Below are positions 1 to 64,000 of a DNA stretch of 64,000 bases, piece by piece. The stretch is from Ruminococcaceae bacterium YAD3003 (GTDB lineage: Bacteria > Bacillota > Clostridia > Saccharofermentanales > Saccharofermentanaceae): contig FNPA01000007.1 in the NCBI GenBank assembly GCA_900107185.1, forward strand, positions 62,001 to 126,000, written 5' to 3'. The first letter of the stretch is position 1; the number at the start of each line of letters is the position of its first letter. The position numbers were made by a program, and so were the translations under genes. The notes beneath the pieces are model-generated. The model saw nothing but the letters and a program-made list of their open reading frames with translations, was not told where the DNA came from and ran no database searches.

Positions 1-10
1 ATGGGCATTC

Positions 11-970
11 TCAGATATTGTAGTACCAGACATCTCCCTGGTCTAATTCTTCCTTTTTCACCTTGTGATCGTTCGTCTGCTGCTCCATTTCGAGGTTCTT
101 CATGCTGACTCTGGAGTTAGCATCGATCGAACGGGTGATGAATGCGTTACCTCCGATTACCGTGTTCTCACCGATAACCGTTTCGCCGCCGAGGATGGAA
201 GCGTTGGCATAAATGGTGACATTATCACAGATAGTAGGATGACGCTTTTTACCGGAGAGCTTCTGTCCGCCTCTGGTAGAGAGCGCACCGATAGTAACAC
301 CCTGGTAGATCTTTACGTTGTTTCCGATTATTGAAGTCTCACCGACAACGATACCTGTACCATGGTCAATGAAGAAATATTTTCCGATAGTAGCACCCGG
401 GTGGATATCGATTCCCGTGTTGGAATGAGCGATCTCAGTCATGAGTCTCGGGAGGATCGGAACATTGAGCAGATAGAGCTCGTGAGCGATTCTGTATACC
501 GTTATGGCATAGAGGCCCGGATAAGAGAGGATGATCTCATCGAAGTTACCTGCAGCAGGGTCGCCGTCAAGAGTAGATAAGAGATCTGTCTCAATATACT
601 CTCTGATCTTTGGAATCCTTCCGAAGAACTCTTTGCAGATGCGGAAGCTCTCAGCATCACGCTCCTGATCATTAAGTTTATTCTCGGTCTGGGAATAGTC
701 GAGCGCCCTGTAAATCTGCTTCTTGAGGTGATAGAAAACATCCTCAATAGTTACCGCAAAACTGTTTTTGGGATTATAGATCTTATATGAGAGATCACGG
801 AAATAACCCGGATAAATGATTCTGAAGAAATGTTCAACGAGTTCTTTTACTTCTCCCTTATCAGGATTATTGAAGAGCTTGATCGCATCAATATTCTTAC
901 CGCCGTCAAAATCAGCGATAATCATATTAACGATATCATTGATCTCGTTATCATTAATGTTAGCGCTCAT
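11..970 (-). CDS. cysE: Serine O-acetyltransferase (CysE/EpsC type)
   Basis: Transfers acetyl from acetyl-CoA to L-serine to give O-acetylserine, the first step of cysteine synthesis, in the cytoplasm. The protein has 319 residues: an N-terminal helical domain (about 1-185) and a C-terminal left-handed beta-helix of hexapeptide repeats (about 190-285) carrying the family motifs HSNTGIDIHPGATIG and IDHGTGIVVGET, which hold the catalytic Asp/His pair. A tail of about 30 polar residues follows the last hexapeptide. Length fits the longer EpsC-like clostridial form. The ATG at 970 has an AAAGGA site upstream and its own promoter at 1008-1035. No T-box or other leader fits in the short 5-prime region. 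Family assignment is secure; which paralogue of the cysteine pathway it serves is inferred. Confidence 0.93.
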   Translation of the reverse strand: MSANINDNEINDIVNMIIADFDGGKNIDAIKLFNNPDKGEVKELVEHFFRIIYPGYFRDLSYKIYNPKNSFAVTIEDVFYHLKKQIYRALDYSQTENKLNDQERDAESFRICKEFFGRIPKIREYIETDLLSTLDGDPAAGNFDEIILSYPGLYAITVYRIAHELYLLNVPILPRLMTEIAHSNTGIDIHPGATIGKYFFIDHGTGIVVGETSIIGNNVKIYQGVTIGALSTRGGQKLSGKKRHPTICDNVTIYANASILGGETVIGENTVIGGNAFITRSIDANSRVSMKNLEMEQQTNDHKVKKEELDQGDVWYYNI

Positions 971-1007
971 AGAGAATATCCTTTCGATTCAATCCTTATA
1001 ACATAGT

Positions 1008-1035
1008 AGTATATCACGAAGAAAATATGGTTCAA
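1008..1035 (-). promoter_or_regulatory. Promoter of the serine acetyltransferase gene
   Basis: On the minus strand TTGAAC (1030-1035) is followed after 16 bp by TATACT (1008-1013), the latter inside an extended -10 TGATATACT. It lies between the terminator of the upstream exporter operon and the cysE start, so cysE is probably transcribed alone. Confidence 0.55.
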
Positions 1036-1069
1036 ATAAAAACCGAGCAAACCAATAGGTATGCCCGGT
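1035..1069 (-). terminator. Rho-independent terminator of the exporter operon
   Basis: Minus-strand hairpin with arms ACCGGGCA and TGCTCGGT (plus 1062-1069 and 1042-1049; one G-T pair) followed by TTTTATTT. It sits 32 bp past the end of the ABC ATPase gene. Confidence 0.8.
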
Positions 1070-1100
1070 CTTTCCTTTATTTAATATGAACTAACTCTTA

Positions 1101-1856
1101 TTACCATCCCAAATCCATCAGCCAGTTGTTCAGTTTGCGCTCGCGGTCCTTATCCGGCATGGATGTGTCATTCTGATACTCACCCTTGATGTTACCGTCA
1201 ACAATAAAGAGAACGCGTGTGCATCTTGATGCGACCTTCGCATCGTGCGTTACCATCATAATGGTCGTACCCTCCTCATTGAGTTTAACGAGCTCATCCA
1301 TAACTTCATTGGATGATGTGCGGTTCAGGGCGCCTGTCGGCTCATCAGCGAAAAGGATCTTCGGTGAGTTGATCATCGAACGGCAGATACATGCTCTCTG
1401 GAGCTGACCGCCTGACACTTCGTTGATGTCGTTATCAGCAACTTCAATGATACCGAGCTTTCTCATCAGTTCTTCACCCTTTTGGATCTTGTCTTCACGG
1501 CTCCCGCCCTTTTTACTCTCGAAAGCAGGAAGCAGAATGTTGTCAAGGATAGTAAGGTTCTTCATCATGAACATCTGCTGGAAGATAAATCCCATCTTAT
1601 CGAGACGAGTCTCAGCGAGCTGTGTGCTGCTCATTTTCGCGAGGTCTTCGCCGTCAAAAAGGACTTTTCCGCTGGTGGCCTGATCCATTCCTGAGATTGA
1701 ATAGAGCAGTGTTGATTTGCCAGAACCAGAAGGTCCCATAATAGCGACCATCTCACCTTCATCAACCTTAAGATTTATATTCTTCAATACATTATTTTGT
1801 CTCTTATCAACAACATATGTCTTGCAAAGATCTTTTGTTTCAATAACTGTAGCCAT
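1101..1856 (-). CDS. ABC transporter ATP-binding protein (MacB/LolD/FtsE type)
   Basis: ATPase subunit driving the FtsX-type permease encoded immediately upstream. The 251 residues carry a complete nucleotide-binding domain: Walker A GPSGSGKST at 41-49, Q-loop near 92, signature SGGQLQR near 145, Walker B ILFADEPTGAL followed by the H-loop THD. The A-D-E-P-T-G-A-L Walker B is typical of the MacB/BceA class that works with FtsX permeases in export or removal of peptides and lipids from the membrane rather than in uptake. It starts 15 bp after the permease stop, so the two are co-transcribed, and a terminator follows. The substrate cannot be read from sequence; antimicrobial peptide resistance is a guess based on the linked two-component genes. 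Confidence 0.92.
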   Translation of the reverse strand: MATVIETKDLCKTYVVDKRQNNVLKNINLKVDEGEMVAIMGPSGSGKSTLLYSISGMDQATSGKVLFDGEDLAKMSSTQLAETRLDKMGFIFQQMFMMKNLTILDNILLPAFESKKGGSREDKIQKGEELMRKLGIIEVADNDINEVSGGQLQRACICRSMINSPKILFADEPTGALNRTSSNEVMDELVKLNEEGTTIMMVTHDAKVASRCTRVLFIVDGNIKGEYQNDTSMPDKDRERKLNNWLMDLGW

Positions 1857-1871
1857 TTTAACTTCCTCCGA

Positions 1872-4238
1872 TTATTCGATACTAGCCGTGTCGCGGCTTC
1901 TGATTTTTCTGGTATAAAGAGCCGTCAGGAATGCTGTAACAACTGTTACGATCAATATGGCTCCCGGATACATGACAAAGCTTCTAAAGATGTCATAGTT
2001 GTAATCAATGTCTGAAGCTCCCATCATGCCGAAGATAGGACTTATGCAAAGATCTGTCATAGGCATCGAGAGTCCGACCGCCAGAAGCATCGCGACGAAG
2101 GCTACGATAAAGAATCTATGTACATGCCACTTGATTACCGTGCTATCCTTAAATCCAACGGCCTTCGCAATGGCGATCTCACTCTTTTCGTCTGCAATAA
2201 ATGATCTCTCCATCAGGATAGTTATCAGAATTACTACGATGAGTGTGATGAGCAAAAGGAGCTTTGCAACCGCATCCATGATGTCATAGACCTTCACACA
2301 GTCAACACAGAATTCAGTTGCGTTAAACACTTCATCATTTCCTGTCAGATCCTTGATCTTCTTAACTCTTTCATCAATTGTCTTCTGATCCGGATTATCC
2401 GTAAAATCGATCATGAACTGGGAAGGTGATGTCAGGTGCGAGAAATCTGTTGGTGCGTCCTCGTGCAGAAGAATTACCTTTCCGAGTTGGTTCATTGATT
2501 GAAAACATCCGGTAATCAGGAGTTCTTCTTTTTTATCACCATAGTCGATCCTGATCGTGTCTCCTATCTTTGCTCCGGTCAATTCTGTAAACTGTTTTGT
2601 TATTGCAACTTCCCTCTCATTTGAAGGAGCAACACCTTCAGCCATCTTAAATTCGGAAACATTACTTCTCCAATCCTGCTCGAAAGAATAAGAATATGTA
2701 TTGCCTTCATATTCGACCTGATAGGTATAGATCATTCGGATGCGGGCTGTACAGGGCATTCCTTCCTTTGTGAATTCATCTGCAAGTTCATCCAAGTATT
2801 CATCCAGTTCAGCCTCACCGTCCGCATGCATGAACGAAGTTGCCTTTTTGTTATCTGTAATGTACACATCAGATGGAGGCCCAAAAAGGTATACGAGCTT
2901 GTCACTGTTCATAGTGTTTGCAGTATTTACGATCATGAGCACAAGAAGCGTGCAAAGGGAGAATGTTACGATTATCGTGACAAACCTTTTCGGGCTCGAG
3001 AAGATATCATTAATTGCAAGATACCATGAGGGTCTCATAATATTCTTCGCAATTCTTATTCCGCCCTTTTTCTTAAACCTCTCGCCTGTCTGACCTGATC
3101 TGACTGCATCGATAGGTGTAAGGCACCTGATCTTTGATGTGCTTAAGTAAGCAAAAAGAATTACCATCAGCGTTACACAGACTGAACCCAAAATGTTCCA
3201 CGCATATCCCCAACTCGATCCGAGGATCATATCCTGAGTCATGGAATCCAGCAGAAGCTTACCAAATGGAATGCTCAGGAAGAAACCGATAGCTGAACCT
3301 ATAATTGCTATCACTGCATACTTCGTAAAATAAATCGTTCTGATCTTTTTATCTTTTATTCCGATTGCCTTCATTACGCCAATCTCTCTGAAGTCCTCGC
3401 CGATAGAGAAGTTGATAGTAAATCTCAACACGAGGAATGAAACGATCATCAGACAGATACTTAAAATTACAACGATAAAGGCTACAATGAGATTCATTAC
3501 ATAAGCCATCTTGATCATCGATACAGGCTTTGAATATGCGACATTCTCCAGATCAGAGAGTGCTGAACCGACTGCAGCGGTATCATCCGTCTTGATATAA
3601 AACAATTCGCCGCCATAGTATGTGAAAGCAAATTCGTCATCGAGGAATTTCTGCAATGAAGCATCATTAACAAGGAACCTGGGATTACCGAAAAACGAAG
3701 AACCTAAAAAGGCGTCCTTCAGACTTCCTGCAACAGTCAGTGTCACTTTTACATCGCCCAATTCAAACGTTAGCTTATCACCAACACTAAGATTGTTTTC
3801 TCTAAATGCACTGCTGGAAACATATACCTCTCCGGGTGCAACAGAAGTTATTGCGTTATCATCCTTATCAAAGAAAGTCATTCCGGCACGTTCAGGTGAG
3901 AGCAGCATTCCCACATTTTCAATATTGATCTGTTTGCCGCTTTCTTTGAAGACATCGCCTTTCGACATGTAGATTACTGTGTCAAACGAGTAGCTCTCGA
4001 CTTCAGGAACCGCTTTTATTTTACCTTCAAAACTTCCGATTGCATTCTCACCTAATGCGATCAGCTGATAGTCTCCGATTCCGGCCTTCTCGAACATATA
4101 ATCCGTACCATTCATAACCGATACAAAATTATAGATACCGCTCGCGAAGAACACGCTCGCGATGATTACGAAGAGGAACAAAATAATGTTCATCGTTTTG
4201 TTTCTCTTCAGATCCTTTTTCAAAATCCTTCCAAACAT
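1872..4238 (-). CDS. FtsX-type ABC transporter permease
   Basis: Membrane subunit of 788 residues partnering the ATPase gene downstream. Layout seen: one N-terminal membrane helix (about 17-38), a roughly 200-residue extracytoplasmic domain, three helices (about 245-375) with the cytoplasmic FtsX loop containing GEDFREIGVMKAIGI, a fourth helix near 430, a second large outside domain (about 445-675) and three C-terminal helices with a matching AIAKAVGF loop. This duplicated FtsX arrangement is characteristic of peptide- or lipid-moving MacB-like exporters. The upstream intergenic region holds an 11-bp direct repeat that may be bound by the response regulator encoded further upstream. Substrate unknown. 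Confidence 0.9.
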   Translation of the reverse strand: MFGRILKKDLKRNKTMNIILFLFVIIASVFFASGIYNFVSVMNGTDYMFEKAGIGDYQLIALGENAIGSFEGKIKAVPEVESYSFDTVIYMSKGDVFKESGKQINIENVGMLLSPERAGMTFFDKDDNAITSVAPGEVYVSSSAFRENNLSVGDKLTFELGDVKVTLTVAGSLKDAFLGSSFFGNPRFLVNDASLQKFLDDEFAFTYYGGELFYIKTDDTAAVGSALSDLENVAYSKPVSMIKMAYVMNLIVAFIVVILSICLMIVSFLVLRFTINFSIGEDFREIGVMKAIGIKDKKIRTIYFTKYAVIAIIGSAIGFFLSIPFGKLLLDSMTQDMILGSSWGYAWNILGSVCVTLMVILFAYLSTSKIRCLTPIDAVRSGQTGERFKKKGGIRIAKNIMRPSWYLAINDIFSSPKRFVTIIVTFSLCTLLVLMIVNTANTMNSDKLVYLFGPPSDVYITDNKKATSFMHADGEAELDEYLDELADEFTKEGMPCTARIRMIYTYQVEYEGNTYSYSFEQDWRSNVSEFKMAEGVAPSNEREVAITKQFTELTGAKIGDTIRIDYGDKKEELLITGCFQSMNQLGKVILLHEDAPTDFSHLTSPSQFMIDFTDNPDQKTIDERVKKIKDLTGNDEVFNATEFCVDCVKVYDIMDAVAKLLLLITLIVVILITILMERSFIADEKSEIAIAKAVGFKDSTVIKWHVHRFFIVAFVAMLLAVGLSMPMTDLCISPIFGMMGASDIDYNYDIFRSFVMYPGAILIVTVVTAFLTALYTRKIRSRDTASIE

Positions 4239-4285
4239 TTCTTAATCTATCCCTTCTTCCGGTTTATGCCGAAATGATACCAATC

Positions 4286-4307
4286 AAATTATTAAACAAT
4301 CATTAAA
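4286..4307 (-). promoter_or_regulatory. Candidate response-regulator binding site (11-bp direct repeat)
   Basis: Minus-strand reading TTTAATGATTG followed directly by TTTAATAATTT, two half-sites repeated every 11 bp, just upstream of a possible -10 TATCAT and the permease gene. OmpR-family regulators bind such phased direct repeats. A 9-bp inverted repeat (TTCCGGTTT at 4257-4265, AAACCGGAA at 4307-4315) flanks the site. Function is inferred. Confidence 0.45.
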
Positions 4308-4370
4308 AACCGGAAAGGCCCTGATTTATTGCGTTTGCAGGTTCGAGATTTGTCAAGTGTGATTGAATTA

Positions 4371-5585
4371 TTAAGCCATCTTAACAACAGCAACAACCTT
4401 GAAGCCGCCTTCTGATGCTTCTGCGTAGACGTCACCATCCATCTTCTGCATAAGGTGCTTACAGATATATAGGCCAAGGCCGGAACCCGGAATACCCTCG
4501 GTATTCTTGCCACGGTAAAACGAATCAAAAAGATTCTGCATATCGGTCTCATCAGGAGCTGTTCCGGTATTCGTAACGCAGATAAGCTTATAGTCTTCCT
4601 CTTCTTCGAAAGTAATATTAACGGACTTACCATCACCATACTTGATGGCATTTTCCATAATGTTCTGAATCACTTCCACGAGCCTGTCAGGATCCGCTTT
4701 TATGAGACAATTCGAATGTTCTCCGACAGTAAATGAAGTATGTAAAACCGAGAGCGTATCTTTATAGTAGATTTCGATTTTCTTTATAACTTCATCAAGG
4801 TAAACTTCACCGACATTAACATTAAGATCGATGAAATCTTCACGCGATATCTTTGAAATCTCACTTGCATATCTTTTTATCTCATTTGTATTTTTCAGGA
4901 TACCTTCGAAAGCTTCCTTTTTCTTCTCTTCGCTGTCATATATGCCATCTTTTAAAGCCTTCGTATATAACTCGATAGCAGAAAGAGGTGTCTTGATATC
5001 GTGCGAGAGCGAGAGAACCAGCGTTTTCTTTTCTTTCTGGTATTCGAGTTCTTTTCGTTTTGAATCTTCCAGATTCTCTCTGAGCATGTCCATGCCCCAT
5101 AAGAACTTGCCGAAGAACCTGCTCTTCTCTTCAGTTACGGGCTTTGTAAGATTACCCTTTGCGAGTTCTACAGTCATGTCTGTCATGCTGCTGAAAGGCT
5201 TTAAGACCTTGCGCTCAACATAGATCAAGACTGCAACCGTAAAAATGAACATGATTGCCAAAACACAGTTAATAGCGATTACGGTCTTATAATTAAAAAC
5301 ATTTTTGTATCCGATGCGATATAAAACGCCGTCACTCTCAGCCACTATGTATTCGTAGTTAACCTCTGTGCTGTCATACGGCTCCAACTTAATTATCGTT
5401 TCATAGTCATCAGGATTAATAGCCGAAACAGGCTCATTCTCCAGTCTTCTTGCTATCTGCTTAGCTTCGACCATGCAAAGGGTATCATCATTTTTAAGGC
5501 TCTTAAAAACGAGGATATTGCTTAAAACGATAAGCAGTATCTCAACGATGACTATTCCTATAATGGCCTTTCTGAACTTATTCAA
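4371..5585 (-). CDS. Sensor histidine kinase
   Basis: Membrane kinase of 404 residues that should phosphorylate the response regulator encoded just upstream (8-bp overlap). Seen: membrane helices at about 8-28 and 103-121 bracketing a small extracytoplasmic sensor domain of about 75 residues, a HAMP linker, the HisKA box LSHDIKTPLSAIELYTKAL with the phospho-accepting His near 197, the N box NIMENAIKYG and the G box GSGLGLYICKHL. The next operon downstream on the same strand is the FtsX-type exporter, with 132 bp between, so it is probably the regulated target. The inducing signal is unknown. All catalytic boxes are intact. Confidence 0.92.
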   Translation of the reverse strand: MNKFRKAIIGIVIVEILLIVLSNILVFKSLKNDDTLCMVEAKQIARRLENEPVSAINPDDYETIIKLEPYDSTEVNYEYIVAESDGVLYRIGYKNVFNYKTVIAINCVLAIMFIFTVAVLIYVERKVLKPFSSMTDMTVELAKGNLTKPVTEEKSRFFGKFLWGMDMLRENLEDSKRKELEYQKEKKTLVLSLSHDIKTPLSAIELYTKALKDGIYDSEEKKKEAFEGILKNTNEIKRYASEISKISREDFIDLNVNVGEVYLDEVIKKIEIYYKDTLSVLHTSFTVGEHSNCLIKADPDRLVEVIQNIMENAIKYGDGKSVNITFEEEEDYKLICVTNTGTAPDETDMQNLFDSFYRGKNTEGIPGSGLGLYICKHLMQKMDGDVYAEASEGGFKVVAVVKMA

Positions 5586-6243
5586 ATCTGTATCCTACTC
5601 CCCAAACTGTCAGGATATGTTCAGGATTTTTAGGATCCTTTTCTATCTTTTCTCTTAACCACTTGATATGAACTGTCAGAGTCTGCATCTCCGACTCTGA
5701 ATCGCTCCCCCAGATAGCATTGAAAATAAATGCTTTTTTGAGCGTAACACCCTTGTTGTCTATCAAAAGCTTTAACAGATCGAACTCTTTCGTGGTGACC
5801 TCAACCTTTTTGTCATTAACAATAAGAGTCTTTGTTACGCAGTTAAGCTTGAGACTGCCTTCCACGATCTCATCAATCGAATACTTGCGTTTAAATATGC
5901 CCTTGATCTTTGCGAGGAGGATGTCAATGTCATATGGCTTCTCGATATAATCGTCGGCACCTAAATCCAGACATTTGAGTTTGCTCTCCTTATCAGTTTT
6001 CGCGCTGGCAATAAGAATATGTGCATTGGAATCTTCCCTGATCTTTGAGCAGACAGTGAAGCCGTCGACCTCGCCTGGGAGCATAATGTCCAATACCATG
6101 AGCTTAGCGCCATACTTCTCGTACAACTCCAATGCCTTCTTGCCGGTGTCAGCAAGTGATACGGTATAGTTCTCCTTGCGGAGGAAATCACATAACAGAT
6201 TTCCTATCTCAACGTTATCTTCAACTACGATAATGTCCGGCAT
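5578..6243 (-). CDS. OmpR/PhoB-family response regulator
   Basis: DNA-binding partner of the adjacent kinase, 221 residues. Receiver domain with the acidic pair EDN, the phosphorylatable Asp in MVLDIMLPG and the Lys in EKPYD; then a winged-helix DNA-binding domain ending in LTVHIKWLREKIEKDP and WGVGYRFE. I place the start at the ATG at 6243 (protein begins MPDIIVVEDN) because AAGGA lies 9 bp upstream; two earlier in-frame ATGs have poorer spacing. The stop region overlaps the kinase start by 8 bp, indicating translational coupling. The likely target is the FtsX-type exporter at 1101-4238, where an 11-bp-phased repeat is present. Confidence 0.92.
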   Translation of the reverse strand: MPDIIVVEDNVEIGNLLCDFLRKENYTVSLADTGKKALELYEKYGAKLMVLDIMLPGEVDGFTVCSKIREDSNAHILIASAKTDKESKLKCLDLGADDYIEKPYDIDILLAKIKGIFKRKYSIDEIVEGSLKLNCVTKTLIVNDKKVEVTTKEFDLLKLLIDNKGVTLKKAFIFNAIWGSDSESEMQTLTVHIKWLREKIEKDPKNPEHILTVWGVGYRFE

Positions 6244-6380
6244 CTGCTCCATTCCTTTGGTCTTAATTTTCAAGTACGATATAATTAGACATTATAGTAT
6301 AAAAGTGTTGGATTGGCACAGATTATGGCTGCTCTACCAACAGTTGGGATTTTTGAAATATAAGGGATTTGGTGATTTTT

Positions 6381-7229
6381 ATGGGGAATTATGAATTTGG
6401 TACAGCAAGCACATCCTCAATGCTGTTCATACTGTTAACAGCAGTTTTAGGAATCGCTCTGCCTCTAACCGCAGCGATTATCTGGTGCAAGAAAAAGCAC
6501 GAACCTTTTACTACGGTTCTGATCGGTGCAGCGACATTTCTGCTGTTTGCGATCGTTATAGAAAAGCCTCTTCAGGCAATTGTTATATCGTTCGACAATC
6601 CGGTCAGCCAATTTGTAAATGCCAGACCGGTTCTCTGGGGCATTATCGTAGGACTATTCCCCGGTGTATTCGAAGAGACGGGAAGATTTGTTGCGTTCAA
6701 GACTGTATTGCGCAAAAGGACACAGCGTGAAACCGGCCTCTCACATGGCATCGGTCACGGCGGCTTTGAAGCCATGTTCATTCTCGGCATTACATACATT
6801 GAGTATTTCGCATTTGCTTTATTGCTGAACCAGGGTTTATTCGTGGAACTGTTAATCGAACCAGTCAAGGACTCGCTCTCGTCTGATGCTATTGCACAGA
6901 TAACAGGCATAGTTGAACAGATCACAACATTCACGGCAGCCACTATGGGCCTTGCATTAGTGGACAGACTGCTCGCTGTGGCCTACCATATCGGTGCATC
7001 CATCATGGTCTTCTATGCAGTTAAGGATAAGAAAAAGTGGTGGCTCTATCCTCTCTCGATCATTATCCATACGGTGATTGACGGATTCCTGGGAATACAG
7101 CTCGCCGGTGTTTTTGAGTTGTCGAATGTTGCAAATGAGATCATATTCGGAGTAGAAGCATTCGCAGTATTCTTCGCTGCATTCTTCCTGCTGTATAAGA
7201 AAGACAAATCAAAGGAAGTTGCAAACTAA
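6381..7229 (+). CDS. YhfC-family intramembrane metalloprotease
   Basis: Multi-spanning membrane protein of about 282 residues. The sequence FPGVFEETGR followed by GIGHGGFEAMFILG, and a later HIGASIMVFYA and HTVIDGF, match the YhfC family of putative glutamic/metallo intramembrane proteases related to CPBP/Abi proteins: the E-E and H residues lie in predicted helices and would bind the metal. Start chosen at the ATG at 6381; an in-frame TTG at 6369 is possible but less likely. It is divergent from the response regulator gene with about 137 bp between. The substrate and physiological role are unknown; some relatives act in bacteriocin self-protection or protein prenyl-type processing, which cannot be inferred here. 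Confidence 0.82.
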   Translation: MGNYEFGTASTSSMLFILLTAVLGIALPLTAAIIWCKKKHEPFTTVLIGAATFLLFAIVIEKPLQAIVISFDNPVSQFVNARPVLWGIIVGLFPGVFEETGRFVAFKTVLRKRTQRETGLSHGIGHGGFEAMFILGITYIEYFAFALLLNQGLFVELLIEPVKDSLSSDAIAQITGIVEQITTFTAATMGLALVDRLLAVAYHIGASIMVFYAVKDKKKWWLYPLSIIIHTVIDGFLGIQLAGVFELSNVANEIIFGVEAFAVFFAAFFLLYKKDKSKEVAN

Positions 7230-7323
7230 CTATATTAAGTCGTGTATTTTGTATCAGTCCGGAATCCGTATATGAGATAATTAACAGTATCAACATTTGC
7301 ATATGCGAAAGGATTGTAACTCT

Positions 7324-8502
7324 ATGTTCGACTTTAAGTACTTTACACCCACAAAAGTAGTTTTTGGCAAGAATACAGAATCTCAGGTTGCTGACCTCAT
7401 TAAGGAGTTCGGCGGAACCAAGATACTTATCCATTACGGCGGCGGCAGCGTTGTCCGTTCCGGTCTGTTAAAGAGAGTTACTGATACTTTGGATGCTGCG
7501 GGCATCAACTATATAACATTAGGCGGCGCAGTTCCGAATCCGCATCTGGGTCTCGTATACGAAGGCATTGAGCTCTGCAAAAAGGAAGGCGTTGACTTCC
7601 TCCTCGCAGTTGGCGGCGGCAGTGCGATCGACTCTGCAAAAGCAATCGGTTATGGCGTAGCTAACGAAGGTGACGTATGGGATTTCTACGACTATAAGCG
7701 TCAGGCAAAAGGATGTCTCCCGTTAGGCGTAATCCTCACAATGGCAGCAACAGGAAGTGAGATGAGTGACTCTTCTGTTATCACAAAGGAAGAAGGCCTC
7801 ATTAAGCGCGGTTACAGCAGCGATTATTCACGTGCTAAATTCGCGATCATGAACCCTGAGCTCACAATGACTCTGCCTGACTATCAGACAGCATGCGGAT
7901 GCACGGATATCATGATGCACACAATGGAAAGATATTTCACACAAGGCGGCAATATGGATCTCACTGATGCTCTCGCAGAAGGACTCCTGCGCACAGTTAA
8001 GGATAATGCGATCATCCTCCGCGATGATCCTAAGAACTACGATGCACGTGCGGAAGTTATGTGGGCTGGAAGCCTCGCACACAATGGTCTTACAGGCTGC
8101 GGAAACGATGGCGGTGACTGGATGACTCATAAGCTTGAGCACGAGTTAGGCGGCCTCTACGATGTAGCTCACGGCGCAGGTCTCGCAGCTATCTGGGGAA
8201 GCTGGGCGAGATACGTATACAAGGAATGTCTCCCCCGCTTCAAGAAGTTTGCTCTTAACGTTATGGGCATTGCAAATGAAGGTACAGATGAGGAGATCGC
8301 TCTTAAGGGTATCGAAGCAATGGAAGATTTCTACCGTGCAATCAAGATGCCTACAAACCTTCGTGAATTGGGCGTAACCGTTGCTGACGGTGACCTCGAA
8401 CTCATGGCTCACAAGTGTGCTGTCGGTGTAGGCGGCGAGATGGGTTCTGCTAAGGTTCTTAACGAAGAGGATATGCTGAACATCTTTAAGATGAGCATGT
8501 AA
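7324..8502 (+). CDS. Iron-containing alcohol dehydrogenase (BdhA/YugJ type)
   Basis: NAD(P)H-dependent reduction of aldehydes such as butyraldehyde to alcohols, cytoplasmic. The 392-residue protein has the dinucleotide-binding segment GGGSAIDSAKAIG (about 94-106), the first metal ligand Asp in CGCTDIMMHTMERYF with His four residues on, and the remaining His ligands in HKLEHELGGLYDVAHGAG. The overall order and length match butanol dehydrogenase A and B. subtilis YugJ. Start at ATG 7324 with AAAGGA 10 bp upstream; an ATG at 7297 lacks a site. It is monocistronic, ended by a strong terminator. A fermentative role in redox balance is likely in an anaerobe; the true substrate is not determinable. 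Confidence 0.93.
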   Translation: MFDFKYFTPTKVVFGKNTESQVADLIKEFGGTKILIHYGGGSVVRSGLLKRVTDTLDAAGINYITLGGAVPNPHLGLVYEGIELCKKEGVDFLLAVGGGSAIDSAKAIGYGVANEGDVWDFYDYKRQAKGCLPLGVILTMAATGSEMSDSSVITKEEGLIKRGYSSDYSRAKFAIMNPELTMTLPDYQTACGCTDIMMHTMERYFTQGGNMDLTDALAEGLLRTVKDNAIILRDDPKNYDARAEVMWAGSLAHNGLTGCGNDGGDWMTHKLEHELGGLYDVAHGAGLAAIWGSWARYVYKECLPRFKKFALNVMGIANEGTDEEIALKGIEAMEDFYRAIKMPTNLRELGVTVADGDLELMAHKCAVGVGGEMGSAKVLNEEDMLNIFKMSM

Positions 8503-8517
8503 TTTACGTCAAATAAC

Positions 8518-8565
8518 ACCCGGAAAACAGTAGTTATCAGCTATTGTTTTCCGGGTTATTTTTTT
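8518..8565 (+). terminator. Bidirectional rho-independent terminator
   Basis: Perfect 12-bp arms ACCCGGAAAACA (8518-8529) and TGTTTTCCGGGT (8545-8556), then TATTTTTTT. The minus strand also ends in TTATTT, so it can serve the convergent MFS gene as well. Confidence 0.9.
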
Positions 8566-8578
8566 ACCTTTTAATTAC

Positions 8579-9673
8579 TTACAAAGAGAATATCAATCCT
8601 GCCAAAGGTGACATTACTATCATGAGCACCGAGAAGCAGAATGAGTTAACAGAAATCAATGTTGCTCTCTGTTCAGGCGGCACCATACGGTTCAACGCAA
8701 TATCAGATTTGATCTGAATCAGGTCATCGGCAAAAGCAGTAAGGAATCCTCCCAGAGTCATCAGATACCACACACCAGTAAACTCGCTTACCAATCCTAT
8801 GAGAGCGAGCGACAGGCAGAAAACAAACAGTTTTCCGAGTGTTGTTTTCTTCACCTTTCGAGCTGCGAGAGCACCGACGATTCCGCCCATCGACATAATG
8901 AACAGCAACGGTCCCAGAGACCAGTCAGGTATTCCTGTCATAGGGAGCTTCGCCTGAAGGAAGAATAAGAGCAGAACATCGATTCCTCCGACCAGCGCAT
9001 TTCTGAAGATGAGTCCGGCAACTTTCCTGTTTCCTTTGAGAAAGCAAAAACTGCCTGAGATGACATCCTTTATTCTCTTAGACAGGGAATCTCCTGTCTT
9101 CTTCTCAATGACTTTATTCTCGCGCAGGAACAAAAGGAAGACCATGTTAACGGCAGAAATCGCAAATGATAGGATCTGCGCATTCCTGTTTCCCATAATT
9201 ACCGCAACACCTGCAAGGAGCGTAGCAATTCCGTTCGAGATACGGTAGATCGCCGTCTGGTTAGAGATGTATTTGTCGTACTTTTTCTCCTGCCCTTCTT
9301 CCAACAGCGAATCGTATGCCAGCGCACTGTCACTTCCTGATATGAAGTTATAAGACAGAGCAGAAAAACCTACAGATACACATACGGCTGCAAAGCCCGG
9401 AATAAAGCCTCTGACGACGGCCGAGAGCATGGACATGACACAGCTCACAATAAGACTCTTCTTGCGTCCCATGACATCAGCAAACATACCGGAAGGAATC
9501 TCGGCACATAAACTTACAGCGTGGAATACGGTCTCTGCCAACCCGACCTGGATAAGTGAATAACCGTCAGACACCAACAGCAACACCCATGCCGCTCCGG
9601 CGATTGAGATGTTGAACATGAAATTTGAAATGTATAGCAGACCGAGCTGCTTCTTGATATTTAATTTAGACAT
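8579..9673 (-). CDS. MFS transporter
   Basis: Hydrophobic protein of 364 residues with about ten to twelve predicted helices and the MFS loop 2-3 signature FADVMGRKKSLIVS near residue 65. It belongs to the small clostridial MFS group that starts with a positively charged stretch and moves drugs, sugars or metabolites; no substrate motif is visible. It is a little shorter than the usual 390-420 residues. The ribosome binding site GAGGAG lies 6 bp before the ATG and can pair with an upstream CTCCT. The gene is convergent with the alcohol dehydrogenase. Function beyond transport is not inferable. Confidence 0.85.
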   Translation of the reverse strand: MSKLNIKKQLGLLYISNFMFNISIAGAAWVLLLVSDGYSLIQVGLAETVFHAVSLCAEIPSGMFADVMGRKKSLIVSCVMSMLSAVVRGFIPGFAAVCVSVGFSALSYNFISGSDSALAYDSLLEEGQEKKYDKYISNQTAIYRISNGIATLLAGVAVIMGNRNAQILSFAISAVNMVFLLFLRENKVIEKKTGDSLSKRIKDVISGSFCFLKGNRKVAGLIFRNALVGGIDVLLLFFLQAKLPMTGIPDWSLGPLLFIMSMGGIVGALAARKVKKTTLGKLFVFCLSLALIGLVSEFTGVWYLMTLGGFLTAFADDLIQIKSDIALNRMVPPEQRATLISVNSFCFSVLMIVMSPLAGLIFSL

Positions 9674-9679
9674 AAAAAA

Positions 9680-9708
9680 CTCCTCAAAATCTATTCGAAA
9701 TCAAGGAG
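9680..9708 (-). promoter_or_regulatory. Hairpin that can sequester the MFS ribosome binding site
   Basis: Minus-strand mRNA arms CTCCTTGA and TTTTGAGGAG (five Watson-Crick pairs, then two wobbles and an A-T) fold the GAGGAG site into a stem 6 bp before the ATG at 9673. Function inferred. Confidence 0.35.
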
Positions 9709-9741
9709 AAGAATCTGTTTTATAAGTTGAATTATAAGGTG

Positions 9742-9894
9742 TTATTTCCTACAAACAGGCAGACTTCTCCCATAGGACACCTTGATGGAACCAAACATAA
9801 GCTGAATGTTAGGTGTAATCCAATGCATATAAGAAGCGCCTTTCGTTAGTTTAGTTAATGTGAAATATAACACACCGGCTGCGATATGACAACT
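9742..9894 (-). other. Open fragment between genes, possible gene or repeat remnant
   Basis: Minus-strand frame of about 50 codons without a stop, from a TGA near 9895 to TAA at 9742; an internal ATG at 9828 would give 28 residues beginning MHWITPNIQLM and ending SLPVCRK. There is no ribosome binding site at that ATG. The DNA also forms an imperfect stem (GGTGT 9738-9742 and CCTA 9748-9751 with TAGG 9773-9776 and ACACC 9777-9781). I do not recognise it; it may be a relic or part of an interspersed repeat. Confidence 0.25.
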
Positions 9895-9935
9895 TCATTC
9901 ATGGGAATTATGATCATGTATGAAGGTTCTCTCAT
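9855..9935 (-). CDS. Possible 26-residue small protein after the Nudix gene
   Basis: ATG at 9935 is preceded by AAAGGAG with ideal spacing and directly follows the Nudix gene (16 bp gap). The product starts MREPSYMIIIPMNE and ends PVCYISH. The ribosome binding site is the main support; nothing is known about the product. It could be the 5-prime end of a decayed gene whose later part is the fragment at 9742-9894, one frame away. Confidence 0.35.
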   Translation of the reverse strand: MREPSYMIIIPMNEVVISQPVCYISH

Positions 9936-9951
9936 ATTATGTCTCCTTTAA

Positions 9952-10443
9952 TTACCAGCTCTTCTCTTCATGTGATGCGAGCCTGCTACCCTCGTAACAA
10001 AACTTCATTGTAAAGAAACCTGATTCCCTGTTCTCACCAAACAGATAATCAAACATTATCTTATCGCCTTCCCAGATCGGAAGATCATTTATCTCCGTTA
10101 ACGGAACCCAGCACAATTCACCTTCATCGCAAGCATTTTCAGGCAGCTCGAAAGCATCATCAACGCTTGCAGAGAATACGTGCATATATTCAGTCGGATA
10201 TTCAGATGAAATGAAAGTGATAAGGCCTCTGTAGCGGAAGTTATCCAATTCGGAAACAGATATTCCTGACTCTTCAGACAGCTCCCTGATCACGCACTCT
10301 TCAGCAGTCTCATTTGATTCGAAATGACCGCCGATACCAAGATACTTATCGAGGTTCATATCACCTTTTCTGGTCTTGCGGATAAAGAGGCAGTCAGTGC
10401 CTTTTGTTATGTAGATCAATGTTGTGAGATTTTCTATACGCAT
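9952..10443 (-). CDS. Nudix hydrolase (MutT-like)
   Basis: Hydrolyses a nucleoside diphosphate linked to another group; closest in style to 8-oxo-dGTP diphosphatases. The 163-residue protein carries a full Nudix box, G-x5-E-x7-R-E-L-x-E-E-x-G-I, at about residues 37-59 (GGHFESNETAEECV then IRELSEESGI). The N-terminus LTTLIYITKGTDCLFIRKTRKGDMN is typical of the MutT/ YjhB-like subgroup. Downstream of the HD-domain gene with a 51-bp gap, so the two may be co-transcribed. Substrate is not determinable from sequence. Confidence 0.9.
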   Translation of the reverse strand: MRIENLTTLIYITKGTDCLFIRKTRKGDMNLDKYLGIGGHFESNETAEECVIRELSEESGISVSELDNFRYRGLITFISSEYPTEYMHVFSASVDDAFELPENACDEGELCWVPLTEINDLPIWEGDKIMFDYLFGENRESGFFTMKFCYEGSRLASHEEKSW

Positions 10444-10494
10444 GCCAAAAGTATAAAGATATTTGGCATTTACTGCAAACAGGATAACGATTAA

Positions 10495-11085
10495 TTAAGA
10501 AGCGTCTGATACGAGATTACCGGCAGTCTCGCCGAGTTCGAATTCACCGTTGGCAAGAGCAATATTGAAATTAACTCTGTGAATCAGATAAGAAGAAATG
10601 TCGATTCTCAACATCTCTGCAATCGCACACCACTTGTCAGCAAGTGTAACCAAAACTGTCTCGCGGAATGAAGGAAGGCGAAGCGTCAGAGGGAACATGT
10701 GCTTTGCGATAATGTCTCTCTCGATCTCGTTAAGTTCGAAATCCCTCTCAGCGTTCTTAAGAGCGGTGCGGGGATGTGAGAAACCGTGAAGGCCTTCAGC
10801 CTTACCCTTGATGTGCCAGTCGTAAAGAAAATAATCGTGAAGGAGTGCACCTCTAACCAGGCTGTCCTTATCGAATTCGATCTTGAGTGTTTTTTCAAAG
10901 AAATATGCGTAGAGAAGGCTGAACTTCGCAACTGCCAGACAGTGATCGAATACAGTAGTGTTTCCGTGCTGGATAAACTTCTTCATTTCCTGCGCTTCGG
11001 GGCTGATAATTATATTCTTACCGCGAGTGAATAAATCCTTCGCAAGTCTGTATTCTGTGATTTTCTTTGTTTCGTTAACTGACAA
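10495..11085 (-). CDS. HD-domain phosphohydrolase
   Basis: A 196-residue HD superfamily protein. Metal ligands visible are His in TVFDHCLAVAK, the HD pair in ALLHDYFLYDW, a further His in HGFSHPRTAL or IIAKHMFPL, and the distal Asp in TLADKWCAI. This is the compact bacterial HD fold that hydrolyses phosphate esters of nucleotides. Translation appears to begin at TTG 11085 with AGAGG seven bp upstream. A perfect 19-bp palindrome lies 15 bp further upstream. Followed by the Nudix gene. Substrate unknown. Confidence 0.82.
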   Translation of the reverse strand: MSVNETKKITEYRLAKDLFTRGKNIIISPEAQEMKKFIQHGNTTVFDHCLAVAKFSLLYAYFFEKTLKIEFDKDSLVRGALLHDYFLYDWHIKGKAEGLHGFSHPRTALKNAERDFELNEIERDIIAKHMFPLTLRLPSFRETVLVTLADKWCAIAEMLRIDISSYLIHRVNFNIALANGEFELGETAGNLVSDAS

Positions 11086-11100
11086 CCTGAGACCTCTTGC

Positions 11101-11119
11101 GCTTTGATATTATCAAAGC
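11101..11119. promoter_or_regulatory. Perfect palindrome upstream of the HD gene
   Basis: GCTTTGATA-T-TATCAAAGC, 9-bp arms with a single central base, 16 bp before the HD start codon. It could be an operator or a small hairpin. The rest of the 183-bp gap (11086-11268) holds AT-rich DNA with an imperfect stem (CATTTTT and AAAAATG around 11180-11215) that may end the glycosyltransferase transcript. Confidence 0.4.
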
Positions 11120-11268
11120 ATGCCTTTCCACGTCGGATAGGATAACACAAAAGCCGGTTTTTGTATCCACCAAAAAGGCCATTTTTGCACGAAAAAATGA
11201 GGCAATATAGAGTGCCGTTAAATATGCATTTATTCAATCAAACAGAATTGTTAAATAGAGCCCTCAAA

Positions 11269-11994
11269 TCACTTAAAATAGCTCTTTTTGATCTTCAGAT
11301 TCCACCAGATCTTCCATGTGTCGGTGAACATTTTCCAGACATCTTTGAACTTGATTCTTCCAAAAGATTCGCCTCTGGTGAAATTGAGTTCTACAGGCAT
11401 CTCAATGAGAGATGATTTCTTCTTCGAAGCAAGAGCGAGAAGCTCGATATCAAAAGCATATCCGTCTATCCTTCTGAGAGGAACGATCTCTCTTATGAGT
11501 TCACCCTTATAAAGCTTAAGGCCTGTCTGGGTATCGTGACACTTAAGACCGAATAAGACCTTGAGCATGATGTAATAACAAAAGGAAAATAACTTTCGAG
11601 CTGCAGGATATTCGAGTTTGGATTCTTTATGCATCTTAGAACCGATGACGATATCACAACCTGTGTCATTCATCTTCTTGTAGTAGCCGGCAATAAGGTC
11701 AGGAGACAGATCGAGGTCGGCATCGATAAAGCCAACGATGTCACCCCTGCTGTTTACCGCACCCCATGAGACTGCTCCGCCCTTACCGCGGTTAGCATCG
11801 TAGCCAAAGTCTTTTATGTTAGGATTATCGGATGCAGCGCGTGCTACTTCAGCTCCTGTGTTATCTTTGCTGCCATCGTTAACGGCAATAATCTCGTAAT
11901 CTGAACAGAACGCCTGAAGCGCCTTATCAATGACCATGAGGTTATCGTAGATGTGTTCACCTTCGTTATAGGCAGGAACAACGATGCTGAGCAT
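11269..11994 (-). CDS. Family 2 glycosyltransferase (dolichol-phosphate mannosyltransferase-like)
   Basis: GT-A fold transferase of 241 residues likely to load a sugar onto a polyprenyl phosphate. Seen: SIVVPAYNEGEHIYDNLM at the N-terminus, VNDGSKDNT, the metal-binding DADLDL motif in GFIDADLDLSPD, and QTGLKLYKGELIREI, all characteristic of the DPM1/ALG5 group. No membrane helices, so it resembles the soluble DPM1 form. The neighbouring TPM and zinc-ribbon genes lie upstream on the same strand with a 41-bp gap. Acceptor and sugar are not determinable. Confidence 0.88.
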   Translation of the reverse strand: MLSIVVPAYNEGEHIYDNLMVIDKALQAFCSDYEIIAVNDGSKDNTGAEVARAASDNPNIKDFGYDANRGKGGAVSWGAVNSRGDIVGFIDADLDLSPDLIAGYYKKMNDTGCDIVIGSKMHKESKLEYPAARKLFSFCYYIMLKVLFGLKCHDTQTGLKLYKGELIREIVPLRRIDGYAFDIELLALASKKKSSLIEMPVELNFTRGESFGRIKFKDVWKMFTDTWKIWWNLKIKKSYFK

Positions 11995-12035
11995 AAATAT
12001 CCTTCGTAAATTAAAATCCGCGATATTTTAGCACA

Positions 12036-12926
12036 TCAGAAGCGTCCGCCGCCACCGCCGGAGAAACCACCGCCTCCGCCGCCACCGGAGAAGCCGCCTC
12101 CACCGCCACCGCCGGAGAAACCGCCTCCACCGCTGTCGGAAGACATGTGGACAACTTTTCTGCTCTTATACTTATCGAACTTCTCAACAATGTTGGCACC
12201 TGCACCGGAATATACGGAAATAGCGGGAACCTTGTCGAGCTTTCTCGCAGGAGAAGCCAGACCGGTGATGATAAGAGCAAAAACGATAGGAACGAGCAAT
12301 GTAAAGAAAATGATCGGACCATAATTTGTATAAGAGAAATGCTCAAGGTCCTGGGTAATTCCGTTAACGGCAAAACCATACTCGCCGTTGCCCAATTCTG
12401 TCATGTAGTTTCTGAACAACTGATAGCAGTCGTCATCATCTACGGCAAAGTGAGCAGAACCGTATGTATAGAGCCAGAAGAATCTCTGACCCGGAGCATC
12501 CAGAGTAACATCGATCAGGATGCATACGCCGGAGTTATTCTGGAGCGGAACGGTCTTGACGTGATCCATGTAATAATCTTCGGCAAATTTCTTCTCATCA
12601 TCGTCAGAGTTGGAATAACCGCTACCTTTGTCTCTGGTTGTTACGATAACAACATTGATGTCCTTATCCTTGGAAAGTTTCTTTGCCGCATCTGTGATGT
12701 CATCGAGCTCCTCAGCCGTAAAGAGATCAGCATCATCACTGACCTTAACGCTCTTTGCGGGCGAGAGGTTCATGAAGACATAGAAAACGATGCTCGCAAT
12801 GATTATACAGATAAGTGCAATACCTACACCGATCGAAGCACCATTAAGCTCGCTGAATACAGAGAGCTTCGCCTTATTCTGGCTGTCGTTATTCTCAATT
12901 AAAGTATTATCAAATTCAGCGCTCAT
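12036..12926 (-). CDS. TPM-domain membrane protein with Gly-rich tail (YdjH-like)
   Basis: Membrane protein of 296 residues. A helix at about 30-53 precedes an extracytoplasmic TPM domain (about 65-185, including FTAEELDDITDAAKKLSKDKDINVV-type sequence, here split by line), a second helix near 205-225 follows, and the C-terminus is a low-complexity tail of three GGGGFSG-type repeats ending in GGRF. TPM proteins occur in thylakoid repair and, in Bacillus, as YdjH, which works with the zinc-ribbon protein YdjG and SPFH protein YdjI in membrane-stress response. Its start overlaps the upstream zinc-ribbon gene by 4 bp (ATGA), matching a ydjG-ydjH order. The tail is likely cytoplasmic and disordered. 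Confidence 0.82.
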   Translation of the reverse strand: MSAEFDNTLIENNDSQNKAKLSVFSELNGASIGVGIALICIIIASIVFYVFMNLSPAKSVKVSDDADLFTAEELDDITDAAKKLSKDKDINVVIVTTRDKGSGYSNSDDDEKKFAEDYYMDHVKTVPLQNNSGVCILIDVTLDAPGQRFFWLYTYGSAHFAVDDDDCYQLFRNYMTELGNGEYGFAVNGITQDLEHFSYTNYGPIIFFTLLVPIVFALIITGLASPARKLDKVPAISVYSGAGANIVEKFDKYKSRKVVHMSSDSGGGGFSGGGGGGGFSGGGGGGGFSGGGGGRF

Positions 12927-14041
12927 CCCCAGAACCCCCTCATGATAATTCCTAAGAGGAATCTTGTAATAACAGCCAGGATTCCCAGGAGAATAAAGAA
13001 GAACATCATCTTCTTAACAGGGCTGACCGGAACTGTTCCGGCAACTTCACCTGTCTGGCCGTTCATTGCGAAATAATAGAACTTATTACGGTACTTATAT
13101 GACATGAACCATACAGGGAGCAAAGCATAGTTTGCTTCCATCTTATCGATCTTACTCAGGTTCTTCTTGATCCTGAACTTGTCATATGTGCTCCTCAGCG
13201 AACCCTTAAGAGCCTTGTCAATGCCGTCCATACCACGCTTCGTGGCACGTTCAGCAAGGTCTTGAGGTGACTGGTCGTATCTGTCAGCGTAGAAGCCCGG
13301 GAGATATCTGTAATCGTAAGGAATAAGAGCATCAAACTCGAAAGGTTCGATGGCTTCCATTAGCGCATCGTCGACTCTGGTCTCACCATCCAGAGGAACA
13401 TTTCTCCACTCGAGTTTGCCATGTCGGGTAAAATCGAATGTCTCGGTGATCTGATCGTTACCGCTGTAACTGATCTTATCGCCAGTTCCTTCTGCATCGA
13501 CTGTCGCATCAATATTAAAGAGCCAGAACGGTACATACAGGCCCGTCATCTTGGCTACGTTTTTCTTTGAAACGAATCCGAACGGTGTCCACTTACCCTT
13601 GCCTGCCCACTTTATAAAAGCTTCCTCGGCAGACTGTCTGGAATATTTGAACGGAATCATGTACTGGGGCTGGAACTTCTCTGTAAGTCTCTTTCCTACC
13701 AATGCAGGTGAACCGCAGAATGTGCAGAAAGTAGCTGAAGTATGTGAATCGGTAATAAGCTTTGCTCCACAAGCATTACAAACAAACTCTGTCTGCTCGG
13801 GCATGCCGTTATCTGCCTGTGCCTGTTCCTCTCCCTGTTCTTCGCCAGGCATCGGAACGGGTTCTGCCAAAGGAGTTGTCTGGGCAGAATAACCGGTGTT
13901 TCCACCTTCTAATTCTCCGACCTTTACATCCAGCTGTGACGGATCAAAAGATGCTCCGCAACTCTGGCATTCGAGTTTTTGTGTATCAGCATTAAGTGTG
14001 AGATTGGACCCGCAATTCGGGCATTTAAGTGTATCAGCCAT
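12923..14041 (-). CDS. Zinc-ribbon membrane protein (YdjG-like)
   Basis: Protein of about 372 residues with two zinc ribbons: CPNCGSN...CQSCGAS near the N-terminus (TFIIB type) and CNACGAK...CTFCGSP at about 85-110, joined by an acidic linker. A long middle domain (QPQYMIPFKYSRQSAEEAFIKW onward) contains paired Trp/Tyr motifs seen in YdjG-like proteins, and one or two membrane helices end the protein (about 340-365). Start at ATG 14041 with GGGAGGG upstream; the TTG at 14056 would lie inside that site. It overlaps the TPM gene by 4 bp. In Bacillus the homologous pair anchors a membrane-stress complex with PspA and the SPFH protein; here PspA is not nearby. Confidence 0.8.
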   Translation of the reverse strand: MADTLKCPNCGSNLTLNADTQKLECQSCGASFDPSQLDVKVGELEGGNTGYSAQTTPLAEPVPMPGEEQGEEQAQADNGMPEQTEFVCNACGAKLITDSHTSATFCTFCGSPALVGKRLTEKFQPQYMIPFKYSRQSAEEAFIKWAGKGKWTPFGFVSKKNVAKMTGLYVPFWLFNIDATVDAEGTGDKISYSGNDQITETFDFTRHGKLEWRNVPLDGETRVDDALMEAIEPFEFDALIPYDYRYLPGFYADRYDQSPQDLAERATKRGMDGIDKALKGSLRSTYDKFRIKKNLSKIDKMEANYALLPVWFMSYKYRNKFYYFAMNGQTGEVAGTVPVSPVKKMMFFFILLGILAVITRFLLGIIMRGFWG

Positions 14042-14105
14042 ACCTATCCCTCCCAAGTAAAAAGGATACCATAAAAGTCAGTGTATTCCAACTGAAAAGG
14101 GTATG

Positions 14106-14840
14106 TTAACGGGCCTTCTTTCCCGCGTCTGTTTCAAGAAGAGCCTTAAGTGTTTTCTCGTGGCTTCTTGTAGAACGGGGATAGAAAATCTCCTTGTATT
14201 CAATGCCTTTACGATTGCAGATAGCAGAGACAAAAAACTCTGCGAGATTGGGATTTTTAAGAAGGACAGGACCTATGAGACTTATTCCCAGAAGATTGTG
14301 TACACGGGCAGCATCCTTTGTAATCGGAACGTTTCCGATCACCTTGATGGCATCACAGCACATGTCCTCAGTGCTGTCAGGAATACCCGCGCGGTTAACA
14401 AATCCGACAAAGCGGTCCTTCGTGGCAACTTCTTCGAGAACAACATCTCCTGTGTAACGCTTTTCGAGCTGTTCCTTAAATGAATAGTTGAAGATGCCGA
14501 GGCCTTCTAAGAAAGTGCCGTCAGCAGTAGTAATACCCTTGCCGAGCAGATCGTAACTGTTGCCCGTAAAGAGCATCGGAACACCGTTTACTACGGCTCT
14601 TAAAAGTGATCCCTTGAATCTAGACAAATGAGCAAGAGCCAGGTTTCTGTTCGACTCATACCCTGAACCCATGTATACAAAATCAGCATCAAAATCGATA
14701 TCGTCATCGTATACCGTGCTGTTCTCGATCACGACATTGAATCCCTGGTCTTCGAGCCTGCGCTGCATTATACGGACGTTACCGTTATCGCCATAAAGAT
14801 TCATGAAATCAGCATACAAATAAAGGATCTTTACTGTCAT
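14106..14840 (-). CDS. gatD: GatD-like glutamine amidotransferase, catalytic residues missing
   Basis: By family, GatD frees ammonia from glutamine and passes it to MurT to amidate lipid II D-glutamate. This 244-residue protein aligns along its length with S. aureus GatD (NLYGDNGNV near the N-terminus, DGTFLEGLGIF at 107-117, LLGISLIGPVLLKN at 183-196). The nucleophile motif ICGGYQ reads TGNSYD here, so Gly93 stands where Cys94 is expected, and the catalytic His of YLHGP is Ile189. Both residues of the glutaminase pair are thus absent and glutamine hydrolysis is not expected. It overlaps murT by 4 bp. It may be a structural subunit, use free ammonia, or serve another reaction. Confidence 0.85.
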   Translation of the reverse strand: MTVKILYLYADFMNLYGDNGNVRIMQRRLEDQGFNVVIENSTVYDDDIDFDADFVYMGSGYESNRNLALAHLSRFKGSLLRAVVNGVPMLFTGNSYDLLGKGITTADGTFLEGLGIFNYSFKEQLEKRYTGDVVLEEVATKDRFVGFVNRAGIPDSTEDMCCDAIKVIGNVPITKDAARVHNLLGISLIGPVLLKNPNLAEFFVSAICNRKGIEYKEIFYPRSTRSHEKTLKALLETDAGKKAR

Positions 14841-16180
14841 GTAAGTTCCCTCCTTGTAACGATCGAGAGAATCTTTTCTTTATCAGAGAAACATGTAATT
14901 ACATAGAGATATGAATCAAGATTATTGCAGTTATCTGCTGCCTCCTGAACAGTCTCATAAACCTGGACCTTATCCTGGTCGATTCCTGCCAGATCAAATC
15001 TTACAGCAAGGTCATCGCAATACTGGCCGACCAGGAAGATCTTATCGATCTCAGTTTCCTTGAGCTTCTCGAAATTAATATCCCAGAGCCAGCTGGAATC
15101 AGAAGTGTAATACTTACGGCTGATCGCATCGACGATGATCATTACACTCTTTTTCCTGCTGTCACCTACAACAACATCGATCGAACGGTCATAAGAAACT
15201 GAATTTTCATGCTTTGACAAAAGGAGTCTTCCCTGTGTCTTGCCCAATGTAAAGTCAGAGATACGGCCTGACTTAAGGACGTATCCGCTGAGAGAAGAAG
15301 CAACCTTTTCAGGTTCAATTCCAATGGCTGTTGCAGCAGTAAATGCAGCCAGGATATTGTAGCAGTGGTAGATTCCCGTAAAGAAAACGGAAATCTCGTA
15401 CTTATCATCGATAGTGATCGAAGCTTTACCGTTCTCATCTTTTGTCTCGGTAAGAGCATGATCGATCTTAGGTCTTGAGAAACCACAATGGAGACATTTG
15501 AACTTACCGATGTGGTTATAGTGGTAATACTCATATTTCATGGGCTTCTTACAAATGGGGCAATATTTGCCGTCATCGTAAACGCCTTCATTCCTGAGCT
15601 TATCTCCGGGAAGGATTCTGGCGCCGAAATAAATAGTGCCTTCCCTGTCCTTACCAAAGCTTGCAACCAGCGGATCGTCGGCATTGAGGATCAGCGTCAT
15701 ATCATCGTAGATAGCCTGACCAATGATGCTCTTGATCCATTCAGGATGGCCGTTTCTGGTCATCTGATCTCTATAAAGGTTATTAATTACCAGATATTTG
15801 GGATGAAAATACTTAAATGTATGTCTGGCATAACGTTCATCAGCTTCGAGCAGAACGATATCACTTAACACCTTACCCTTCATGTTGGAAGCGCCTAAAA
15901 GGAAAGTAACCACGCCTTCGATCTGGTTGGAACCTTCTTTGTTATAAGCAACCTTATATCCGTTGTTCTGGAGCACGTGGGCGATCATTTCAACAGAAGA
16001 TGTCTTACCGTTTGAACCTGTAACAGCAATTGAGAGTTCCGGGAGCTCCAAATGAGCCAGAATGTCCGGACAGATCTTCAATGCGTATTTGCCGGGCAGA
16101 CTCGAACCGCGCCCGAAAAGCTTTGCCAAGCCTCTGACCGCCTTGCAAACTACTAATGCTGTAAATGCTCGTATCTTCAT
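14837..16180 (-). CDS. murT: MurT-like Mur ligase domain protein
   Basis: ATP-dependent ligase partner of the GatD-like protein, 447 residues. Seen: P-loop TGSNGKTS at 54-61, the Mur ligase core with LEADERYARHTF and LNADDPLVAS, a four-Cys zinc ribbon CPIC...CLHC in the insertion typical of MurT, and the DUF1727-type C-terminal domain with SWLWDINFE. The family motifs around NPAGFN and N-D-x-x-A-D-G that precede SW are largely altered (HENSVSYD and VDAISRKYYT). Together with the degenerate GatD this suggests a diverged paralogue. The ATG at 16180 has no clear ribosome binding site and an extended -10 lies 9 bp upstream. Confidence 0.85.
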   Translation of the reverse strand: MKIRAFTALVVCKAVRGLAKLFGRGSSLPGKYALKICPDILAHLELPELSIAVTGSNGKTSSVEMIAHVLQNNGYKVAYNKEGSNQIEGVVTFLLGASNMKGKVLSDIVLLEADERYARHTFKYFHPKYLVINNLYRDQMTRNGHPEWIKSIIGQAIYDDMTLILNADDPLVASFGKDREGTIYFGARILPGDKLRNEGVYDDGKYCPICKKPMKYEYYHYNHIGKFKCLHCGFSRPKIDHALTETKDENGKASITIDDKYEISVFFTGIYHCYNILAAFTAATAIGIEPEKVASSLSGYVLKSGRISDFTLGKTQGRLLLSKHENSVSYDRSIDVVVGDSRKKSVMIIVDAISRKYYTSDSSWLWDINFEKLKETEIDKIFLVGQYCDDLAVRFDLAGIDQDKVQVYETVQEAADNCNNLDSYLYVITCFSDKEKILSIVTRRELT

Positions 16181-16189
16181 AACCCCGTA

Positions 16190-16198
16190 ATTATAGCA
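16190..16198 (-). promoter_or_regulatory. Extended -10 promoter of murT-gatD
   Basis: Minus-strand TGCTATAAT ends 9 bp before the murT ATG, leaving room for at most a few untranslated bases. No good -35. A 7-bp inverted repeat CAGGTTT/AAACCTG (16209-16235) lies just upstream in the divergent region. Confidence 0.5.
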
Positions 16199-16292
16199 AA
16201 TTTGAATTCAGGTTTCTTTATTTGTCACAAACCTGTAAATTCCCGTTCTGAAAGTTATCAGGCAGTTTGGAAAGAAAATGCACAAGAAAAGG

Positions 16293-16320
16293 TTTACATT
16301 TTCGGATTGTGGTATATAAT
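16293..16320 (+). promoter_or_regulatory. Promoter of pheL-pheA
   Basis: TTTACA (16293-16298), 16-bp spacer, TATAAT (16315-16320). The expected transcription start falls at about 16326-16328, on or next to the leader peptide ATG. Confidence 0.75.
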
Positions 16321-16326
16321 TGCCAC

Positions 16327-16392
16327 ATGACTAATTTTGCATTTACATGGCGTGACTTTTCATTTTTTGCCTTTACGAATAGGGGTAATTAG
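16327..16392 (+). CDS. pheL: pheA leader peptide, Phe-rich
   Basis: A 21-codon reading frame (ATG 16327, TAG 16390-16392) between the promoter and pheA. Six codons are Phe (positions 4, 6, 11, 13, 14, 16), with one Trp at 8; the core reads DFSFFAF. It has no upstream ribosome binding site because the predicted transcript begins at about the ATG. Its stop codon overlaps the first of three mutually exclusive RNA segments that precede pheA. By analogy with E. coli pheL it would sense charged tRNA-Phe: stalled ribosomes allow pheA expression. Found from sequence; expression not shown. Confidence 0.75.
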   Translation: MTNFAFTWRDFSFFAFTNRGN

Positions 16393-16472
16393 TTCACTGC
16401 ATGTAAATAAATAGCTTGATTTACGTTGATTATAGGGCCCCGCAGTGAACAAGACTGTGGGGCTTAATTTAT
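16392..16472 (+). promoter_or_regulatory. Transcription attenuator of pheA
   Basis: Segment 1 GTTCACTGC (16392-16400) is perfectly complementary over 9 bp to segment 2 GCAGTGAAC (16442-16450). Segment 2 overlaps the 5-prime arm of a second stem, GCCCCGCAGT (16437-16446) with ACTGTGGGGC (16454-16463), 10 bp including one G-T, followed by TTAATTTAT. The two stems cannot coexist. A ribosome at the leader stop would cover segment 1 and favour the terminator stem; one stalled at the Phe codons would leave the 1-2 pairing free. The U-tract is weak, so termination strength is uncertain. Confidence 0.7.
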
Positions 16473-16492
16473 GTCAAAAGGAGAAAAGAACA

Positions 16493-17623
16493 ATGACACA
16501 GAAACAGGCAGGAAAACGAATCGAAGAGATCGACGAGAAGATCAAGGAGCTCTTCGCAGAACGCTTGGAGGCAAGCAAAACAGCAAACGAGACCTTGAGC
16601 AAATCAGAAATCGCCCTGAAGAGCAGACGTTATGAACGAAGCTACTTGGCAGGACTTGAGAGCTCAAACCAGCTCATAGACAATTACGAGCGTGTTCTTT
16701 TCTCCACAATGTTTAATCTGAGCCACTCATACAGAAACACCGAATACGGTACCAGAACCGAACTCGCTGACCAGATCAAGAAAGCCCTCGAGACAACACC
16801 CAACGAACTGCCCAAGGCACCCATGGTTGCCTGCCAGGGAATTGAAGGCGCTTATTCACAGATCGCAACAGACAAGATCTTCCGTCACGCCAACATCATG
16901 TATTTCAGAACTTTCGATGGTGTATTCCAGGCAGTTGAATCAGGCCTCTGCAAATTCGGCATCCTCCCTATCGAGAACAGTTCATTCGGTTCAGTTACAC
17001 AGGTTTATGACCTCATGGTCGGCCACAACTTCCACATCGTAAAAGACTACAAACTCCAGATCAGCCACAAGCTCCTGGCTAACCACGGCACCAGATTCGA
17101 CGATATCCGTGAGGTTTATTCACATAACCAGGCAATCGGCCAGTGCAGCAAATTCCTTAAGGAACACCCCGATATCAAGGTAAACATCGTTGAGAATACT
17201 GCTATCGCAGCAAAGAGCGTTGCAGATTCAGGCCGTAAAGACGTAGCTGCTATATCTTCCTCCGACTGCCAACAGCTCTACGGATTGGAAGCTGTACGTG
17301 ATGATATCCAGAACACAGACAATAACTACACAAGATTCATCTGCATCACCAAAGAGCTCATGATCTTCCCCGGCGCATCGAAGACATCAGTCATGCTCGC
17401 ATTGGGCCACACACCGGGCGCTCTCGCAGACACACTCGCGAAGTTCTCTTCTTTGGGATTGAACCTCACTAAGATCGAGTCACGTCCTGTTCCGGGTAAG
17501 GATTTTGAATTCATGTTCTATCTTGATTTCGAAGCATCTGTATACTCCGATGAAGTAATTGCGTTGTTGTGCGAATTAGATGCAGAGCCGACTGAGTTCG
17601 CATATCTTGGAACTTATATCTGA
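16493..17623 (+). CDS. pheA: Prephenate dehydratase with N-terminal chorismate-mutase-like domain
   Basis: Converts prephenate to phenylpyruvate for phenylalanine synthesis. The protein has about 376 residues: a helical AroQ-like domain (1-95), the dehydratase domain (about 110-285) with IEGAYSQIA, ENSSFGSV and the catalytic NNYTRF, and an ACT domain (about 295-376) with GALADTL and ESRPVPGK for feedback by Phe. In an ungapped comparison with the E. coli P-protein the mutase residues Arg11, Lys39, Asp48 and Arg51 fall on Gly, Leu, Ser and Tyr, while Arg28 and Glu52 are kept, so mutase activity is doubtful. Start ATG 16493 with AAAGGAG nine bp upstream. Controlled by the leader and attenuator described separately. 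Confidence 0.93.
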   Translation: MTQKQAGKRIEEIDEKIKELFAERLEASKTANETLSKSEIALKSRRYERSYLAGLESSNQLIDNYERVLFSTMFNLSHSYRNTEYGTRTELADQIKKALETTPNELPKAPMVACQGIEGAYSQIATDKIFRHANIMYFRTFDGVFQAVESGLCKFGILPIENSSFGSVTQVYDLMVGHNFHIVKDYKLQISHKLLANHGTRFDDIREVYSHNQAIGQCSKFLKEHPDIKVNIVENTAIAAKSVADSGRKDVAAISSSDCQQLYGLEAVRDDIQNTDNNYTRFICITKELMIFPGASKTSVMLALGHTPGALADTLAKFSSLGLNLTKIESRPVPGKDFEFMFYLDFEASVYSDEVIALLCELDAEPTEFAYLGTYI

Positions 17624-17648
17624 TAGATACTAAAACCGTGTTATTTAT

Positions 17649-17675
17649 GGCCGCCTTGCTTGAGGCGGCCTTTTT
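17649..17675 (+). terminator. Rho-independent terminator of pheA
   Basis: Perfect 8-bp stem GGCCGCCT (17649-17656) with AGGCGGCC (17663-17670), then TTTTT. Confidence 0.92.
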
Positions 17676-17720
17676 CGTGGCCATTTAAACAACCCGATTC
17701 ATTTTAGTGCCATTAAGACA

Positions 17721-17768
17721 TTGACAAACAACCATCTCGCGACTAAAATTGAGAACGATTTTCAATTT
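17721..17768 (+). promoter_or_regulatory. Promoter and Fur-family (probably Zur) operator of the zinc operon
   Basis: TTGACA (17721-17726), 17-bp spacer, TAAAAT (17744-17749). Overlapping the -10 is a 23-bp palindrome at 17746-17768, arms AAATTGAGAA and TTTTCAATTT (9 of 10 matching) around CGA; its core TGAGAAC-G-ATTTTCA fits the 7-1-7 box of Fur-family repressors. Given the ZnuA-like gene downstream, zinc-dependent repression by Zur is the best reading. Confidence 0.75.
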
Positions 17769-17794
17769 CGCGAAATCAGAACGGAGATCAACAG

Positions 17795-18106
17795 GTGGAA
17801 TCAGGTTCAAACTCCACATTAATAAAGACTTTGGCAGCGGTCACTGCGACAGCAATGCTAACGGTCATAATGCTAGCCGGTATATTCATCATCATTGAGT
17901 CCGGCCACGAATGTGAAGGAGAACACTGCCCTGTCTGCGAATGCATTGAGAACTGCCATTCGTTACTTAACCAGATCGGTTCGGCAGCTGCCACAGGAAT
18001 AACATCCGTTACAACATACGCATTGTTAATCACAATCTGCATCTGCTCTGTCAGAGTAATGCTCAAAGAGACACCTGTCTCAACCAAAGTAAGGCTTAAT
18101 GATTGA
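17795..18106 (+). CDS. Small membrane protein with Cys/His metal-binding loop
   Basis: First gene of the zinc-type operon, 103 residues, starting at GTG 17795 with GGAG eight bp upstream. Two membrane helices (about 10-36 and 65-88) flank a short loop with a dense set of ligands: H-E-C, then E-H-C-P-V-C-E-C, then N-C-H (residues about 38-55), i.e. five Cys and three His. Similar two-helix HxC...CPxCxxI proteins occur beside zinc transporter genes in other Clostridia, to my recollection without assigned function. A role in zinc binding, sensing or hand-over to the ZnuA-like protein encoded next is inferred. The loop is rather too acidic for a typical redox protein, but disulfide formation is not excluded. 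Confidence 0.75.
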   Translation: MESGSNSTLIKTLAAVTATAMLTVIMLAGIFIIIESGHECEGEHCPVCECIENCHSLLNQIGSAAATGITSVTTYALLITICICSVRVMLKETPVSTKVRLND

Positions 18107-18184
18107 TAACCGCCATCAGATAAGAGCGGTTACATATAATAAGGAACCGCTTACGTAAGTAATGCATTTAATGGAGGTTCTATC

Positions 18185-19171
18185 GTGAAAAAGTTTTTAT
18201 CAGTAATTGCAGCTGCAGCAATTGCAGTAAGCAGCTTGTGCGGATGCAGCGCAGCAAATGCCGGCAAGCAGAATGACAAGATTCAAATCGTTACAACAAT
18301 CTTCCCTGAATACGACTGGGTTATGAATATACTGGGTGATAACCCGGCTAATGCAGAAGTTACCATGCTCCTTGATAACGGAACAGATCTGCACAGTTTC
18401 CAGCCTACCACCAGCGACATCATGAAGATTTCTTCATGCGATCTCTTCATCTATGTCGGCGGTGAATCAGATGAATGGGTTGAAGATGTTCTCAAGGAAG
18501 CAGTCAACAAAGACATGGTCGCTATCAATCTTCTCGAAGTATTAGGCGACAAAGTTGTTGAAGAAGAATTAGTTGAAGGAATGCAGGGCGAAGAAGAGGA
18601 AGAAGAAGCCGGAGAAGGCGAAGAAGAGATCGAGTACGATGAGCACGTATGGCTCTCACTCAAGAATGCGGAAGTCCTCGTTCAGAGCATTTCCGATTCA
18701 ATCCAGAAGATCGACCCTGCCAATGCGGAAGCATACAAAGCAAATACAAAGGCTTACTTAGATAAACTCGACCAGCTCGATCAGAGTTATCAGGAAGTCA
18801 TAAGCAATGCTGCGATCAAGACTGTTTTGTTCGGAGACCGTTTCCCTTTCCGTTATCTTGTTGACGATTACGGACTCGAATACTATGCAGCATTCGTAGG
18901 ATGCTCTGCTGAATCAGAAGCAAGTTTTGAGACTATCACTTTCCTTTCCAAAAAGGTTGATGAGCTCTCACTCCCTGTCGTTCTCACCATAGAAGGAAAT
19001 GATAAGAGAATCGCAGAGACAGTTATCGCAAATACAGCCACTAAGGACCAGACAGTTCTTAGCATGGATTCAATGCAGTCCACTACTTCAAAAGATGTCG
19101 CAAACGGCGTCACTTATATTTCAGTAATGGGCAGCAATCTCGAAGTTCTCAAGAAGGCTTTGGGTTATTAA
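18185..19171 (+). CDS. znuA: Zinc ABC transporter substrate-binding lipoprotein (ZnuA/AdcA-like)
   Basis: Captures zinc outside the cell and hands it to a permease. The 328-residue protein starts at GTG 18185 (GGAGG upstream) with a lipoprotein signal ending SSLCGC. Expected ligands: His in NGTDLHSFQPT, His in YDEHVWLS, and a third region FGDRFPFRYLVDDYGL followed by YYAAFVGCSAESEAS, a variant seen in some Firmicute zinc binders. Instead of the usual His-rich loop there is an acidic stretch of about 24 residues (near 131-156) made mostly of Glu. No permease or ATPase gene is nearby, so those must be elsewhere. The Fur-family operator upstream supports zinc. Confidence 0.88.
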   Translation: MKKFLSVIAAAAIAVSSLCGCSAANAGKQNDKIQIVTTIFPEYDWVMNILGDNPANAEVTMLLDNGTDLHSFQPTTSDIMKISSCDLFIYVGGESDEWVEDVLKEAVNKDMVAINLLEVLGDKVVEEELVEGMQGEEEEEEAGEGEEEIEYDEHVWLSLKNAEVLVQSISDSIQKIDPANAEAYKANTKAYLDKLDQLDQSYQEVISNAAIKTVLFGDRFPFRYLVDDYGLEYYAAFVGCSAESEASFETITFLSKKVDELSLPVVLTIEGNDKRIAETVIANTATKDQTVLSMDSMQSTTSKDVANGVTYISVMGSNLEVLKKALGY

Positions 19172-19196
19172 TTAATCAGACCACAACAACCTCTCC

Positions 19197-19234
19197 CCCG
19201 GTATCTGCAGGAGCCCTCTTCTGCAGGTGCCGGG
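19197..19234 (+). other. Long intercistronic hairpin
   Basis: Fourteen-bp stem (19197-19210 with 19221-19234; two G-T pairs) around GAGCCCTCTT between the znuA-like gene and the next lipoprotein gene. There is no T-run, so it is more likely an mRNA processing or stabilising element than a terminator. Confidence 0.6.
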
Positions 19235-19257
19235 CCATTTGATATAAGGATTATTCT

Positions 19258-19830
19258 ATGCGAAAACAATTATCCCTGTTATTGTGTTTACTTATAACCG
19301 CATCATTTTCAGGATGCTCACGTGATACTTCCACTACGCGCGATATTGCCAACCAGACGACCGGTGTGGCAGATGTAATTGCTTCAATGGCATCAGAAGG
19401 CGAGACAACTTATCCGGAGATAACCACTGAAACCGAAGAGAGCAGTTCAGCAGTATTTACTCATTCTTTTAACGGAGCAGACATCGACCTAACTGTCTTA
19501 AATGCAAACATGGTTTATTCGCAGGTCTTCTGCATGGTAATGGAACCCGATGAATACGTTGGCATGATCGTCAGGATGGAAGGCCAGTTCGTTTTCTATC
19601 ACGATGAGGAAAAGGACAAGAATTATTACGCATGCATAATCAAGGATGCAACAGCATGCTGTGCGCAGGGTCTGGAATTTGAACCGACAGAAGATTTCAC
19701 TTATCCGGATGACTTCCCTGCCGACGGAGAAACAGTTCGTGTAATCGGTGTTTTCGATGCGTATGAAGAAGAAGGCAACAAATACCTCACGTTAAGAAAC
19801 GCAGTATTAGAACCTGTACCTGAAGTTTAA
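19258..19830 (+). CDS. Lipoprotein of the zinc operon
   Basis: A 190-residue secreted lipoprotein with lipobox SFSGC at about 16-20 and a Thr/Ser/Glu-rich linker. The folded part (about 70-188) contains MVMEPDEYVGMIVRMEGQF, an ACIIKDATACCAQGLEF segment with a Cys-Cys pair, and VRVIGVFDAYEEEGNKYLTL, a strand pattern suggesting an OB-like fold. Similar lipoproteins accompany zinc transport genes in Clostridia as far as I recall; the Cys pair might bind metal. AGGA ribosome binding site seven bp before ATG. The stop codon overlaps that of the convergent methyltransferase gene. Function unproven. Confidence 0.72.
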   Translation: MRKQLSLLLCLLITASFSGCSRDTSTTRDIANQTTGVADVIASMASEGETTYPEITTETEESSSAVFTHSFNGADIDLTVLNANMVYSQVFCMVMEPDEYVGMIVRMEGQFVFYHDEEKDKNYYACIIKDATACCAQGLEFEPTEDFTYPDDFPADGETVRVIGVFDAYEEEGNKYLTLRNAVLEPVPEV

Positions 19831-20624
19831 ATTTTTCTCGCGAGTTCCAGATCCATTGTGTCGCTGATCGTTATTGTACCGCCATGTCTGTTGATGGCAT
19901 CTTCGATCTTTGAGAAGAACACTTTTCTGATCGATTCTTCGATCGCGATATGATCGGAATAAGTGCCGAGGAGCTGTGTATATTCGTTCGCGGTAAATAC
20001 TCTCTCCCGATAGAAGAGATTGTACTGAATATCAGTGAATCCATACTTCTCAGGGATCAAGGAAATTGTCTTGGCATCTTCTTCTGAGAACCACTTTTTT
20101 GTACCGGACTTAATATTATTCTGAGCATTATAATACTCGTCATATAACACCTGAATCTCACTGCCTAATTCAGGATCGTTCTGACAGTTTCTGGGACGGT
20201 TAGCAAATCGCGCGAAAGCACCACCCGGTCTTAACATATCGAACACCTTTTTATATCCAATCTCTTCAGGCACCCAGTGAAATGCGGTTGCAGAAAAAAC
20301 AAGGTCGAAAGATTCCGAAGGGAAATCGATTTCTTCGAACTTGCCTGTCTTTACAGAGAACTTCGGATAGTCCTTAAACTTATCCAAAAGAAGCTTAGAA
20401 AAATTCTCGCCATATTCAGCAGCAATCAACTCGCATCCTGTTTTCAAAACAGGAAGAGTAGCCTGACCGCTTCCGCTGCCGACTTCAACAACACGTGAAT
20501 TCTCTCCGACAGAAACATATTCAAAGATCTTTTGAAACAGCTCGGGAGCATAACCCGGGCGCATCTTGTCGTAGTTTGATACAACGGTATCAAAAGTTGT
20601 TTCTAATCCTTTGTTTTCAGACAT
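19827..20624 (-). CDS. Class I SAM-dependent methyltransferase
   Basis: About 265 residues with motif I VVEVGSGSGQATL (near 45) and a DLVFSATAFHWVPEE segment typical of the UbiE/Methyltransf_11 group. The substrate is unknown. Start chosen at ATG 20624 (MSENKGLETTF) with GGGGTG upstream; the longer frame from 20675 would overlap the phosphoesterase gene. It is the last gene of the HydE operon, 20 bp after the phosphoesterase. Confidence 0.85.
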   Translation of the reverse strand: MSENKGLETTFDTVVSNYDKMRPGYAPELFQKIFEYVSVGENSRVVEVGSGSGQATLPVLKTGCELIAAEYGENFSKLLLDKFKDYPKFSVKTGKFEEIDFPSESFDLVFSATAFHWVPEEIGYKKVFDMLRPGGAFARFANRPRNCQNDPELGSEIQVLYDEYYNAQNNIKSGTKKWFSEEDAKTISLIPEKYGFTDIQYNLFYRERVFTANEYTQLLGTYSDHIAIEESIRKVFFSKIEDAINRHGGTITISDTMDLELARKI

Positions 20625-20644
20625 ATCCCTCACCCCAAAATAGT

Positions 20645-21244
20645 TTAACAGTTGATATCCGGATCGATATCCCAATACTCTTTTTTCTGTTTCATCAGGA
20701 ACATTATGTCATCATCACCAAACAGCTGAAAATGATTGAGATCGGTACCGACATTAAATCCAAACGGACGCCACAGGCCTATTCCTCTGTGAACATGGCC
20801 AAACAGATTAAGGCAATCCTTATCGTGATTTACCGGTCTGTGAGTTAAGAAAAATCTTATACCGTTGATATCAAGATAAGTATTCTTCAATACATCATCA
20901 AATTTGAATTCGGGATTCATAAGGCAATAGTCTCTGAACCTGTTAAAATCTCCGCCAAAATGATCATTGATAACACGCTCTTCAGAGTTTCCGATTATAT
21001 AAACAATGTGAGCATTTACGAGTTTTGAAACAGCCAGTCCGCTCTCATAATCTTTTTCGTGATGATTATAATTACAAAAATCTCCAATGACATAAATAGT
21101 GTCATCGGAAGAGGCCTGTCCGTTCCATATTCTTACCTGTTCTTCAGTATATTCGGCAATGTTTTTAAACGGGCGCATGTCTCGGATCAGGATATCATTG
21201 GAATCACTTCCGAAATGAGTGTCTGCCGTATACCAGTTGCTCAT
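20645..21244 (-). CDS. Calcineurin-like metallophosphoesterase
   Basis: Small 199-residue phosphoesterase. Metal-site motifs in order: D-x-H in YTADTHFG, GDF in IYVIGDFCNY, GNSE where most relatives have GNHD, then FLTHRPVNHD and LFGHVHRG. The Ser in place of His in GNHD alters the residue that usually assists the leaving group, yet the metal ligands are kept. Located 15 bp after the hydE stop. Substrate unknown. Confidence 0.85.
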   Translation of the reverse strand: MSNWYTADTHFGSDSNDILIRDMRPFKNIAEYTEEQVRIWNGQASSDDTIYVIGDFCNYNHHEKDYESGLAVSKLVNAHIVYIIGNSEERVINDHFGGDFNRFRDYCLMNPEFKFDDVLKNTYLDINGIRFFLTHRPVNHDKDCLNLFGHVHRGIGLWRPFGFNVGTDLNHFQLFGDDDIMFLMKQKKEYWDIDPDINC

Positions 21245-21259
21245 TTTGATACCTTTTTC

Positions 21260-22315
21260 TCACACAAAATCCGGGTGGTCGCCCCTGCTGTCAGCTACGG
21301 TAAATCCGATACGTGACACTCTTCCTCTGAGACATGCATTACACTCTGCCGCTTCTTCGCCTGTACAGATCTTACCATCATAGAGAAGATACTTATCTCT
21401 GACATTAGACGGTGACAGGTTAGGCATCATGACATTAGCACCGGCCAGTATGCCCTTCTCTCTTCCCAGTGCATCAGCAGTTCCCAATGCAGTTGTTGCA
21501 GGGAGCAATACCTTAGGGAACAGCAGTCTTAATATCGCGAGCAGACGAAGAGTACGGTCAACACTTCCTTCAGGTTCATCTTTAAAAGGTGTGTCCTGAT
21601 GAGGAATAAACGGACCGATGCCGATCATGTGCGGCTGCAGTTCCTGCATAAATACAATATCTTCGTAAATGTTATCAACGGTCTGATGAGGCGTACCAAC
21701 CATTATTCCGCATCCAACCTGAAAACCGATCTCTTTTAAGTCGAACAGACACTGCTTGCGGTAAGCACCTGACATAGATTCAGGATGCAGCTTTGAATAG
21801 TGCTCCTCGTTTGCAGTCTCGTGGCGGAGAAGATATCTGTCCGCACCTGCATCGTAATACTTCTTATAACTCTCTTTTGTTTTCTCACCGATCGAAAGTG
21901 TAACTGCACAATCAGGATGTGCCTTCTTGATCGCACGGACGATATCGCAGATCCTGTCATCAGTAAAATACGGATCTTCTCCGCTCTGGAGAACGAAGGT
22001 CTTAAATCCGATCTTCTCGCCAATATCACAACATGAGAGGATCTCTTCTTCAGTTAATCTGTATCTGTCAGCCTTCCTGTTGCTGCAACGGATACCACAG
22101 TAGTAGCAATCATTTTTGCAGTAATTGGAAAACTCGATAAGTCCTCTCAAATAAACTTCTTTATGGAAAACCTTCTCAGAAACTTCTCTGGCAGCGGCAT
22201 ATAAATACTCGAGATCGTCTTTGTCACCGCGCTCCAAAATGTACACAAACTGCTCTTTGGTAATGCTTTGAGTATTTTTCAATTCATCTACTATGTTCTT
22301 AAATCCGTTATCCAT
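21260..22315 (-). CDS. hydE: [FeFe] hydrogenase H-cluster maturase HydE
   Basis: Radical SAM enzyme that helps build the dithiolate-bridged two-iron subcluster of [FeFe] hydrogenase. The 351 residues contain the cluster motif C-x3-C-x2-C (CKNDCYYCGIRCSN, about 63-76), FVLQSGEDPYF, MVGTPHQTVDNIYEDI and the PNLSPSNVRDKY and ECNACLRGR segments typical of HydE rather than BioB. Length is as expected. HydF and HydG are not in the window. It implies an anaerobe that makes or consumes hydrogen. It is preceded by a small Cys-rich gene and an MBL-fold gene on the same strand. Confidence 0.93.
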   Translation of the reverse strand: MDNGFKNIVDELKNTQSITKEQFVYILERGDKDDLEYLYAAAREVSEKVFHKEVYLRGLIEFSNYCKNDCYYCGIRCSNRKADRYRLTEEEILSCCDIGEKIGFKTFVLQSGEDPYFTDDRICDIVRAIKKAHPDCAVTLSIGEKTKESYKKYYDAGADRYLLRHETANEEHYSKLHPESMSGAYRKQCLFDLKEIGFQVGCGIMVGTPHQTVDNIYEDIVFMQELQPHMIGIGPFIPHQDTPFKDEPEGSVDRTLRLLAILRLLFPKVLLPATTALGTADALGREKGILAGANVMMPNLSPSNVRDKYLLYDGKICTGEEAAECNACLRGRVSRIGFTVADSRGDHPDFV

Positions 22316-22402
22316 AAATATATCCTCAGGGCTTTGAATTATATCAGAATTTGCCCGTTTTCTTAAGCCAGTCTTCCTTCTGTCTGTATATAAAATCGTA
22401 TT

Positions 22403-22576
22403 TTACATCTGATGTCTTACGGTTTTGTATTCATCACCGTCTCTATAAAAAGGACACTCTTTGCTCTTACTCTGTGACAGTCTGATAACCTCATCTTCAT
22501 CCAGATTGAGGTCACATATTGCTTCGCCTGTTATCTCATCCATATATGCGTATGCGCATGTCTCACAACTAGCCAT
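22403..22576 (-). CDS. Small 57-residue Cys-rich protein (DUF6472-like)
   Basis: Short gene found directly in the sequence. It begins MASCETCAYAYMDE, continues with ICDLNLDEDEV and KECPFYRDGDEYK, and ends VRHQM. Four Cys (C4, C7, C21, C41) suggest a metal site. The arrangement resembles the small clostridial ASCETCANY proteins (I believe DUF6472). The ATG at 22576 has GAGGAG seven bp upstream and lies inside the end of the MBL gene (8-bp overlap, ATGGCTAG), so it is translationally coupled. Function unknown. Confidence 0.85.
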   Translation of the reverse strand: MASCETCAYAYMDEITGEAICDLNLDEDEVIRLSQSKSKECPFYRDGDEYKTVRHQM

Positions 22577-23450
22577 TATATTTCTCCTCTAATAGTTCCC
22601 TGTTTCTCTCTAACAGATTATAGATACCATCCTCCGAGAGCACTCCGCGCTTCAGATCTTCAGGTAACATGCCTGCTTCTTCGAGAGCAAAATCTTCCTT
22701 CCACAGATTACCTGTATAGTATTCCTCGAGCTTACTTATTTCATCCTGATAATCGATCAGAGCATCCATATCCTCAGATGCATTATCAATCAGCTTATTT
22801 GCCTTATCGAAAATCTTTTCCATGTTCTTAATTCGGTTTATGGCCGTATCGCTACCAGAATCAGATGTCTCAAACTCTGCCGTAAGAGCATGTCCGTAGT
22901 AAACCTTCCGGGGGTTCATGGACAAAAGCATGTTCCAGGTTTCCTCTATCTTTGTCCCCTTATGTAGTTCGAGTTCATAAAGAGGATTCAGGTCGCCTAC
23001 GAAAAGTTCGCCTGAATCAAGCATTAAACTTATGCTGTCATCAGAATGACCGGGCGTCGCATATACACAACCGTCTATTCCGATATTCTTCAGAAATTCC
23101 CTGCTGTCATCGAGACTAAAGAAGACTACATTCTCATCTTTTACAGGTGCAAATCCGGACTTCTTATCCTTCGCGAAAATACTGTCCGAAAAATGAATAT
23201 AATCTCTCTGAATGTCGGCGGCACAGATCTCCGGTCCCATATCCGCGATCTCCTGAGCGATACCCATGTGATCAGGGTGATAGTGAGAGATAAGTATATA
23301 ACTTATGTCCTGGACCTTCTCACCCGCTTCTCCCAATGCATGGCAAAAAGCAGCAAGAGTTCCTGCCCATCCGGTATCAAACAGAATGGAACCTTTTTTG
23401 CCCTTTATGAGATATGTATTGGTTGTTCCGTACTTTATTTCTTTAATCAT
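22569..23450 (-). CDS. MBL-fold metallo-hydrolase
   Basis: A 293-residue metallo-beta-lactamase-fold hydrolase. The metal motif H-x-H-x-D-H is seen in LISHYHPDHMG (about 54-64), the next His in YATPGHSDDS and the last in VYYGHALTAEF; the bridging Asp is in FVGDLNP. The C-terminal 90 residues are helical. It resembles glyoxalase II-like and lactonase-like members; the substrate is unknown. Divergent from the TetR gene; the small Cys-rich gene overlaps its end. Confidence 0.88.
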   Translation of the reverse strand: MIKEIKYGTTNTYLIKGKKGSILFDTGWAGTLAAFCHALGEAGEKVQDISYILISHYHPDHMGIAQEIADMGPEICAADIQRDYIHFSDSIFAKDKKSGFAPVKDENVVFFSLDDSREFLKNIGIDGCVYATPGHSDDSISLMLDSGELFVGDLNPLYELELHKGTKIEETWNMLLSMNPRKVYYGHALTAEFETSDSGSDTAINRIKNMEKIFDKANKLIDNASEDMDALIDYQDEISKLEEYYTGNLWKEDFALEEAGMLPEDLKRGVLSEDGIYNLLERNRELLEEKYNG

Positions 23451-23514
23451 AATAGTTACCTGATTTCAAGCATTATAACACGCTGGGCATGGGCAAATGG
23501 TTCTTTCCTGACTA

Positions 23515-23579
23515 TTGACAACCCCACGGCCATAAATTAAAATGAAACTACTTTCATTAAATGAATATTGTTTCATTTT
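23515..23579 (+). promoter_or_regulatory. Promoter and nested-palindrome operator of the TetR operon
   Basis: TTGACA (23515-23520), 17-bp spacer, TAAAAT (23538-23543). Overlapping the -10 is a 41-bp symmetrical block at 23539-23579: outer arms AAAATGAAAC and GTTTCATTTT (perfect), inner arms TTCATT and AATGAA around a central A. This is a likely binding site for two TetR dimers, giving autorepression. Confidence 0.75.
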
Positions 23580-23599
23580 AAGCAAAGGAGATAAACCAA

Positions 23600-24268
23600 A
23601 TGCCTAAGGTTACTGAAGAATATATGGAGAGCAAGCGCAGGATGATCGTTGATGCATGCTATCAGGTGTGCCTTAGAAAGCCTGTTGAGATGGTAACGAT
23701 ATCAGATGTCATAGCTGAGACAGGCATGAGTCAGGGCGCCATTTACCGCTACTATAACGGGCTTGACGATATACTTTCCGATATAACCTCAAGGATGCGT
23801 GCCGAGTACAATATGATCGGAGCATTTGAGGAGATCATCTCCAACAAGGATGCTTCACTCGAAGAATTGACTTATCAGGTCTGCGATTGCCTGGCAGAGA
23901 CCATGGAAAGCCACCTGATGGACATACAGAAGATCAACTTCGATTTCGGCGTTCTCGCAATAAACGAACCTGAACGCGCAGCTAAGATCCTGTCAGACAC
24001 CAAGGGACCGGGCAATCTGGACTATTTAAAAACGAAAGCCCTGCCCCGCCTGATCAAGGAAGCTTATACGAACGGCTATAAACCCATAGCCGCACCGGAA
24101 GACATCGGACTGTTTGTTTCCGCTTCTTATTCCGGCATTGAAAAACTCTGCATCTTGTCAGCCTGCTATGGAACAGGTGATCCGAATATGAAGGCAGAAC
24201 CCAAAAAACTTTTCAGGACCCTTGCTGACTCAATGATTCTTTTACTCGGAGGAAAAACAAATGCTTAA
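23600..24268 (+). CDS. TetR-family transcriptional regulator
   Basis: DNA-binding repressor of 222 residues. The N-terminal helix-turn-helix spans about 30-52 (VTISDVIAETGMSQGAIYRYY), followed by a helical ligand domain. It starts at ATG 23600 with AAAGGAG upstream, is preceded by a nested palindrome, and its end overlaps the hydrolase gene by 8 bp, so it probably controls that gene in response to the hydrolase substrate or product. The MBL gene is divergent and may share control. Confidence 0.9.
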   Translation: MPKVTEEYMESKRRMIVDACYQVCLRKPVEMVTISDVIAETGMSQGAIYRYYNGLDDILSDITSRMRAEYNMIGAFEEIISNKDASLEELTYQVCDCLAETMESHLMDIQKINFDFGVLAINEPERAAKILSDTKGPGNLDYLKTKALPRLIKEAYTNGYKPIAAPEDIGLFVSASYSGIEKLCILSACYGTGDPNMKAEPKKLFRTLADSMILLLGGKTNA

Positions 24269-25391
24269 CATTCCCTCACCGACAGGCGAATATGCAGTAG
24301 GAACTTTTACACATACGATTTATACAGACAGAGAAGAAATACTCGCTCCCGGCTCAAAGAGAGTCGTGCCCGTAAGGGTATACTACCCTGTCACCAAAGA
24401 ATCAGTTGAGGGCATGAGCAAGGCAAAATACATGTCCAGAGAGATGGCAGAAGCCCTCAAGAAATCTATGCATGCACCAATCAATTACGATAAGAGCGAT
24501 GCTGCAGGAGAAAACGTCTCCAACTGCTATGAGAACGCACCTGCGATCGATGGAAAGAGGTTTCCTCTGATAATGTTCAATCACGGACTCTCATCATTCA
24601 GAGAAGCTAATTCATTTCTCTGCATTGAACTCGCATCACACGGATATGTTGTAATTGTTGTAACTCACCCCTACGATTCCGCATTAACGGAATTGGATGA
24701 CGGAACTAAGATCGCCATGCACAAAAATTCTACCAAGAAGCAGTATGAGCCTTTCCTTCCCGGCGCATTCAGCGTACTAAAACTTACAGCTACAAAAGGC
24801 ACTGACAAAGAACTCGCAGATAAGTTTGATGTCATTCAGAATAAATACTGTAAGTACATTCAATCCAGGGTTGATGAGTGGATGAAAGATACTTTATCTG
24901 CAGTTGACTATGCGAAAGAAAACCTTAATAACATCATCGACTTTTCATACGGCATCGGTGCAACAGGACATTCTTTGGGAGGAGCAACTGCTTATATGCT
25001 CTGTCTCTACAACAACGATTTCGTGTGTGGTGCCAATCTTGACGGCGCACTCTTCGGCAACAACAAAGACAAGATCTTAAGAAAACCTTTCGCGCAGTTT
25101 AGCTGCAAAACTAATCTAAAGGCAGAGACCAGACCTTATATCGATCACACAAAACCGGTATTCGGCGTACTGTTTCAAAAGATGCAGCACATCTCTTTTT
25201 CCGACATGAAGCACATGATCCCGATCAAAGCTATAGTCGGAAAACTCGATCCTGATCTGGCGCACGAGTATGTCTGTAAGATTCATCTGGAACTCTTCGA
25301 TTCATACCTTAAGAAAACTAAAGATCATCCCGAGCTTAAGGGCTGTGAGATGATCACGATAAAAGAATATCAGCCTGATACAGCAGAGTAA
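24261..25391 (+). CDS. Alpha/beta hydrolase (PAF acetylhydrolase-like)
   Basis: Serine hydrolase of 376 residues. The nucleophile elbow GHSLGG lies in GATGHSLGGATAYML (near 234), preceded by FNHGLSSFREANSF with the oxyanion-hole segment and followed by NLDGALFG. The beginning (SPTGEYAVGTFTHTIYTD) matches the platelet-activating-factor acetylhydrolase II family, which hydrolyses short acyl esters of lipids. No signal peptide, so cytoplasmic. Co-transcribed with the TetR gene (8-bp overlap). Natural substrate unknown. Confidence 0.85.
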   Translation: MLNIPSPTGEYAVGTFTHTIYTDREEILAPGSKRVVPVRVYYPVTKESVEGMSKAKYMSREMAEALKKSMHAPINYDKSDAAGENVSNCYENAPAIDGKRFPLIMFNHGLSSFREANSFLCIELASHGYVVIVVTHPYDSALTELDDGTKIAMHKNSTKKQYEPFLPGAFSVLKLTATKGTDKELADKFDVIQNKYCKYIQSRVDEWMKDTLSAVDYAKENLNNIIDFSYGIGATGHSLGGATAYMLCLYNNDFVCGANLDGALFGNNKDKILRKPFAQFSCKTNLKAETRPYIDHTKPVFGVLFQKMQHISFSDMKHMIPIKAIVGKLDPDLAHEYVCKIHLELFDSYLKKTKDHPELKGCEMITIKEYQPDTAE

Positions 25392-25394
25392 TTA

Positions 25395-27776
25395 TCAGTT
25401 TGAATCAGGAAGGAATTCCATGATCTCATCGTCATCTCCGGAATCGGAATCAGCATCCGAACCCAAAGACTTGATTGCATTAACTGCATCTTCGTATTTT
25501 TGCATCATGGAATCGTGTTCATAACGGATCGTATTGCCGTCTCCTGCATTGGCAGCAGCCTCTAATTTAGCTGCCTGCTCTGAGAGAGCCAGCGCACCGA
25601 TCATCTTCGATGTGCTCTTAAGTGAGTGGACATGAATTGCGTATGTCTTCCAGTCAGATTCAGAGAAGCTCTTCTTCAAAACGGCTTCTCTCTCGATCTT
25701 TGAGTGAGCATATTCATTTAGCATTGAACGGTAAAAAGCTTCGTCGTTCTGGCAGTAAGGAAGACCAATCTTAGGATCAATTCCTGCTGAAACAAGAGAA
25801 CTCAGATCAGCTGATACAGCCACTTCATTGGGAGAGTCTATTTCCTGATCCTGGTCTTCGATAACGCATTCGACTTTTTCCTTCGGCAGGTGCTTAATGA
25901 GCATCTTCTCTAACGCATAACTGTCGATAGGCTTTGTGAGGAAGTCAGTAAATCCTTCGGCCAGATAACGTTCTTTGGCACCTACAACCGCATCAGCTGT
26001 GAGGCAGATAACGGGAGAATCTTTGCTCGCACCGCCTTCGGATTCACGGATAAGATGGAACGCTTCTGTTCCGTCCATCTCAGGCATACGCTGATCCATT
26101 AAGATCAGGTCGTATTTGTTCATCTCTGCCAGAGCGATAGCACCCGGACCGCTGTATGCAGTGTCGATCTTCATATTCGTATTTTTAAGGAGATTAACGA
26201 CAACCGTAAGATTCATCTTTGTATCATCGACGATGAGAATATGTGCATCGGGCGCACGGAAAGATTCTCTGTATACACCTGCGCCTAAAACATTTTCTTC
26301 GAAACGCTTCTGGAAATCTCCTACAGGAACATCTTTTACGATCTTCTGCGGAATCGTTACGGTAAATGTAGAACCCTTACCGTATTCACTCTCAACCGAG
26401 ATGCTTCCGTTCATCATGTCGAGCAGACGCTGGGTAATAGATAATCCCAGACCGGAACCCTGGATTGTGCTGTTACGCTCGATTTCAAGACGCTGGAACA
26501 TATCGAAAAGTTTCTCTCTGTCTTCTGTCTTAATACCAATACCTGTATCACGGACAGAAGCGATAAGTGCGATCATACCGTCAGCCTGCTTCTCACCGCG
26601 AAGTTTAAATCTGATATTTCCATGCTCGGTATACTTAACAGCGTTGTTAAGAATATTCGTAAATATCTGCTTAACGCGCATCTCATCACCAAAGAGTTCA
26701 TCCGGCAAAGTCTCATCAACATCTATAACAAACTCCAAACCCTTATCACGTGCCTTAAACAATGTCATGTTACTCAAGTCATTGAGCATTGAGCTGAGCT
26801 GATAAGGAGATTCCATTAGATCCATCTCACCTGCTTCGATCTTCGAGAAGTCCAGAATATCATTTACGAGTGCGAGAAGATTATGGCCTGCATTCTCCAC
26901 ATCACCTGCGTAGATAACGATATTCTTCATTGCTTCTTTGCGGGCCTGTGTATCGTTATCAGATAATTCCTGCGCTCTTCTTCCCTCTCTTAATATCATC
27001 TCGTTCATGCCGAGAACCGCATTGATCGGTGTTCTGATCTCGTGGGACATGTTCGCAAGGAAATCACTCTTTGCATTGTTTGCACTCTCTGCTCTCGCCT
27101 TCTCCTCAATCAGTTCGCCCTGTGCCTTAACATAAGGCTTAACAATGAGGAATGACAACATAGCAGCAACGAGCTGTGTGAAGATGAGGATGATGATGTA
27201 TGTGATAACTGTTGAACGTGTTTGTGCAGATACCTGATCTTCGAACCACTCAACAGAAAAGTCTGCTGCAACGATACCTACGACCTCGCCATTTGAATTA
27301 TAGACAGGACCATAGGCACTATAAAATTCGCCCCATTCATCTGTATAAGGAGTCTCATCAACGGATGCTGTTCCGTTAGCCGCACTCACACGGGCAGTAG
27401 TATTCTCTGCAACATCGCCATAACCGGCAGGACTTAAGGGGTCTGTATCAAGGATGAAAATAAAACCGCCGTTTCCATCTTCCTTGATTGCGTAAACATA
27501 CTCGAGATCAACATTGTCACGGAAGATGGTCAGTGTATTGTAGACGCTGTTGTATCCCTCGCTCCCGATCTCATCTTCGTTGATGCTCTCGAGGACATCG
27601 CCGCTGACTGAACCTGCAGCACAATTAGCAATATCCAGCATTCGCTGCTGGATAGCCTTGCGGATTCCGATTCTTGCCCTGTAAATGGCTACTGCGCAAA
27701 AGAGGATGCTGGAGATCAAAATGATCGCCTCTACCATCAACAAAACTTTGGTGGAAAGCCTATTTCGAGCCGCCAC
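25395..27776 (-). CDS. Hybrid sensor histidine kinase with receiver and HPt domains
   Basis: Multi-domain signalling protein of 793 residues: membrane helix at about 12-30, an extracytoplasmic Cache-type sensor (about 35-185, with GSEGYNSVYNTLTIF and YSAYGPVYNSNGEVVG), a second helix near 190-210, HisKA LANMSHEIRTPINAVLG (about 240), an insert, HATPase with NILNNAVKYTEHG and GSGLGLSITQRLL, a receiver domain with the acceptor Asp in DLILMDQRMPEMDG, and a C-terminal HPt with HVHSLKSTSKMIGA. This is a full phosphorelay in one chain. It starts at GTG 27776; the GGGGTG ribosome binding site is within a hairpin. The response output is unknown; neighbours make c-di-GMP. Confidence 0.9.
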   Translation of the reverse strand: MAARNRLSTKVLLMVEAIILISSILFCAVAIYRARIGIRKAIQQRMLDIANCAAGSVSGDVLESINEDEIGSEGYNSVYNTLTIFRDNVDLEYVYAIKEDGNGGFIFILDTDPLSPAGYGDVAENTTARVSAANGTASVDETPYTDEWGEFYSAYGPVYNSNGEVVGIVAADFSVEWFEDQVSAQTRSTVITYIIILIFTQLVAAMLSFLIVKPYVKAQGELIEEKARAESANNAKSDFLANMSHEIRTPINAVLGMNEMILREGRRAQELSDNDTQARKEAMKNIVIYAGDVENAGHNLLALVNDILDFSKIEAGEMDLMESPYQLSSMLNDLSNMTLFKARDKGLEFVIDVDETLPDELFGDEMRVKQIFTNILNNAVKYTEHGNIRFKLRGEKQADGMIALIASVRDTGIGIKTEDREKLFDMFQRLEIERNSTIQGSGLGLSITQRLLDMMNGSISVESEYGKGSTFTVTIPQKIVKDVPVGDFQKRFEENVLGAGVYRESFRAPDAHILIVDDTKMNLTVVVNLLKNTNMKIDTAYSGPGAIALAEMNKYDLILMDQRMPEMDGTEAFHLIRESEGGASKDSPVICLTADAVVGAKERYLAEGFTDFLTKPIDSYALEKMLIKHLPKEKVECVIEDQDQEIDSPNEVAVSADLSSLVSAGIDPKIGLPYCQNDEAFYRSMLNEYAHSKIEREAVLKKSFSESDWKTYAIHVHSLKSTSKMIGALALSEQAAKLEAAANAGDGNTIRYEHDSMMQKYEDAVNAIKSLGSDADSDSGDDDEIMEFLPDSN

Positions 27777-27784
27777 TAAACATG

Positions 27785-27831
27785 CACCCCCATCATGCTA
27801 TTTATTAATAAATAATACATTAATGGGGGTG
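27785..27831 (-). promoter_or_regulatory. Nested inverted repeat containing the hybrid kinase ribosome binding site
   Basis: Outer 9-bp perfect arms CACCCCCAT (27785-27793) and ATGGGGGTG (27823-27831), with an inner 16-bp palindrome TATTTATTAATAAATA (27799-27814). On the minus-strand mRNA the ATGGGGGTG arm holds the putative ribosome binding site 8 bp before the GTG start. No terminator T-run. Confidence 0.6.
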
Positions 27832-27862
27832 TATATAAAATTAACCCTGCAATACAGTTATG

Positions 27863-29356
27863 TTACGATTCGCTTGCGGTTTTCTTCTTAAATGCATCCT
27901 TATTCTCGTACATTAACTTGTCCGCACGCTTAAAAACATCATCAACATTCATGTCTTCAGAAGTGAATTCCGCCATACCTACAGATGCCGAATAACGCTC
28001 CCACGGCTGTGCATTTTCTTTGTGATACGCCTGCTCGAAAACCTTTCGCAATGAATCAACACGCTCGTTTCTGTTCTGATAATCCTCACCGGACAGAATT
28101 GCCACGAACTCGTCACCGCCGATTCTGTATACCGGTGAATGTTTGAATTCTTCACAGATAAGATGTGAGCAGCCCTTGAGGTAAGCATCACCCTGAGCGT
28201 GACCGTAATTATCGTTGATATGCTTCAGACCGTTAGCATCCATCATGACAACTGCAAAAGACGAATAACCCTTGCCGATAGCTTCGTTAATCTCATTTTC
28301 CTTACGGACATAAGCTACTTTGCTGCCGACACCGGTCAGTGCATCTCTATAAGCTTCTTTCCTGATCTCACCGATCTCCTGGTCTTTTTCTTTGATTGCA
28401 ACTTCTGCTTCTTCCTTGACCTGTCTGAATGCCGTTATGTCATTAATGTAATCAACAAGTCTTTCCTGCATTCTCTTAATTGCAGTAAAAATATCACCTA
28501 TCTCGTCATTACTCTTGATACATATGTTGGTTACTCCTGCTTCGACATAATTTTTGCCTGCAGAAGGCGCAAATCTCTTCATGTCAGCTGTGATCTCCTT
28601 CAGGGGATTTACAACAATTTTTCTGACAAAGATAACTGCAAATGCCACAGCGATAACTGTTACCACGAGCGCGCTAATGACCATATATGCAAGGTCTTTA
28701 TATCTCTCGTTCATCATTACACCTATATCAATATCCACGCCGACATGGCAGATGATCGAACCGTCTTCATCATAAAGCGGTTCATACCCTGAACAGAGCC
28801 ATCCCCAGTCACCATGTGAAATAGTTGGCTGAATTGTCTTTGTGTAATCAACGCCCTCGAACTCTTCTTCGCGGTCTTCCCAATATCCGATCATATAGAT
28901 CGGGACATCGTCAGCATCGATGAGATACATATCCTGGAAGCTGCCATCGGGATTACTCTCTTCGCTCCAAACAACGGCATAAAGATATTCGACATCTTCG
29001 AGATTATTTACATAGGTTCTCATCTTCTCACGTTCTTCGATGAACTTATCATAGAGACCCTTTTCTTGAAGATAATCCACAACGATGGATTCATCATCAT
29101 TTTCTTCAGCTTCCATTCTTAATGCCTGATACTCATCAGTCTCAGCAACAGCGCGAAGTTCTTTTAAGAATTCAACATCGACAAGCGTTGAATAGTTGAC
29201 TGCATTATTAATGGTAAGACGCTTATAGTAGGTATTGATCTGGTCAACGTTAATCACATAATTCAATGCACAAACACAACCCGTCGCAAACAAAACGATT
29301 GCGATGACAAACAAATACATCTTCTTGCCAATTGTAAATCTGTTTGTGTTTTCCAT
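27863..29356 (-). CDS. Membrane diguanylate cyclase with Cache and HAMP domains
   Basis: Makes cyclic di-GMP. The 497 residues comprise a helix at 12-30, an extracytoplasmic Cache-like sensor (about 35-225, including TISHGDWGWLCSGYEPLYDEDGS split in two halves of the fold), a second helix near 228-248, HAMP, a short coiled coil and a GGDEF domain (about 330-497) with intact active site RIGGDEFVAIL. The inhibitory RxxD site expected five residues before GGDEF is absent, so product feedback may be weak. It precedes the hybrid kinase on the same strand with 86 bp between and shares a related sensor type with it. Confidence 0.92.
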   Translation of the reverse strand: MENTNRFTIGKKMYLFVIAIVLFATGCVCALNYVINVDQINTYYKRLTINNAVNYSTLVDVEFLKELRAVAETDEYQALRMEAEENDDESIVVDYLQEKGLYDKFIEEREKMRTYVNNLEDVEYLYAVVWSEESNPDGSFQDMYLIDADDVPIYMIGYWEDREEEFEGVDYTKTIQPTISHGDWGWLCSGYEPLYDEDGSIICHVGVDIDIGVMMNERYKDLAYMVISALVVTVIAVAFAVIFVRKIVVNPLKEITADMKRFAPSAGKNYVEAGVTNICIKSNDEIGDIFTAIKRMQERLVDYINDITAFRQVKEEAEVAIKEKDQEIGEIRKEAYRDALTGVGSKVAYVRKENEINEAIGKGYSSFAVVMMDANGLKHINDNYGHAQGDAYLKGCSHLICEEFKHSPVYRIGGDEFVAILSGEDYQNRNERVDSLRKVFEQAYHKENAQPWERYSASVGMAEFTSEDMNVDDVFKRADKLMYENKDAFKKKTASES

Positions 29357-29519
29357 ACCTTTTCACCTTATAAGCCGATTATACTGAACAGCTTTCAACA
29401 CGATATTTCTAAAAATTGAACATTCTTTACACAGTTTGTTTAAAAAAATTAACTTCTAATCAATTCGAAAACGATTACGGCCTTCCGGACAATTACATTT
29501 TAACAAATTCTTTTTACCT

Positions 29520-29548
29520 TTGAAAACAAGTTTTATCTACTCTATAAT
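29520..29548 (+). promoter_or_regulatory. Promoter of the glycosyltransferase-DUF218 gene
   Basis: TTGAAA (29520-29525), 17-bp spacer, TATAAT (29543-29548), giving a leader of about 50 bases. The rest of the divergent region 29357-29519 is AT-rich with nothing else recognised. Confidence 0.7.
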
Positions 29549-29604
29549 AGAAAATGTACAGAAGGTTCCATACTTAAACAGCGCACCGCAATTGGTATTT
29601 ATCT

Positions 29605-31035
29605 ATGAAACAGACTTCTAATATCATTCTCTCCATCATCATCCCGACTTACAATTGTGAGTCATATATTAAAGAGTGTTTAAATTCCGTACTTGATGAC
29701 AATCTGAGCACTGTTGAGATAATCGTTGTAGACGATGGTTCCACTGACGGAACCAAAAATGTTCTCGGCAGTTATGAGAATGTCTACGGGAATCTGAAGA
29801 TCATTTATTCTTCGCACAAAGGCTCGTCCGGCGCACGTAATACCGGGCTCGATAACTGCAGCGGAAAATACGTCGCTTTCTTAGATTGCGATGACACTAT
29901 TAAGTCAGGATTCCTGAGAGAAGGCCTCGAACTGATATCAAAAGGTGCAGGGCTCTACATCTTTGGTATCGAGAGATTGTATCTCACAGGCGAAAAGGAA
30001 CTCTGGAACGTAGCCGATCATGTATACCCCACTGTTTCAGATTTCGCAGATGAATATATCCGCGTAAGGAAACTGCTTATCTATTCAAATTGTAATAAGT
30101 TTTACAGCAAGAAGATCATCGAAGATAATCATCTCCGTTTCGATGAAACGCTCTCATACGGCGAAGACAGATTATTCAATTACAACTACCTCCCGTTTGC
30201 AGGCAGTGTAATAACATCATCTCTCGTTATGCTGAGTTACCATCAGCGCAGCGAAGTCTCAATGTCATCTGCTCATGTTCCGGAATTCTTTAAGAACGTT
30301 GTTGATCTCCACAGAGCAAAGATCAACTGTTTCTGTAATCTGTCCACAGGAACCACAACGGATGAACAGATTGATTTCATTGCATACGATCTGTCCAGAG
30401 AAGTGGAACGCGCAATAGACCGTTTCGATCTATATCCTGAAGAGAAGGCCGAGAATCTGCCCTACATAAACAGACTAGTTTTCGGAAGTGTTCCTGATCT
30501 TAAAAAGCCGATAGACGTTCTTATAGTTCTCGGCAGCAACAACTGTGAATACAGAGTTCAACGCGCATTAGAAGTCGGCCAGCTGCATCCCGGTATTACT
30601 TACATCGTCAGCGGCGGTAATCCGCATATAAGCGAGATGGGTACCGAAGCAGAATTTATGGCTGATTATCTGAAGAAAAACGGTGTGCCCGTCACAGATT
30701 ACATTATCGAGAACAGAGCCCAGAATTCATTCCAGAACCTGACATTCTGTTCGAGCATAGTTGATTCAATAGAGCATGAGAGACCTGCAGGTTCTGAAAA
30801 ACTCCGCGTGGGAATCATCACCGGAGGATTCCATATTCCCAGAACAAGAATGGTACTCGAATCAGTTAACGGTTTCCCTAATGCCGAAGTAGTATTCATA
30901 CCTGCTTACGGCCCTAACACAGCGCCTGACAACTGGTATAAAAATCCCATAGGACGTTCAATCGTATTGTCAGAAATAAGGAAGCTGGCAACTCTTAAGA
31001 AATTCAGGGATTACAAAAAGGGACCGTTCAGATAA
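29605..31035 (+). CDS. Fusion of a family 2 glycosyltransferase and a DUF218/YdcF domain
   Basis: Two domains in one 476-residue chain. N-terminal GT-A transferase (about 1-285): SIIIPTYNCESYIKECLNSVL, VVDDGSTDGT, GSSGARNTGLDNCSGKYVAF and the DxD-like LDCDDT. C-terminal DUF218 domain (about 305-476), same fold as YdcF and the envelope factor ElyC: PIDVLIVLGSNN, YIVSGGNPHISEM, ENRAQNSFQNL and GIITGGFHIPRTRMV. No membrane helices, so likely cytoplasmic. DUF218 proteins are tied to undecaprenyl-linked envelope synthesis, which fits a sugar transferase partner. The start ATG at 29605 has no strong ribosome binding site. The gene stands alone between convergent and divergent neighbours. Confidence 0.85.
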   Translation: MKQTSNIILSIIIPTYNCESYIKECLNSVLDDNLSTVEIIVVDDGSTDGTKNVLGSYENVYGNLKIIYSSHKGSSGARNTGLDNCSGKYVAFLDCDDTIKSGFLREGLELISKGAGLYIFGIERLYLTGEKELWNVADHVYPTVSDFADEYIRVRKLLIYSNCNKFYSKKIIEDNHLRFDETLSYGEDRLFNYNYLPFAGSVITSSLVMLSYHQRSEVSMSSAHVPEFFKNVVDLHRAKINCFCNLSTGTTTDEQIDFIAYDLSREVERAIDRFDLYPEEKAENLPYINRLVFGSVPDLKKPIDVLIVLGSNNCEYRVQRALEVGQLHPGITYIVSGGNPHISEMGTEAEFMADYLKKNGVPVTDYIIENRAQNSFQNLTFCSSIVDSIEHERPAGSEKLRVGIITGGFHIPRTRMVLESVNGFPNAEVVFIPAYGPNTAPDNWYKNPIGRSIVLSEIRKLATLKKFRDYKKGPFR

Positions 31036-31042
31036 ACGGGTT

Positions 31043-31594
31043 TTAATTCAATGACTTAATTGCATCATTGACTATCGCGTCAACATCAGCACCGTAGATA
31101 TCAAGACCTACGGCCCTGATCATCTCGACCTCATTAATTCCATAGAAACTCTGCGCGAGCGCCTTAACATAACCAAAGCCAAACTCTTCGGGTACTAAAG
31201 CACCGCCTGCAGTTGTTACATAGTAGAGTTTCTCAGCCTTACAACGCGGTATAGGCAGACCCTCAGGGCTATATTCAAAAGTTATTCCCAATACATTTAT
31301 CTGCTCAAAATACTGTTTCAGGGCAGCCGGGAAAGACAGATCCCAATAAGGTGCAGCGATAACTATTTTATCCGCCTCAGCGAACTGTCTGGCGAGATCA
31401 AATAACGGATCATTCCAATCAGCTTTTGCGATCAGTGCATCACGCTTTTTAAGGAACTCCTCGTTTGCAACAGGGAAATCGCACTCTTCCAGTTTTACTT
31501 CCACATATTCTTCACCGAGCTTTTTAAGAAGCGCATCAGAGAGCTTAAGCGTTCTGGAATCACTTCGGACACATGCATTAATGAATAGCAGCAA
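31043..31594 (-). CDS. NAD(P)H-dependent FMN oxidoreductase (flavodoxin-like)
   Basis: Flavodoxin-like-fold quinone or azo reductase of about 183 residues. It shows LLFINACVRSDSRT at the phosphate-binding loop, IVIAAPYWDLSFPAALKQYFE (the conserved FMN segment) and YYVTTAGGALVPEEFGFGYVKAL. I favour TTG 31594 as start because GGAGGAG lies seven bp upstream; the frame could open at 31612, overlapping the Dabb gene. It is the last gene of an operon with the EAL and Dabb genes. The substrate is unknown. Confidence 0.85.
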   Translation of the reverse strand: MLLFINACVRSDSRTLKLSDALLKKLGEEYVEVKLEECDFPVANEEFLKKRDALIAKADWNDPLFDLARQFAEADKIVIAAPYWDLSFPAALKQYFEQINVLGITFEYSPEGLPIPRCKAEKLYYVTTAGGALVPEEFGFGYVKALAQSFYGINEVEMIRAVGLDIYGADVDAIVNDAIKSLN

Positions 31595-31598
31595 AGTA

Positions 31599-31907
31599 TT
31601 ACTCCTCCACAACGTAATCGAAGCAGCTTCTGATCTTCACATTAGGTCTTACCTTACCTGTTGCAACTGCCACATGAGCGGGATGACCCGAATAACCCTT
31701 GAGTGCTTCTTCACTCTCGAAAGTTGAATCGAGCATGAGATCGGCATTTGAACTTCCGAGTCCTTCAGTGATTACCTTGATATCAATAAGACCGGGAATC
31801 TGACCCTTAAGGCCCTCAAGACCTTCCTTGATCCCTGCCTTTACTTCGGCCTTCTCTGCTTCTGAGAATTCTTCTTTTAATGTCCAGACGATAATATGCT
31901 TAACCAT
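31599..31907 (-). CDS. Dabb (stress-responsive alpha-beta barrel) protein
   Basis: Small 102-residue ferredoxin-like fold protein of the Dabb family: begins VKHIIVWTLKEEF, followed by a helix of Glu/Lys/Ala and ends HPAHVAVATGKVRPNV...SCFDY. Start ATG 31907 with GGAGGA upstream; the ATG overlaps the EAL gene stop (ATGGTTAA, 8 bp). Family members range from polyketide cyclases to stress proteins; role here unknown. Confidence 0.85.
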   Translation of the reverse strand: MVKHIIVWTLKEEFSEAEKAEVKAGIKEGLEGLKGQIPGLIDIKVITEGLGSSNADLMLDSTFESEEALKGYSGHPAHVAVATGKVRPNVKIRSCFDYVVEE

Positions 31908-34080
31908 TGTTTCCTCCATTCTCGGTCTGCTGTGTTATTTCAGGTACGGGTGTGCTCTCAACCGCGGTTGTTTCCTGCTGAACAGGAGCTGCTGGAGCTC
32001 CCGGAGCTGCCGGCTGCTGTGGTGCAGCAGGCTGAGGCAATGCAATTACATTCTTTTCATATTCTTCGCGGGGCATCGGTCTCGCGTAGTAATAACCCTG
32101 GATCATGTCGCAGCCTTCACTGGCGAGGAAGTCAACTGTGGACTTCTCTTCAACGCCTTCGGCAACAGTCTTCATGTTAAGGGATTTCGCGAGTCTGATA
32201 GCCTCCGAAACAACGATCTCCGTACGAGGATTATCCTCACTGCCACGGAAGAATCCCGCATCAAGTTTAAGGATATCCAGAGGCATGTCTTTCAAAGAGT
32301 TAAGAGATGAATATCCTGAACCGAAGTCATCCATGGATACGAGGAATCCGTATGACTTGAGACGATTGATAGTCGTGAGCATGGCATTCTCATCATCGAA
32401 GAATGCACTCTCGGTGAGCTCAATCTCTAAAAGCGATCTCGGACAGCCCTCACTGTCGATGAGGTGGCAGATATATTCAGCCAGATCTCCCTGACCAAAG
32501 TGAGCTCTGGATACGTTAACAGAAACAGGCACACACTTACGTCCTTCGTTAAGCCACTTGCGCTGATCTCTGGCAACATGGGTAAGCATGTAATCATCGA
32601 TACGAGTGATGAATCCGTTATCTTCAAAAATCGGTATGAACTTATAAGGAGGAACGAGACCCATGTCAGGTGTGTTCCACCTGATGAGGGCTTCTGCACC
32701 CATGAGTTCATCCGTACGGGGATCATATTTAGGCTGGTAGTAAATGAGGAATTCCTCTTTATCTATCGCAGCCTGCTGTCTGCTTGTAACGGTGTCGATC
32801 CACTTTTCTTCGTCTACCAGTTTGTTATCGAAGAACGCTACTCCTGAGTCACCCGTGTCAGCAATAGTGAGACCTGCCGTACATGCATTGTTATAGAGAA
32901 CGTCGATATCAGGGATATAACGTTTCTGCTTGAGAATGAGCTTTTCCTGTGAAGGGTTCACGAGATATACGCCTGCTCTGAATGCGAGCTTGTGTCCGCA
33001 GGGAATAGCTTCGAGAGTCTTGATTATGTCCAGGAGCCTTGCCTTTGTTTCGTCTTCGCCTTTTACTTCGAGAAGGAGAGGTATTGCTGATGAAGTGCTG
33101 TGCGCGTAGAGTTCGCCCTTATGCAGTTTCTGGGAAATCAGAAAGATTACCTGACGAAGGAGATACTCTGCTTCTTTGACAGAATGGCAGAGAACGAAAT
33201 TCCTGTATCTGATAAATACGAGTTCAACCACAGCATATGTTTTATGAGCATTTCTTCTCTTGTGAAGAATATCCTGGGCATTAACAGCATACCAGAGCCA
33301 GTTGCGGCCCTTTGCGATGTTGTCTCTAAATAACCACTTTCTCAGTTTTCTGTTAGCAGAAAGGTTCATGATTACGCTGACGATCATCAGAATGAAAACA
33401 AAGATACTGATAATCAACGCGATGCCCATACCTGCTGCCAGATAAGTATAATCCTTAACCTTAACCGTAAGTATCGATTTAACGAGCAGGATCTGCTGTG
33501 ATTCATTCATCGGAGCAGCAATCCAGTACGGGAATGACAAAACAGAATCATCACTTCCGTTAAGAAAATGAGGGTTATTGCGGGCAAGTGTATATGCTTC
33601 ATTAATCGCAGCAGTAGTAGTCTCAGAGTCATCCAAAAGGAATGTAGTGTTGGCAGCAGCCCTCATTACATACTGCTTAACATTATCTATATCTTCTTCT
33701 TCAACATCAGATTCATCGAGAATATCATGTAGCTGGGCGGCAGTGAACTCACCTGTCCTGCTGTTATATCCGGAAACCGTTATGTCGCCGGAAGACTCGA
33801 CTATGTTACCATCCAGATCAATTATGCAGTAGGAATGATTATCATGTTCCAAAACATGCAGCATACTCTCACGCATTTCGGGAGTTCCACTGTCAACTGT
33901 TGTTGCTATTGTGCGTACATATTCCTTGTCAGCTTCAGACCTGAAATCTCTTATATATTCGGCGAGAATATTCAGAACGGCAAAGATCAAAACTATAACA
34001 GTAAGGAAAACTACCGTACGCCACAGAATCGGCCATAACGCATGCGCCTTCGGGACCTTATACTTACCCTTGTTCTTCAT
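31900..34080 (-). CDS. EAL-domain c-di-GMP phosphodiesterase with degenerate GGDEF
   Basis: Degrades cyclic di-GMP. The 726 residues have a helix at about 18-42, an extracytoplasmic domain to about 205, a second helix near 210-235, a degenerate GGDEF domain (AHSTSSAIPLLL where RIGGDEF would be), and an EAL domain (about 430-680). Active residues are present: EALIRW, ELTESAFF, DDFGSGYSS, LKLDAGF and EGVEE. A Pro/Ala/Gln-rich tail of about 45 residues follows. It lies 28 bp after the GGDEF gene and overlaps the Dabb start, so cyclase, phosphodiesterase, Dabb and flavoprotein are one operon. Turnover of the same messenger pool by the pair is inferred. Confidence 0.92.
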   Translation of the reverse strand: MKNKGKYKVPKAHALWPILWRTVVFLTVIVLIFAVLNILAEYIRDFRSEADKEYVRTIATTVDSGTPEMRESMLHVLEHDNHSYCIIDLDGNIVESSGDITVSGYNSRTGEFTAAQLHDILDESDVEEEDIDNVKQYVMRAAANTTFLLDDSETTTAAINEAYTLARNNPHFLNGSDDSVLSFPYWIAAPMNESQQILLVKSILTVKVKDYTYLAAGMGIALIISIFVFILMIVSVIMNLSANRKLRKWLFRDNIAKGRNWLWYAVNAQDILHKRRNAHKTYAVVELVFIRYRNFVLCHSVKEAEYLLRQVIFLISQKLHKGELYAHSTSSAIPLLLEVKGEDETKARLLDIIKTLEAIPCGHKLAFRAGVYLVNPSQEKLILKQKRYIPDIDVLYNNACTAGLTIADTGDSGVAFFDNKLVDEEKWIDTVTSRQQAAIDKEEFLIYYQPKYDPRTDELMGAEALIRWNTPDMGLVPPYKFIPIFEDNGFITRIDDYMLTHVARDQRKWLNEGRKCVPVSVNVSRAHFGQGDLAEYICHLIDSEGCPRSLLEIELTESAFFDDENAMLTTINRLKSYGFLVSMDDFGSGYSSLNSLKDMPLDILKLDAGFFRGSEDNPRTEIVVSEAIRLAKSLNMKTVAEGVEEKSTVDFLASEGCDMIQGYYYARPMPREEYEKNVIALPQPAAPQQPAAPGAPAAPVQQETTAVESTPVPEITQQTENGGNNG

Positions 34081-34108
34081 ACTTCTACCCCAGTCCTTTT
34101 TGATGATA

Positions 34109-35293
34109 TTATCTTACAAACATTTCGCTTTTAATCTGCTTCAACTCTTTTTTCCTGCTGTACATTAATTCGTCAGCACGTGAGAACACTTCATCATAAC
34201 CCGAATCTGAAGCAGCATCGAATTCGCTGATTCCCGACGAGACTATAACTCCGCCGCGCTCAAGGTTACGATCTATATGCTTGTTGAAGATTACTATAAG
34301 ATTTGCTCTGTTCATATAGTCAGCGTTCATCAGGAATGATACAAATTCATCACCGCCGATCCTAAATACAGGACTATGCCTGAACACATGGCAGATAAGC
34401 CTGCATCCGTCCTGGATGTACTTATCTCCTGCCTCGTGCCCCCTTGTATCATTAACCTGTTTCAGATCATTAAGATCGAAAACAACTACCGCGAACTCTG
34501 TGATTACGCCTCTCTTAATATCCTTATCGACGTTTTCTTTGAACTCGGTATAGGCGTTAATGTTTCTGACATTCGTAAGCGAATCTTTGTACGCAACAGT
34601 TTTTGCAGCATCGAGCTGGCGACTGCTCTCAACACGCTCATCAACTACGACAAAAGAATGGATAATTGTCGTTGCCAGGAGACATCCGACAGAGTAAAAC
34701 GGCATCATCGGAAAAAATGCCTGAAGCAGAATGAATAATGCCATGATCATTCCTGACAGACCGATAGCAATGAAGTGACGTCTCTTTCTTTCCTTCAATT
34801 TAGCAGCCACAACGAATGTATCTATCGCAATAAGCGCAAACAGAACCAGCTGCACGATAAGAATGTAATATCTTGCTGCGCTGGCAACATACTCACCGTT
34901 CTCATTGAAATAGAACATAACCGGCACAAAGAAATTCACTATGAGGGCTACAGTCTCTGAACCCAGCACCAGCCATGCTATGACCTTAAGGACCCTAGTC
35001 CAGAACTCATTCATGTTAAGGAATGCAGCTATATAATTGAGCCACATAAAAACAGACAGGCCCATCGAAAGGAAGAAAAATACTGTATCAACATATGTCA
35101 GTGAGATGAGGCCCATTTCCAGCAGCAAACCCCACAGACTGTCTGCAACATAATAAGTCATAATTGCAAACAGGAACGAACGGTACTTTTTGCGCACCTT
35201 AACACGGCCGTCATTACGCTTCCTGAACAAAGTATCAGAATTGATAATTACATGCAGGACCAAAGACAAGATGCCGATGCTGGAGTAATACAT
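34109..35293 (-). CDS. Membrane diguanylate cyclase
   Basis: Synthesises cyclic di-GMP. About 215 residues of six or seven membrane helices (7TM-like sensor) lead into a GGDEF domain (about 230-394) with intact RIGGDEFVSFL and the preceding DLNDLKQVNDTRGHEAGD. No RxxD inhibitory site is evident. First gene of the operon with the EAL protein 28 bp downstream. The start at ATG 35293 has only a weak ribosome binding site. The helical sensor may detect a small ligand or membrane state; unknown. Confidence 0.9.
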   Translation of the reverse strand: MYYSSIGILSLVLHVIINSDTLFRKRNDGRVKVRKKYRSFLFAIMTYYVADSLWGLLLEMGLISLTYVDTVFFFLSMGLSVFMWLNYIAAFLNMNEFWTRVLKVIAWLVLGSETVALIVNFFVPVMFYFNENGEYVASAARYYILIVQLVLFALIAIDTFVVAAKLKERKRRHFIAIGLSGMIMALFILLQAFFPMMPFYSVGCLLATTIIHSFVVVDERVESSRQLDAAKTVAYKDSLTNVRNINAYTEFKENVDKDIKRGVITEFAVVVFDLNDLKQVNDTRGHEAGDKYIQDGCRLICHVFRHSPVFRIGGDEFVSFLMNADYMNRANLIVIFNKHIDRNLERGGVIVSSGISEFDAASDSGYDEVFSRADELMYSRKKELKQIKSEMFVR

Positions 35294-35461
35294 TCCGTGC
35301 CCGAGTACCCTTTCTTCCGAATCGCAAAAATACTTAAGATAATTTTATCACCAAAGAACTGATAAAAATGCAAGATAACTATTAATATTATATTACAAGA
35401 AAATAACGGGACGTCCTGTCATATGAGTTATAATCACCATAGCAACTATGGAGGTAGCAGC

Positions 35462-35896
35462 ATGATACGCGAAGCAAGACCCGACGAATTGAACGAAATA
35501 CTGGAATTGTATCTCAACCTTCACGAAGACACCATTCCTGAAGATAGTGATAATCTTCGCAAAACATGGGCACAGATAATGGATGATCCCAACCATCACC
35601 TTATCGTCAACGAAATGGATGGTAAGATCGTTTCTTCGTGTGTCTGCGTTATCATCCCGAATCTCACAAGAGGAGTACGTCCTTACGCTTTCGTTGAGAA
35701 CGTTGTCACACATAAAGATTACAGGTGCAGAGGACTCGCCGGTGAATGTCTGGATTATGCAAAACAGATCGCAATCCGTGAGAACTGCTACAAGATGATG
35801 CTTCTCACAGGTTCAAAAAAACCTTCAACACTGCGTTTCTATGAAAAGGCGGGATATGACTGCACCACCAAAACCGCTTTCTATCAGAAACTCTGA
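35462..35896 (+). CDS. GNAT-family acetyltransferase
   Basis: N-acetyltransferase of 144 residues: starts MIREARPDELNEIL, acetyl-CoA motif VENVVTHKDYRCRGLAGECLDYA (Q/R-x-x-G-x-A form), ends GYDCTTKTAFYQKL. Start ATG 35462 chosen for its GGAGG seven bp upstream; the in-frame ATG at 35423 lacks one. Followed after 9 bp by the CatA-like gene, with which it is probably co-transcribed. Substrate unknown. Confidence 0.88.
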   Translation: MIREARPDELNEILELYLNLHEDTIPEDSDNLRKTWAQIMDDPNHHLIVNEMDGKIVSSCVCVIIPNLTRGVRPYAFVENVVTHKDYRCRGLAGECLDYAKQIAIRENCYKMMLLTGSKKPSTLRFYEKAGYDCTTKTAFYQKL

Positions 35897-35905
35897 GGCA
35901 ATAAA

Positions 35906-36559
35906 ATGAGCAACTATAAATTGATCGACAAAGAAACTTATTACCGCAAAGGCGTATACCGCCACTTCACAGAAGACTGCAAATGTTCAGTCTCCATGAC
36001 TGCACGGATTGATGTAACTGACCTGGCAGCTTTCTCTAAATCTAACGGCACAAAGTTCTATATCAACTTCCTGTACCTCTTATGCAAAGTCCTGAACTCC
36101 CGGGAAGACTATAGAATGCAGTATTTCTGGCAGACAGATGAGCTCGTTTGTTTTGACAAGATCAATCCTGCTCAGTATGTCTTCCACGAAGATACAGAAA
36201 CATGCACACCTGTTTACACTGAGTATTTCGAAGATTATAAGAAGTTCTATGAAAATGCCGCAGCCGATCTGGAAAAGGCCAAGAACACCCGAGAATATTT
36301 ACTCGACAGCGTGAACCACCCTAACTGGTTTGATGCATCTTACATCTCATGGCTGTCTTATGATTCTATGAATATCGAACTTCCTGACGGTTACCTGTAC
36401 TTCCTCCCTATCATCAATTGGGGCAAATACAGAGAAGAAAACGGACGCCTCATGATGCCCGTCACAGTCCGCATGAACCATGCGATTGCCGACGGATATC
36501 TGGTTGCAAACATATACCGTCTTCTCGAGAAAGAAATCGCAGCGTTTATAAACTCATAA
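35906..36559 (+). CDS. CatA-like O-acetyltransferase (chloramphenicol acetyltransferase family)
   Basis: A 217-residue member of the CAT fold. The general-base motif H-x3-D-G is present as NHAIADGYL (about 190-198), and SYISWLSYDSMN matches the conserved WxSF region; YKLIDKETYYRKGVYRHF matches the start of CATs. Many chromosomal members acetylate other molecules, so resistance to chloramphenicol cannot be assumed. It follows a GNAT gene. Confidence 0.82.
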   Translation: MSNYKLIDKETYYRKGVYRHFTEDCKCSVSMTARIDVTDLAAFSKSNGTKFYINFLYLLCKVLNSREDYRMQYFWQTDELVCFDKINPAQYVFHEDTETCTPVYTEYFEDYKKFYENAAADLEKAKNTREYLLDSVNHPNWFDASYISWLSYDSMNIELPDGYLYFLPIINWGKYREENGRLMMPVTVRMNHAIADGYLVANIYRLLEKEIAAFINS

Positions 36560-36566
36560 CACGGGT

Positions 36567-37115
36567 TCAGCGTTCATCTTCCAATATTGAGAAGTACATC
36601 CTGCCTTCATATTTACCGTCGATCAGAAAATAATCTCTGAGTGTTCCTTCATAAGTAAATCCACACTTCTCTATGACTTTTCTGGATGGCACATTTGAAG
36701 GTCTGACGCATATCTGGACCTTGTGGAAATGGATCTTATTAAAACCGTAACCGATCAGGGCTTTGGTTGCTTCAGTAGCATAGCCCTTCCCCTGAAATGC
36801 AGCTCCAATGCAATATTCGATCTCACCGAAATTGTTATTCTTATCAACCAGGAAATAAGCTGCCTGGCCTATGCATTCCCCGGATGCTTTCTCAATAACG
36901 GCCCAGCGGAAATAACCGCCGTCTTTGTAACCTCCGATATATTTGTCGAGGAGCCCCTTTACATCTTCAACAGTCTTATAAACCGGCTCACCATACATCT
37001 TCTGGACATGCTCGTCACCTGCCCAATTATTCATCATTGATTCAGCGTCATCATATTCGAAAGGTCTTAAAACCAGCCTTTCCGTCCCAATTACTCCCGT
37101 TCCACAAGTATTCAT
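36567..37115 (-). CDS. GNAT-family acetyltransferase (RimJ/RimL-like)
   Basis: Acetyltransferase of 182 residues with RLVLRPFEYDDAESM, a CoA-binding segment IGAAFQGKGYATEATKALIGYGF and RKVIEKCGFTYEGTLRDYF, all typical of the ribosomal-protein N-acetyltransferase type. Start at ATG 37115 (MNTCGTGVIG) with a modest GAGAG site; the longer frame would run into the divergent acyltransferase gene. The natural substrate is unknown; some relatives modify small molecules or other proteins. Confidence 0.87.
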   Translation of the reverse strand: MNTCGTGVIGTERLVLRPFEYDDAESMMNNWAGDEHVQKMYGEPVYKTVEDVKGLLDKYIGGYKDGGYFRWAVIEKASGECIGQAAYFLVDKNNNFGEIEYCIGAAFQGKGYATEATKALIGYGFNKIHFHKVQICVRPSNVPSRKVIEKCGFTYEGTLRDYFLIDGKYEGRMYFSILEDER

Positions 37116-37151
37116 ATGGCTTCTCTCTTTCTGATTTTCACGATTATAACA

Positions 37152-37180
37152 TTGTGGAGACATAATTAATAAAGTAAAAT
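37152..37180 (+). promoter_or_regulatory. Candidate promoter of the acyltransferase gene
   Basis: TTGTGG, 17-bp spacer, TAAAAT (37175-37180), seven bp before the ATG at 37188. The weak -35 makes it tentative; if used, the mRNA would be almost leaderless. Confidence 0.4.
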
Positions 37181-37187
37181 CGTAGCA

Positions 37188-38261
37188 ATGCGCAAACACT
37201 ACATAGACAACTTAAGAAGCATCGCAATCCTGATACTCATCCCGTACCATGCGGCAATGGCATGGAATGCATGGGGCGAGCCTAATTACATGATGCTCGG
37301 AACGAGCAGAATCTTAAGCAGTTTCATAGTAGCTTTCAGTCCGTTTCTAATGCCTCTCCTGTTTCTGCTCGCAGGCATGAGCACAAGATATGCATTAGTA
37401 AAACGCTCAACCGGTCAGTATATAGTTGAAAGAGTAAAGAGACTTCTTGTTCCTCTGATATTTGGTACAGCAGTCTTTATGCCTGTAATGACCTTTATAG
37501 CTGACAAATATAACTGCGGGTATAAGGGCTCATTCGTATCTCATTATTCCGTTTTCTTTTCCAGGTTCACTGACCTGACAGGTGCTGACGGAGGATTCTC
37601 TTTCGGCCAGTTCTGGTTCCTTTTATATCTGTTCGTTATATCACTTATCTGCATTGGAATAATCGCACTTCAAAAGAAGATCACTCCAAAGACTGATGCG
37701 AATCCGCCTATATGGCTCATATTGTTATTAGGACTGCCGCTGCCCTTTATCGGAGGTCTTTTAGAGATAGGCGGCAAGAGCCTCGTTGAATTCATATACA
37801 TTTTCCTTTTGGGATATTATGTTTTCGCGAATGATAAAGTCGTCGATAAAATCAGCAGATTCAAATATATATTCCTTGCGGTCGGTATCATCTCCGGAAT
37901 CACAAATATCTATCTGTTCATCTGGTCAGGAAAATCTCTCGATGTGATCAATACGGTTACGAATTATCTGACTGAATGGTTCATGGTATTAGCACTCATC
38001 GGTATAGGCAAAGATCTTCTTAACCAAAGCGGTAAGATATCTGCATTTTTGTCGCAGAGATCATTTGCAATATTCAGCATTCATTATGTTCCGATCGTAC
38101 TGATGCAGTATCTGGTATCAGGAATCTTCATGAGTGACTCTGCAATGATGTATCTGGTTCCTGTTCTTTTTGCATACGTTGTTACCTTTATCATCAGTGA
38201 AGTATTTGTACGAATTCCGCTATTAAGCTTCCTCATCGGTGTAAAACCCGTAGACAGATAA
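37188..38261 (+). CDS. Membrane acyltransferase (acyltransferase 3 family)
   Basis: Integral membrane protein of 357 residues with about ten helices. It begins YIDNLRSIAILILIPYHAAMAWN, with the conserved His of the family in PYH, and has GQFWFLLYLFV and FSIHYVPIVLMQYL. Such proteins O-acylate polysaccharides, peptidoglycan or exported lipids. No ribosome binding site precedes the ATG at 37188, and a TAAAAT box lies 7 bp upstream. Substrate unknown. Confidence 0.87.
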   Translation: MRKHYIDNLRSIAILILIPYHAAMAWNAWGEPNYMMLGTSRILSSFIVAFSPFLMPLLFLLAGMSTRYALVKRSTGQYIVERVKRLLVPLIFGTAVFMPVMTFIADKYNCGYKGSFVSHYSVFFSRFTDLTGADGGFSFGQFWFLLYLFVISLICIGIIALQKKITPKTDANPPIWLILLLGLPLPFIGGLLEIGGKSLVEFIYIFLLGYYVFANDKVVDKISRFKYIFLAVGIISGITNIYLFIWSGKSLDVINTVTNYLTEWFMVLALIGIGKDLLNQSGKISAFLSQRSFAIFSIHYVPIVLMQYLVSGIFMSDSAMMYLVPVLFAYVVTFIISEVFVRIPLLSFLIGVKPVDR

Positions 38262-38289
38262 TCTATTTACCGTCAGTATAGATACAAAA

Positions 38290-38312
38290 GGTTCACGTTT
38301 CTGCCGTGAACC
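38290..38312 (+). terminator. Probable terminator after the acyltransferase gene
   Basis: Perfect 8-bp stem GGTTCACG (38290-38297) with CGTGAACC (38305-38312), followed by ATTAATTATT; the U-tract is weak. Confidence 0.5.
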
Positions 38313-38363
38313 ATTAATTATTGCGTAGTAAAATTACAGAAATGACTTAATGGGGGCAGGCTT

Positions 38364-39098
38364 ATGATCGAAGCTAAATCCTTAACAATGATCTATGGAA
38401 ACGGTCACCAGGCAACTGATGACATTTCTTTTTTCATCAAACCGGGCGAGATAGTCGGTTTTGCAGGACCGAACGGAGCCGGAAAGACCACAGTTATCAA
38501 GATGCTGACAGGAATTCTCAAGCCGACATCAGGAACAGCCATTATTAATGGTTTTGATATCACAAAAGACCCTATCAAGGCAAAAAAATCTTTTGCATAT
38601 ATCGCTGATAACCCCGATATACTGATCCAGCTCACTGGTCTGGAATATCTGAATTTCATCGCTGACATGTATGAGGTCTCTGAAGAATACAGAAAAGAGA
38701 AGATCCATACTCTTGCTGAAAGATTCGGAATGACTGATGTTCTCAATACACAGATGCGTGAATATTCCCATGGTATGAGACAGAAACTCATGGTTATCTC
38801 AGCACTCATACATAATCCGCCCGCATGGATCCTTGATGAACCAATGACAGGTCTGGACCCTGCTGCAGCATTCGAATTGAAACAGATGATGCGCGAGCAT
38901 GCGCAGGCAGGAAATGCTGTATTGTTCTCAACACACGTTCTGGAAGTTGCAGAGCAGTTATGCAACAGAATACTGATAGTTAAAGACGGAAAGATCATTG
39001 AGGAAGGAACCCTCGATTACCTGAAGCTGAATAATCCGGGAATGACTTTGGAAGAGATCTTCGTAAAACTTACCGGCAAATCGGAGACAAGAAGATGA
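38364..39098 (+). CDS. ABC-2 type transporter ATP-binding protein
   Basis: ATPase of 244 residues: Walker A AGPNGAGKTT (34-43), signature YSHGMRQKL, Walker B AWILDEPMTGLDP, H-loop STHVL. This belongs to the NatA/ABC-2 exporter group. SD GGGGGCAGG upstream. Overlaps the permease by 4 bp. Substrate unknown. Confidence 0.92.
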   Translation: MIEAKSLTMIYGNGHQATDDISFFIKPGEIVGFAGPNGAGKTTVIKMLTGILKPTSGTAIINGFDITKDPIKAKKSFAYIADNPDILIQLTGLEYLNFIADMYEVSEEYRKEKIHTLAERFGMTDVLNTQMREYSHGMRQKLMVISALIHNPPAWILDEPMTGLDPAAAFELKQMMREHAQAGNAVLFSTHVLEVAEQLCNRILIVKDGKIIEEGTLDYLKLNNPGMTLEEIFVKLTGKSETRR

Positions 39099-40765
39099 TC
39101 AAGACCTGGAGTTTGTACAAAGCTTTCAGATCCAATCTGGAGATGCCAAAACCGAACGGCGAGAAGAAAACAAAACTTTATAACCGTTTCGGTATGATCG
39201 CATTCATCGGGATCATGATCCCGGTGTCAGTTGTCGTCGGCTATGTCACTTATGCCTTAACTGATTTGATCTATATGTTCGACGGCAATTCATACGGACT
39301 CCTGACTGAACTTGATCTGATATCTGCTTTTGCAATGATCTTCGGAATGCCGCTTATGTTCAGTGTTCTGTTCTTCTCTTCAGATCTCCAGTTCCTGACA
39401 GCGCTGCCTATTTCATCTACCTCTTTATACGTGGCAAGATTCTGGCACACGTTCAGAGCCGAAAATGTAATGACCTCAAATGTTCTGTTTGCTATATACA
39501 TCGGATACTTTGTAGCTGTCGGCAAAAATGCGGGAATAAAAGAAGCCCTTCATCCTGTTGCCATTCTGGCATCACTTGTCGGATTTTTCGGATCTCTTCT
39601 CCTGCCTCTTATCTATTGTTCAATTCTCGCTTTGCTTCTCATGCTGGCGTTGCGTAAGCTCAACCGCACAGACATCTACTATCACACATCACTTATCCTG
39701 TTTATCGGATTTGCTGTATTGTTTCTCATGTCATTCAAGAGATATGGCAGCATCAGCACATTGAATCTTCTGGATTCGTTAGTAGCCGGAGACAATGCGT
39801 TTACACAGCTGTGCAATATTCTCTTCCCCAGTAACTACCTGACAATACTCTCTTTAAGAACACACAGGATCCTTCCTCTCGTTTTCGCGCTGCTGATATT
39901 GGTGGCTTTGTTTTTTGTATCTGTTCTGGTTGCTCAGCTCACATATCGAAAGGGCCTCTTCGCGGCAGCTGTTGTAAGCAACAGAAGGTCAAAACTCAAA
40001 GCTGTTTCAGCATCTAAAAAGCGCTCTGTCTTCACATCGCTTTTCATTAAAGAAATCAAGGTGTTGGTCAGAACAATGACATACAGGATGAACTGTGTTT
40101 ATGCCAACCTTCTCTGGCCTATAGCGGCTATTATTTTCGTATCGGAAGCCCCCAAATATGAATTCTTCAAGATGTTTGAATATAAGCTTACAAGAGGCGA
40201 TTCAACGAGTCAGGTAATACTGTTTGCAGTATTTATCGGCATGGCATTCATAGCATCAGGATTAAACTCGATCGCATCCACTTCTTTTACCAGAGAAGGT
40301 GTCCACATCGATATGCTGAAATACTTACCTGCTCCGCTTGATAAGCAGGTGAAGGCAAAGACACTCGTAGCTGTTCTCTTTACTTTCATTCCTGAAGTCA
40401 TAGCAGTAATCATCGTTGCAATCCGCTTTGAGATGATCGCAATGCTGCCTGTATATATCTTTATTTCCTTCATCTGTGTGCTGATTGCAACTATCGTCGG
40501 AGTTGTGATGGATTCCATCTCACCTTATACAGTCTGGTCAGATGAATTAAGCGCACTCAGAGGAAATCTGAACTGTTTCTTCAACCTCGCAGGCGAGATG
40601 ATTGCTGCGCTCGTAATAGGTCTCATTACTTACGGCATCAACCTGCTGACAAAAAATTCAACGATCTCTATCGCATCAATCTCTCTGATATTGCTAATAA
40701 CAGGAATCATCGGTTTCTTTGCTGGAATGTCCAAAGCAAAAAAGAATATCGAAGAGCTCAAATAA
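39095..40765 (+). CDS. ABC transporter permease (ABC-2-like)
   Basis: Membrane protein of 556 residues with about twelve to fourteen predicted helices, a short cytoplasmic N-terminus (LYKAFRSNLEMPKPNGEKK) and two symmetric halves of six or seven helices (about 30-275 and 320-550). It pairs with the ATPase whose stop it overlaps (ATGA). The size and pattern resemble the large exporter permeases of lactococcal and clostridial ABC-2 systems. Convergent with the phosphatase gene 6 bp away. Substrate unknown. Confidence 0.82.
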   Translation: MIKTWSLYKAFRSNLEMPKPNGEKKTKLYNRFGMIAFIGIMIPVSVVVGYVTYALTDLIYMFDGNSYGLLTELDLISAFAMIFGMPLMFSVLFFSSDLQFLTALPISSTSLYVARFWHTFRAENVMTSNVLFAIYIGYFVAVGKNAGIKEALHPVAILASLVGFFGSLLLPLIYCSILALLLMLALRKLNRTDIYYHTSLILFIGFAVLFLMSFKRYGSISTLNLLDSLVAGDNAFTQLCNILFPSNYLTILSLRTHRILPLVFALLILVALFFVSVLVAQLTYRKGLFAAAVVSNRRSKLKAVSASKKRSVFTSLFIKEIKVLVRTMTYRMNCVYANLLWPIAAIIFVSEAPKYEFFKMFEYKLTRGDSTSQVILFAVFIGMAFIASGLNSIASTSFTREGVHIDMLKYLPAPLDKQVKAKTLVAVLFTFIPEVIAVIIVAIRFEMIAMLPVYIFISFICVLIATIVGVVMDSISPYTVWSDELSALRGNLNCFFNLAGEMIAALVIGLITYGINLLTKNSTISIASISLILLITGIIGFFAGMSKAKKNIEELK

Positions 40766-40771
40766 CTTCCG

Positions 40772-41899
40772 TTATTTACTTATTGCGATCAGAGGAATCT
40801 CCATCTCTTCCTTCGTAAGACCGGCGTGACCTCCGGGCATCATGGAAGCTTCTTTGTGTGTAACAAAGAGCGACGCATCCGCAATAGATATAGCAATATA
40901 GTCACCCAACAGATCACGGAACAACGCATGTTCTTTTCCGATACCGAATAGATTGCTCTCGATAATTTCTTCCTTTGTAAGAAGCAGGAATTTATCCTTA
41001 AATGTATCAGCAAATATCTTAGGAAACTCCTGCTTATATTCTTCCTTTACGAAGAAGTTAAGAGCTCTGGGTTCGATCGAAGGCATACGTACAAGGCACC
41101 TGGTTATATCAGGATAATCATTGATGCAGTAATTCTTACTCTCGATCTGCGAATGGTCTGCAGTAATGATGAGCAATGTATCAGATAAGTCCGAAGAGAA
41201 TTCTTCGAGCCTGTTCTCTAATTGGATCATGAGATCACGAGTTTCATTACTCTCCGGCCCGTATAGATGCATAGTGTTATCGGGTTCATTCCAATATGCA
41301 TAGATAAATTTCTTTTCGGGTGTAGCGCAGAGGTCTTCAACACGCTTCAAAATGCAGTCCAGATCTTGCGGGAAAGGATCCATGAACGGCATTGATGCAT
41401 AGGCCTTTCCTCCTGCCTCATTGATCCTGGTGATGATATTTTTATAAGGCAGATATCTGTAAACAACATTGTAATCCGCAGCAGGTGTGGGTTCGATTAT
41501 TTCGCCCTTTTCATCTTCTGAGAGCTGATTAGAATTTGTAAATACAGTTACATTCTTATCGAGTTCAGGGAAAAATACATCCCAGCCGAGCCATCCGTGT
41601 TCATTGGGATATAATCCCGACAAAACAGATGTTGTAGCAGCAACTGTCGTAGGTGGGAAAACAGAACTGTAAGGGCCAACCATATGCGAACGTAAAAATC
41701 CGTCTGACTCAAGGTGATTCTCAAGAATTGATATTCCCATAGCATCCATCAGCAAAACAACAACATTAGTGTATTCCTTCTCAAGAAGTTTGTCAGCCAT
41801 TTTAAGTGTAGGAGCACTAGTTTCAGCGCCGAAATATTTAAGAATGGAATTGCTTAAGTTAACAAGACAATTATCGTAATCAGGTTTGCAATTGTTCAT
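40772..41899 (-). CDS. Alkaline phosphatase superfamily phosphodiesterase
   Basis: Nucleotide pyrophosphatase/phosphodiesterase-like enzyme of 375 residues. Metal and nucleophile motifs in order: LMDAMG, nucleophile Thr in PPTTVAATTSVLSGLYPNEHG, LIITADHSQIE and MPGGHAGLTKEE. No signal peptide is seen, so it would be cytoplasmic, unlike many relatives. It follows the membrane protein gene at 41909 with 9 bp between and may act with it. Substrate unknown. Confidence 0.87.
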   Translation of the reverse strand: MNNCKPDYDNCLVNLSNSILKYFGAETSAPTLKMADKLLEKEYTNVVVLLMDAMGISILENHLESDGFLRSHMVGPYSSVFPPTTVAATTSVLSGLYPNEHGWLGWDVFFPELDKNVTVFTNSNQLSEDEKGEIIEPTPAADYNVVYRYLPYKNIITRINEAGGKAYASMPFMDPFPQDLDCILKRVEDLCATPEKKFIYAYWNEPDNTMHLYGPESNETRDLMIQLENRLEEFSSDLSDTLLIITADHSQIESKNYCINDYPDITRCLVRMPSIEPRALNFFVKEEYKQEFPKIFADTFKDKFLLLTKEEIIESNLFGIGKEHALFRDLLGDYIAISIADASLFVTHKEASMMPGGHAGLTKEEMEIPLIAISK

Positions 41900-41908
41900 T
41901 GACTGCTC

Positions 41909-42568
41909 CTAACTGTTGTAATATACAATGCCTGGTCCGAGTCTGTATGCCAGGAAATTTACGAGAGCAAAATACTCATCATCAGACAGGGCAATAGGGA
42001 AATTTTCTTCTTTGTTCTGACTGTCAACAATATAAACTTTACGGATGAATCTGGTAATTTCAGAAGCCATCTTATTGTTTCTAAAAGGCCTTGAGGTATC
42101 GCCTCTTGCTATACGGTCGAATCTCATCTGCCTTATCTCGTTCAGGCGTATCATCATTGTTCTGGATAAGAATAGATATTCTTTTGTGACGATTACATAC
42201 GATTCATATTTCTCGGGATGGATATAAAAAACCGTGTTTTCAGGATCTTTAAGCTGGGCTGCAAGATTGTCGTATCCGTATTTATTGATGAAGGTTTCGT
42301 ATTTCTTCTTGCCTTTGGCCGCAATTATACGGGATGCGGTAATAGCGGCAACCAGCAAAAGAAGGTTAACGCCTAACAAAGAAACTCCTGATAATATCAG
42401 CCTAGTTTTGTCTTCCTCCGGATTAAAGATGTGTGAAACGACAAATAAAATAGATAATCCAACCATCAGAAGTAAAAACGGCAGATAATTTCTGACGTAA
42501 AAAATGACATCTTCCTTATCAAATTTTAAATCCAATACTTTGGAAGGCTCCACCGGCTGAATATACAT
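41909..42568 (-). CDS. Two-helix membrane protein
   Basis: Protein of 219 residues not recognised with confidence. After a 30-residue cytoplasmic start (VEPSKVLDLKFDKEDVIFYV) come two membrane helices at about 30-48 and 62-85, then a cytoplasmic domain with KYESYVIVTKEYLFLSRTMM and strand-rich sequence, reminiscent of PH-like or YcxB-like folds. Start ATG 42568 with GGGGGA upstream. Co-transcribed with the phosphodiesterase gene. Function unknown. Confidence 0.75.
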   Translation of the reverse strand: MYIQPVEPSKVLDLKFDKEDVIFYVRNYLPFLLLMVGLSILFVVSHIFNPEEDKTRLILSGVSLLGVNLLLLVAAITASRIIAAKGKKKYETFINKYGYDNLAAQLKDPENTVFYIHPEKYESYVIVTKEYLFLSRTMMIRLNEIRQMRFDRIARGDTSRPFRNNKMASEITRFIRKVYIVDSQNKEENFPIALSDDEYFALVNFLAYRLGPGIVYYNS

Positions 42569-42662
42569 GTTATTTCCCCCATAACTGACCCCTGATAATC
42601 CGAGTTTACCACAACGTGTTGATTCGCTCTGCACTAAATCACAAAAACAGTTCCTGTTTCAG

Positions 42663-42671
42663 TGATATAAT
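42663..42671 (+). promoter_or_regulatory. Extended -10 promoter of the BceRS-like operon
   Basis: TGATATAAT, with the ATG at 42679 seven bp further on. There is no convincing -35 and no ribosome binding site between, so the transcript may be leaderless. Confidence 0.5.
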
Positions 42672-42678
42672 GACAGCT

Positions 42679-43359
42679 ATGTACAAGATTTATATTGTTG
42701 AGGATGATAAAGGAATAGCAGATGGTATTAAAAGTTGCCTTTCTGCATGGGAGATGGAGGTTCTCGAGGTCTCTGATTTTCGCAATGTGTTAGGCGAGAT
42801 CAATGAGTTCGAGCCTCATCTTATAATCATGGACATTACACTTCCTTACATGGGCGGATATCACTGGTGTCAGGAAATAAGAAAGACCAGTAATGTTCCG
42901 ATCATCTTTATTTCTTCAGCAACAGATAACATGAATATCGTTATGGCAATGAACATGGGTGCCGACGATTACATTCCAAAGCCTTTTGACCAGAGCGTAC
43001 TCATCGCAAAGGTCCAGGCAATTCTCCGCAGAACGTATTCATTCAATCTGAGTTCTTTCACATTGAAGGCGAAGGGCGCCATTCTTAATACGAACGATAA
43101 CTCTTTAACTTATAACGGCAATAAGATCGAGCTCGCCAGAAATGAATATAAGATACTTCTTACTCTCATGCAGAATAAGAATAAGGTTGTAAGCCGTGAG
43201 AAGCTCATGGAAGCACTCTGGGAGACCGACAGTTTCGTAGATGAGAATACTCTTACCGTTAATGTCGGAAGACTCAGAAAGACATTGGAATCAGCAGGCC
43301 TCAAGGATTTTATCAAGACCAAATTCGGTGTCGGATACATCCTGGAGGATGAGGAATGA
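42679..43359 (+). CDS. OmpR/BceR-type response regulator
   Basis: DNA-binding regulator of 226 residues: receiver with acidic pair EDD, phospho-acceptor Asp in LIIMDITLPYMGG and Lys in PKPFDQ; winged helix with YKILLTLMQNKNKVVSREKL and TVNVGRLRKTLE, ending FGVGYIL. The ATG at 42679 is preferred: the earlier ATG at 42670 overlaps the -10 box. Overlaps the kinase by 4 bp. Probably controls the ABC exporter downstream, where an 11-bp-phased motif is seen. Confidence 0.9.
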   Translation: MYKIYIVEDDKGIADGIKSCLSAWEMEVLEVSDFRNVLGEINEFEPHLIIMDITLPYMGGYHWCQEIRKTSNVPIIFISSATDNMNIVMAMNMGADDYIPKPFDQSVLIAKVQAILRRTYSFNLSSFTLKAKGAILNTNDNSLTYNGNKIELARNEYKILLTLMQNKNKVVSREKLMEALWETDSFVDENTLTVNVGRLRKTLESAGLKDFIKTKFGVGYILEDEE

Positions 43360-44324
43360 AGCTCTTCTCAGAATATCTGAAATACCGCGCGAAATTACTT
43401 ATTACCGGCATGTTCGTAGTTGCTATTTTCGTAACGACAGACCGGTTATTCGATATACCTCAAATCGCTATACTGTATCCTCTTATCCTTACGATAGTGA
43501 TAGGTCTTATCGTATGCGGATTTGATTGCTTTTTCTTCATAAGAAAACATAAGCAGTTAACACAGACTCCGGACGAACTTCCCGTTCCCAAAAACCTCAT
43601 CGAAGAAGATTATCAGCAGATAATCAAGCTGATGGGCGAAGAGACCAAAATGGCAGAGCAGAAGGCATCTGCAGACTATACCGACATGGTCGAATACTAC
43701 ACGGTATGGGCACATCAGATAAAGACACCTATTGCTGCCATGAGACTGAATCTTCAGTCTGAAGATACTGAATCAGCGCGAAAACTGATGGGTGACCTGA
43801 ACCGTATCGAAGCATATGTCGAGATGGTATTAACCTTCTTAAGACTCGATTCAAACAATACTGATTACGTAATTAAGGAATACGATCTCGATGAGATCAT
43901 CCGCCCTGCCATCCGCAAGTTCTCCAGAGACTTTATCTTAAAGAAATTAAAACTCGAATATGAACCGGTTAACTTCAGAACCATCACCGATTCAAAGTGG
44001 CTGTCGTTCATTATCGAGCAGGTTATTTCAAATGCAGTTAAGTACACCTCCGAAGGCTCCGTACACATTTATATGAACGTGCCGGGTATTCTTTGCATAG
44101 AAGATACTGGTATCGGTATCAGTGCAGAAGACCTGCCCAGAATCTTTGAGAACGGTTACACGGGATTTAACGGCCGCGAAGACAAGCGAGCGAGCGGAAT
44201 CGGCCTTTACCTTTGCAAGCGTATCTCCGATAATTTAGGACATAAGATTTATGCAGAATCCAAAGTTGGTGAAGGAACGAAGATATTCCTTGATATGAGA
44301 GCAAAAAAGCTAGACGTAGAATAA
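43356..44324 (+). CDS. BceS-like sensor histidine kinase
   Basis: Kinase of 322 residues with two adjacent N-terminal membrane helices (about 13-30 and 37-57) and almost no outside loop, as in BceS-type kinases, which sense through their ABC transporter rather than an own sensor domain. HisKA VWAHQIKTPIAAMRLNLQ (His near 129), N box IIEQVISNAVKYT, and the DTGIGIS and ASGIGLYLCKRI boxes are intact. GGATGAGG ribosome binding site in the regulator end. Cooperates with the response regulator and with the FtsX-type exporter at 45111-47908. Confidence 0.9.
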   Translation: MKLFSEYLKYRAKLLITGMFVVAIFVTTDRLFDIPQIAILYPLILTIVIGLIVCGFDCFFFIRKHKQLTQTPDELPVPKNLIEEDYQQIIKLMGEETKMAEQKASADYTDMVEYYTVWAHQIKTPIAAMRLNLQSEDTESARKLMGDLNRIEAYVEMVLTFLRLDSNNTDYVIKEYDLDEIIRPAIRKFSRDFILKKLKLEYEPVNFRTITDSKWLSFIIEQVISNAVKYTSEGSVHIYMNVPGILCIEDTGIGISAEDLPRIFENGYTGFNGREDKRASGIGLYLCKRISDNLGHKIYAESKVGEGTKIFLDMRAKKLDVE

Positions 44325-44337
44325 ACGGAGATTAGCA

Positions 44338-44970
44338 ATGAAGACCAGGAAGATAGTATCAATAATACTGTGCACTGTATTTTTGTTGCTTTCCCTGGCA
44401 GTGTTTGCTTTGATGAAAGTTATTAATACCGGAGGCCACCCCGGAATCAGCTCCTCATCATTTGCTCCTGCAAGAGTAGTTAAAGTTTCTGATGAAAAAG
44501 ATATTATTGTAACCGTTTATCCTACAGGCGGAATAACGCCTCATGGCGCTAACGCTTGCCGTGAAGTTAATTTAAACTGCATTAAAAAAGGATGGCTCGT
44601 CACCCAGTACCAAGGCAATTGCAGACTGCTGTTTGAGATCAAGGATGCTGATATGGAAGACTTCTGCGGAATTGGTGACAGCAGGCATTATTACTATGCA
44701 GAGATCATTCCTTCAGACAGGCTCTGGATAACGGATTTTACTGCTAGACATAGCGATGAGCCGACCAATCCGTTTAATAAGGACACTCATCCTTCTTATC
44801 TTGTTTGCTGCATCAATTCAGAACTGTATGAGTACAGACTTACGCATCACGGGATACTGTATCTTATCGGATTTAATACCGGTTTTATTCTTCTTATAAC
44901 AGGTATAAATGTATTGATAAATAAGATTTCCATAGCGAAAGCAAAAAAGAAAGCATCGCAAAACACCTGA
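44338..44970 (+). CDS. Membrane protein between the kinase and exporter genes
   Basis: A 210-residue protein, not recognised: one N-terminal helix (about 7-26), an extracytoplasmic domain with several Cys (C73, C80, C94, C109 region and a C-C pair near 156) and a C-terminal helix near 175-195 followed by a Lys-rich tail. Its place 13 bp after the BceS-like kinase suggests it is an accessory of that sensing module. An outside Cys-rich domain would suit ligand capture. Inference only. Confidence 0.7.
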   Translation: MKTRKIVSIILCTVFLLLSLAVFALMKVINTGGHPGISSSSFAPARVVKVSDEKDIIVTVYPTGGITPHGANACREVNLNCIKKGWLVTQYQGNCRLLFEIKDADMEDFCGIGDSRHYYYAEIIPSDRLWITDFTARHSDEPTNPFNKDTHPSYLVCCINSELYEYRLTHHGILYLIGFNTGFILLITGINVLINKISIAKAKKKASQNT

Positions 44971-45012
44971 AACAGTTGATCTCGTTGACTTCATTCTGCA
45001 GGTGTATGAAAA

Positions 45013-45045
45013 TGTGACAAAGCTGTAAGGAATTAGTAAGCAGAT
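45013..45045 (+). promoter_or_regulatory. 11-bp-phased response-regulator site before the BceAB-like operon
   Basis: Three half-sites at an exact 11-bp period: TGTGACAAAGC, TGTAAGGAATT, AGTAAGCAGAT. The first two form the TGACA-N4-TGT pattern typical of BceR-type boxes. A -10 TATACT without a good -35 follows downstream, as expected of an activated promoter. Confidence 0.6.
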
Positions 45046-45110
45046 TCAATGGAGTGGCCTTTACATGTTTTCTATACTGTGGCTGACTTAGATGAAAGGA
45101 AGTACAGTTT

Positions 45111-45875
45111 ATGAGTTTACTCGAAGTAACAGGTGTTAAGAAAACATATAAGGGACGTCGCGGCGGCGCTTCCGTTGAAGCTCTCAAGAACGTTAATTTC
45201 ACAGTTGAAAAGGGTGAGTATGTAGCCATCATGGGCGAGTCCGGATCAGGCAAGACTACCCTTCTTAATATCCTCGCAGCATTAGATAAAGCAACAGCAG
45301 GAACAGTCATCTTAGACGGCATGAATCTTTCAACGATCAAGGATGCCGCAATGGCCAAGTTCCGCCGTGATAACTTAGGTTATGTATTCCAGGATTTCAA
45401 TCTGCTTGATACTTTCACATTGGAAGATAATATCTATCTTCCTCTCGTCCTCGCAGGCAAGAGACACGCAGACATGAAATCACGCCTTGATAATCTTGCT
45501 CCGGCTCTGGGCATTACGGATCTTCTTAAGAAATATCCTTACGAAGTATCCGGCGGTCAGAAGCAGCGTGCAGCTATAGCAAGAGCCTTGATCACAAACC
45601 CGAAGATCATATTGGCAGATGAACCTACAGGTGCATTGGATTCCAAGTCATCGGATGAACTTCTCGGATTGTTCTCCAAAGTTAATCAGATGGGGCAGAC
45701 CATTCTAATGGTTACACACTCTACCAAAGCTGCGAGCCATGCTTCACGCGTAATGTTCATCAAGGACGGAATCATTTTCCATCAGATCTATAAAGGCAAT
45801 TCAACCGATACACAGATGTATCAGAAGATATCAGACACATTAAACCTCCTCGCTCAGGGAGGTGACCTGAAATGA
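45111..45875 (+). CDS. BceA-like ABC transporter ATP-binding protein
   Basis: ATPase of 254 residues of the bacitracin/lantibiotic-resistance type: Walker A GESGSGKTT (about 43-51), signature SGGQKQR, Walker B IILADEPTGALDSKSS, H-loop THSTK. It pairs with the large FtsX permease (4-bp overlap). With the BceS-like kinase it forms the standard sensing-plus-detoxification module. The actual antimicrobial ligand cannot be predicted. Confidence 0.92.
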   Translation: MSLLEVTGVKKTYKGRRGGASVEALKNVNFTVEKGEYVAIMGESGSGKTTLLNILAALDKATAGTVILDGMNLSTIKDAAMAKFRRDNLGYVFQDFNLLDTFTLEDNIYLPLVLAGKRHADMKSRLDNLAPALGITDLLKKYPYEVSGGQKQRAAIARALITNPKIILADEPTGALDSKSSDELLGLFSKVNQMGQTILMVTHSTKAASHASRVMFIKDGIIFHQIYKGNSTDTQMYQKISDTLNLLAQGGDLK

Positions 45876-47908
45876 AAATAGGTTTATACCCTAAGATCGC
45901 GGCCGATGGTATCAGAAAAAACGGCCGTCTTTATGTGCCATACATCGCGACATGCATTCTCATGATCGCAGTATTCTACATCATGCATTTATTAGGTTTC
46001 TCGGATATGCTCCAGAATTTCGAAGGCGCATCAACAGCCAAAGAGATCCTGCAGCTGGGAACGATCATAATGGCCCTCTTCGGAACGATCTTCCTGTTCT
46101 ACACACAGTCAACCCTGATCAAAGGAAGAAAGAAGGAATTCGGCCTTTACAATGTGCTCGGCATGAACAGAGTCAATCTGGGAAGGATCTTATTTTTTGA
46201 AACTGCGTTAATTTGGATAATATCCATGGCAGGCGGTATCCTCGCAGGCATCGGCCTGTCTAAACTCGCTGAACTCGGATTTACAAAGATGATCAATTCC
46301 AGCGTAAGTTATCAGTTCACGGTATCATCGGACTCTATAGTTACGACATTAATTGTATACAGCCTTATCTTTATGCTTATCTATCTCAATGCGTTAAGAC
46401 AGATATGGTTTACAAGAACCATTAATCTCATCCACGCTGACAAAGCAGGTGAAAAACCGCCTAAGGCTAACTGGGTGATCGGTATTCTCGGATTGATCAT
46501 CCTTCTCAGCGGTTATACGATTGCATTAAAGATCGAGTCACCTTTATCCGCTCTGGCCTGGTTCTTTATTGCGGTCATTCTCATCATTGTCGGAACGTAT
46601 CTCGTACTTATTGCAGGTTCAGTCCTTCTTTGCAGGATCTTACAGAAAAACAAAACATACTACTATAAGACTAATCATTTTGTGTCTGTATCTTCCATGG
46701 CTTTCAGAATGAAGAGAAACGGTGCAGGACTCGCATCTATCTGCATTCTCCTTACGATGATACTTGTAATGATATCTTCTACTGCTGCTCTGTATTTCAA
46801 CAGGGAAGAAACTTTGACGACCCGCTACCCGAACCAGATCAACGTTACGGCAACTAACTTGGGCGTATTAGAGAACAGCGAAGAAGTCATATCCAAGATG
46901 GAAAATGCAGTCAGTAAGTGTGTGAAAGACTCCGGAACTGAAATAACTGCGGATATGTCAGCCTCATACTATGGTGTGAGCGGTTATTATGATAACAATA
47001 AGACTGTAGATATCGATCTTGATCCTTTCGCAACGCTTTCCACTACTTTTGATTTTGACAGAGTCGTACAGGTTTATTTCTTTGATGTTGAAACTTACAA
47101 CAGATTAAACAACAAGAATGAAACTCTTTCTCCAGGCAAGATCTTGCTCAGTGTCGACGGAAACATCCAGGTTGGTGATGAAATAATCATAGGAAAAAAG
47201 GCTTTCGGAGTAGAAAAAAAGGTGGATTTTAAAGACGGCAAAATGAAATATGCTGTCGGCACATCAGTCGTATCAACAATAGTTCTGATAGTTGACGATC
47301 TTAATGAAGCAGTTGCCGCTTTTTCTGAATATACTGACAGCCGCGGTAATCCTATGCTTGTTTGGAAATGGACTTATAATTTCGATACTAATCTTGACAG
47401 TACGGGTCAGATGGAGCTGAGAGGAAAGATCGGCAGTTATATCGATAATGAGCCCGGTGTTCCTGATTCTGTAGTCTATTACAGTTTCAGCCGTGAAGCT
47501 GAACGCGATGATTTTGTAAGCACATTCGGCGGTCTCTTCTTCCTCGGAATACTTCTGAGCATCATCTTCATGGTCTCATGCGTGCTTATTATCTACTATA
47601 AGCAGATATCGGAAGGCTATGAAGACCAGTCAAGGTTCTCGATCATGCAAAAGGTCGGTATGACAAAAGAGAATATTAAAAAGAGCATCAACTCACAAAT
47701 GCTCACGGTATTCTTCATCCCTATCATCTTTGCGTGTATCCACCTTGCAACAGTTCTGCCGATCGTACATAAGCTTCTCCTGCTGTTCGGGCACAACAAC
47801 GTTCCGCTGCTCCTTATCACAGCCGGTATCTGCGTACTTATCTGCGGATTGTTTTACGCCCTCACCTACAAGCTCACTTCGAACGCATACTATAAGATCG
47901 TGTCATAA
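45872..47908 (+). CDS. BceB-like FtsX permease
   Basis: Permease of 678 residues. Ten helices in the BceB arrangement: one near 20-40, three at about 55-180, two at 205-260, one near 285, a large outside domain (about 310-545) and three C-terminal helices (555-670). KKEFGLYNVLGMNRVNLGRI is the cytoplasmic FtsX loop and SIMQKVGMTKENIKKSI its second copy. BceB permeases remove the antibiotic from lipid II-cycle targets and signal to the kinase through contacts. The end overlaps the convergent GNAT gene by 6 bp. Confidence 0.92.
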   Translation: MKIGLYPKIAADGIRKNGRLYVPYIATCILMIAVFYIMHLLGFSDMLQNFEGASTAKEILQLGTIIMALFGTIFLFYTQSTLIKGRKKEFGLYNVLGMNRVNLGRILFFETALIWIISMAGGILAGIGLSKLAELGFTKMINSSVSYQFTVSSDSIVTTLIVYSLIFMLIYLNALRQIWFTRTINLIHADKAGEKPPKANWVIGILGLIILLSGYTIALKIESPLSALAWFFIAVILIIVGTYLVLIAGSVLLCRILQKNKTYYYKTNHFVSVSSMAFRMKRNGAGLASICILLTMILVMISSTAALYFNREETLTTRYPNQINVTATNLGVLENSEEVISKMENAVSKCVKDSGTEITADMSASYYGVSGYYDNNKTVDIDLDPFATLSTTFDFDRVVQVYFFDVETYNRLNNKNETLSPGKILLSVDGNIQVGDEIIIGKKAFGVEKKVDFKDGKMKYAVGTSVVSTIVLIVDDLNEAVAAFSEYTDSRGNPMLVWKWTYNFDTNLDSTGQMELRGKIGSYIDNEPGVPDSVVYYSFSREAERDDFVSTFGGLFFLGILLSIIFMVSCVLIIYYKQISEGYEDQSRFSIMQKVGMTKENIKKSINSQMLTVFFIPIIFACIHLATVLPIVHKLLLLFGHNNVPLLLITAGICVLICGLFYALTYKLTSNAYYKIVS

Positions 47909-48358
47909 AGACATGACGTAGATCTGGCAGGGATTGGCTTCGTCCCAATAAAGAGGAAACACTTCAAACTCTTTGAAGCCGCAACTGATATAAAAACGAT
48001 TCGTAATATCGTAATCAGGATACATGCCCATTTGGACGGTCTTAACCTGCATAAAGGAATAGCCCTCCGAATGGGCTATTTCTTTTGCCTTCTCAACTAA
48101 CGCCCTGCCGATTCCGCTTCTGTGGTGGTCCTTAAGGACTCCCATAACTGCGAGTTCGACAGTTGCGTTTCCTGTCTCCTTCAGGCACAGGAAACCGTCG
48201 TATTCACCGTCCTGCTCGTCTGCGATAAATATCCAGTCCTGACAGTCTCTGATATACCCCTCACGGGATTCTTCTACCTCAAACCATTCAGTAAGAGCTT
48301 CTAAAATTATACGTGAAATCTGACCCTTAAGGGCCTTATCTTCTATGACTTTTATCAT
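47903..48358 (-). CDS. GNAT-family acetyltransferase
   Basis: A 151-residue N-acetyltransferase with CoA-binding MGVLKDHHRSGIGRALVEKAKEIA and a C-terminal YISCGFKEFEVFPLYWDEANPCQIY of the type found in small-molecule N-acetyltransferases. ATG at 48358; its 3-prime end overlaps the stop of the permease gene. Substrate unknown. Confidence 0.88.
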   Translation of the reverse strand: MIKVIEDKALKGQISRIILEALTEWFEVEESREGYIRDCQDWIFIADEQDGEYDGFLCLKETGNATVELAVMGVLKDHHRSGIGRALVEKAKEIAHSEGYSFMQVKTVQMGMYPDYDITNRFYISCGFKEFEVFPLYWDEANPCQIYVMSL

Positions 48359-48394
48359 ATGATTATTCCTTTTATCGAGATGCCTAATTATAAA

Positions 48395-50173
48395 TCAGGA
48401 CACAGGCTCGGGCATCTTCTCGCCCATGTACTTCTCGTAAAATTCCTTGTATTTCTTCTCGCTGGCTGCATCGCGGCGGTGCTTAAAGTCGTGCATGTAA
48501 GTAGCCGGATCCGTTGTATTCGCGTACTTGAAGCGGTAAGCAATAGCCGCAATATTGAGGCTGTGCTCCGCGATTCTTACGCAGCTGTACAAGATATCAT
48601 TAAATACAAAGCCCTGCATTGTCGTGCATTTACCCGTAGCAAGACGTTCAACATGAGCTGCTTTGAACTGGTCGCTCATCTCGCTGATTACGATTCTCAA
48701 GGGTCCAACCTCTTCAGCCCTGGATGCATTGCCTGACTTATAACAATCGAGGGCAATCGTATAAACTTCCTTAACTGCCGGAATAATTCTATTAAGTTCC
48801 TTCATTGCTTCATCTGAGAACTCAAGACGTTTATTGAACATCTCTTCCGCAGAATTGGACAGATAGTTTGCGTGGTCAGCGATTCGCTCAACCTCACCTA
48901 TCGTCTGCAATAAACTCGAGGATCGGTTTTTATCTTCAACAGACAGATGCTGGGTCGTGGTGAGCTTCATGAGGTATGAACCAAGGTGGTCCTCAAAACC
49001 ATCGATTACTTCCTCATTTTTCTTAATATAAGCAAAATCATCTTTGTTATAACCGTTCGTGAGCATCAGCATTGACTTATCCAGTCCGTTCTGTGCCTTG
49101 CCGATCATCTTGATGACGGAGTTACGGCACTCAGCAACAGCGATAGGAGGTGTAAGCATAAGTCTCTCATCGAGCTTGAACTCCTGCTCTTCGTCTGTAT
49201 CCTTCACGATGATGTTTGCAAACTTGATAAGAATCTTGCTGAACGGGAAGAGCACAATCGTGTTACCGACATTGAACAATGTGTGGCAAACAGCGATTCC
49301 GAATATACTGATCGTATTGTCCATGAACGAGAAGTCAAAAATGGCATTGAGTCCATAAAAAGCCACCATCCAGATACACGTACCGATAATCTTTATAAGA
49401 ACATGGATCATGGTAACTCGCTTAGCAGCACGGCTGACTCCAATGGATGAAAGAACAGCCGTCATACATGTACCGATATTGGCACCCATGATAATTGGGA
49501 TAGCAACACCATATGTAATTTGCCCTGTCATGGACAAAGACTGCAAAATACCGATTGAAGCTGCAGAACTCTGGATAACACCTGTAACAACAGTACCTGC
49601 CAGAACACCAAGGAACGGATTGTGGAAGGCTGTGAGGATATTTGTAAAACTGTCCATCTCACGTAGGGGAGCCATAGATGTGGACATCATGGTCATACCC
49701 TGCATGAGAATTGCAAAGCCGATGAGCATTGAACCGATATCCTTATGTCTCTGCTGCTTGCATACCATAAGCATGATAATACCGATAAGTGCCACTATGA
49801 GAGCGAAACAAGAAGGCTTCAGGAACTGGAGCAACAGATTATCATTTCCATCAATACCTGAAAGTGACAGGATCCATGCTGTAAGCGTGGTTCCGATATC
49901 TGATCCGAAGATTACGCCAACCGTCTGCGGGAGTTCCATGATTCCCGAGTTAACGAAACCGATGAGCATAACCGTCATGGCAGATGAAGACTGGATGGCG
50001 ATCGTAATGATTGCACCTATTGTAAGTCCCTTAAAGGGGTTATCCGTTGCCTTGCGGAGGAGTTTCTCGAGTTTGCCTCCCGCTGTCTTCTTCAAAGATT
50101 CTGACAGCACTCGCATTCCATATAGGAAGAAAGCCAGTCCTCCGAACAAAGTAACAAATGAAAATATATCCAT
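48395..50173 (-). CDS. Na/Pi cotransporter family protein with PhoU-like domain
   Basis: Membrane protein of 592 residues. The N-terminal Na/Pi cotransporter half (about 1-320, nine or so helices) has the two internal repeats with QSSSAMTVMLIGFVNSG and QSSAASIGILQSL motifs; the C-terminal half (about 355-560) is a PhoU-like helical domain with repeated helices such as VEDKNRSSSLLQTIGEVERIADHANYL in two parts. This is the YjbB/NptA architecture, thought to move phosphate with sodium, with PhoU regulating. It stands alone. SD present. Direction of transport in vivo is not certain. Confidence 0.9.
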   Translation of the reverse strand: MDIFSFVTLFGGLAFFLYGMRVLSESLKKTAGGKLEKLLRKATDNPFKGLTIGAIITIAIQSSSAMTVMLIGFVNSGIMELPQTVGVIFGSDIGTTLTAWILSLSGIDGNDNLLLQFLKPSCFALIVALIGIIMLMVCKQQRHKDIGSMLIGFAILMQGMTMMSTSMAPLREMDSFTNILTAFHNPFLGVLAGTVVTGVIQSSAASIGILQSLSMTGQITYGVAIPIIMGANIGTCMTAVLSSIGVSRAAKRVTMIHVLIKIIGTCIWMVAFYGLNAIFDFSFMDNTISIFGIAVCHTLFNVGNTIVLFPFSKILIKFANIIVKDTDEEQEFKLDERLMLTPPIAVAECRNSVIKMIGKAQNGLDKSMLMLTNGYNKDDFAYIKKNEEVIDGFEDHLGSYLMKLTTTQHLSVEDKNRSSSLLQTIGEVERIADHANYLSNSAEEMFNKRLEFSDEAMKELNRIIPAVKEVYTIALDCYKSGNASRAEEVGPLRIVISEMSDQFKAAHVERLATGKCTTMQGFVFNDILYSCVRIAEHSLNIAAIAYRFKYANTTDPATYMHDFKHRRDAASEKKYKEFYEKYMGEKMPEPVS

Positions 50174-50307
50174 AAATACCTCTCAGCAGATATTATTAGC
50201 CGCATTTCTCTATGTTAATTTTAATATCTAAATGCCAATATGTAAAACCCCTATTTTGTTACAAATTTCAACATATAGACGTTTATCTATATATAGTCTT
50301 CATTCAT

Positions 50308-50332
50308 ACAAAAAGGGCACCTTTGTGCCCTT
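50308..50332 (-). terminator. Rho-independent terminator of the zinc-ribbon gene
   Basis: Perfect 8-bp stem AAGGGCAC (50313-50320) with GTGCCCTT (50325-50332), followed on the minus strand by TTTTTGT. The rest of 50174-50307 is AT-rich and shows only a likely upstream region for the Na/Pi gene. Confidence 0.85.
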
Positions 50333-50360
50333 AGTTGTCTTATTTATTGAAAAACTCTTC

Positions 50361-51173
50361 TTATTCTACCCGGGCTCCACATGAACCGCAGAACTTCGCA
50401 CCGGGATTAAGCGGACCGCCGCAGCTCTCACAGAAATGTACGCCCTGAGCCTGAGGAGCCTGTGCCTGAACGGGTGCAGCGTAAGGCGAAGGCTGCTGGA
50501 CAGGTGCATAAACAGGAGCAACCTGCTGGGTATCAATTACCGGAACATATCTGGGAACTGCTAAAGCAGGATTGAGAGTAACTGCCTTACCATAAGCTAC
50601 GATTCCCGTTGAACGCTCAGGGATAAATCTTCCTGCAGCAAAATGAATATCTACATTACAACCGTCGGCAATCTGGAAAACGAACGGAGGTGTATCGTTA
50701 CCACCGCTTGCTCTTGCAACAAGAACGTTCTGTCTTTGGTCTGTTCTGGCATGCAGAATATCACCGTTGCTGATAAGACCAACAGATCTGCCATTCAAAA
50801 CCATGTCAAATTTAGCAGCTGAAGCTGAAAAAGCCTTCTCACGTGTAATAGTAATGTTTGTCTCAATCGGAAGAGGTTCATAGTATTCTGTGAACTGGCG
50901 GATAATCTGTTCGGTCGGGGTTACATAATCACCCTTCTTACAGTGCTTGGCAACGTTATAAGAAATAGCAGCACCGATACCGACCAGACCATAAGCAATA
51001 AGAAAAGATGCATACTCCAATTCAAGTGAATAACCGATAATTAATCCAACTATCTCCGGAATGATCCATAAGACGATAGCAAGGGCAATGAAGCCGCCCG
51101 GTTTTCTTCCTCTTTCAATAGCGTTGTTCTTGACGCTCTTGCACAACAACATGATTAGCCAGATTTCAAGCAT
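50361..51173 (-). CDS. Membrane protein with C-terminal zinc ribbon
   Basis: Protein of 270 residues. Three hydrophobic segments (about 1-14, 29-50 and 55-73) lead to a cytoplasmic domain with a beta-rich FHA/PH-like segment (about 110-205) and a Pro/Gln/Ala-rich linker (YAPVQQPSPYAAPVQAQAPQ) before the zinc ribbon CESCGGPLNPGAKFCGSCGA at the very end. The architecture is common in Clostridia but unassigned. Terminator follows. AGGGG ribosome binding site. Function unknown. Confidence 0.78.
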   Translation of the reverse strand: MLEIWLIMLLCKSVKNNAIERGRKPGGFIALAIVLWIIPEIVGLIIGYSLELEYASFLIAYGLVGIGAAISYNVAKHCKKGDYVTPTEQIIRQFTEYYEPLPIETNITITREKAFSASAAKFDMVLNGRSVGLISNGDILHARTDQRQNVLVARASGGNDTPPFVFQIADGCNVDIHFAAGRFIPERSTGIVAYGKAVTLNPALAVPRYVPVIDTQQVAPVYAPVQQPSPYAAPVQAQAPQAQGVHFCESCGGPLNPGAKFCGSCGARVE

Positions 51174-51273
51174 GGATATCCCCTCTCTGAATATATATAC
51201 CCTAATTGCGTATTAAGGAACATTATACACAAGATAATGCCATTTCACTGATAGGAATTACAGAATTGAATAC

Positions 51274-51867
51274 TTAATTCTCAATAAGGACCGCTCTGCA
51301 CGGAGCACCATCTGTTCCGCCGAGATTGATGGGAGCAGCATTCAAAAGATAAGAGCCGGCAGGAATTTCACTTAACCTTATTCCTTCGAGCAGAACGATT
51401 TTCGCGCCGAGCATAATATGGTGAACCTCCATAGGAGCTTCCAAAGGGCCCACCGTCTGAGACTCGTTGCCGTAAAGTTTAATTCCTGCTTCTGCGAAAA
51501 CCTTTGCTGCTTCAGTTGTAACAGTCACGTTTCCTTTTACGAGAATCATATCTGCTGATTTGGGATCGAAATTCTTAGCTTCCTCCAAAATCCCAATTGC
51601 ATCTTCTCTTCCTAAAAAGCCTGTACGCTCTGCCACATAAGCGTAACCGATAAACTTATCTAACGGGACCTGGTCTATAGTCTCCTGACCGTCGATAAAA
51701 TGAAAAGGAGCATCAACGTGCGTACCGTTATGGGCACACATCTCAAAAGCAGTCAGGTTGCAGACATCACCATTACTTATCCTGAGTTGCGGAATCTTTT
51801 TAGGTGACGGATCACCCGGGTATACATTACATCCGAATACTTCCTGGGAAATGTCGTAGATCTTCAT
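51274..51867 (-). CDS. Cyclase family protein (kynurenine formamidase-like)
   Basis: Metal-dependent hydrolase of 197 residues: MKIYDISQEV start, the metal motif H-x-G-T-H-x-D-x-P-x-H-F in AHNGTHVDAPFHF, GNESQTVGP and EGIRLSEIPAGSYLLNAAPINLGG. The start at ATG 51867 has AAAGGAG six bp upstream; a longer open frame to 52170 belongs to the overlapping zinc-ribbon gene in another frame. Family members open or hydrolyse cyclic amides and carbamates. Substrate here unknown. 19 bp after the zinc-ribbon gene, hence probably co-transcribed. Confidence 0.9.
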   Translation of the reverse strand: MKIYDISQEVFGCNVYPGDPSPKKIPQLRISNGDVCNLTAFEMCAHNGTHVDAPFHFIDGQETIDQVPLDKFIGYAYVAERTGFLGREDAIGILEEAKNFDPKSADMILVKGNVTVTTEAAKVFAEAGIKLYGNESQTVGPLEAPMEVHHIMLGAKIVLLEGIRLSEIPAGSYLLNAAPINLGGTDGAPCRAVLIEN

Positions 51868-51886
51868 TGGCTTCTCCTTTATAGAA

Positions 51887-53149
51887 TCAATCCGGCTTAA
51901 GGCTGCCGCAGCCTGCGCAAAACTTTCCTCTGTTTCCGGTTGTTTTGCAGACAGAACATTCCCATGTGCCGTCTTCACTTGCGACAGATTTGGGGTTTCC
52001 GCAGTTTGAACAGAATTTTCCTGTATTCTCATGACCGCATGAACATATCCATCCGGCAGGTTTAGGCTCACCACATCCGCAACAGTATTTACCTGTGTTT
52101 TCCTGACCGCATTTACAGGTCCACTTCTCCCCTGTTGCTTCTGCCTTACCGGCATCAGGGTCAACAGCAACCAATCCCATCATTTCAAGGGGACGCTCAT
52201 GACCGGGCTGTCCGGCCACATCGATCATGCCCATCATTTGCTTCATGCCCATGAAGCCGGTCATGGCGCCCAGGTTTTCATTGGATATGCTTTTTATACA
52301 TTCACCCGATGATTCACATTCGTCCAATAATCTGACCACCTCATCTTCGATGCTCCTGAATGTAAATCCTGACGGACCGCACTGAAGAGTACAGCAGGTA
52401 TGAGCATCGCCTCCGATACTCGTGTCATCAAATTCCATCACGATCGTTGAACTCGTGAAGTTATCGAACATCTGAGCTGTTTCTATATCCATTTTCGACA
52501 GTGCCGCAAGACGCTTATCAGTTACAAAATCACGGATCTTTTGGGCGGTTTCCGGATTTATCTTATACTCCATTTCAATGTGACGTCCGCCGCCTGTAGA
52601 ATTTTTGGAACACACGATAGTCCCGTCTTCGTTCCACACCACTTTCCTGGTGCTGTATGAGCTGGTGCCGGCCATCATGCCGTGGGACGAAAGATTATAA
52701 CTGAATTCTCTTAACGGTCCGTGAGGTTCATCTGCAGCTTCAATTTCCTGTTTTCTTTTCTCTTCCTTGGCCTGATAATAAGGCTTCATTATCTTTTCCT
52801 GATAGATATCGTATACCTCATCGGGAATGCGGATATTATCTATTCTTGCAGAACCCGTCATTCCTGCTTCCTTGAGGTCATCCATGAGCTTTACCGCGAG
52901 TACATTCTGGCCATCAACACATAGTATTTTATCCGACTGATTCCAGTTTAAGATGTGTTCCGCGAGTTTCTTTATGGCAAATTTCGCTAGATTGGATCTT
53001 CTCTCATCCTCTGTCGTACCATAAGCCAATTCATCATATTCATCAATATAGAGAGCACCGGTCATTCGCACTTTGAACTCGGTATCACAGCCTTTTTCCA
53101 TGAACTTCAACGGTTCAGGGGTTCCGAACTTTGCAATTATTCCGGACAT
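51887..53149 (-). CDS. Protein with three C-terminal zinc ribbons
   Basis: A 420-residue protein. The first 120 residues (SGIIAKFGTPEPLKF, VRMTGALYIDEYDELAY) suggest a beta-rich SPFH-like start followed by a helix, and an internal domain (about 165-290) has conserved Ser and Gly. The last 80 residues hold three CxxC...CxxC ribbons of the WxCxCGxENTGKYC type, each ending with GKFC or KYC. The same style of ribbon ends the SPFH protein at 59047. Start ATG 53149 with AAAGGAG. Function unknown. Confidence 0.72.
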   Translation of the reverse strand: MSGIIAKFGTPEPLKFMEKGCDTEFKVRMTGALYIDEYDELAYGTTEDERRSNLAKFAIKKLAEHILNWNQSDKILCVDGQNVLAVKLMDDLKEAGMTGSARIDNIRIPDEVYDIYQEKIMKPYYQAKEEKRKQEIEAADEPHGPLREFSYNLSSHGMMAGTSSYSTRKVVWNEDGTIVCSKNSTGGGRHIEMEYKINPETAQKIRDFVTDKRLAALSKMDIETAQMFDNFTSSTIVMEFDDTSIGGDAHTCCTLQCGPSGFTFRSIEDEVVRLLDECESSGECIKSISNENLGAMTGFMGMKQMMGMIDVAGQPGHERPLEMMGLVAVDPDAGKAEATGEKWTCKCGQENTGKYCCGCGEPKPAGWICSCGHENTGKFCSNCGNPKSVASEDGTWECSVCKTTGNRGKFCAGCGSLKPD

Positions 53150-53326
53150 AGATCCATCTCCTTTTCCATATTGAGATAAACAAATTATAACCCAATCTTC
53201 AAAATAGGATATCTGCACAAACCGGAGCTTCAAATTTGGTTGCTACACCTTTTCGAGAAGTCGGATTATTGCTATACAATAAAACTACTTGTTCATTCTT
53301 TATTCGGTAAAGGGGCGGTAACACAA

Positions 53327-54532
53327 ATGGAGAAATGGATCAGATCTGCTATTCCTGCACTTTTAATTCACTGTTCTATCGGCACCGTTTATTGCTGGAG
53401 TACTTTTAAAGAGGCTGTAGCAAACGCAATCGGCATGACTCCTTTTGCTGTCGGTTGGGCATTCTCGCTCGCGATCTTTTTCCTCGGTATGTCCGCTGCT
53501 TTCGCCGGTAAGCTCGTTGAGCTCAATATCCACAAGTCATCCCTGGTCGCAGCCATCTGCTTCACCGTCGGTATGATTGGTACCGGCCTTACTATAAAAT
53601 TCTTCACGGGAGTTCTTGCACTCGTCCTGATATATATCTTCTACGGATGCATAATGGGAATCGGTCTGGGTGTCGGTTACCTCACGCCTGTTAAGACACT
53701 TATGCTCTGGTTCAAGGACCATAAAGGCCTTGCGACCGGTATTTCCATCATGGGATTCGGCCTCGCGAAAGCAATTGCCACACCTATCATGGAATTCCTT
53801 CAGAACAAGGTCGGCATCGCCTATATGTTCATCATCCTGGGTATTATTTACTTCATCATGATGTTTGCCGGACACCTCATGCTCAAGAAGCCATCCGACT
53901 GGGTCGAGGCCAAAACAAACAACGATTTCAGTTATTCCATCCTGAAGAACAAAACCTTTGTAGGCATCTGGCTCATTTTCTACATTAACATTCACTGCGG
54001 CCTTATGCTCATCACATATGAGAAGCAGTTCCTCAACACAAGATTTGCAGGTCTGGCTTCACTCGCAGTAATCATCAGCGTTATCCCTTCTGTTACAGCT
54101 ATCTGCAATGCACTGGGACGTATAGGTTATTCCACAATCTCAGATAAACTCAAGGACAGAAGCCTCATCTACGTAATTATATTCATTTCCTGTATCGTCG
54201 TATGCGGACTCTCATTTGGAATCATCAACGGCGTTCTGGTCATCATATTACTGATGGTAGTAAACCTCGGCTACGGCGGCGGTTTCTCAACCCTGCCTGC
54301 ACTCCTGGAATCAAGATTTGGAATGAAGAATATATCTAAAATCCACGGTCTGACTCTGTCAGCGTGGGCAATTGCAGGACTTACAGGAAACAACCTCTCT
54401 GAGGTAATCCTGAACAAAACGGAGAACAACTATCAGTTCATAATAATCACTGCAGGCGTACTCTATGCTGTTGCACTGGTTATCTGTCTGTTACTCGTAT
54501 ATCAACGCAAAGGAAATGAAGTTAAGAACTGA
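53327..54532 (+). CDS. OFA-family MFS transporter (oxalate/formate antiporter-like)
   Basis: Twelve-helix transporter of about 401 residues. WSTFKEAVA in helix 1, the AGKLVE loop, GLGVGYLTPVKTLMLWFKDHKGLATGISIMGFGLAKA, and the second-half loop IGYSTISDKLKDRSL are typical of the OFA family, which exchanges small carboxylates such as oxalate and formate or lactate. Start taken at ATG 53327 (MEKWIRSAIPALL), as the longer frame from 53240 lacks a ribosome site; AAGGGGCGG upstream is poorly spaced. Its end overlaps the convergent zinc-ribbon gene by 11 bp. Substrate not determinable. Confidence 0.88.
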   Translation: MEKWIRSAIPALLIHCSIGTVYCWSTFKEAVANAIGMTPFAVGWAFSLAIFFLGMSAAFAGKLVELNIHKSSLVAAICFTVGMIGTGLTIKFFTGVLALVLIYIFYGCIMGIGLGVGYLTPVKTLMLWFKDHKGLATGISIMGFGLAKAIATPIMEFLQNKVGIAYMFIILGIIYFIMMFAGHLMLKKPSDWVEAKTNNDFSYSILKNKTFVGIWLIFYINIHCGLMLITYEKQFLNTRFAGLASLAVIISVIPSVTAICNALGRIGYSTISDKLKDRSLIYVIIFISCIVVCGLSFGIINGVLVIILLMVVNLGYGGGFSTLPALLESRFGMKNISKIHGLTLSAWAIAGLTGNNLSEVILNKTENNYQFIIITAGVLYAVALVICLLLVYQRKGNEVKN

Positions 54533-56270
54533 GGTGGTCGCCGAATAGTTCTCTGTCCATTTTAATGAATTCGGGCAACAGCTCACCAAATTCCGTTTTA
54601 AGCTTCAGCCCGACTTTTTCATAATTCTCTGTTTTGAAAGTTGCTTCGGTCCATTCTTCCATGACGGAGCTGTCATTTACATCCAATTTTAGTCTCTTAA
54701 TGTCTTCGCAGATACGGTTCTCTTCGGACCTGCATTCTTTGAGAACCAGTTCATTCTCGTGATACTGGTTAATGAATTCCAAGAGTTTAAACAATGTATC
54801 GTAAAACCCATGGTATTCGTCAGGAGATAATTCCTGAGCCTCTAAAACTCTTCCCATCAGCAAGGGAAAGAGATTCCTTGAACGGAAATCCTCAATCTTC
54901 ATTTCACTGAACGAAGACCATTTACCGGCACAAAGCACCCAGTTATGAAGTATCAGCGGATCATTTGGATGATCAAGATTCAAGACCCTGTAACAGTCTT
55001 CTGCCTCAACAAAATCCTTGCGTTTTAATGCTTCGGGAGCATTTTTCAGACGCTCGATAGTAAAACAAGTCTTCGTATGATCAAAACTTACACCATGATG
55101 TACACGGTCTATATACATCAGTCTCCTAAGCAGCGTGGGATACTTCTTGATGATCACTTGTTTTTTCTGCGGATACTCCTCATTGTTCGGTTCTATCTGC
55201 ATCATGACCAGGATATCACTGTACTCTTTGAGCAACTTCATCAGTTTATCAATGAGATTACAGAGATGCTCATTGGGATATATTACATACTTGTGGAATT
55301 CATCGACACGCTGCCGTACAAGCTGCCAGTCAACTTTCATAAGATCTTCGGACAATCTGATCTGGGTAAAAGCCTTCCATTTTCCGGCGCACAAGATTCT
55401 TCCGCGAAGAGCCTCGAAATTATGCTGGTCAAACATAAGTATATGTGAGAAACGCTGATCTGCCGTTTCATAATCACCTGATTTGAGTTCTGCCATCGCT
55501 TTCTGCATAGGGTCGCCGTAAAACAATGAATATCCGTAAGCAATACCGCAGTGGTTACATGTATACAGTTTGCGTTCTTTATCAAATGATAATGTGCCGC
55601 CACACTTGGCACATCCGATCCTCAAAAGGCCATAAGAAGGCGTAACACTTCCAAATGCCATTTTCGGCTCTTCCACTGATACAGATTCCACATCCGGTTC
55701 AAGAACCTTAAGCTCGGCATAAAGCTTTGCATAGTCCTCTTCTGCTACCTTAAGACTTTGCTGTGCCTCATCAAGTTTTCTGGAAATATCATCTTTGTTG
55801 GGAGCACTTATTAATGTCAGTTGAAGCGAATTCTTCTCCCTGTTAAATCTGTTGTATTCCTGGGCTTTAGAAATTACTTCCGATAGTTTTGCAAAATATT
55901 CCGCATAAGGAGACAGGCGGTACCTGTCTTCACCTAACAGTCTGATAATGCCGTTATAAAAACAATGACTAAGATTTACAGGTTCATCTAATATCTTCTC
56001 AGAATTAATACTTCCCGCACAAAAGGCAAGGCCCCTTAACACAAGAAAATTATCGGGTTCATAAGACAATACGGTATTGTACTTTTCCTCTGCGGCCTTA
56101 TAATCCTTGCGGAAAAGACAGTAATCTGCCTGAGTCAGCAAATCTTCACTGTGGAAATCAATATAATCGATTTTGGCCCCGCAAAACGGGCAATCCAATA
56201 CATCCTGGTCTCTGTCAACATTCAGAATACCGCCGCATTTGGAACATGAATAGCTCTTTAAAGTAGACAT
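54522..56270 (-). CDS. Protein with two zinc ribbons and three repeat modules
   Basis: A 582-residue cytoplasmic protein that I do not recognise. Two zinc ribbons, SCSKCGGIL...DCPFCGAK (about 8-36) and GCAKCGGTL...TCNHCGIA (about 218-245), each precede a TPR-like module: DYKAAEEKYNTVLSYEPDN..LRGLAFCAG, DYETADQRFSHILMFDQHN..LRGRILCAGKW and a third, DFVEAEDCYRVLNLDHPN..LHNWVLCAGKW, lacking its ribbon. A coiled coil (about 140-195) separates the first two. The repeated design suggests a scaffold. GGGAG ribosome binding site; divergent from the second hybrid kinase. Confidence 0.8.
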   Translation of the reverse strand: MSTLKSYSCSKCGGILNVDRDQDVLDCPFCGAKIDYIDFHSEDLLTQADYCLFRKDYKAAEEKYNTVLSYEPDNFLVLRGLAFCAGSINSEKILDEPVNLSHCFYNGIIRLLGEDRYRLSPYAEYFAKLSEVISKAQEYNRFNREKNSLQLTLISAPNKDDISRKLDEAQQSLKVAEEDYAKLYAELKVLEPDVESVSVEEPKMAFGSVTPSYGLLRIGCAKCGGTLSFDKERKLYTCNHCGIAYGYSLFYGDPMQKAMAELKSGDYETADQRFSHILMFDQHNFEALRGRILCAGKWKAFTQIRLSEDLMKVDWQLVRQRVDEFHKYVIYPNEHLCNLIDKLMKLLKEYSDILVMMQIEPNNEEYPQKKQVIIKKYPTLLRRLMYIDRVHHGVSFDHTKTCFTIERLKNAPEALKRKDFVEAEDCYRVLNLDHPNDPLILHNWVLCAGKWSSFSEMKIEDFRSRNLFPLLMGRVLEAQELSPDEYHGFYDTLFKLLEFINQYHENELVLKECRSEENRICEDIKRLKLDVNDSSVMEEWTEATFKTENYEKVGLKLKTEFGELLPEFIKMDRELFGDHLSS

Positions 56271-56402
56271 CCGATAGACTCCCTCAAATCCGTCGAAAAC
56301 CCAAAACTCCCAATTGCGATTATAACATACCGGACATGTAACTTATTTGTAAGTTTAATTATTGCGCGCATTATAATATTATTAGTGCAAAATGAGGTCA
56401 CT

Positions 56403-58961
56403 ATGAACAAAAAAACGAAAGCACTTGCCCTGACATTGGTCGCCACCTTTATATTGATGGCGCTGTTGGTTACATATACAACCAGGATGATGTACACATC
56501 GTCCTATTCTTACATTCATGAACTCGGAAACGATAAGGCTGCAGCTATCACTGCAGACCTTGAAGATTATCTCGATACCGCCAAATCCGTATTGTGGGTC
56601 GCCGCCGATACTGTAGACCACATGGTCGCCAATGGTGCTACAAACGACGAGATAGTCGAATATATCACACGAGAATCAACCAATACCGAAGCCCAGTTCG
56701 ATGAAACATACACAGGAATCTACGGCGTAATCAGAGGCGAGTACGTAGACGGCGTAGGCTGGGTACCGCCGGATGACTACGATCCGACTGCAAGAGATTG
56801 GTATAAAACAGCTATTGAAGCCGGAGGAGAGCCTGTAATTGCTGCACCTTATATCGATGCACAGACAGGAAACGTCATCATTTCAGTAGTTAAGTGCCTT
56901 TCTGATTCCAATGACGTATTAGGATTGGACCTCACACTTAGTGAGATCCAGACTACAGTTGAACAGATCCAGATAAACGGAAATGGCTATGGTTATATCC
57001 TCGACAATGACGGTCTCGTCATCGCGCACAAGGATACTGCAGAAATCGGTAAATACTACAACGAAGAAGCTGATAAAGCGGAATTATTCAATAAGATACT
57101 GAGTGTCGGTCAGGGCAACTTCAACATTACGGTTGACGATGTGGAGTGCACGGTTTTCGTAGATGAAGTCCTCGACCAGTGGCATCTGGTAATCATAATT
57201 GAATCTTTCGCACTTTTGGATGACACAAAAAATCTCCTGATAGTAAGTATCCTTATCAGCCTTATTGTTTTCGGACTGATCTCAGTCTCGTATATCATCG
57301 GTCATAACTATGAACGTAAGATCATCCGCCGCATGGATGAGATGGAAGCGATGGAGCAGAAGAAGGATTACGAGGCCAAGCTCTTAAAGCTCGAGAAATC
57401 TGCAGCTGATTCGGCCAACAAAGCGAAGAGTAATTTCCTTGCTGATATGTCGCACGAGATCAGAACGCCTATCAACGCCGTTCTCGGCATGAACGAAATG
57501 ATCTTAAGAGAATCCAAAGAAGAGCAGACGTTAGAGTATGCTTCGAACATCAAGATTGCCGGTAACACATTGCTGTCGATCATCAACGACATTCTCGACT
57601 TCTCTAAGATCGAAGACGGCAAGATGTCTTTGGTACCTGTTGAATTTGATGTAGCCGATTGGATTGGCGGTCTCGTTAATTCAATACATGAACGTGCACG
57701 CGCGAAAGGTCTGGAATTAAAGATAGACGTAGATGAATCTGTTCCTTCAAAACTCTACGGTGACGATGTCAGACTCACACAGATAGTAGTTAACCTTCTT
57801 ACCAACGCTGTTAAGTATACGGATAAAGGCAGCGTTACACTAAGGATCAGAAACTCTGCGATTAACGATGGAAATGTCGATTTAAGGTTCGATGTCATTG
57901 ATACCGGTATCGGAATCAAGTCTCAGGACATGGATAAATTGTTTAAATCTTTCGAGCGTATAGAAGAAAGACGCAACCGTAACATCGAGGGTACCGGTCT
58001 CGGACTCTCGATCGTCCACAAGCTTCTTGGCATGATGAACAGCAAGCTCGAAGTAAACAGCCGTTATGGCGTAGGCTCTTCATTCAGTTTCTCGGTAACG
58101 CTCAAGATAGTTGATACTGAACCGATCGGAAACTACGAAGAAAGAAGAAAGCTTAATATTCACAACCAGAGTGAAGAAGAACACCTCTATGCACCAAATG
58201 CAAAGGTTCTCGTTGTCGATGATAACGACATGAACCTGAAGGTTGCAAAGAATTTTATGGAGCTGTTCGGAATAAAGCCCGACACCTGCTCTTCAGGTAA
58301 GGAAACGCTGGATGTATTAAAGACTAAGCATTACGACATCATTTTTCTCGACCACATGATGCCTGTCTTAGACGGTATCGAGACTCTGCGTCTTGCCAAG
58401 GAAAAGAAACTCATCAATGATACGGTAGTCATTGCTCTCACTGCAAATGCAGTTGTAGGAGCAAAGGAACAATATCTGGCTGCAGGATTCAACGACTATC
58501 TGTCAAAACCGATCGTTGTAAAAAACATCGAGAAGACACTGAAGAATTACCTGCCTTCAGAGCTCATCGAAGAAGTTGAAACTAAAGTTGAGATAGAAGC
58601 TCCGTCATCTTCCCTCACGCTCGACAAAGCACGTTCCATCGGCCTTAATGTTGACGCTGCCGTAGAGTACTCATGCGGCGAAGAAGACCTGTATCTCGAT
58701 CTCTTATCCGACTATGCAAACAGTTGCGAAGATAAGTGCAAGGAACTCGATTCTTATCTTAACGAAGAGGACATGAAGAACTACAGCATTCTCATCCACT
58801 CTCTAAAGAGCTCATCGAGGATCATCGGCGCCGATTCTGTATCAGCTCTTGCAAAAGATCTCGAAGATGCTTCCAAAAAGAACGATATAGACTTCGTTTC
58901 CATCAACCACGAAATCTTCATTGAAAACTACAAGGCGTTAGCAACTAAACTGCTCGGATAA
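56403..58961 (+). CDS. Hybrid sensor histidine kinase with Cache, receiver and HPt domains
   Basis: Phosphorelay protein of 852 residues: helix at about 5-27, Cache sensor (about 35-270; TGIYGVIRGEYVDGVGWVPP and the PTARDWYKTA and TGNVIISVVKCL segments of dCache_1), second helix near 275-300, a coiled coil, HisKA LADMSHEIRTPINAVLG (about 350), HATPase with NLLTNAVKYTDKG and GTGLGLSIVHKLL, receiver with Asp in DIIFLDHMMPVLDG, HPt with LIHSLKSSSRIIGA. Start ATG 56403 with GAGG. Domain order and kinase boxes nearly match the hybrid kinase at 25395, so they are paralogues. The ligand is unknown; dCache_1 often senses amino acids. Confidence 0.9.
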   Translation: MNKKTKALALTLVATFILMALLVTYTTRMMYTSSYSYIHELGNDKAAAITADLEDYLDTAKSVLWVAADTVDHMVANGATNDEIVEYITRESTNTEAQFDETYTGIYGVIRGEYVDGVGWVPPDDYDPTARDWYKTAIEAGGEPVIAAPYIDAQTGNVIISVVKCLSDSNDVLGLDLTLSEIQTTVEQIQINGNGYGYILDNDGLVIAHKDTAEIGKYYNEEADKAELFNKILSVGQGNFNITVDDVECTVFVDEVLDQWHLVIIIESFALLDDTKNLLIVSILISLIVFGLISVSYIIGHNYERKIIRRMDEMEAMEQKKDYEAKLLKLEKSAADSANKAKSNFLADMSHEIRTPINAVLGMNEMILRESKEEQTLEYASNIKIAGNTLLSIINDILDFSKIEDGKMSLVPVEFDVADWIGGLVNSIHERARAKGLELKIDVDESVPSKLYGDDVRLTQIVVNLLTNAVKYTDKGSVTLRIRNSAINDGNVDLRFDVIDTGIGIKSQDMDKLFKSFERIEERRNRNIEGTGLGLSIVHKLLGMMNSKLEVNSRYGVGSSFSFSVTLKIVDTEPIGNYEERRKLNIHNQSEEEHLYAPNAKVLVVDDNDMNLKVAKNFMELFGIKPDTCSSGKETLDVLKTKHYDIIFLDHMMPVLDGIETLRLAKEKKLINDTVVIALTANAVVGAKEQYLAAGFNDYLSKPIVVKNIEKTLKNYLPSELIEEVETKVEIEAPSSSLTLDKARSIGLNVDAAVEYSCGEEDLYLDLLSDYANSCEDKCKELDSYLNEEDMKNYSILIHSLKSSSRIIGADSVSALAKDLEDASKKNDIDFVSINHEIFIENYKALATKLLG

Positions 58962-58992
58962 TCCGGCGCATTTTTTCGCAGCGATTTTATTC

Positions 58993-59023
58993 CAAATAAA
59001 AGGCTGTCCCGTTAAGGACAGCC
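58993..59023 (-). terminator. Rho-independent terminator of the SPFH gene
   Basis: Perfect 8-bp stem GGCTGTCC (59002-59009) with GGACAGCC (59016-59023), and on the minus strand a TTTTATTT tail. On the plus strand it lacks a U-run, so it serves the hybrid kinase gene only weakly. Confidence 0.85.
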
Positions 59024-59046
59024 CTCAAAAATATATGAATTTAATC

Positions 59047-60336
59047 TTAGTTAGGAGTTACTCTGGGTGTTCCGCAGTCAGGACAGAATCTTGAAGTGAT
59101 TCCTGTCTTGCCGCAGTTAGCACAGTTCCATGCGCCTTCAACGGGTGCTGCGGGAGCCTGTGCGGCGTCGCCTGTGTTGCCGGAAACAACGTTACCGAAA
59201 CCTTCACCGACCTTCTGTGACTCGCCCATGATAGGAGCCATAGCATCCTTTGTCATGTTGATAACACCGCCCATTGCACCGAGTGTTACGCCAAGAGAAG
59301 CAACATCACCGATTCCGCCTGCAGCTCCGCCGCCGTTTCCACCACCGGTAATACCGTTCTGCATAGCTTCGAGGCCAACCTGACGAGCTGTCTCATCTCT
59401 ATAGGTGTAACCCTTCATCTGCATCTCAGCAGCCTCAGCCTCAGCCTTCATCTTGTAAGCTTCGGCCTCTGCCTGAGCCTTGATACGTATAGCTTCAGCG
59501 TCTCCCTGAGCATTTACGGCCTTGAGCTGTGCTTCAGTCTGAGCCTCAACGATCTTTCTCTGCTGTGCAGCTTCTGCCTCAGCCTTCTTAACTTCCTCTT
59601 CTCTGACCTTCAGAGTCTTATCAGCGAACTGCTGCTTAAGGCGGACGAAATTAGGATCGTCGTCAGGCGTCTGGATCGTTGTAACGTAGAACTCAGGCAT
59701 AACGAGACCATACTCATCGAGAGTAGCGTTGATGTCAGCCATGAGAGCTGTGGACAATACGTCGAGGTATGCATCGATCTCAAGGATATTGAGATTCTGC
59801 TCTTTGATGATGCGTGCGAGATTTGCCTTAACCTTGTTGATGATGAGTGCTCTGAACATTCCGTTGCCGTAAGACAGACCATCACCTACTGCCTCATTCT
59901 GAATGAGACCTTCAGTTGTTCCTACGAGCTTAAGAACGAGCTTGCGCGCATCTGTAACTCTCATGTTGAAGTTACCGGATGCACCGATCTCAACGTGAAG
60001 TCCTGATGCCGGATCGAAAAGTCTTACCTTACTGTCAGTACCCCATCTGATACCCATCTGGGTGATCATATTGATGAAGTAAACTTCACAGTGGAAAACA
60101 TTGATACCGCCGGTACCAAGCTTCATGTAGTCACGAACCTTAGGAATGTTGTTCGTAACGAGTGTGTGGCGTCCTGCTGTAAACTGGTCGAAAACCTTAC
60201 CGTCACGGAAGAATAATGCTTCCTGAGTCTCATGGACAATCAGCTGTGAGCCGATGGTAAAGTCTTCTTTCTCGTGCTTGTGGACGAGGACATCATTGGC
60301 GCCTTCGTACTTGATTACACTAATAGCTTCAACCAT
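59047..60336 (-). CDS. SPFH-domain protein with C-terminal zinc ribbon (YdjI-like)
   Basis: Membrane-associated scaffold of 429 residues. The SPFH domain spans about 20-235 (HVRDYMKLGTGGINVFHCEVYF region and VLSTALMADINATLDEYGL), then an Ala/Glu/Lys-rich coiled coil (about 240-320), a Gly/Ala stretch and a zinc ribbon WNCANCGKTGITSRFCPDCG at the end. This is the YdjI arrangement; in Bacillus YdjI joins YdjG, YdjH and PspA in membrane stress. The likely YdjG and YdjH partners are encoded 45 kb away at 12-14 kb. AAGGAAAG ribosome binding site; 17 bp after the preceding zinc-ribbon gene. Confidence 0.88.
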   Translation of the reverse strand: MVEAISVIKYEGANDVLVHKHEKEDFTIGSQLIVHETQEALFFRDGKVFDQFTAGRHTLVTNNIPKVRDYMKLGTGGINVFHCEVYFINMITQMGIRWGTDSKVRLFDPASGLHVEIGASGNFNMRVTDARKLVLKLVGTTEGLIQNEAVGDGLSYGNGMFRALIINKVKANLARIIKEQNLNILEIDAYLDVLSTALMADINATLDEYGLVMPEFYVTTIQTPDDDPNFVRLKQQFADKTLKVREEEVKKAEAEAAQQRKIVEAQTEAQLKAVNAQGDAEAIRIKAQAEAEAYKMKAEAEAAEMQMKGYTYRDETARQVGLEAMQNGITGGGNGGGAAGGIGDVASLGVTLGAMGGVINMTKDAMAPIMGESQKVGEGFGNVVSGNTGDAAQAPAAPVEGAWNCANCGKTGITSRFCPDCGTPRVTPN

Positions 60337-60353
60337 TTCTTAATCTTTCCTTT

Positions 60354-61169
60354 CTATTTATTTTTCTTCGTTATTTGTTCAGTAAACTGTGCAAAGAGAA
60401 TGAACAGTACTATCGGTCCGACTATAGCTATTATTACCGATACGACCGTAGGCAAATGGAATACATATGCCAGGAGCGAATAGATAATGAGCGGCGTCGC
60501 TGCGAGGAACGATATAACCTTAAGGATTATCGATACTACTCCGCCTCTGTAGAAGACATAGCCGAGTCCGGCAGAACCTAAGAGGAAGAGGATAATGCAG
60601 ACTGCCCAGGGACATCCGAACGCCTCTCTTAAGAACAATCCGAAAGCCGCAGGAATGATGAGACTGAATACAACTGCCCACGGAATCTGCTTCTTTCTTT
60701 CCTTCTCGATCTCTTCTTTGCAGATCTCAACCATCGCATCAGCATCTCTGTAACCGGGAACTCTGCCGAGTTCTTTTGCTGCACTGCTCCAGGACTGCTT
60801 CTCATAAAAGTTCTTGCCCTTGATATAGATGGCATATTTCTCTGCTCTCGCCAGACCGTCGTTACAGATCTTGATGAGATCAGCAGAAACAGCATCGTTG
60901 AGCTTTGAACACTCCATGACCGAAGTCTTAAACAGGAGTTTTGCTTCGTTAGCGGAAGCAACCTTCGTATCGCTCTCGATTATCTCGTTTGCTTTGGCAA
61001 TGTTGGCAATGATGCGAGTGTATTTCTCGTAATTCGGAATTACGTCGGCAATCGCCCACTTGTTTCCGCAATTGGCACAGACACATGTGCCGCCGAGATA
61101 GTTATTCACTATGTCTCCGCCACATACCTTGCACTTTAATGAGATTGGTGTCGCATTTACGTCAGGCAT
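60354..61169 (-). CDS. Zinc-ribbon membrane protein upstream of the SPFH gene
   Basis: Protein of 271 residues: N-terminal TFIIB-type zinc ribbon (CKVCGGD...CANCGNK, about 13-39), a helical cytoplasmic region with a TPR-like FYEKQSWSSAAKELGRVPGYRDAD, then four hydrophobic segments (about 165-265). It precedes and is co-transcribed with the SPFH gene (17 bp gap). Not a recognised family; a partner of the SPFH scaffold is inferred from position. GGAG ribosome binding site seven bp before ATG. Confidence 0.78.
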   Translation of the reverse strand: MPDVNATPISLKCKVCGGDIVNNYLGGTCVCANCGNKWAIADVIPNYEKYTRIIANIAKANEIIESDTKVASANEAKLLFKTSVMECSKLNDAVSADLIKICNDGLARAEKYAIYIKGKNFYEKQSWSSAAKELGRVPGYRDADAMVEICKEEIEKERKKQIPWAVVFSLIIPAAFGLFLREAFGCPWAVCIILFLLGSAGLGYVFYRGGVVSIILKVISFLAATPLIIYSLLAYVFHLPTVVSVIIAIVGPIVLFILFAQFTEQITKKNK

Positions 61170-61247
61170 CTTAAGTCTCCATTAAAGGTAATTTGCCGTG
61201 CGATAAGAAGTCTCTATCCCTATTCCATCTTTCTCACGCCAAGAGTT

Positions 61248-61256
61248 ATTTTATCA
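61248..61256 (-). promoter_or_regulatory. Extended -10 promoter of the zinc-ribbon/SPFH operon
   Basis: Minus-strand TGATAAAAT about 80 bp upstream of the zinc-ribbon ATG; TTTCAT 17 bp upstream is only a poor -35. Confidence 0.45.
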
Positions 61257-61303
61257 TTTTTTATTGAGCAATGAAATATATTCTGCTTGTTATATGAAAC
61301 CCG

Positions 61304-62074
61304 TTAGAAAGTATCGAAATCATCAGGTTCATTCCGGTCAGGTATTTTGTTCAGTCTGTGATCGATAACGGTGTCTGAATCCGGATGGATCGTAAATATA
61401 CCGTTTTTCATATCTTCTTCAGATACTTCCGTTGATTCAGTCTTGTTTTTCGGTTTGTTATTACGCGGATCGAGCTTATTCTTGCGCGGGTCGAAAACCG
61501 GTTTTGTACCTCTCATGGAAAAGGCACCGCTCTTCTGCGTAAAGTCCGGATTGTATTCAGATATAGGTATAAAGCGGTATTCATCTAAAATGCCGCTACC
61601 TTTAACATTGAGCATAACGAGCAGACCGATTGCTTTATCCTGCATTTCTTTCCCACCGAGGCTGGAAAAATCAGCTATGTAAATCAAACCCTCTTCTGAT
61701 ACAAAGGTTACCTTCAGATGTGTTTTAGCTATGCCTTTGCCATCAGGGGAACTGCCTAAGATCATAACGGTCTGGACGACATAATCACCGCTCTTGATTT
61801 TGTTCATATGTTTTCTGCTTACGACGATCAGCCATATCAGGAAAAAGACCAGCACCGGTAAGAATATGAAAGCATATTGCATCCTATGCTCACGAAAAGA
61901 ACTAAAAGGCAGTGATGTGTTGACGATTTTGTTAAACACATAACCGATGAGTATTAATATAACCGCAACGACTGAGAACCCGAGAAGGAACTTTAAAACA
62001 GAGAGCTTTTTCTCGTTCTTCACAACCGCATCATGTTCAGCTGCTGTAGCTTTCCTGAAAAATCCCTCTTCCAT
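61304..62074 (-). CDS. Two-helix membrane protein next to amrS
   Basis: A 256-residue protein of unknown family. Two membrane helices (about 28-48 and 70-90) surround a short loop; the cytoplasmic part has a strand-rich domain (VQTVMILGSSPDGKGIAK, KVTFVSEEGLIYIADFSSLG) and a basic Lys/Asn/Arg stretch with a doubled DPRKNKLDPRNNKPKN. It starts 6 bp after the amrS stop on the same strand, so it may belong to that operon. Function unknown. Confidence 0.72.
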   Translation of the reverse strand: MEEGFFRKATAAEHDAVVKNEKKLSVLKFLLGFSVVAVILILIGYVFNKIVNTSLPFSSFREHRMQYAFIFLPVLVFFLIWLIVVSRKHMNKIKSGDYVVQTVMILGSSPDGKGIAKTHLKVTFVSEEGLIYIADFSSLGGKEMQDKAIGLLVMLNVKGSGILDEYRFIPISEYNPDFTQKSGAFSMRGTKPVFDPRKNKLDPRNNKPKNKTESTEVSEEDMKNGIFTIHPDSDTVIDHRLNKIPDRNEPDDFDTF

Positions 62075-62080
62075 ATCTTC

Positions 62081-62917
62081 TTAACAATTCCCCGTATAAA
62101 CGAATTCCAACTTCTCCCTCGCGATATCCGCTAACCTGTATATTATATCAACATTTGTCGCGGGTCTGTCGGTCATATTGTATCTTGGGAAAAATCTTGA
62201 GATGTGGAGCGGTATCTTGCTGCCACCTTCAAGTCCTGAGATCCATTCCGTCAGCTCTCGCATCTCGTCTTCACTGTCATTCATATCAGTAACTATCAAC
62301 ATCGTGAGTTCGACATGACAATCCTTAACAGCACGCTCGATAAAGGTTTTCGTTGTCTCGAGGTCGCCCTTCAGGATCTCGCTGTAAGTCTTTTCAGACA
62401 TGCTCTTGATGTCAATATTCATTGCATCAATGTAAGGAAGTATCTCTTCGAGAACTGTCAGCTCCGCTGTTCCGTTTGTAACCAGAACATTCTTCATGCC
62501 CTTGTCTTTAACAAGTTTTGCCGTATCACGGACAAACTCGTAACTTACCAGAGGTTCATTATAAGTGAATGCTAAACCAATATTTCCTCTGTCTCTAAAC
62601 TGGAATGCAATATCAGAGAGCTCCTCAGGAGTTATGACGTTCTCGGGTTCAAGCTCACTTCCATCAGTTCTGGAAATATCGTAATTCTGGCAGAACGGGC
62701 AGAACAGATTGCATCCGTAACTTCCGACTGACAATACTTTCGAGCCAGGGAAAAATCTTGAGAGCGGTTTCTTCTCAATAGGGTCTAATGCCAATGCGGT
62801 TATACGTCCATAGTTGGTGCAGACGATCTGACCGTCTACGCATGCTCTGGCATTGCAGGCACCAGTACCGCCTTCTTTTATATCGCAATGTCTGAAACAC
62901 ACTTCGCAGACAGCCAT
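62081..62917 (-). CDS. amrS: AmmeMemoRadiSam system radical SAM enzyme
   Basis: Radical SAM protein of 278 residues of the AmrS family. An N-terminal Cys-rich part (CEVCFRHCDIKEGGTGACNAR) precedes the cluster motif C-x3-C-x2-C in GCNLFCPFCQNYDIS (about 69-83). SFTYNEP-like GLAFTYNEPLVSYEF and INIDIKSM follow. It lies 1 bp after the AMMECR1/Memo gene, the expected partner. The reaction of this system has long been unassigned; the fusion partner suggests a joint substrate. Confidence 0.92.
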   Translation of the reverse strand: MAVCEVCFRHCDIKEGGTGACNARACVDGQIVCTNYGRITALALDPIEKKPLSRFFPGSKVLSVGSYGCNLFCPFCQNYDISRTDGSELEPENVITPEELSDIAFQFRDRGNIGLAFTYNEPLVSYEFVRDTAKLVKDKGMKNVLVTNGTAELTVLEEILPYIDAMNIDIKSMSEKTYSEILKGDLETTKTFIERAVKDCHVELTMLIVTDMNDSEDEMRELTEWISGLEGGSKIPLHISRFFPRYNMTDRPATNVDIIYRLADIAREKLEFVYTGNC

Positions 62918-62918
62918 T

Positions 62919-64000
62919 TTATCTGTACCTTATGACCTCAAAACGCTGGAGCTTATAGTCTTCATCAGGATCTATTCCGCCCTTGCGTCTTGCTATATCT
63001 ATCTGTTCTTCCACGGTATCAACGCCTTCCAAATCAGGCAGCAACAGGCCTCTCCTCGAACCACACGAAACAATTACACCATAGTGCTTAACATCCAACT
63101 GATCAGGTCCGACAATATCTTCAGGCTTACCCAGAATATCAACACTGATCTCCAGAAGATCCAGCTCATCTTCTCTGACAGGACTGAATCTCGGATCACG
63201 TGATACTGCGCTGACCGCATTACTTATTATCTCTTCTGCTATTGAATCCTGAACAGGTCCTATCGTTCCAATGCAGCCTCTGAGAGAACCGCTCTTATGA
63301 ACTGATACAAATGCACCGGCCCTGTCTGATGTTGCTTCAGGAGGCAGTTCCTTTTCCAATCCTTCAGGCAGATCTTTTGGAAATCTCAGTTTCTTACGTG
63401 TCCTTACATACTGCTCGATCGTCGCTCTCGCAAGTTTTACATAAGGAGCTGAATCAGAAGATTTCACACGTTCTGAGAGTACCGTAAGAAAGTGTCGGTT
63501 TTCATTCTTTTCGCCGGGCTCGAAAATACATATTCCGTAGCCAACTCCCGTAACATCCTGATGAGATAAAACCTCTGTCTTAACATCAACACCGTCGAGA
63601 GTTCCTGCCATTATGACAAACGATCTGTGACCGCATTCAGCAGCTTTATCCAGGAGGTTCTCATCGAACTCCATCATGCCGCCGAAGTCAGCTTCAGATG
63701 CCGCTTCCATTATCTTTTTGTCGTAAACCGGACCGGCAGGATCGAATCCATATGGCCCATATTCCTGCAGTTTATGTGACAGATCACCGCTCGCTACAAT
63801 AACAGTATTGCGGCCCAAATCTTCCGCAACTTCCCTGATGTAGATTCCAAGCTTATAGTGATCTGACAATGACAGACCGGACAATCCGATACGGATTATC
63901 TTGCCGCCCTGATAGTATTTCCTGATGAAATATAATGGCACCATCGTGCCGTGATCGAGTTCCCTGTCGCGCTCGCCTAATGTTCCGCCGGGGAAATCAT
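62919..64000 (-). CDS. AmmeMemoRadiSam fusion protein (Memo and AMMECR1), 5-prime end outside window
   Basis: Runs open through the right edge, so the N-terminus is missing. The visible part begins with DFPGGTLGERDRELDHGTMV, which belongs to the Memo/LigB-like extradiol-dioxygenase-fold domain (to about residue 165, with IVASGDLSHKL and AECGHRSFVIM), and continues into the AMMECR1 domain (GAFVSVHKSGSLRGCIGTIGP and ISVDILGKPEDI). The HGT and SGDLSH His residues are conserved metal-type positions. Followed 1 bp later by amrS. A short start at ATG 63944 is only internal. Confidence 0.92.
   Translation of the reverse strand, partial: DFPGGTLGERDRELDHGTMVPLYFIRKYYQGGKIIRIGLSGLSLSDHYKLGIYIREVAEDLGRNTVIVASGDLSHKLQEYGPYGFDPAGPVYDKKIMEAASEADFGGMMEFDENLLDKAAECGHRSFVIMAGTLDGVDVKTEVLSHQDVTGVGYGICIFEPGEKNENRHFLTVLSERVKSSDSAPYVKLARATIEQYVRTRKKLRFPKDLPEGLEKELPPEATSDRAGAFVSVHKSGSLRGCIGTIGPVQDSIAEEIISNAVSAVSRDPRFSPVREDELDLLEISVDILGKPEDIVGPDQLDVKHYGVIVSCGSRRGLLLPDLEGVDTVEEQIDIARRKGGIDPDEDYKLQRFEVIRYR

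Follow-up and report, generated by a model that had tools for sequence, protein, structure and literature searches.

The enterobacterial pheL leader of pheA encodes a Phe-rich peptide within a transcript that can form mutually exclusive 1:2, 2:3 and 3:4 helices, a mode of control familiar chiefly in enterics. In Firmicutes, where T-boxes prevail, leader-peptide transcription attenuators with His codons are known upstream of his genes in the B. cereus group, Peptostreptococcaceae, Lutispora and Erysipelotrichales (Naville and Gautheret 2010, PMC2965389; Rodionov et al. 2022, PMC9413887), and for S. aureus ilvD suppressor mutations and reporters have provided evidence of a Leu/Ile leader (Kaiser et al. 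2018, PMC5794164). In S. meliloti, transcription of the trpL leader starts directly at its AUG (PMC7298713), the C. glutamicum ilvB leader has been discussed and treated as leaderless (PMC11857589), and trp, leu, ilv and cys leaders have been predicted in Actinobacteria (PMC1262725).

We analyzed a 64,000-nucleotide stretch of DNA from the Saccharofermentans-like Clostridia member Ruminococcaceae bacterium YAD3003 (the window) and, with high confidence, interpret the region upstream of its pheA gene as a ribosome-mediated transcription attenuator that would sense charged tRNA-Phe; by comparative tests, this element is real and conserved, and it is very probably functional. It has in common with pheL-pheA the regulated gene, a Phe-rich leader and three mutually exclusive helices, but it differs in showing no sequence match in Rfam, in its phylum, and in the predicted leaderless start of its message. 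The His leaders of Firmicutes are of the same regulatory type but carry other codons and precede other genes. With S. aureus ilvD it shares a Firmicute host and an amino-acid-responsive leader peptide followed by a terminator, although the proposed ilvD antiterminator sequesters the poly-U tail and does not share the terminator 5′ arm. The predicted start at the AUG recalls S. meliloti trpL and C. glutamicum ilvB, which belong to Alphaproteobacteria and Actinobacteria and concern Trp and branched-chain amino acids. An earlier sequence-only reading of this locus implied that such logic is unusual in Firmicutes, where it named T-box or TRAP control as better known for aromatic genes, a fair remark but an overstated one, because His and Leu/Ile leaders were already known there. 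In the open-access literature we found no report of a Phe leader-peptide attenuator in Firmicutes, nor of a leaderless leader-peptide attenuator in Firmicutes (Bacillota).

A conserved Phe-rich frame lies upstream of pheA

The pheA gene (16493-17623, forward strand) encodes a prephenate dehydratase (PF00800, E 1.5e-57) with an ACT-like C-terminal part (the PF01842 match, at E 2.1e-4, is below cut-off), and a terminator-like hairpin lies 3′ of it at ∼17648-17675. On the opposite strand (14106-16180), a divergent pair of genes for a MurT-like ligase and a CobB/CobQ-like amidotransferase adjoins the pheA promoter. The leader frame (MTNFAFTWRDFSFFAFTNRGN; 16327-16392, forward strand) runs from an ATG at 16327 to a TAG stop at 16390-16392, and six of its 21 codons (4, 6, 11, 13, 14 and 16) specify Phe, each as TTT. 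The sequence-only reading had described such a frame behind a good promoter; coordinates and codons agree with the sequence, and the promoter (-35 TTTACA at 16293-16298, 16-nt spacer, -10 TATAAT at 16315-16320) matches consensus at 11 of 12 positions. When 16181-16492 was shuffled 5000 times with dinucleotide content preserved, a short ATG frame with at least six Phe codons arose in 41 shuffles (∼0.8%); judged from the window alone, the excess over chance is suggestive, and chance is ruled out because the frame is conserved over 40 loci.

Those 40 loci are the one in the window and 39 from relatives, extracted from 80 loci returned by a pheA protein search, with 57-96% protein identity, from Saccharofermentans, Mageeibacillus and rumen or gut metagenome-assembled genomes. 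All 40 carry, upstream of pheA, a short frame (17-29 codons) rich in codons for the product of the downstream gene, with 5-9 Phe codons each. Leader sequences differ considerably (for example, MTNFAFTWRDFSFFAFTNRGN, MNKFAFTWRDFFFFAFTNRGN, MRNFWFTSFDFTFFALTKSE, MMNIWSTSFNFWFFAFT and MNRKSFTSFDFFFGFGFFTRSE), but indels among the Phe codons preserve the reading frame, TTT and TTC replace each other, and in most sequences the stop ends 3-7 nt before a conserved CACTGC, including cases in which another codon serves as the stop. The stop lies 16 nt before CACTGC in L025 and L026, and in L037 the frame runs past it; in nearly all loci the stop thus keeps close to segment 2, described below. Codon choice is reversed between the leaders (TTT:TTC of 230:23) and the pheA genes that follow them (59:728), a large difference even though the kinship of the loci deprives a P value of meaning; elsewhere in the window, genes use TTT and TTC in mixed proportions. 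The TTT preference could make the leader more sensitive to tRNA-Phe charging or could reflect RNA constraints, and part of the bias may be due to constraints of RNA structure.

The leader mRNA is predicted to be leaderless

Transcription usually starts ∼7 nt downstream of a -10 box. Among the relatives the -35 and -10 boxes are highly conserved, the spacer and the DNA further upstream vary, and the gap between the -10 box and the leader ATG measures 6 nt in 34 of the 40 loci, 7 nt in five and 9 nt in one. A Shine-Dalgarno-like 4-mer within 20 nt upstream of the leader ATG occurs in only two loci, leaving 38 of 40 without one. Because of this 6-nt spacing and the missing Shine-Dalgarno sequence, we predict that the leader mRNA is leaderless, and given the usual start distance we expect the A of the AUG (16327) to be its first nucleotide. 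Genome-wide, TATAAT-N5-8-ATG had 130 matches (65+65) compared with 101 (44+57) in a reversed control, so that enrichment is not clear; a few of the matches run into long frames (L095, L098, L109 and L111).

Within the same genus, one subclade has pheA without the leader (L209-L213). At L210, L211 and L214, where a leader peptide is likewise missing, a TATAAT box stands 7 nt ahead of pheA itself, whose own mRNA is possibly leaderless there.

Three alternative helices show covariation

Helix search and folding of the window leader delineated four segments, all on the forward strand. Segment 1 (ATTTACATG..GTGA; 16341-16349 and 16352-16355) lies within codons 5-10 of the leader frame and pairs with segment 2 (GTTCACTGC plus ATGTAAAT; 16392-16408) through 16341-16349:16400-16408 and 16352-16355:16394-16397. 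Segment 2 can instead pair with segment 3 (GCCCCGCAGTGAAC; 16437-16450): GTTCACTGC at 16392-16400 is perfectly complementary to GCAGTGAAC at 16442-16450, and this antiterminator helix is extended by a local hairpin, 16401-16408:16419-16426 with ATTTACGT as its 3′ arm, which is 72.5% paired and is retained mainly among close relatives. The 5′ part of segment 3 (16437-16446) in turn pairs with segment 4 (ACTGTGGGGC; 16454-16463) in a terminator-like stem of 10 bp, or 12 counting two outer G-U pairs. The U-rich tail behind this stem (TTAATTTAT, 16464-16472; TTAATTTATG) is weak in the window and better in most relatives; stem and tail together have the form of an intrinsic terminator with a U-tract. 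The 9-mer pairing at the stop, the 10-bp stem and the weak U-tract had all been described in the sequence-only reading and are borne out; segment 1, the local hairpin and the 6-nt spacing from -10 box to ATG without a Shine-Dalgarno sequence are additions to it. Because segment 1 pairs with segment 2, the 1:2/2:3/3:4 architecture is complete. The window leader folds far below its shuffles (z of −4.1).

Pair statistics were determined on 32 distinct sequences (alignment A1), whose kinship inflates the covariation scores. The 3:4 stem was 98.7% paired, with changes on both sides in five of its 10 pairs, a value reached in 0 of 500 shuffles. The 2:3 core was 99.3% paired, with 14 double-change cells compared with 5.1 in shuffles and a covariation score of 0.157 compared with 0.062, and 1:2 was 87% paired, with eight double-change cells compared with 2.5. 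For 1:2 and the 2:3 core, the count of double-change pairs was within the range of the shuffles (78 of 500 and 67 of 500, respectively), but their double-change cells and covariation scores did exceed the shuffles. Sliding the arms by 1-3 columns reduced each of the three helices to 26-55% paired. Replacement of whole helix arms can also be followed from sequence to sequence (ATTTACATG:CATGTAAAT, GTCTACAAGC:GCTTGTAGAT and TTTTTGGTTTACA:TGTAAACCGAGAA). The protector helix 1:2, which reaches into the coding region, is weak, absent or unconvincing in the most diverged subgroup (L035 and L037-L039). Since segment 3 takes part in both 2:3 and 3:4, and segment 2 in both 1:2 and 2:3, the covariation of these mutually exclusive antiterminator and terminator helices is evidence for a switch and not for a single fold. 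Thus, the regions upstream of pheA in relatives, which the sequence-only reading had proposed to compare, contain both Phe-rich frames and alternative covarying stems.

Helix geometry is compatible with control by a translating ribosome

In the mechanism that we propose, transcription would start at the leader ATG or within ∼3 nt of it, and a ribosome would load on the leaderless mRNA and trail RNA polymerase. When Phe-tRNA is low, the ribosome would stall at a Phe codon, mainly one of codons 11-16, covering segment 1 and leaving segment 2 free to capture segment 3 as it emerges; 3:4 would then come too late, and pheA would be transcribed. With ample Phe-tRNA, the ribosome would reach the stop at 16390 and cover the 5′ part of segment 2, allowing 3:4 to form and terminate transcription. 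If the leader were not translated, 1:2 would form and 3:4 would again terminate.

We examined this geometry with a masking model, in which RNA under the ribosome is hidden and the free nascent RNA is folded, assuming a footprint that extends 12 nt downstream of the start of the A-site codon. With the A site at any of the six Phe codons, the model gave 2:3 a probability of 0.95-1.0 once segment 3 had emerged. A ribosome placed at the stop codon covered segment 2, the 2:3 core was lost and 3:4 formed, and the full leader without a ribosome formed 1:2 (0.97) plus 3:4 (1.0). At equilibrium 3:4 is more stable than 2:3 (−19.1 compared with −14.7 kcal/mol), and antitermination must therefore be kinetic, occurring during transcription, as in classical attenuators, which likewise switch while the RNA is being made. 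The suggestion of pheL-type logic in the sequence-only reading thus held up, with Phe-rich frames, covarying alternative stems, a footprint-compatible geometry and no T-box at pheA.

On a rival reading, favored by the weak U-tract in the window, 3:4 would terminate inefficiently and the leader would act mainly through translation, reinitiation or mRNA stability. We consider this improbable, because the Shine-Dalgarno sequence of pheA (AAGGAG, 16478-16483) lies outside the terminator stem and every other conserved helix, a clear GC stem leads into TTTT or a longer T run in most relatives, and covariation in the 3:4 stem is strong. Alternative helices alone would equally suit a tRNA- or ligand-binding RNA, either T-box-like or a riboswitch, with an incidental Phe-rich frame, and T-boxes frequently control amino-acid genes in Firmicutes. 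We give this reading very little credence, because no Rfam family, T-box (RF00230) included, reached gathering score in the window, because the conserved columns are those of the coding frame and the three helices, and because the in-frame indels, TTT/TTC swaps and tracking stop are a coding signature. (When hits to the leader with E up to 10 were considered, Rfam returned just two families, both unrelated and judged to be chance: a weak trpB motif, which scored 18.8 bits where the cut-off is 59, and FTX_1.) In S. meliloti, both the peptide and the sRNA derived from trpL have trans roles (PMC7298713), which raises the further idea that the short frame encodes a small protein with a function of its own, or that the leader is a trans-acting sRNA, with attenuation secondary. 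This seems barely credible for the present leader, in which conservation is limited to Phe richness and a loose F.FT..F..FF[AG]F pattern and the terminal residues vary. We therefore favor transcription attenuation by a leader-translating ribosome.

Distribution of the attenuator and coexistence with a T-box

A covariance model built for the element (R1) identified it in 65 genomes. These all belong to a single genus, the family's other four genera gave no match, and searching 188 genomes of the order added no further genome. Inspection of the weakest single matches placed L141-L148 each upstream of pheA and assigned the match in G038 to a glmS element described below. A putatively Phe-specific and probably leaderless attenuator is thus documented as conserved in a genus whose members are mostly Clostridia of the rumen and gut. 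The weak matches L130, L133, L135, L249, L250 and L252 were rejected, as they resemble GC-rich terminators and are without a leader frame. At L130 (G084:C1:197574-197676), the stem GGCCCCGCAGTGAACAAGACTGCGGGGC is near-identical to the terminator of the pheA attenuator and stands before an unrelated gene.

In sister genera, no Phe-rich leader was found except for one isolated case, before a pheA-like gene in L233 (∼1185-1420), where a Phe-rich frame (MITRWFKNTEYFRFFRFAFTSRPQLLMQTV) with AAAGGA ahead of it is followed by a strong terminator.

The genome from which the window comes has five T-box matches elsewhere, one of them just before trpE. This T-box (L082; G000:C17:224872-225118) is directly upstream on the same strand (trpE match at C17:224295-224705). 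Because a T-box precedes trpE and none is found at pheA, Trp and Phe synthesis appear to use different RNA sensors in this organism, and two RNA sensing systems, leader peptide and T-box, would coexist within one aromatic pathway.

A related element upstream of glmS

Nine relatives (G016, G023, G025, G038, G053, G062, G069, G084 and G091) carry a related element upstream of glmS, a gene identified by its SIS and GATase domains. The leader of this element in Saccharofermentans (L157-L165) reads MK[IM]IWFISY[AE]YAL.A[SC].., with Tyr codons 9 and 11 occupying positions of Phe codons in the pheA leader. A -10-like TAAAAT precedes the ATG by 6 nt, the same spacing as at the pheA leader, TGGTTTAYAAGCTWTG is common to the glmS element and the pheA leader of the same clade, and a TTCACTGC:GC[AG]GTGAA core is common to both elements. 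The 2:3 stem comprises 9-14 bp, and the 1:2 helix is clear in L157-L159 and L162 but not in the others. In the relatives read outside the subclade, and in the genome of the window, glmS is without the element.

We tentatively suggest, at somewhat less than even confidence, that the leaderless attenuator arose for pheA in Saccharofermentans and was copied or recruited to glmS in one subclade, where the sensor changed and the 2:3/3:4 switch was kept. If so, the Phe cluster was replaced by MK[IM]IWFISY[AE]YAL, and translation of a short peptide, not the glmS ribozyme, would control glmS; the element would be a natural case of an RNA switch retained while its sensor codons changed. Five glmS loci tested gave no Rfam match, glmS ribozyme included, and we found no glmS leader peptide in Firmicutes in the open-access literature.

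Tyr/Phe-rich leaders in other families of Clostridia

Outside the genus, R1 matched leaders in six genomes, all from a single genus in another family of Clostridia, that are led by a Shine-Dalgarno sequence and rich in Tyr and Phe (MSLFVFAAAYFYFYFIM..), before aroF (PF00793) and tyrA (PF02153). These aroF-tyrA leaders (L244, L246 and L253-L256; family f53, genus g206) read ..AAYFYFYFIM.. and have alternative helices and a terminator. Together with the glmS element, the aroF leaders suggest that leader-peptide attenuation is commoner in Clostridia than annotation shows; the aroF leaders may have arrived at the same logic independently. A third family is represented by L251 (reverse strand), with MNTLNLTSIAYIYFFSFTGFFYRKAFLRAVAR before an aroF whose product is 64% identical to that of L244; its leader, also preceded by a Shine-Dalgarno sequence, is Tyr/Phe-rich (..AYIYFFSFTGFFY..) and is followed by a GC-rich terminator and then the DAHP synthase gene.
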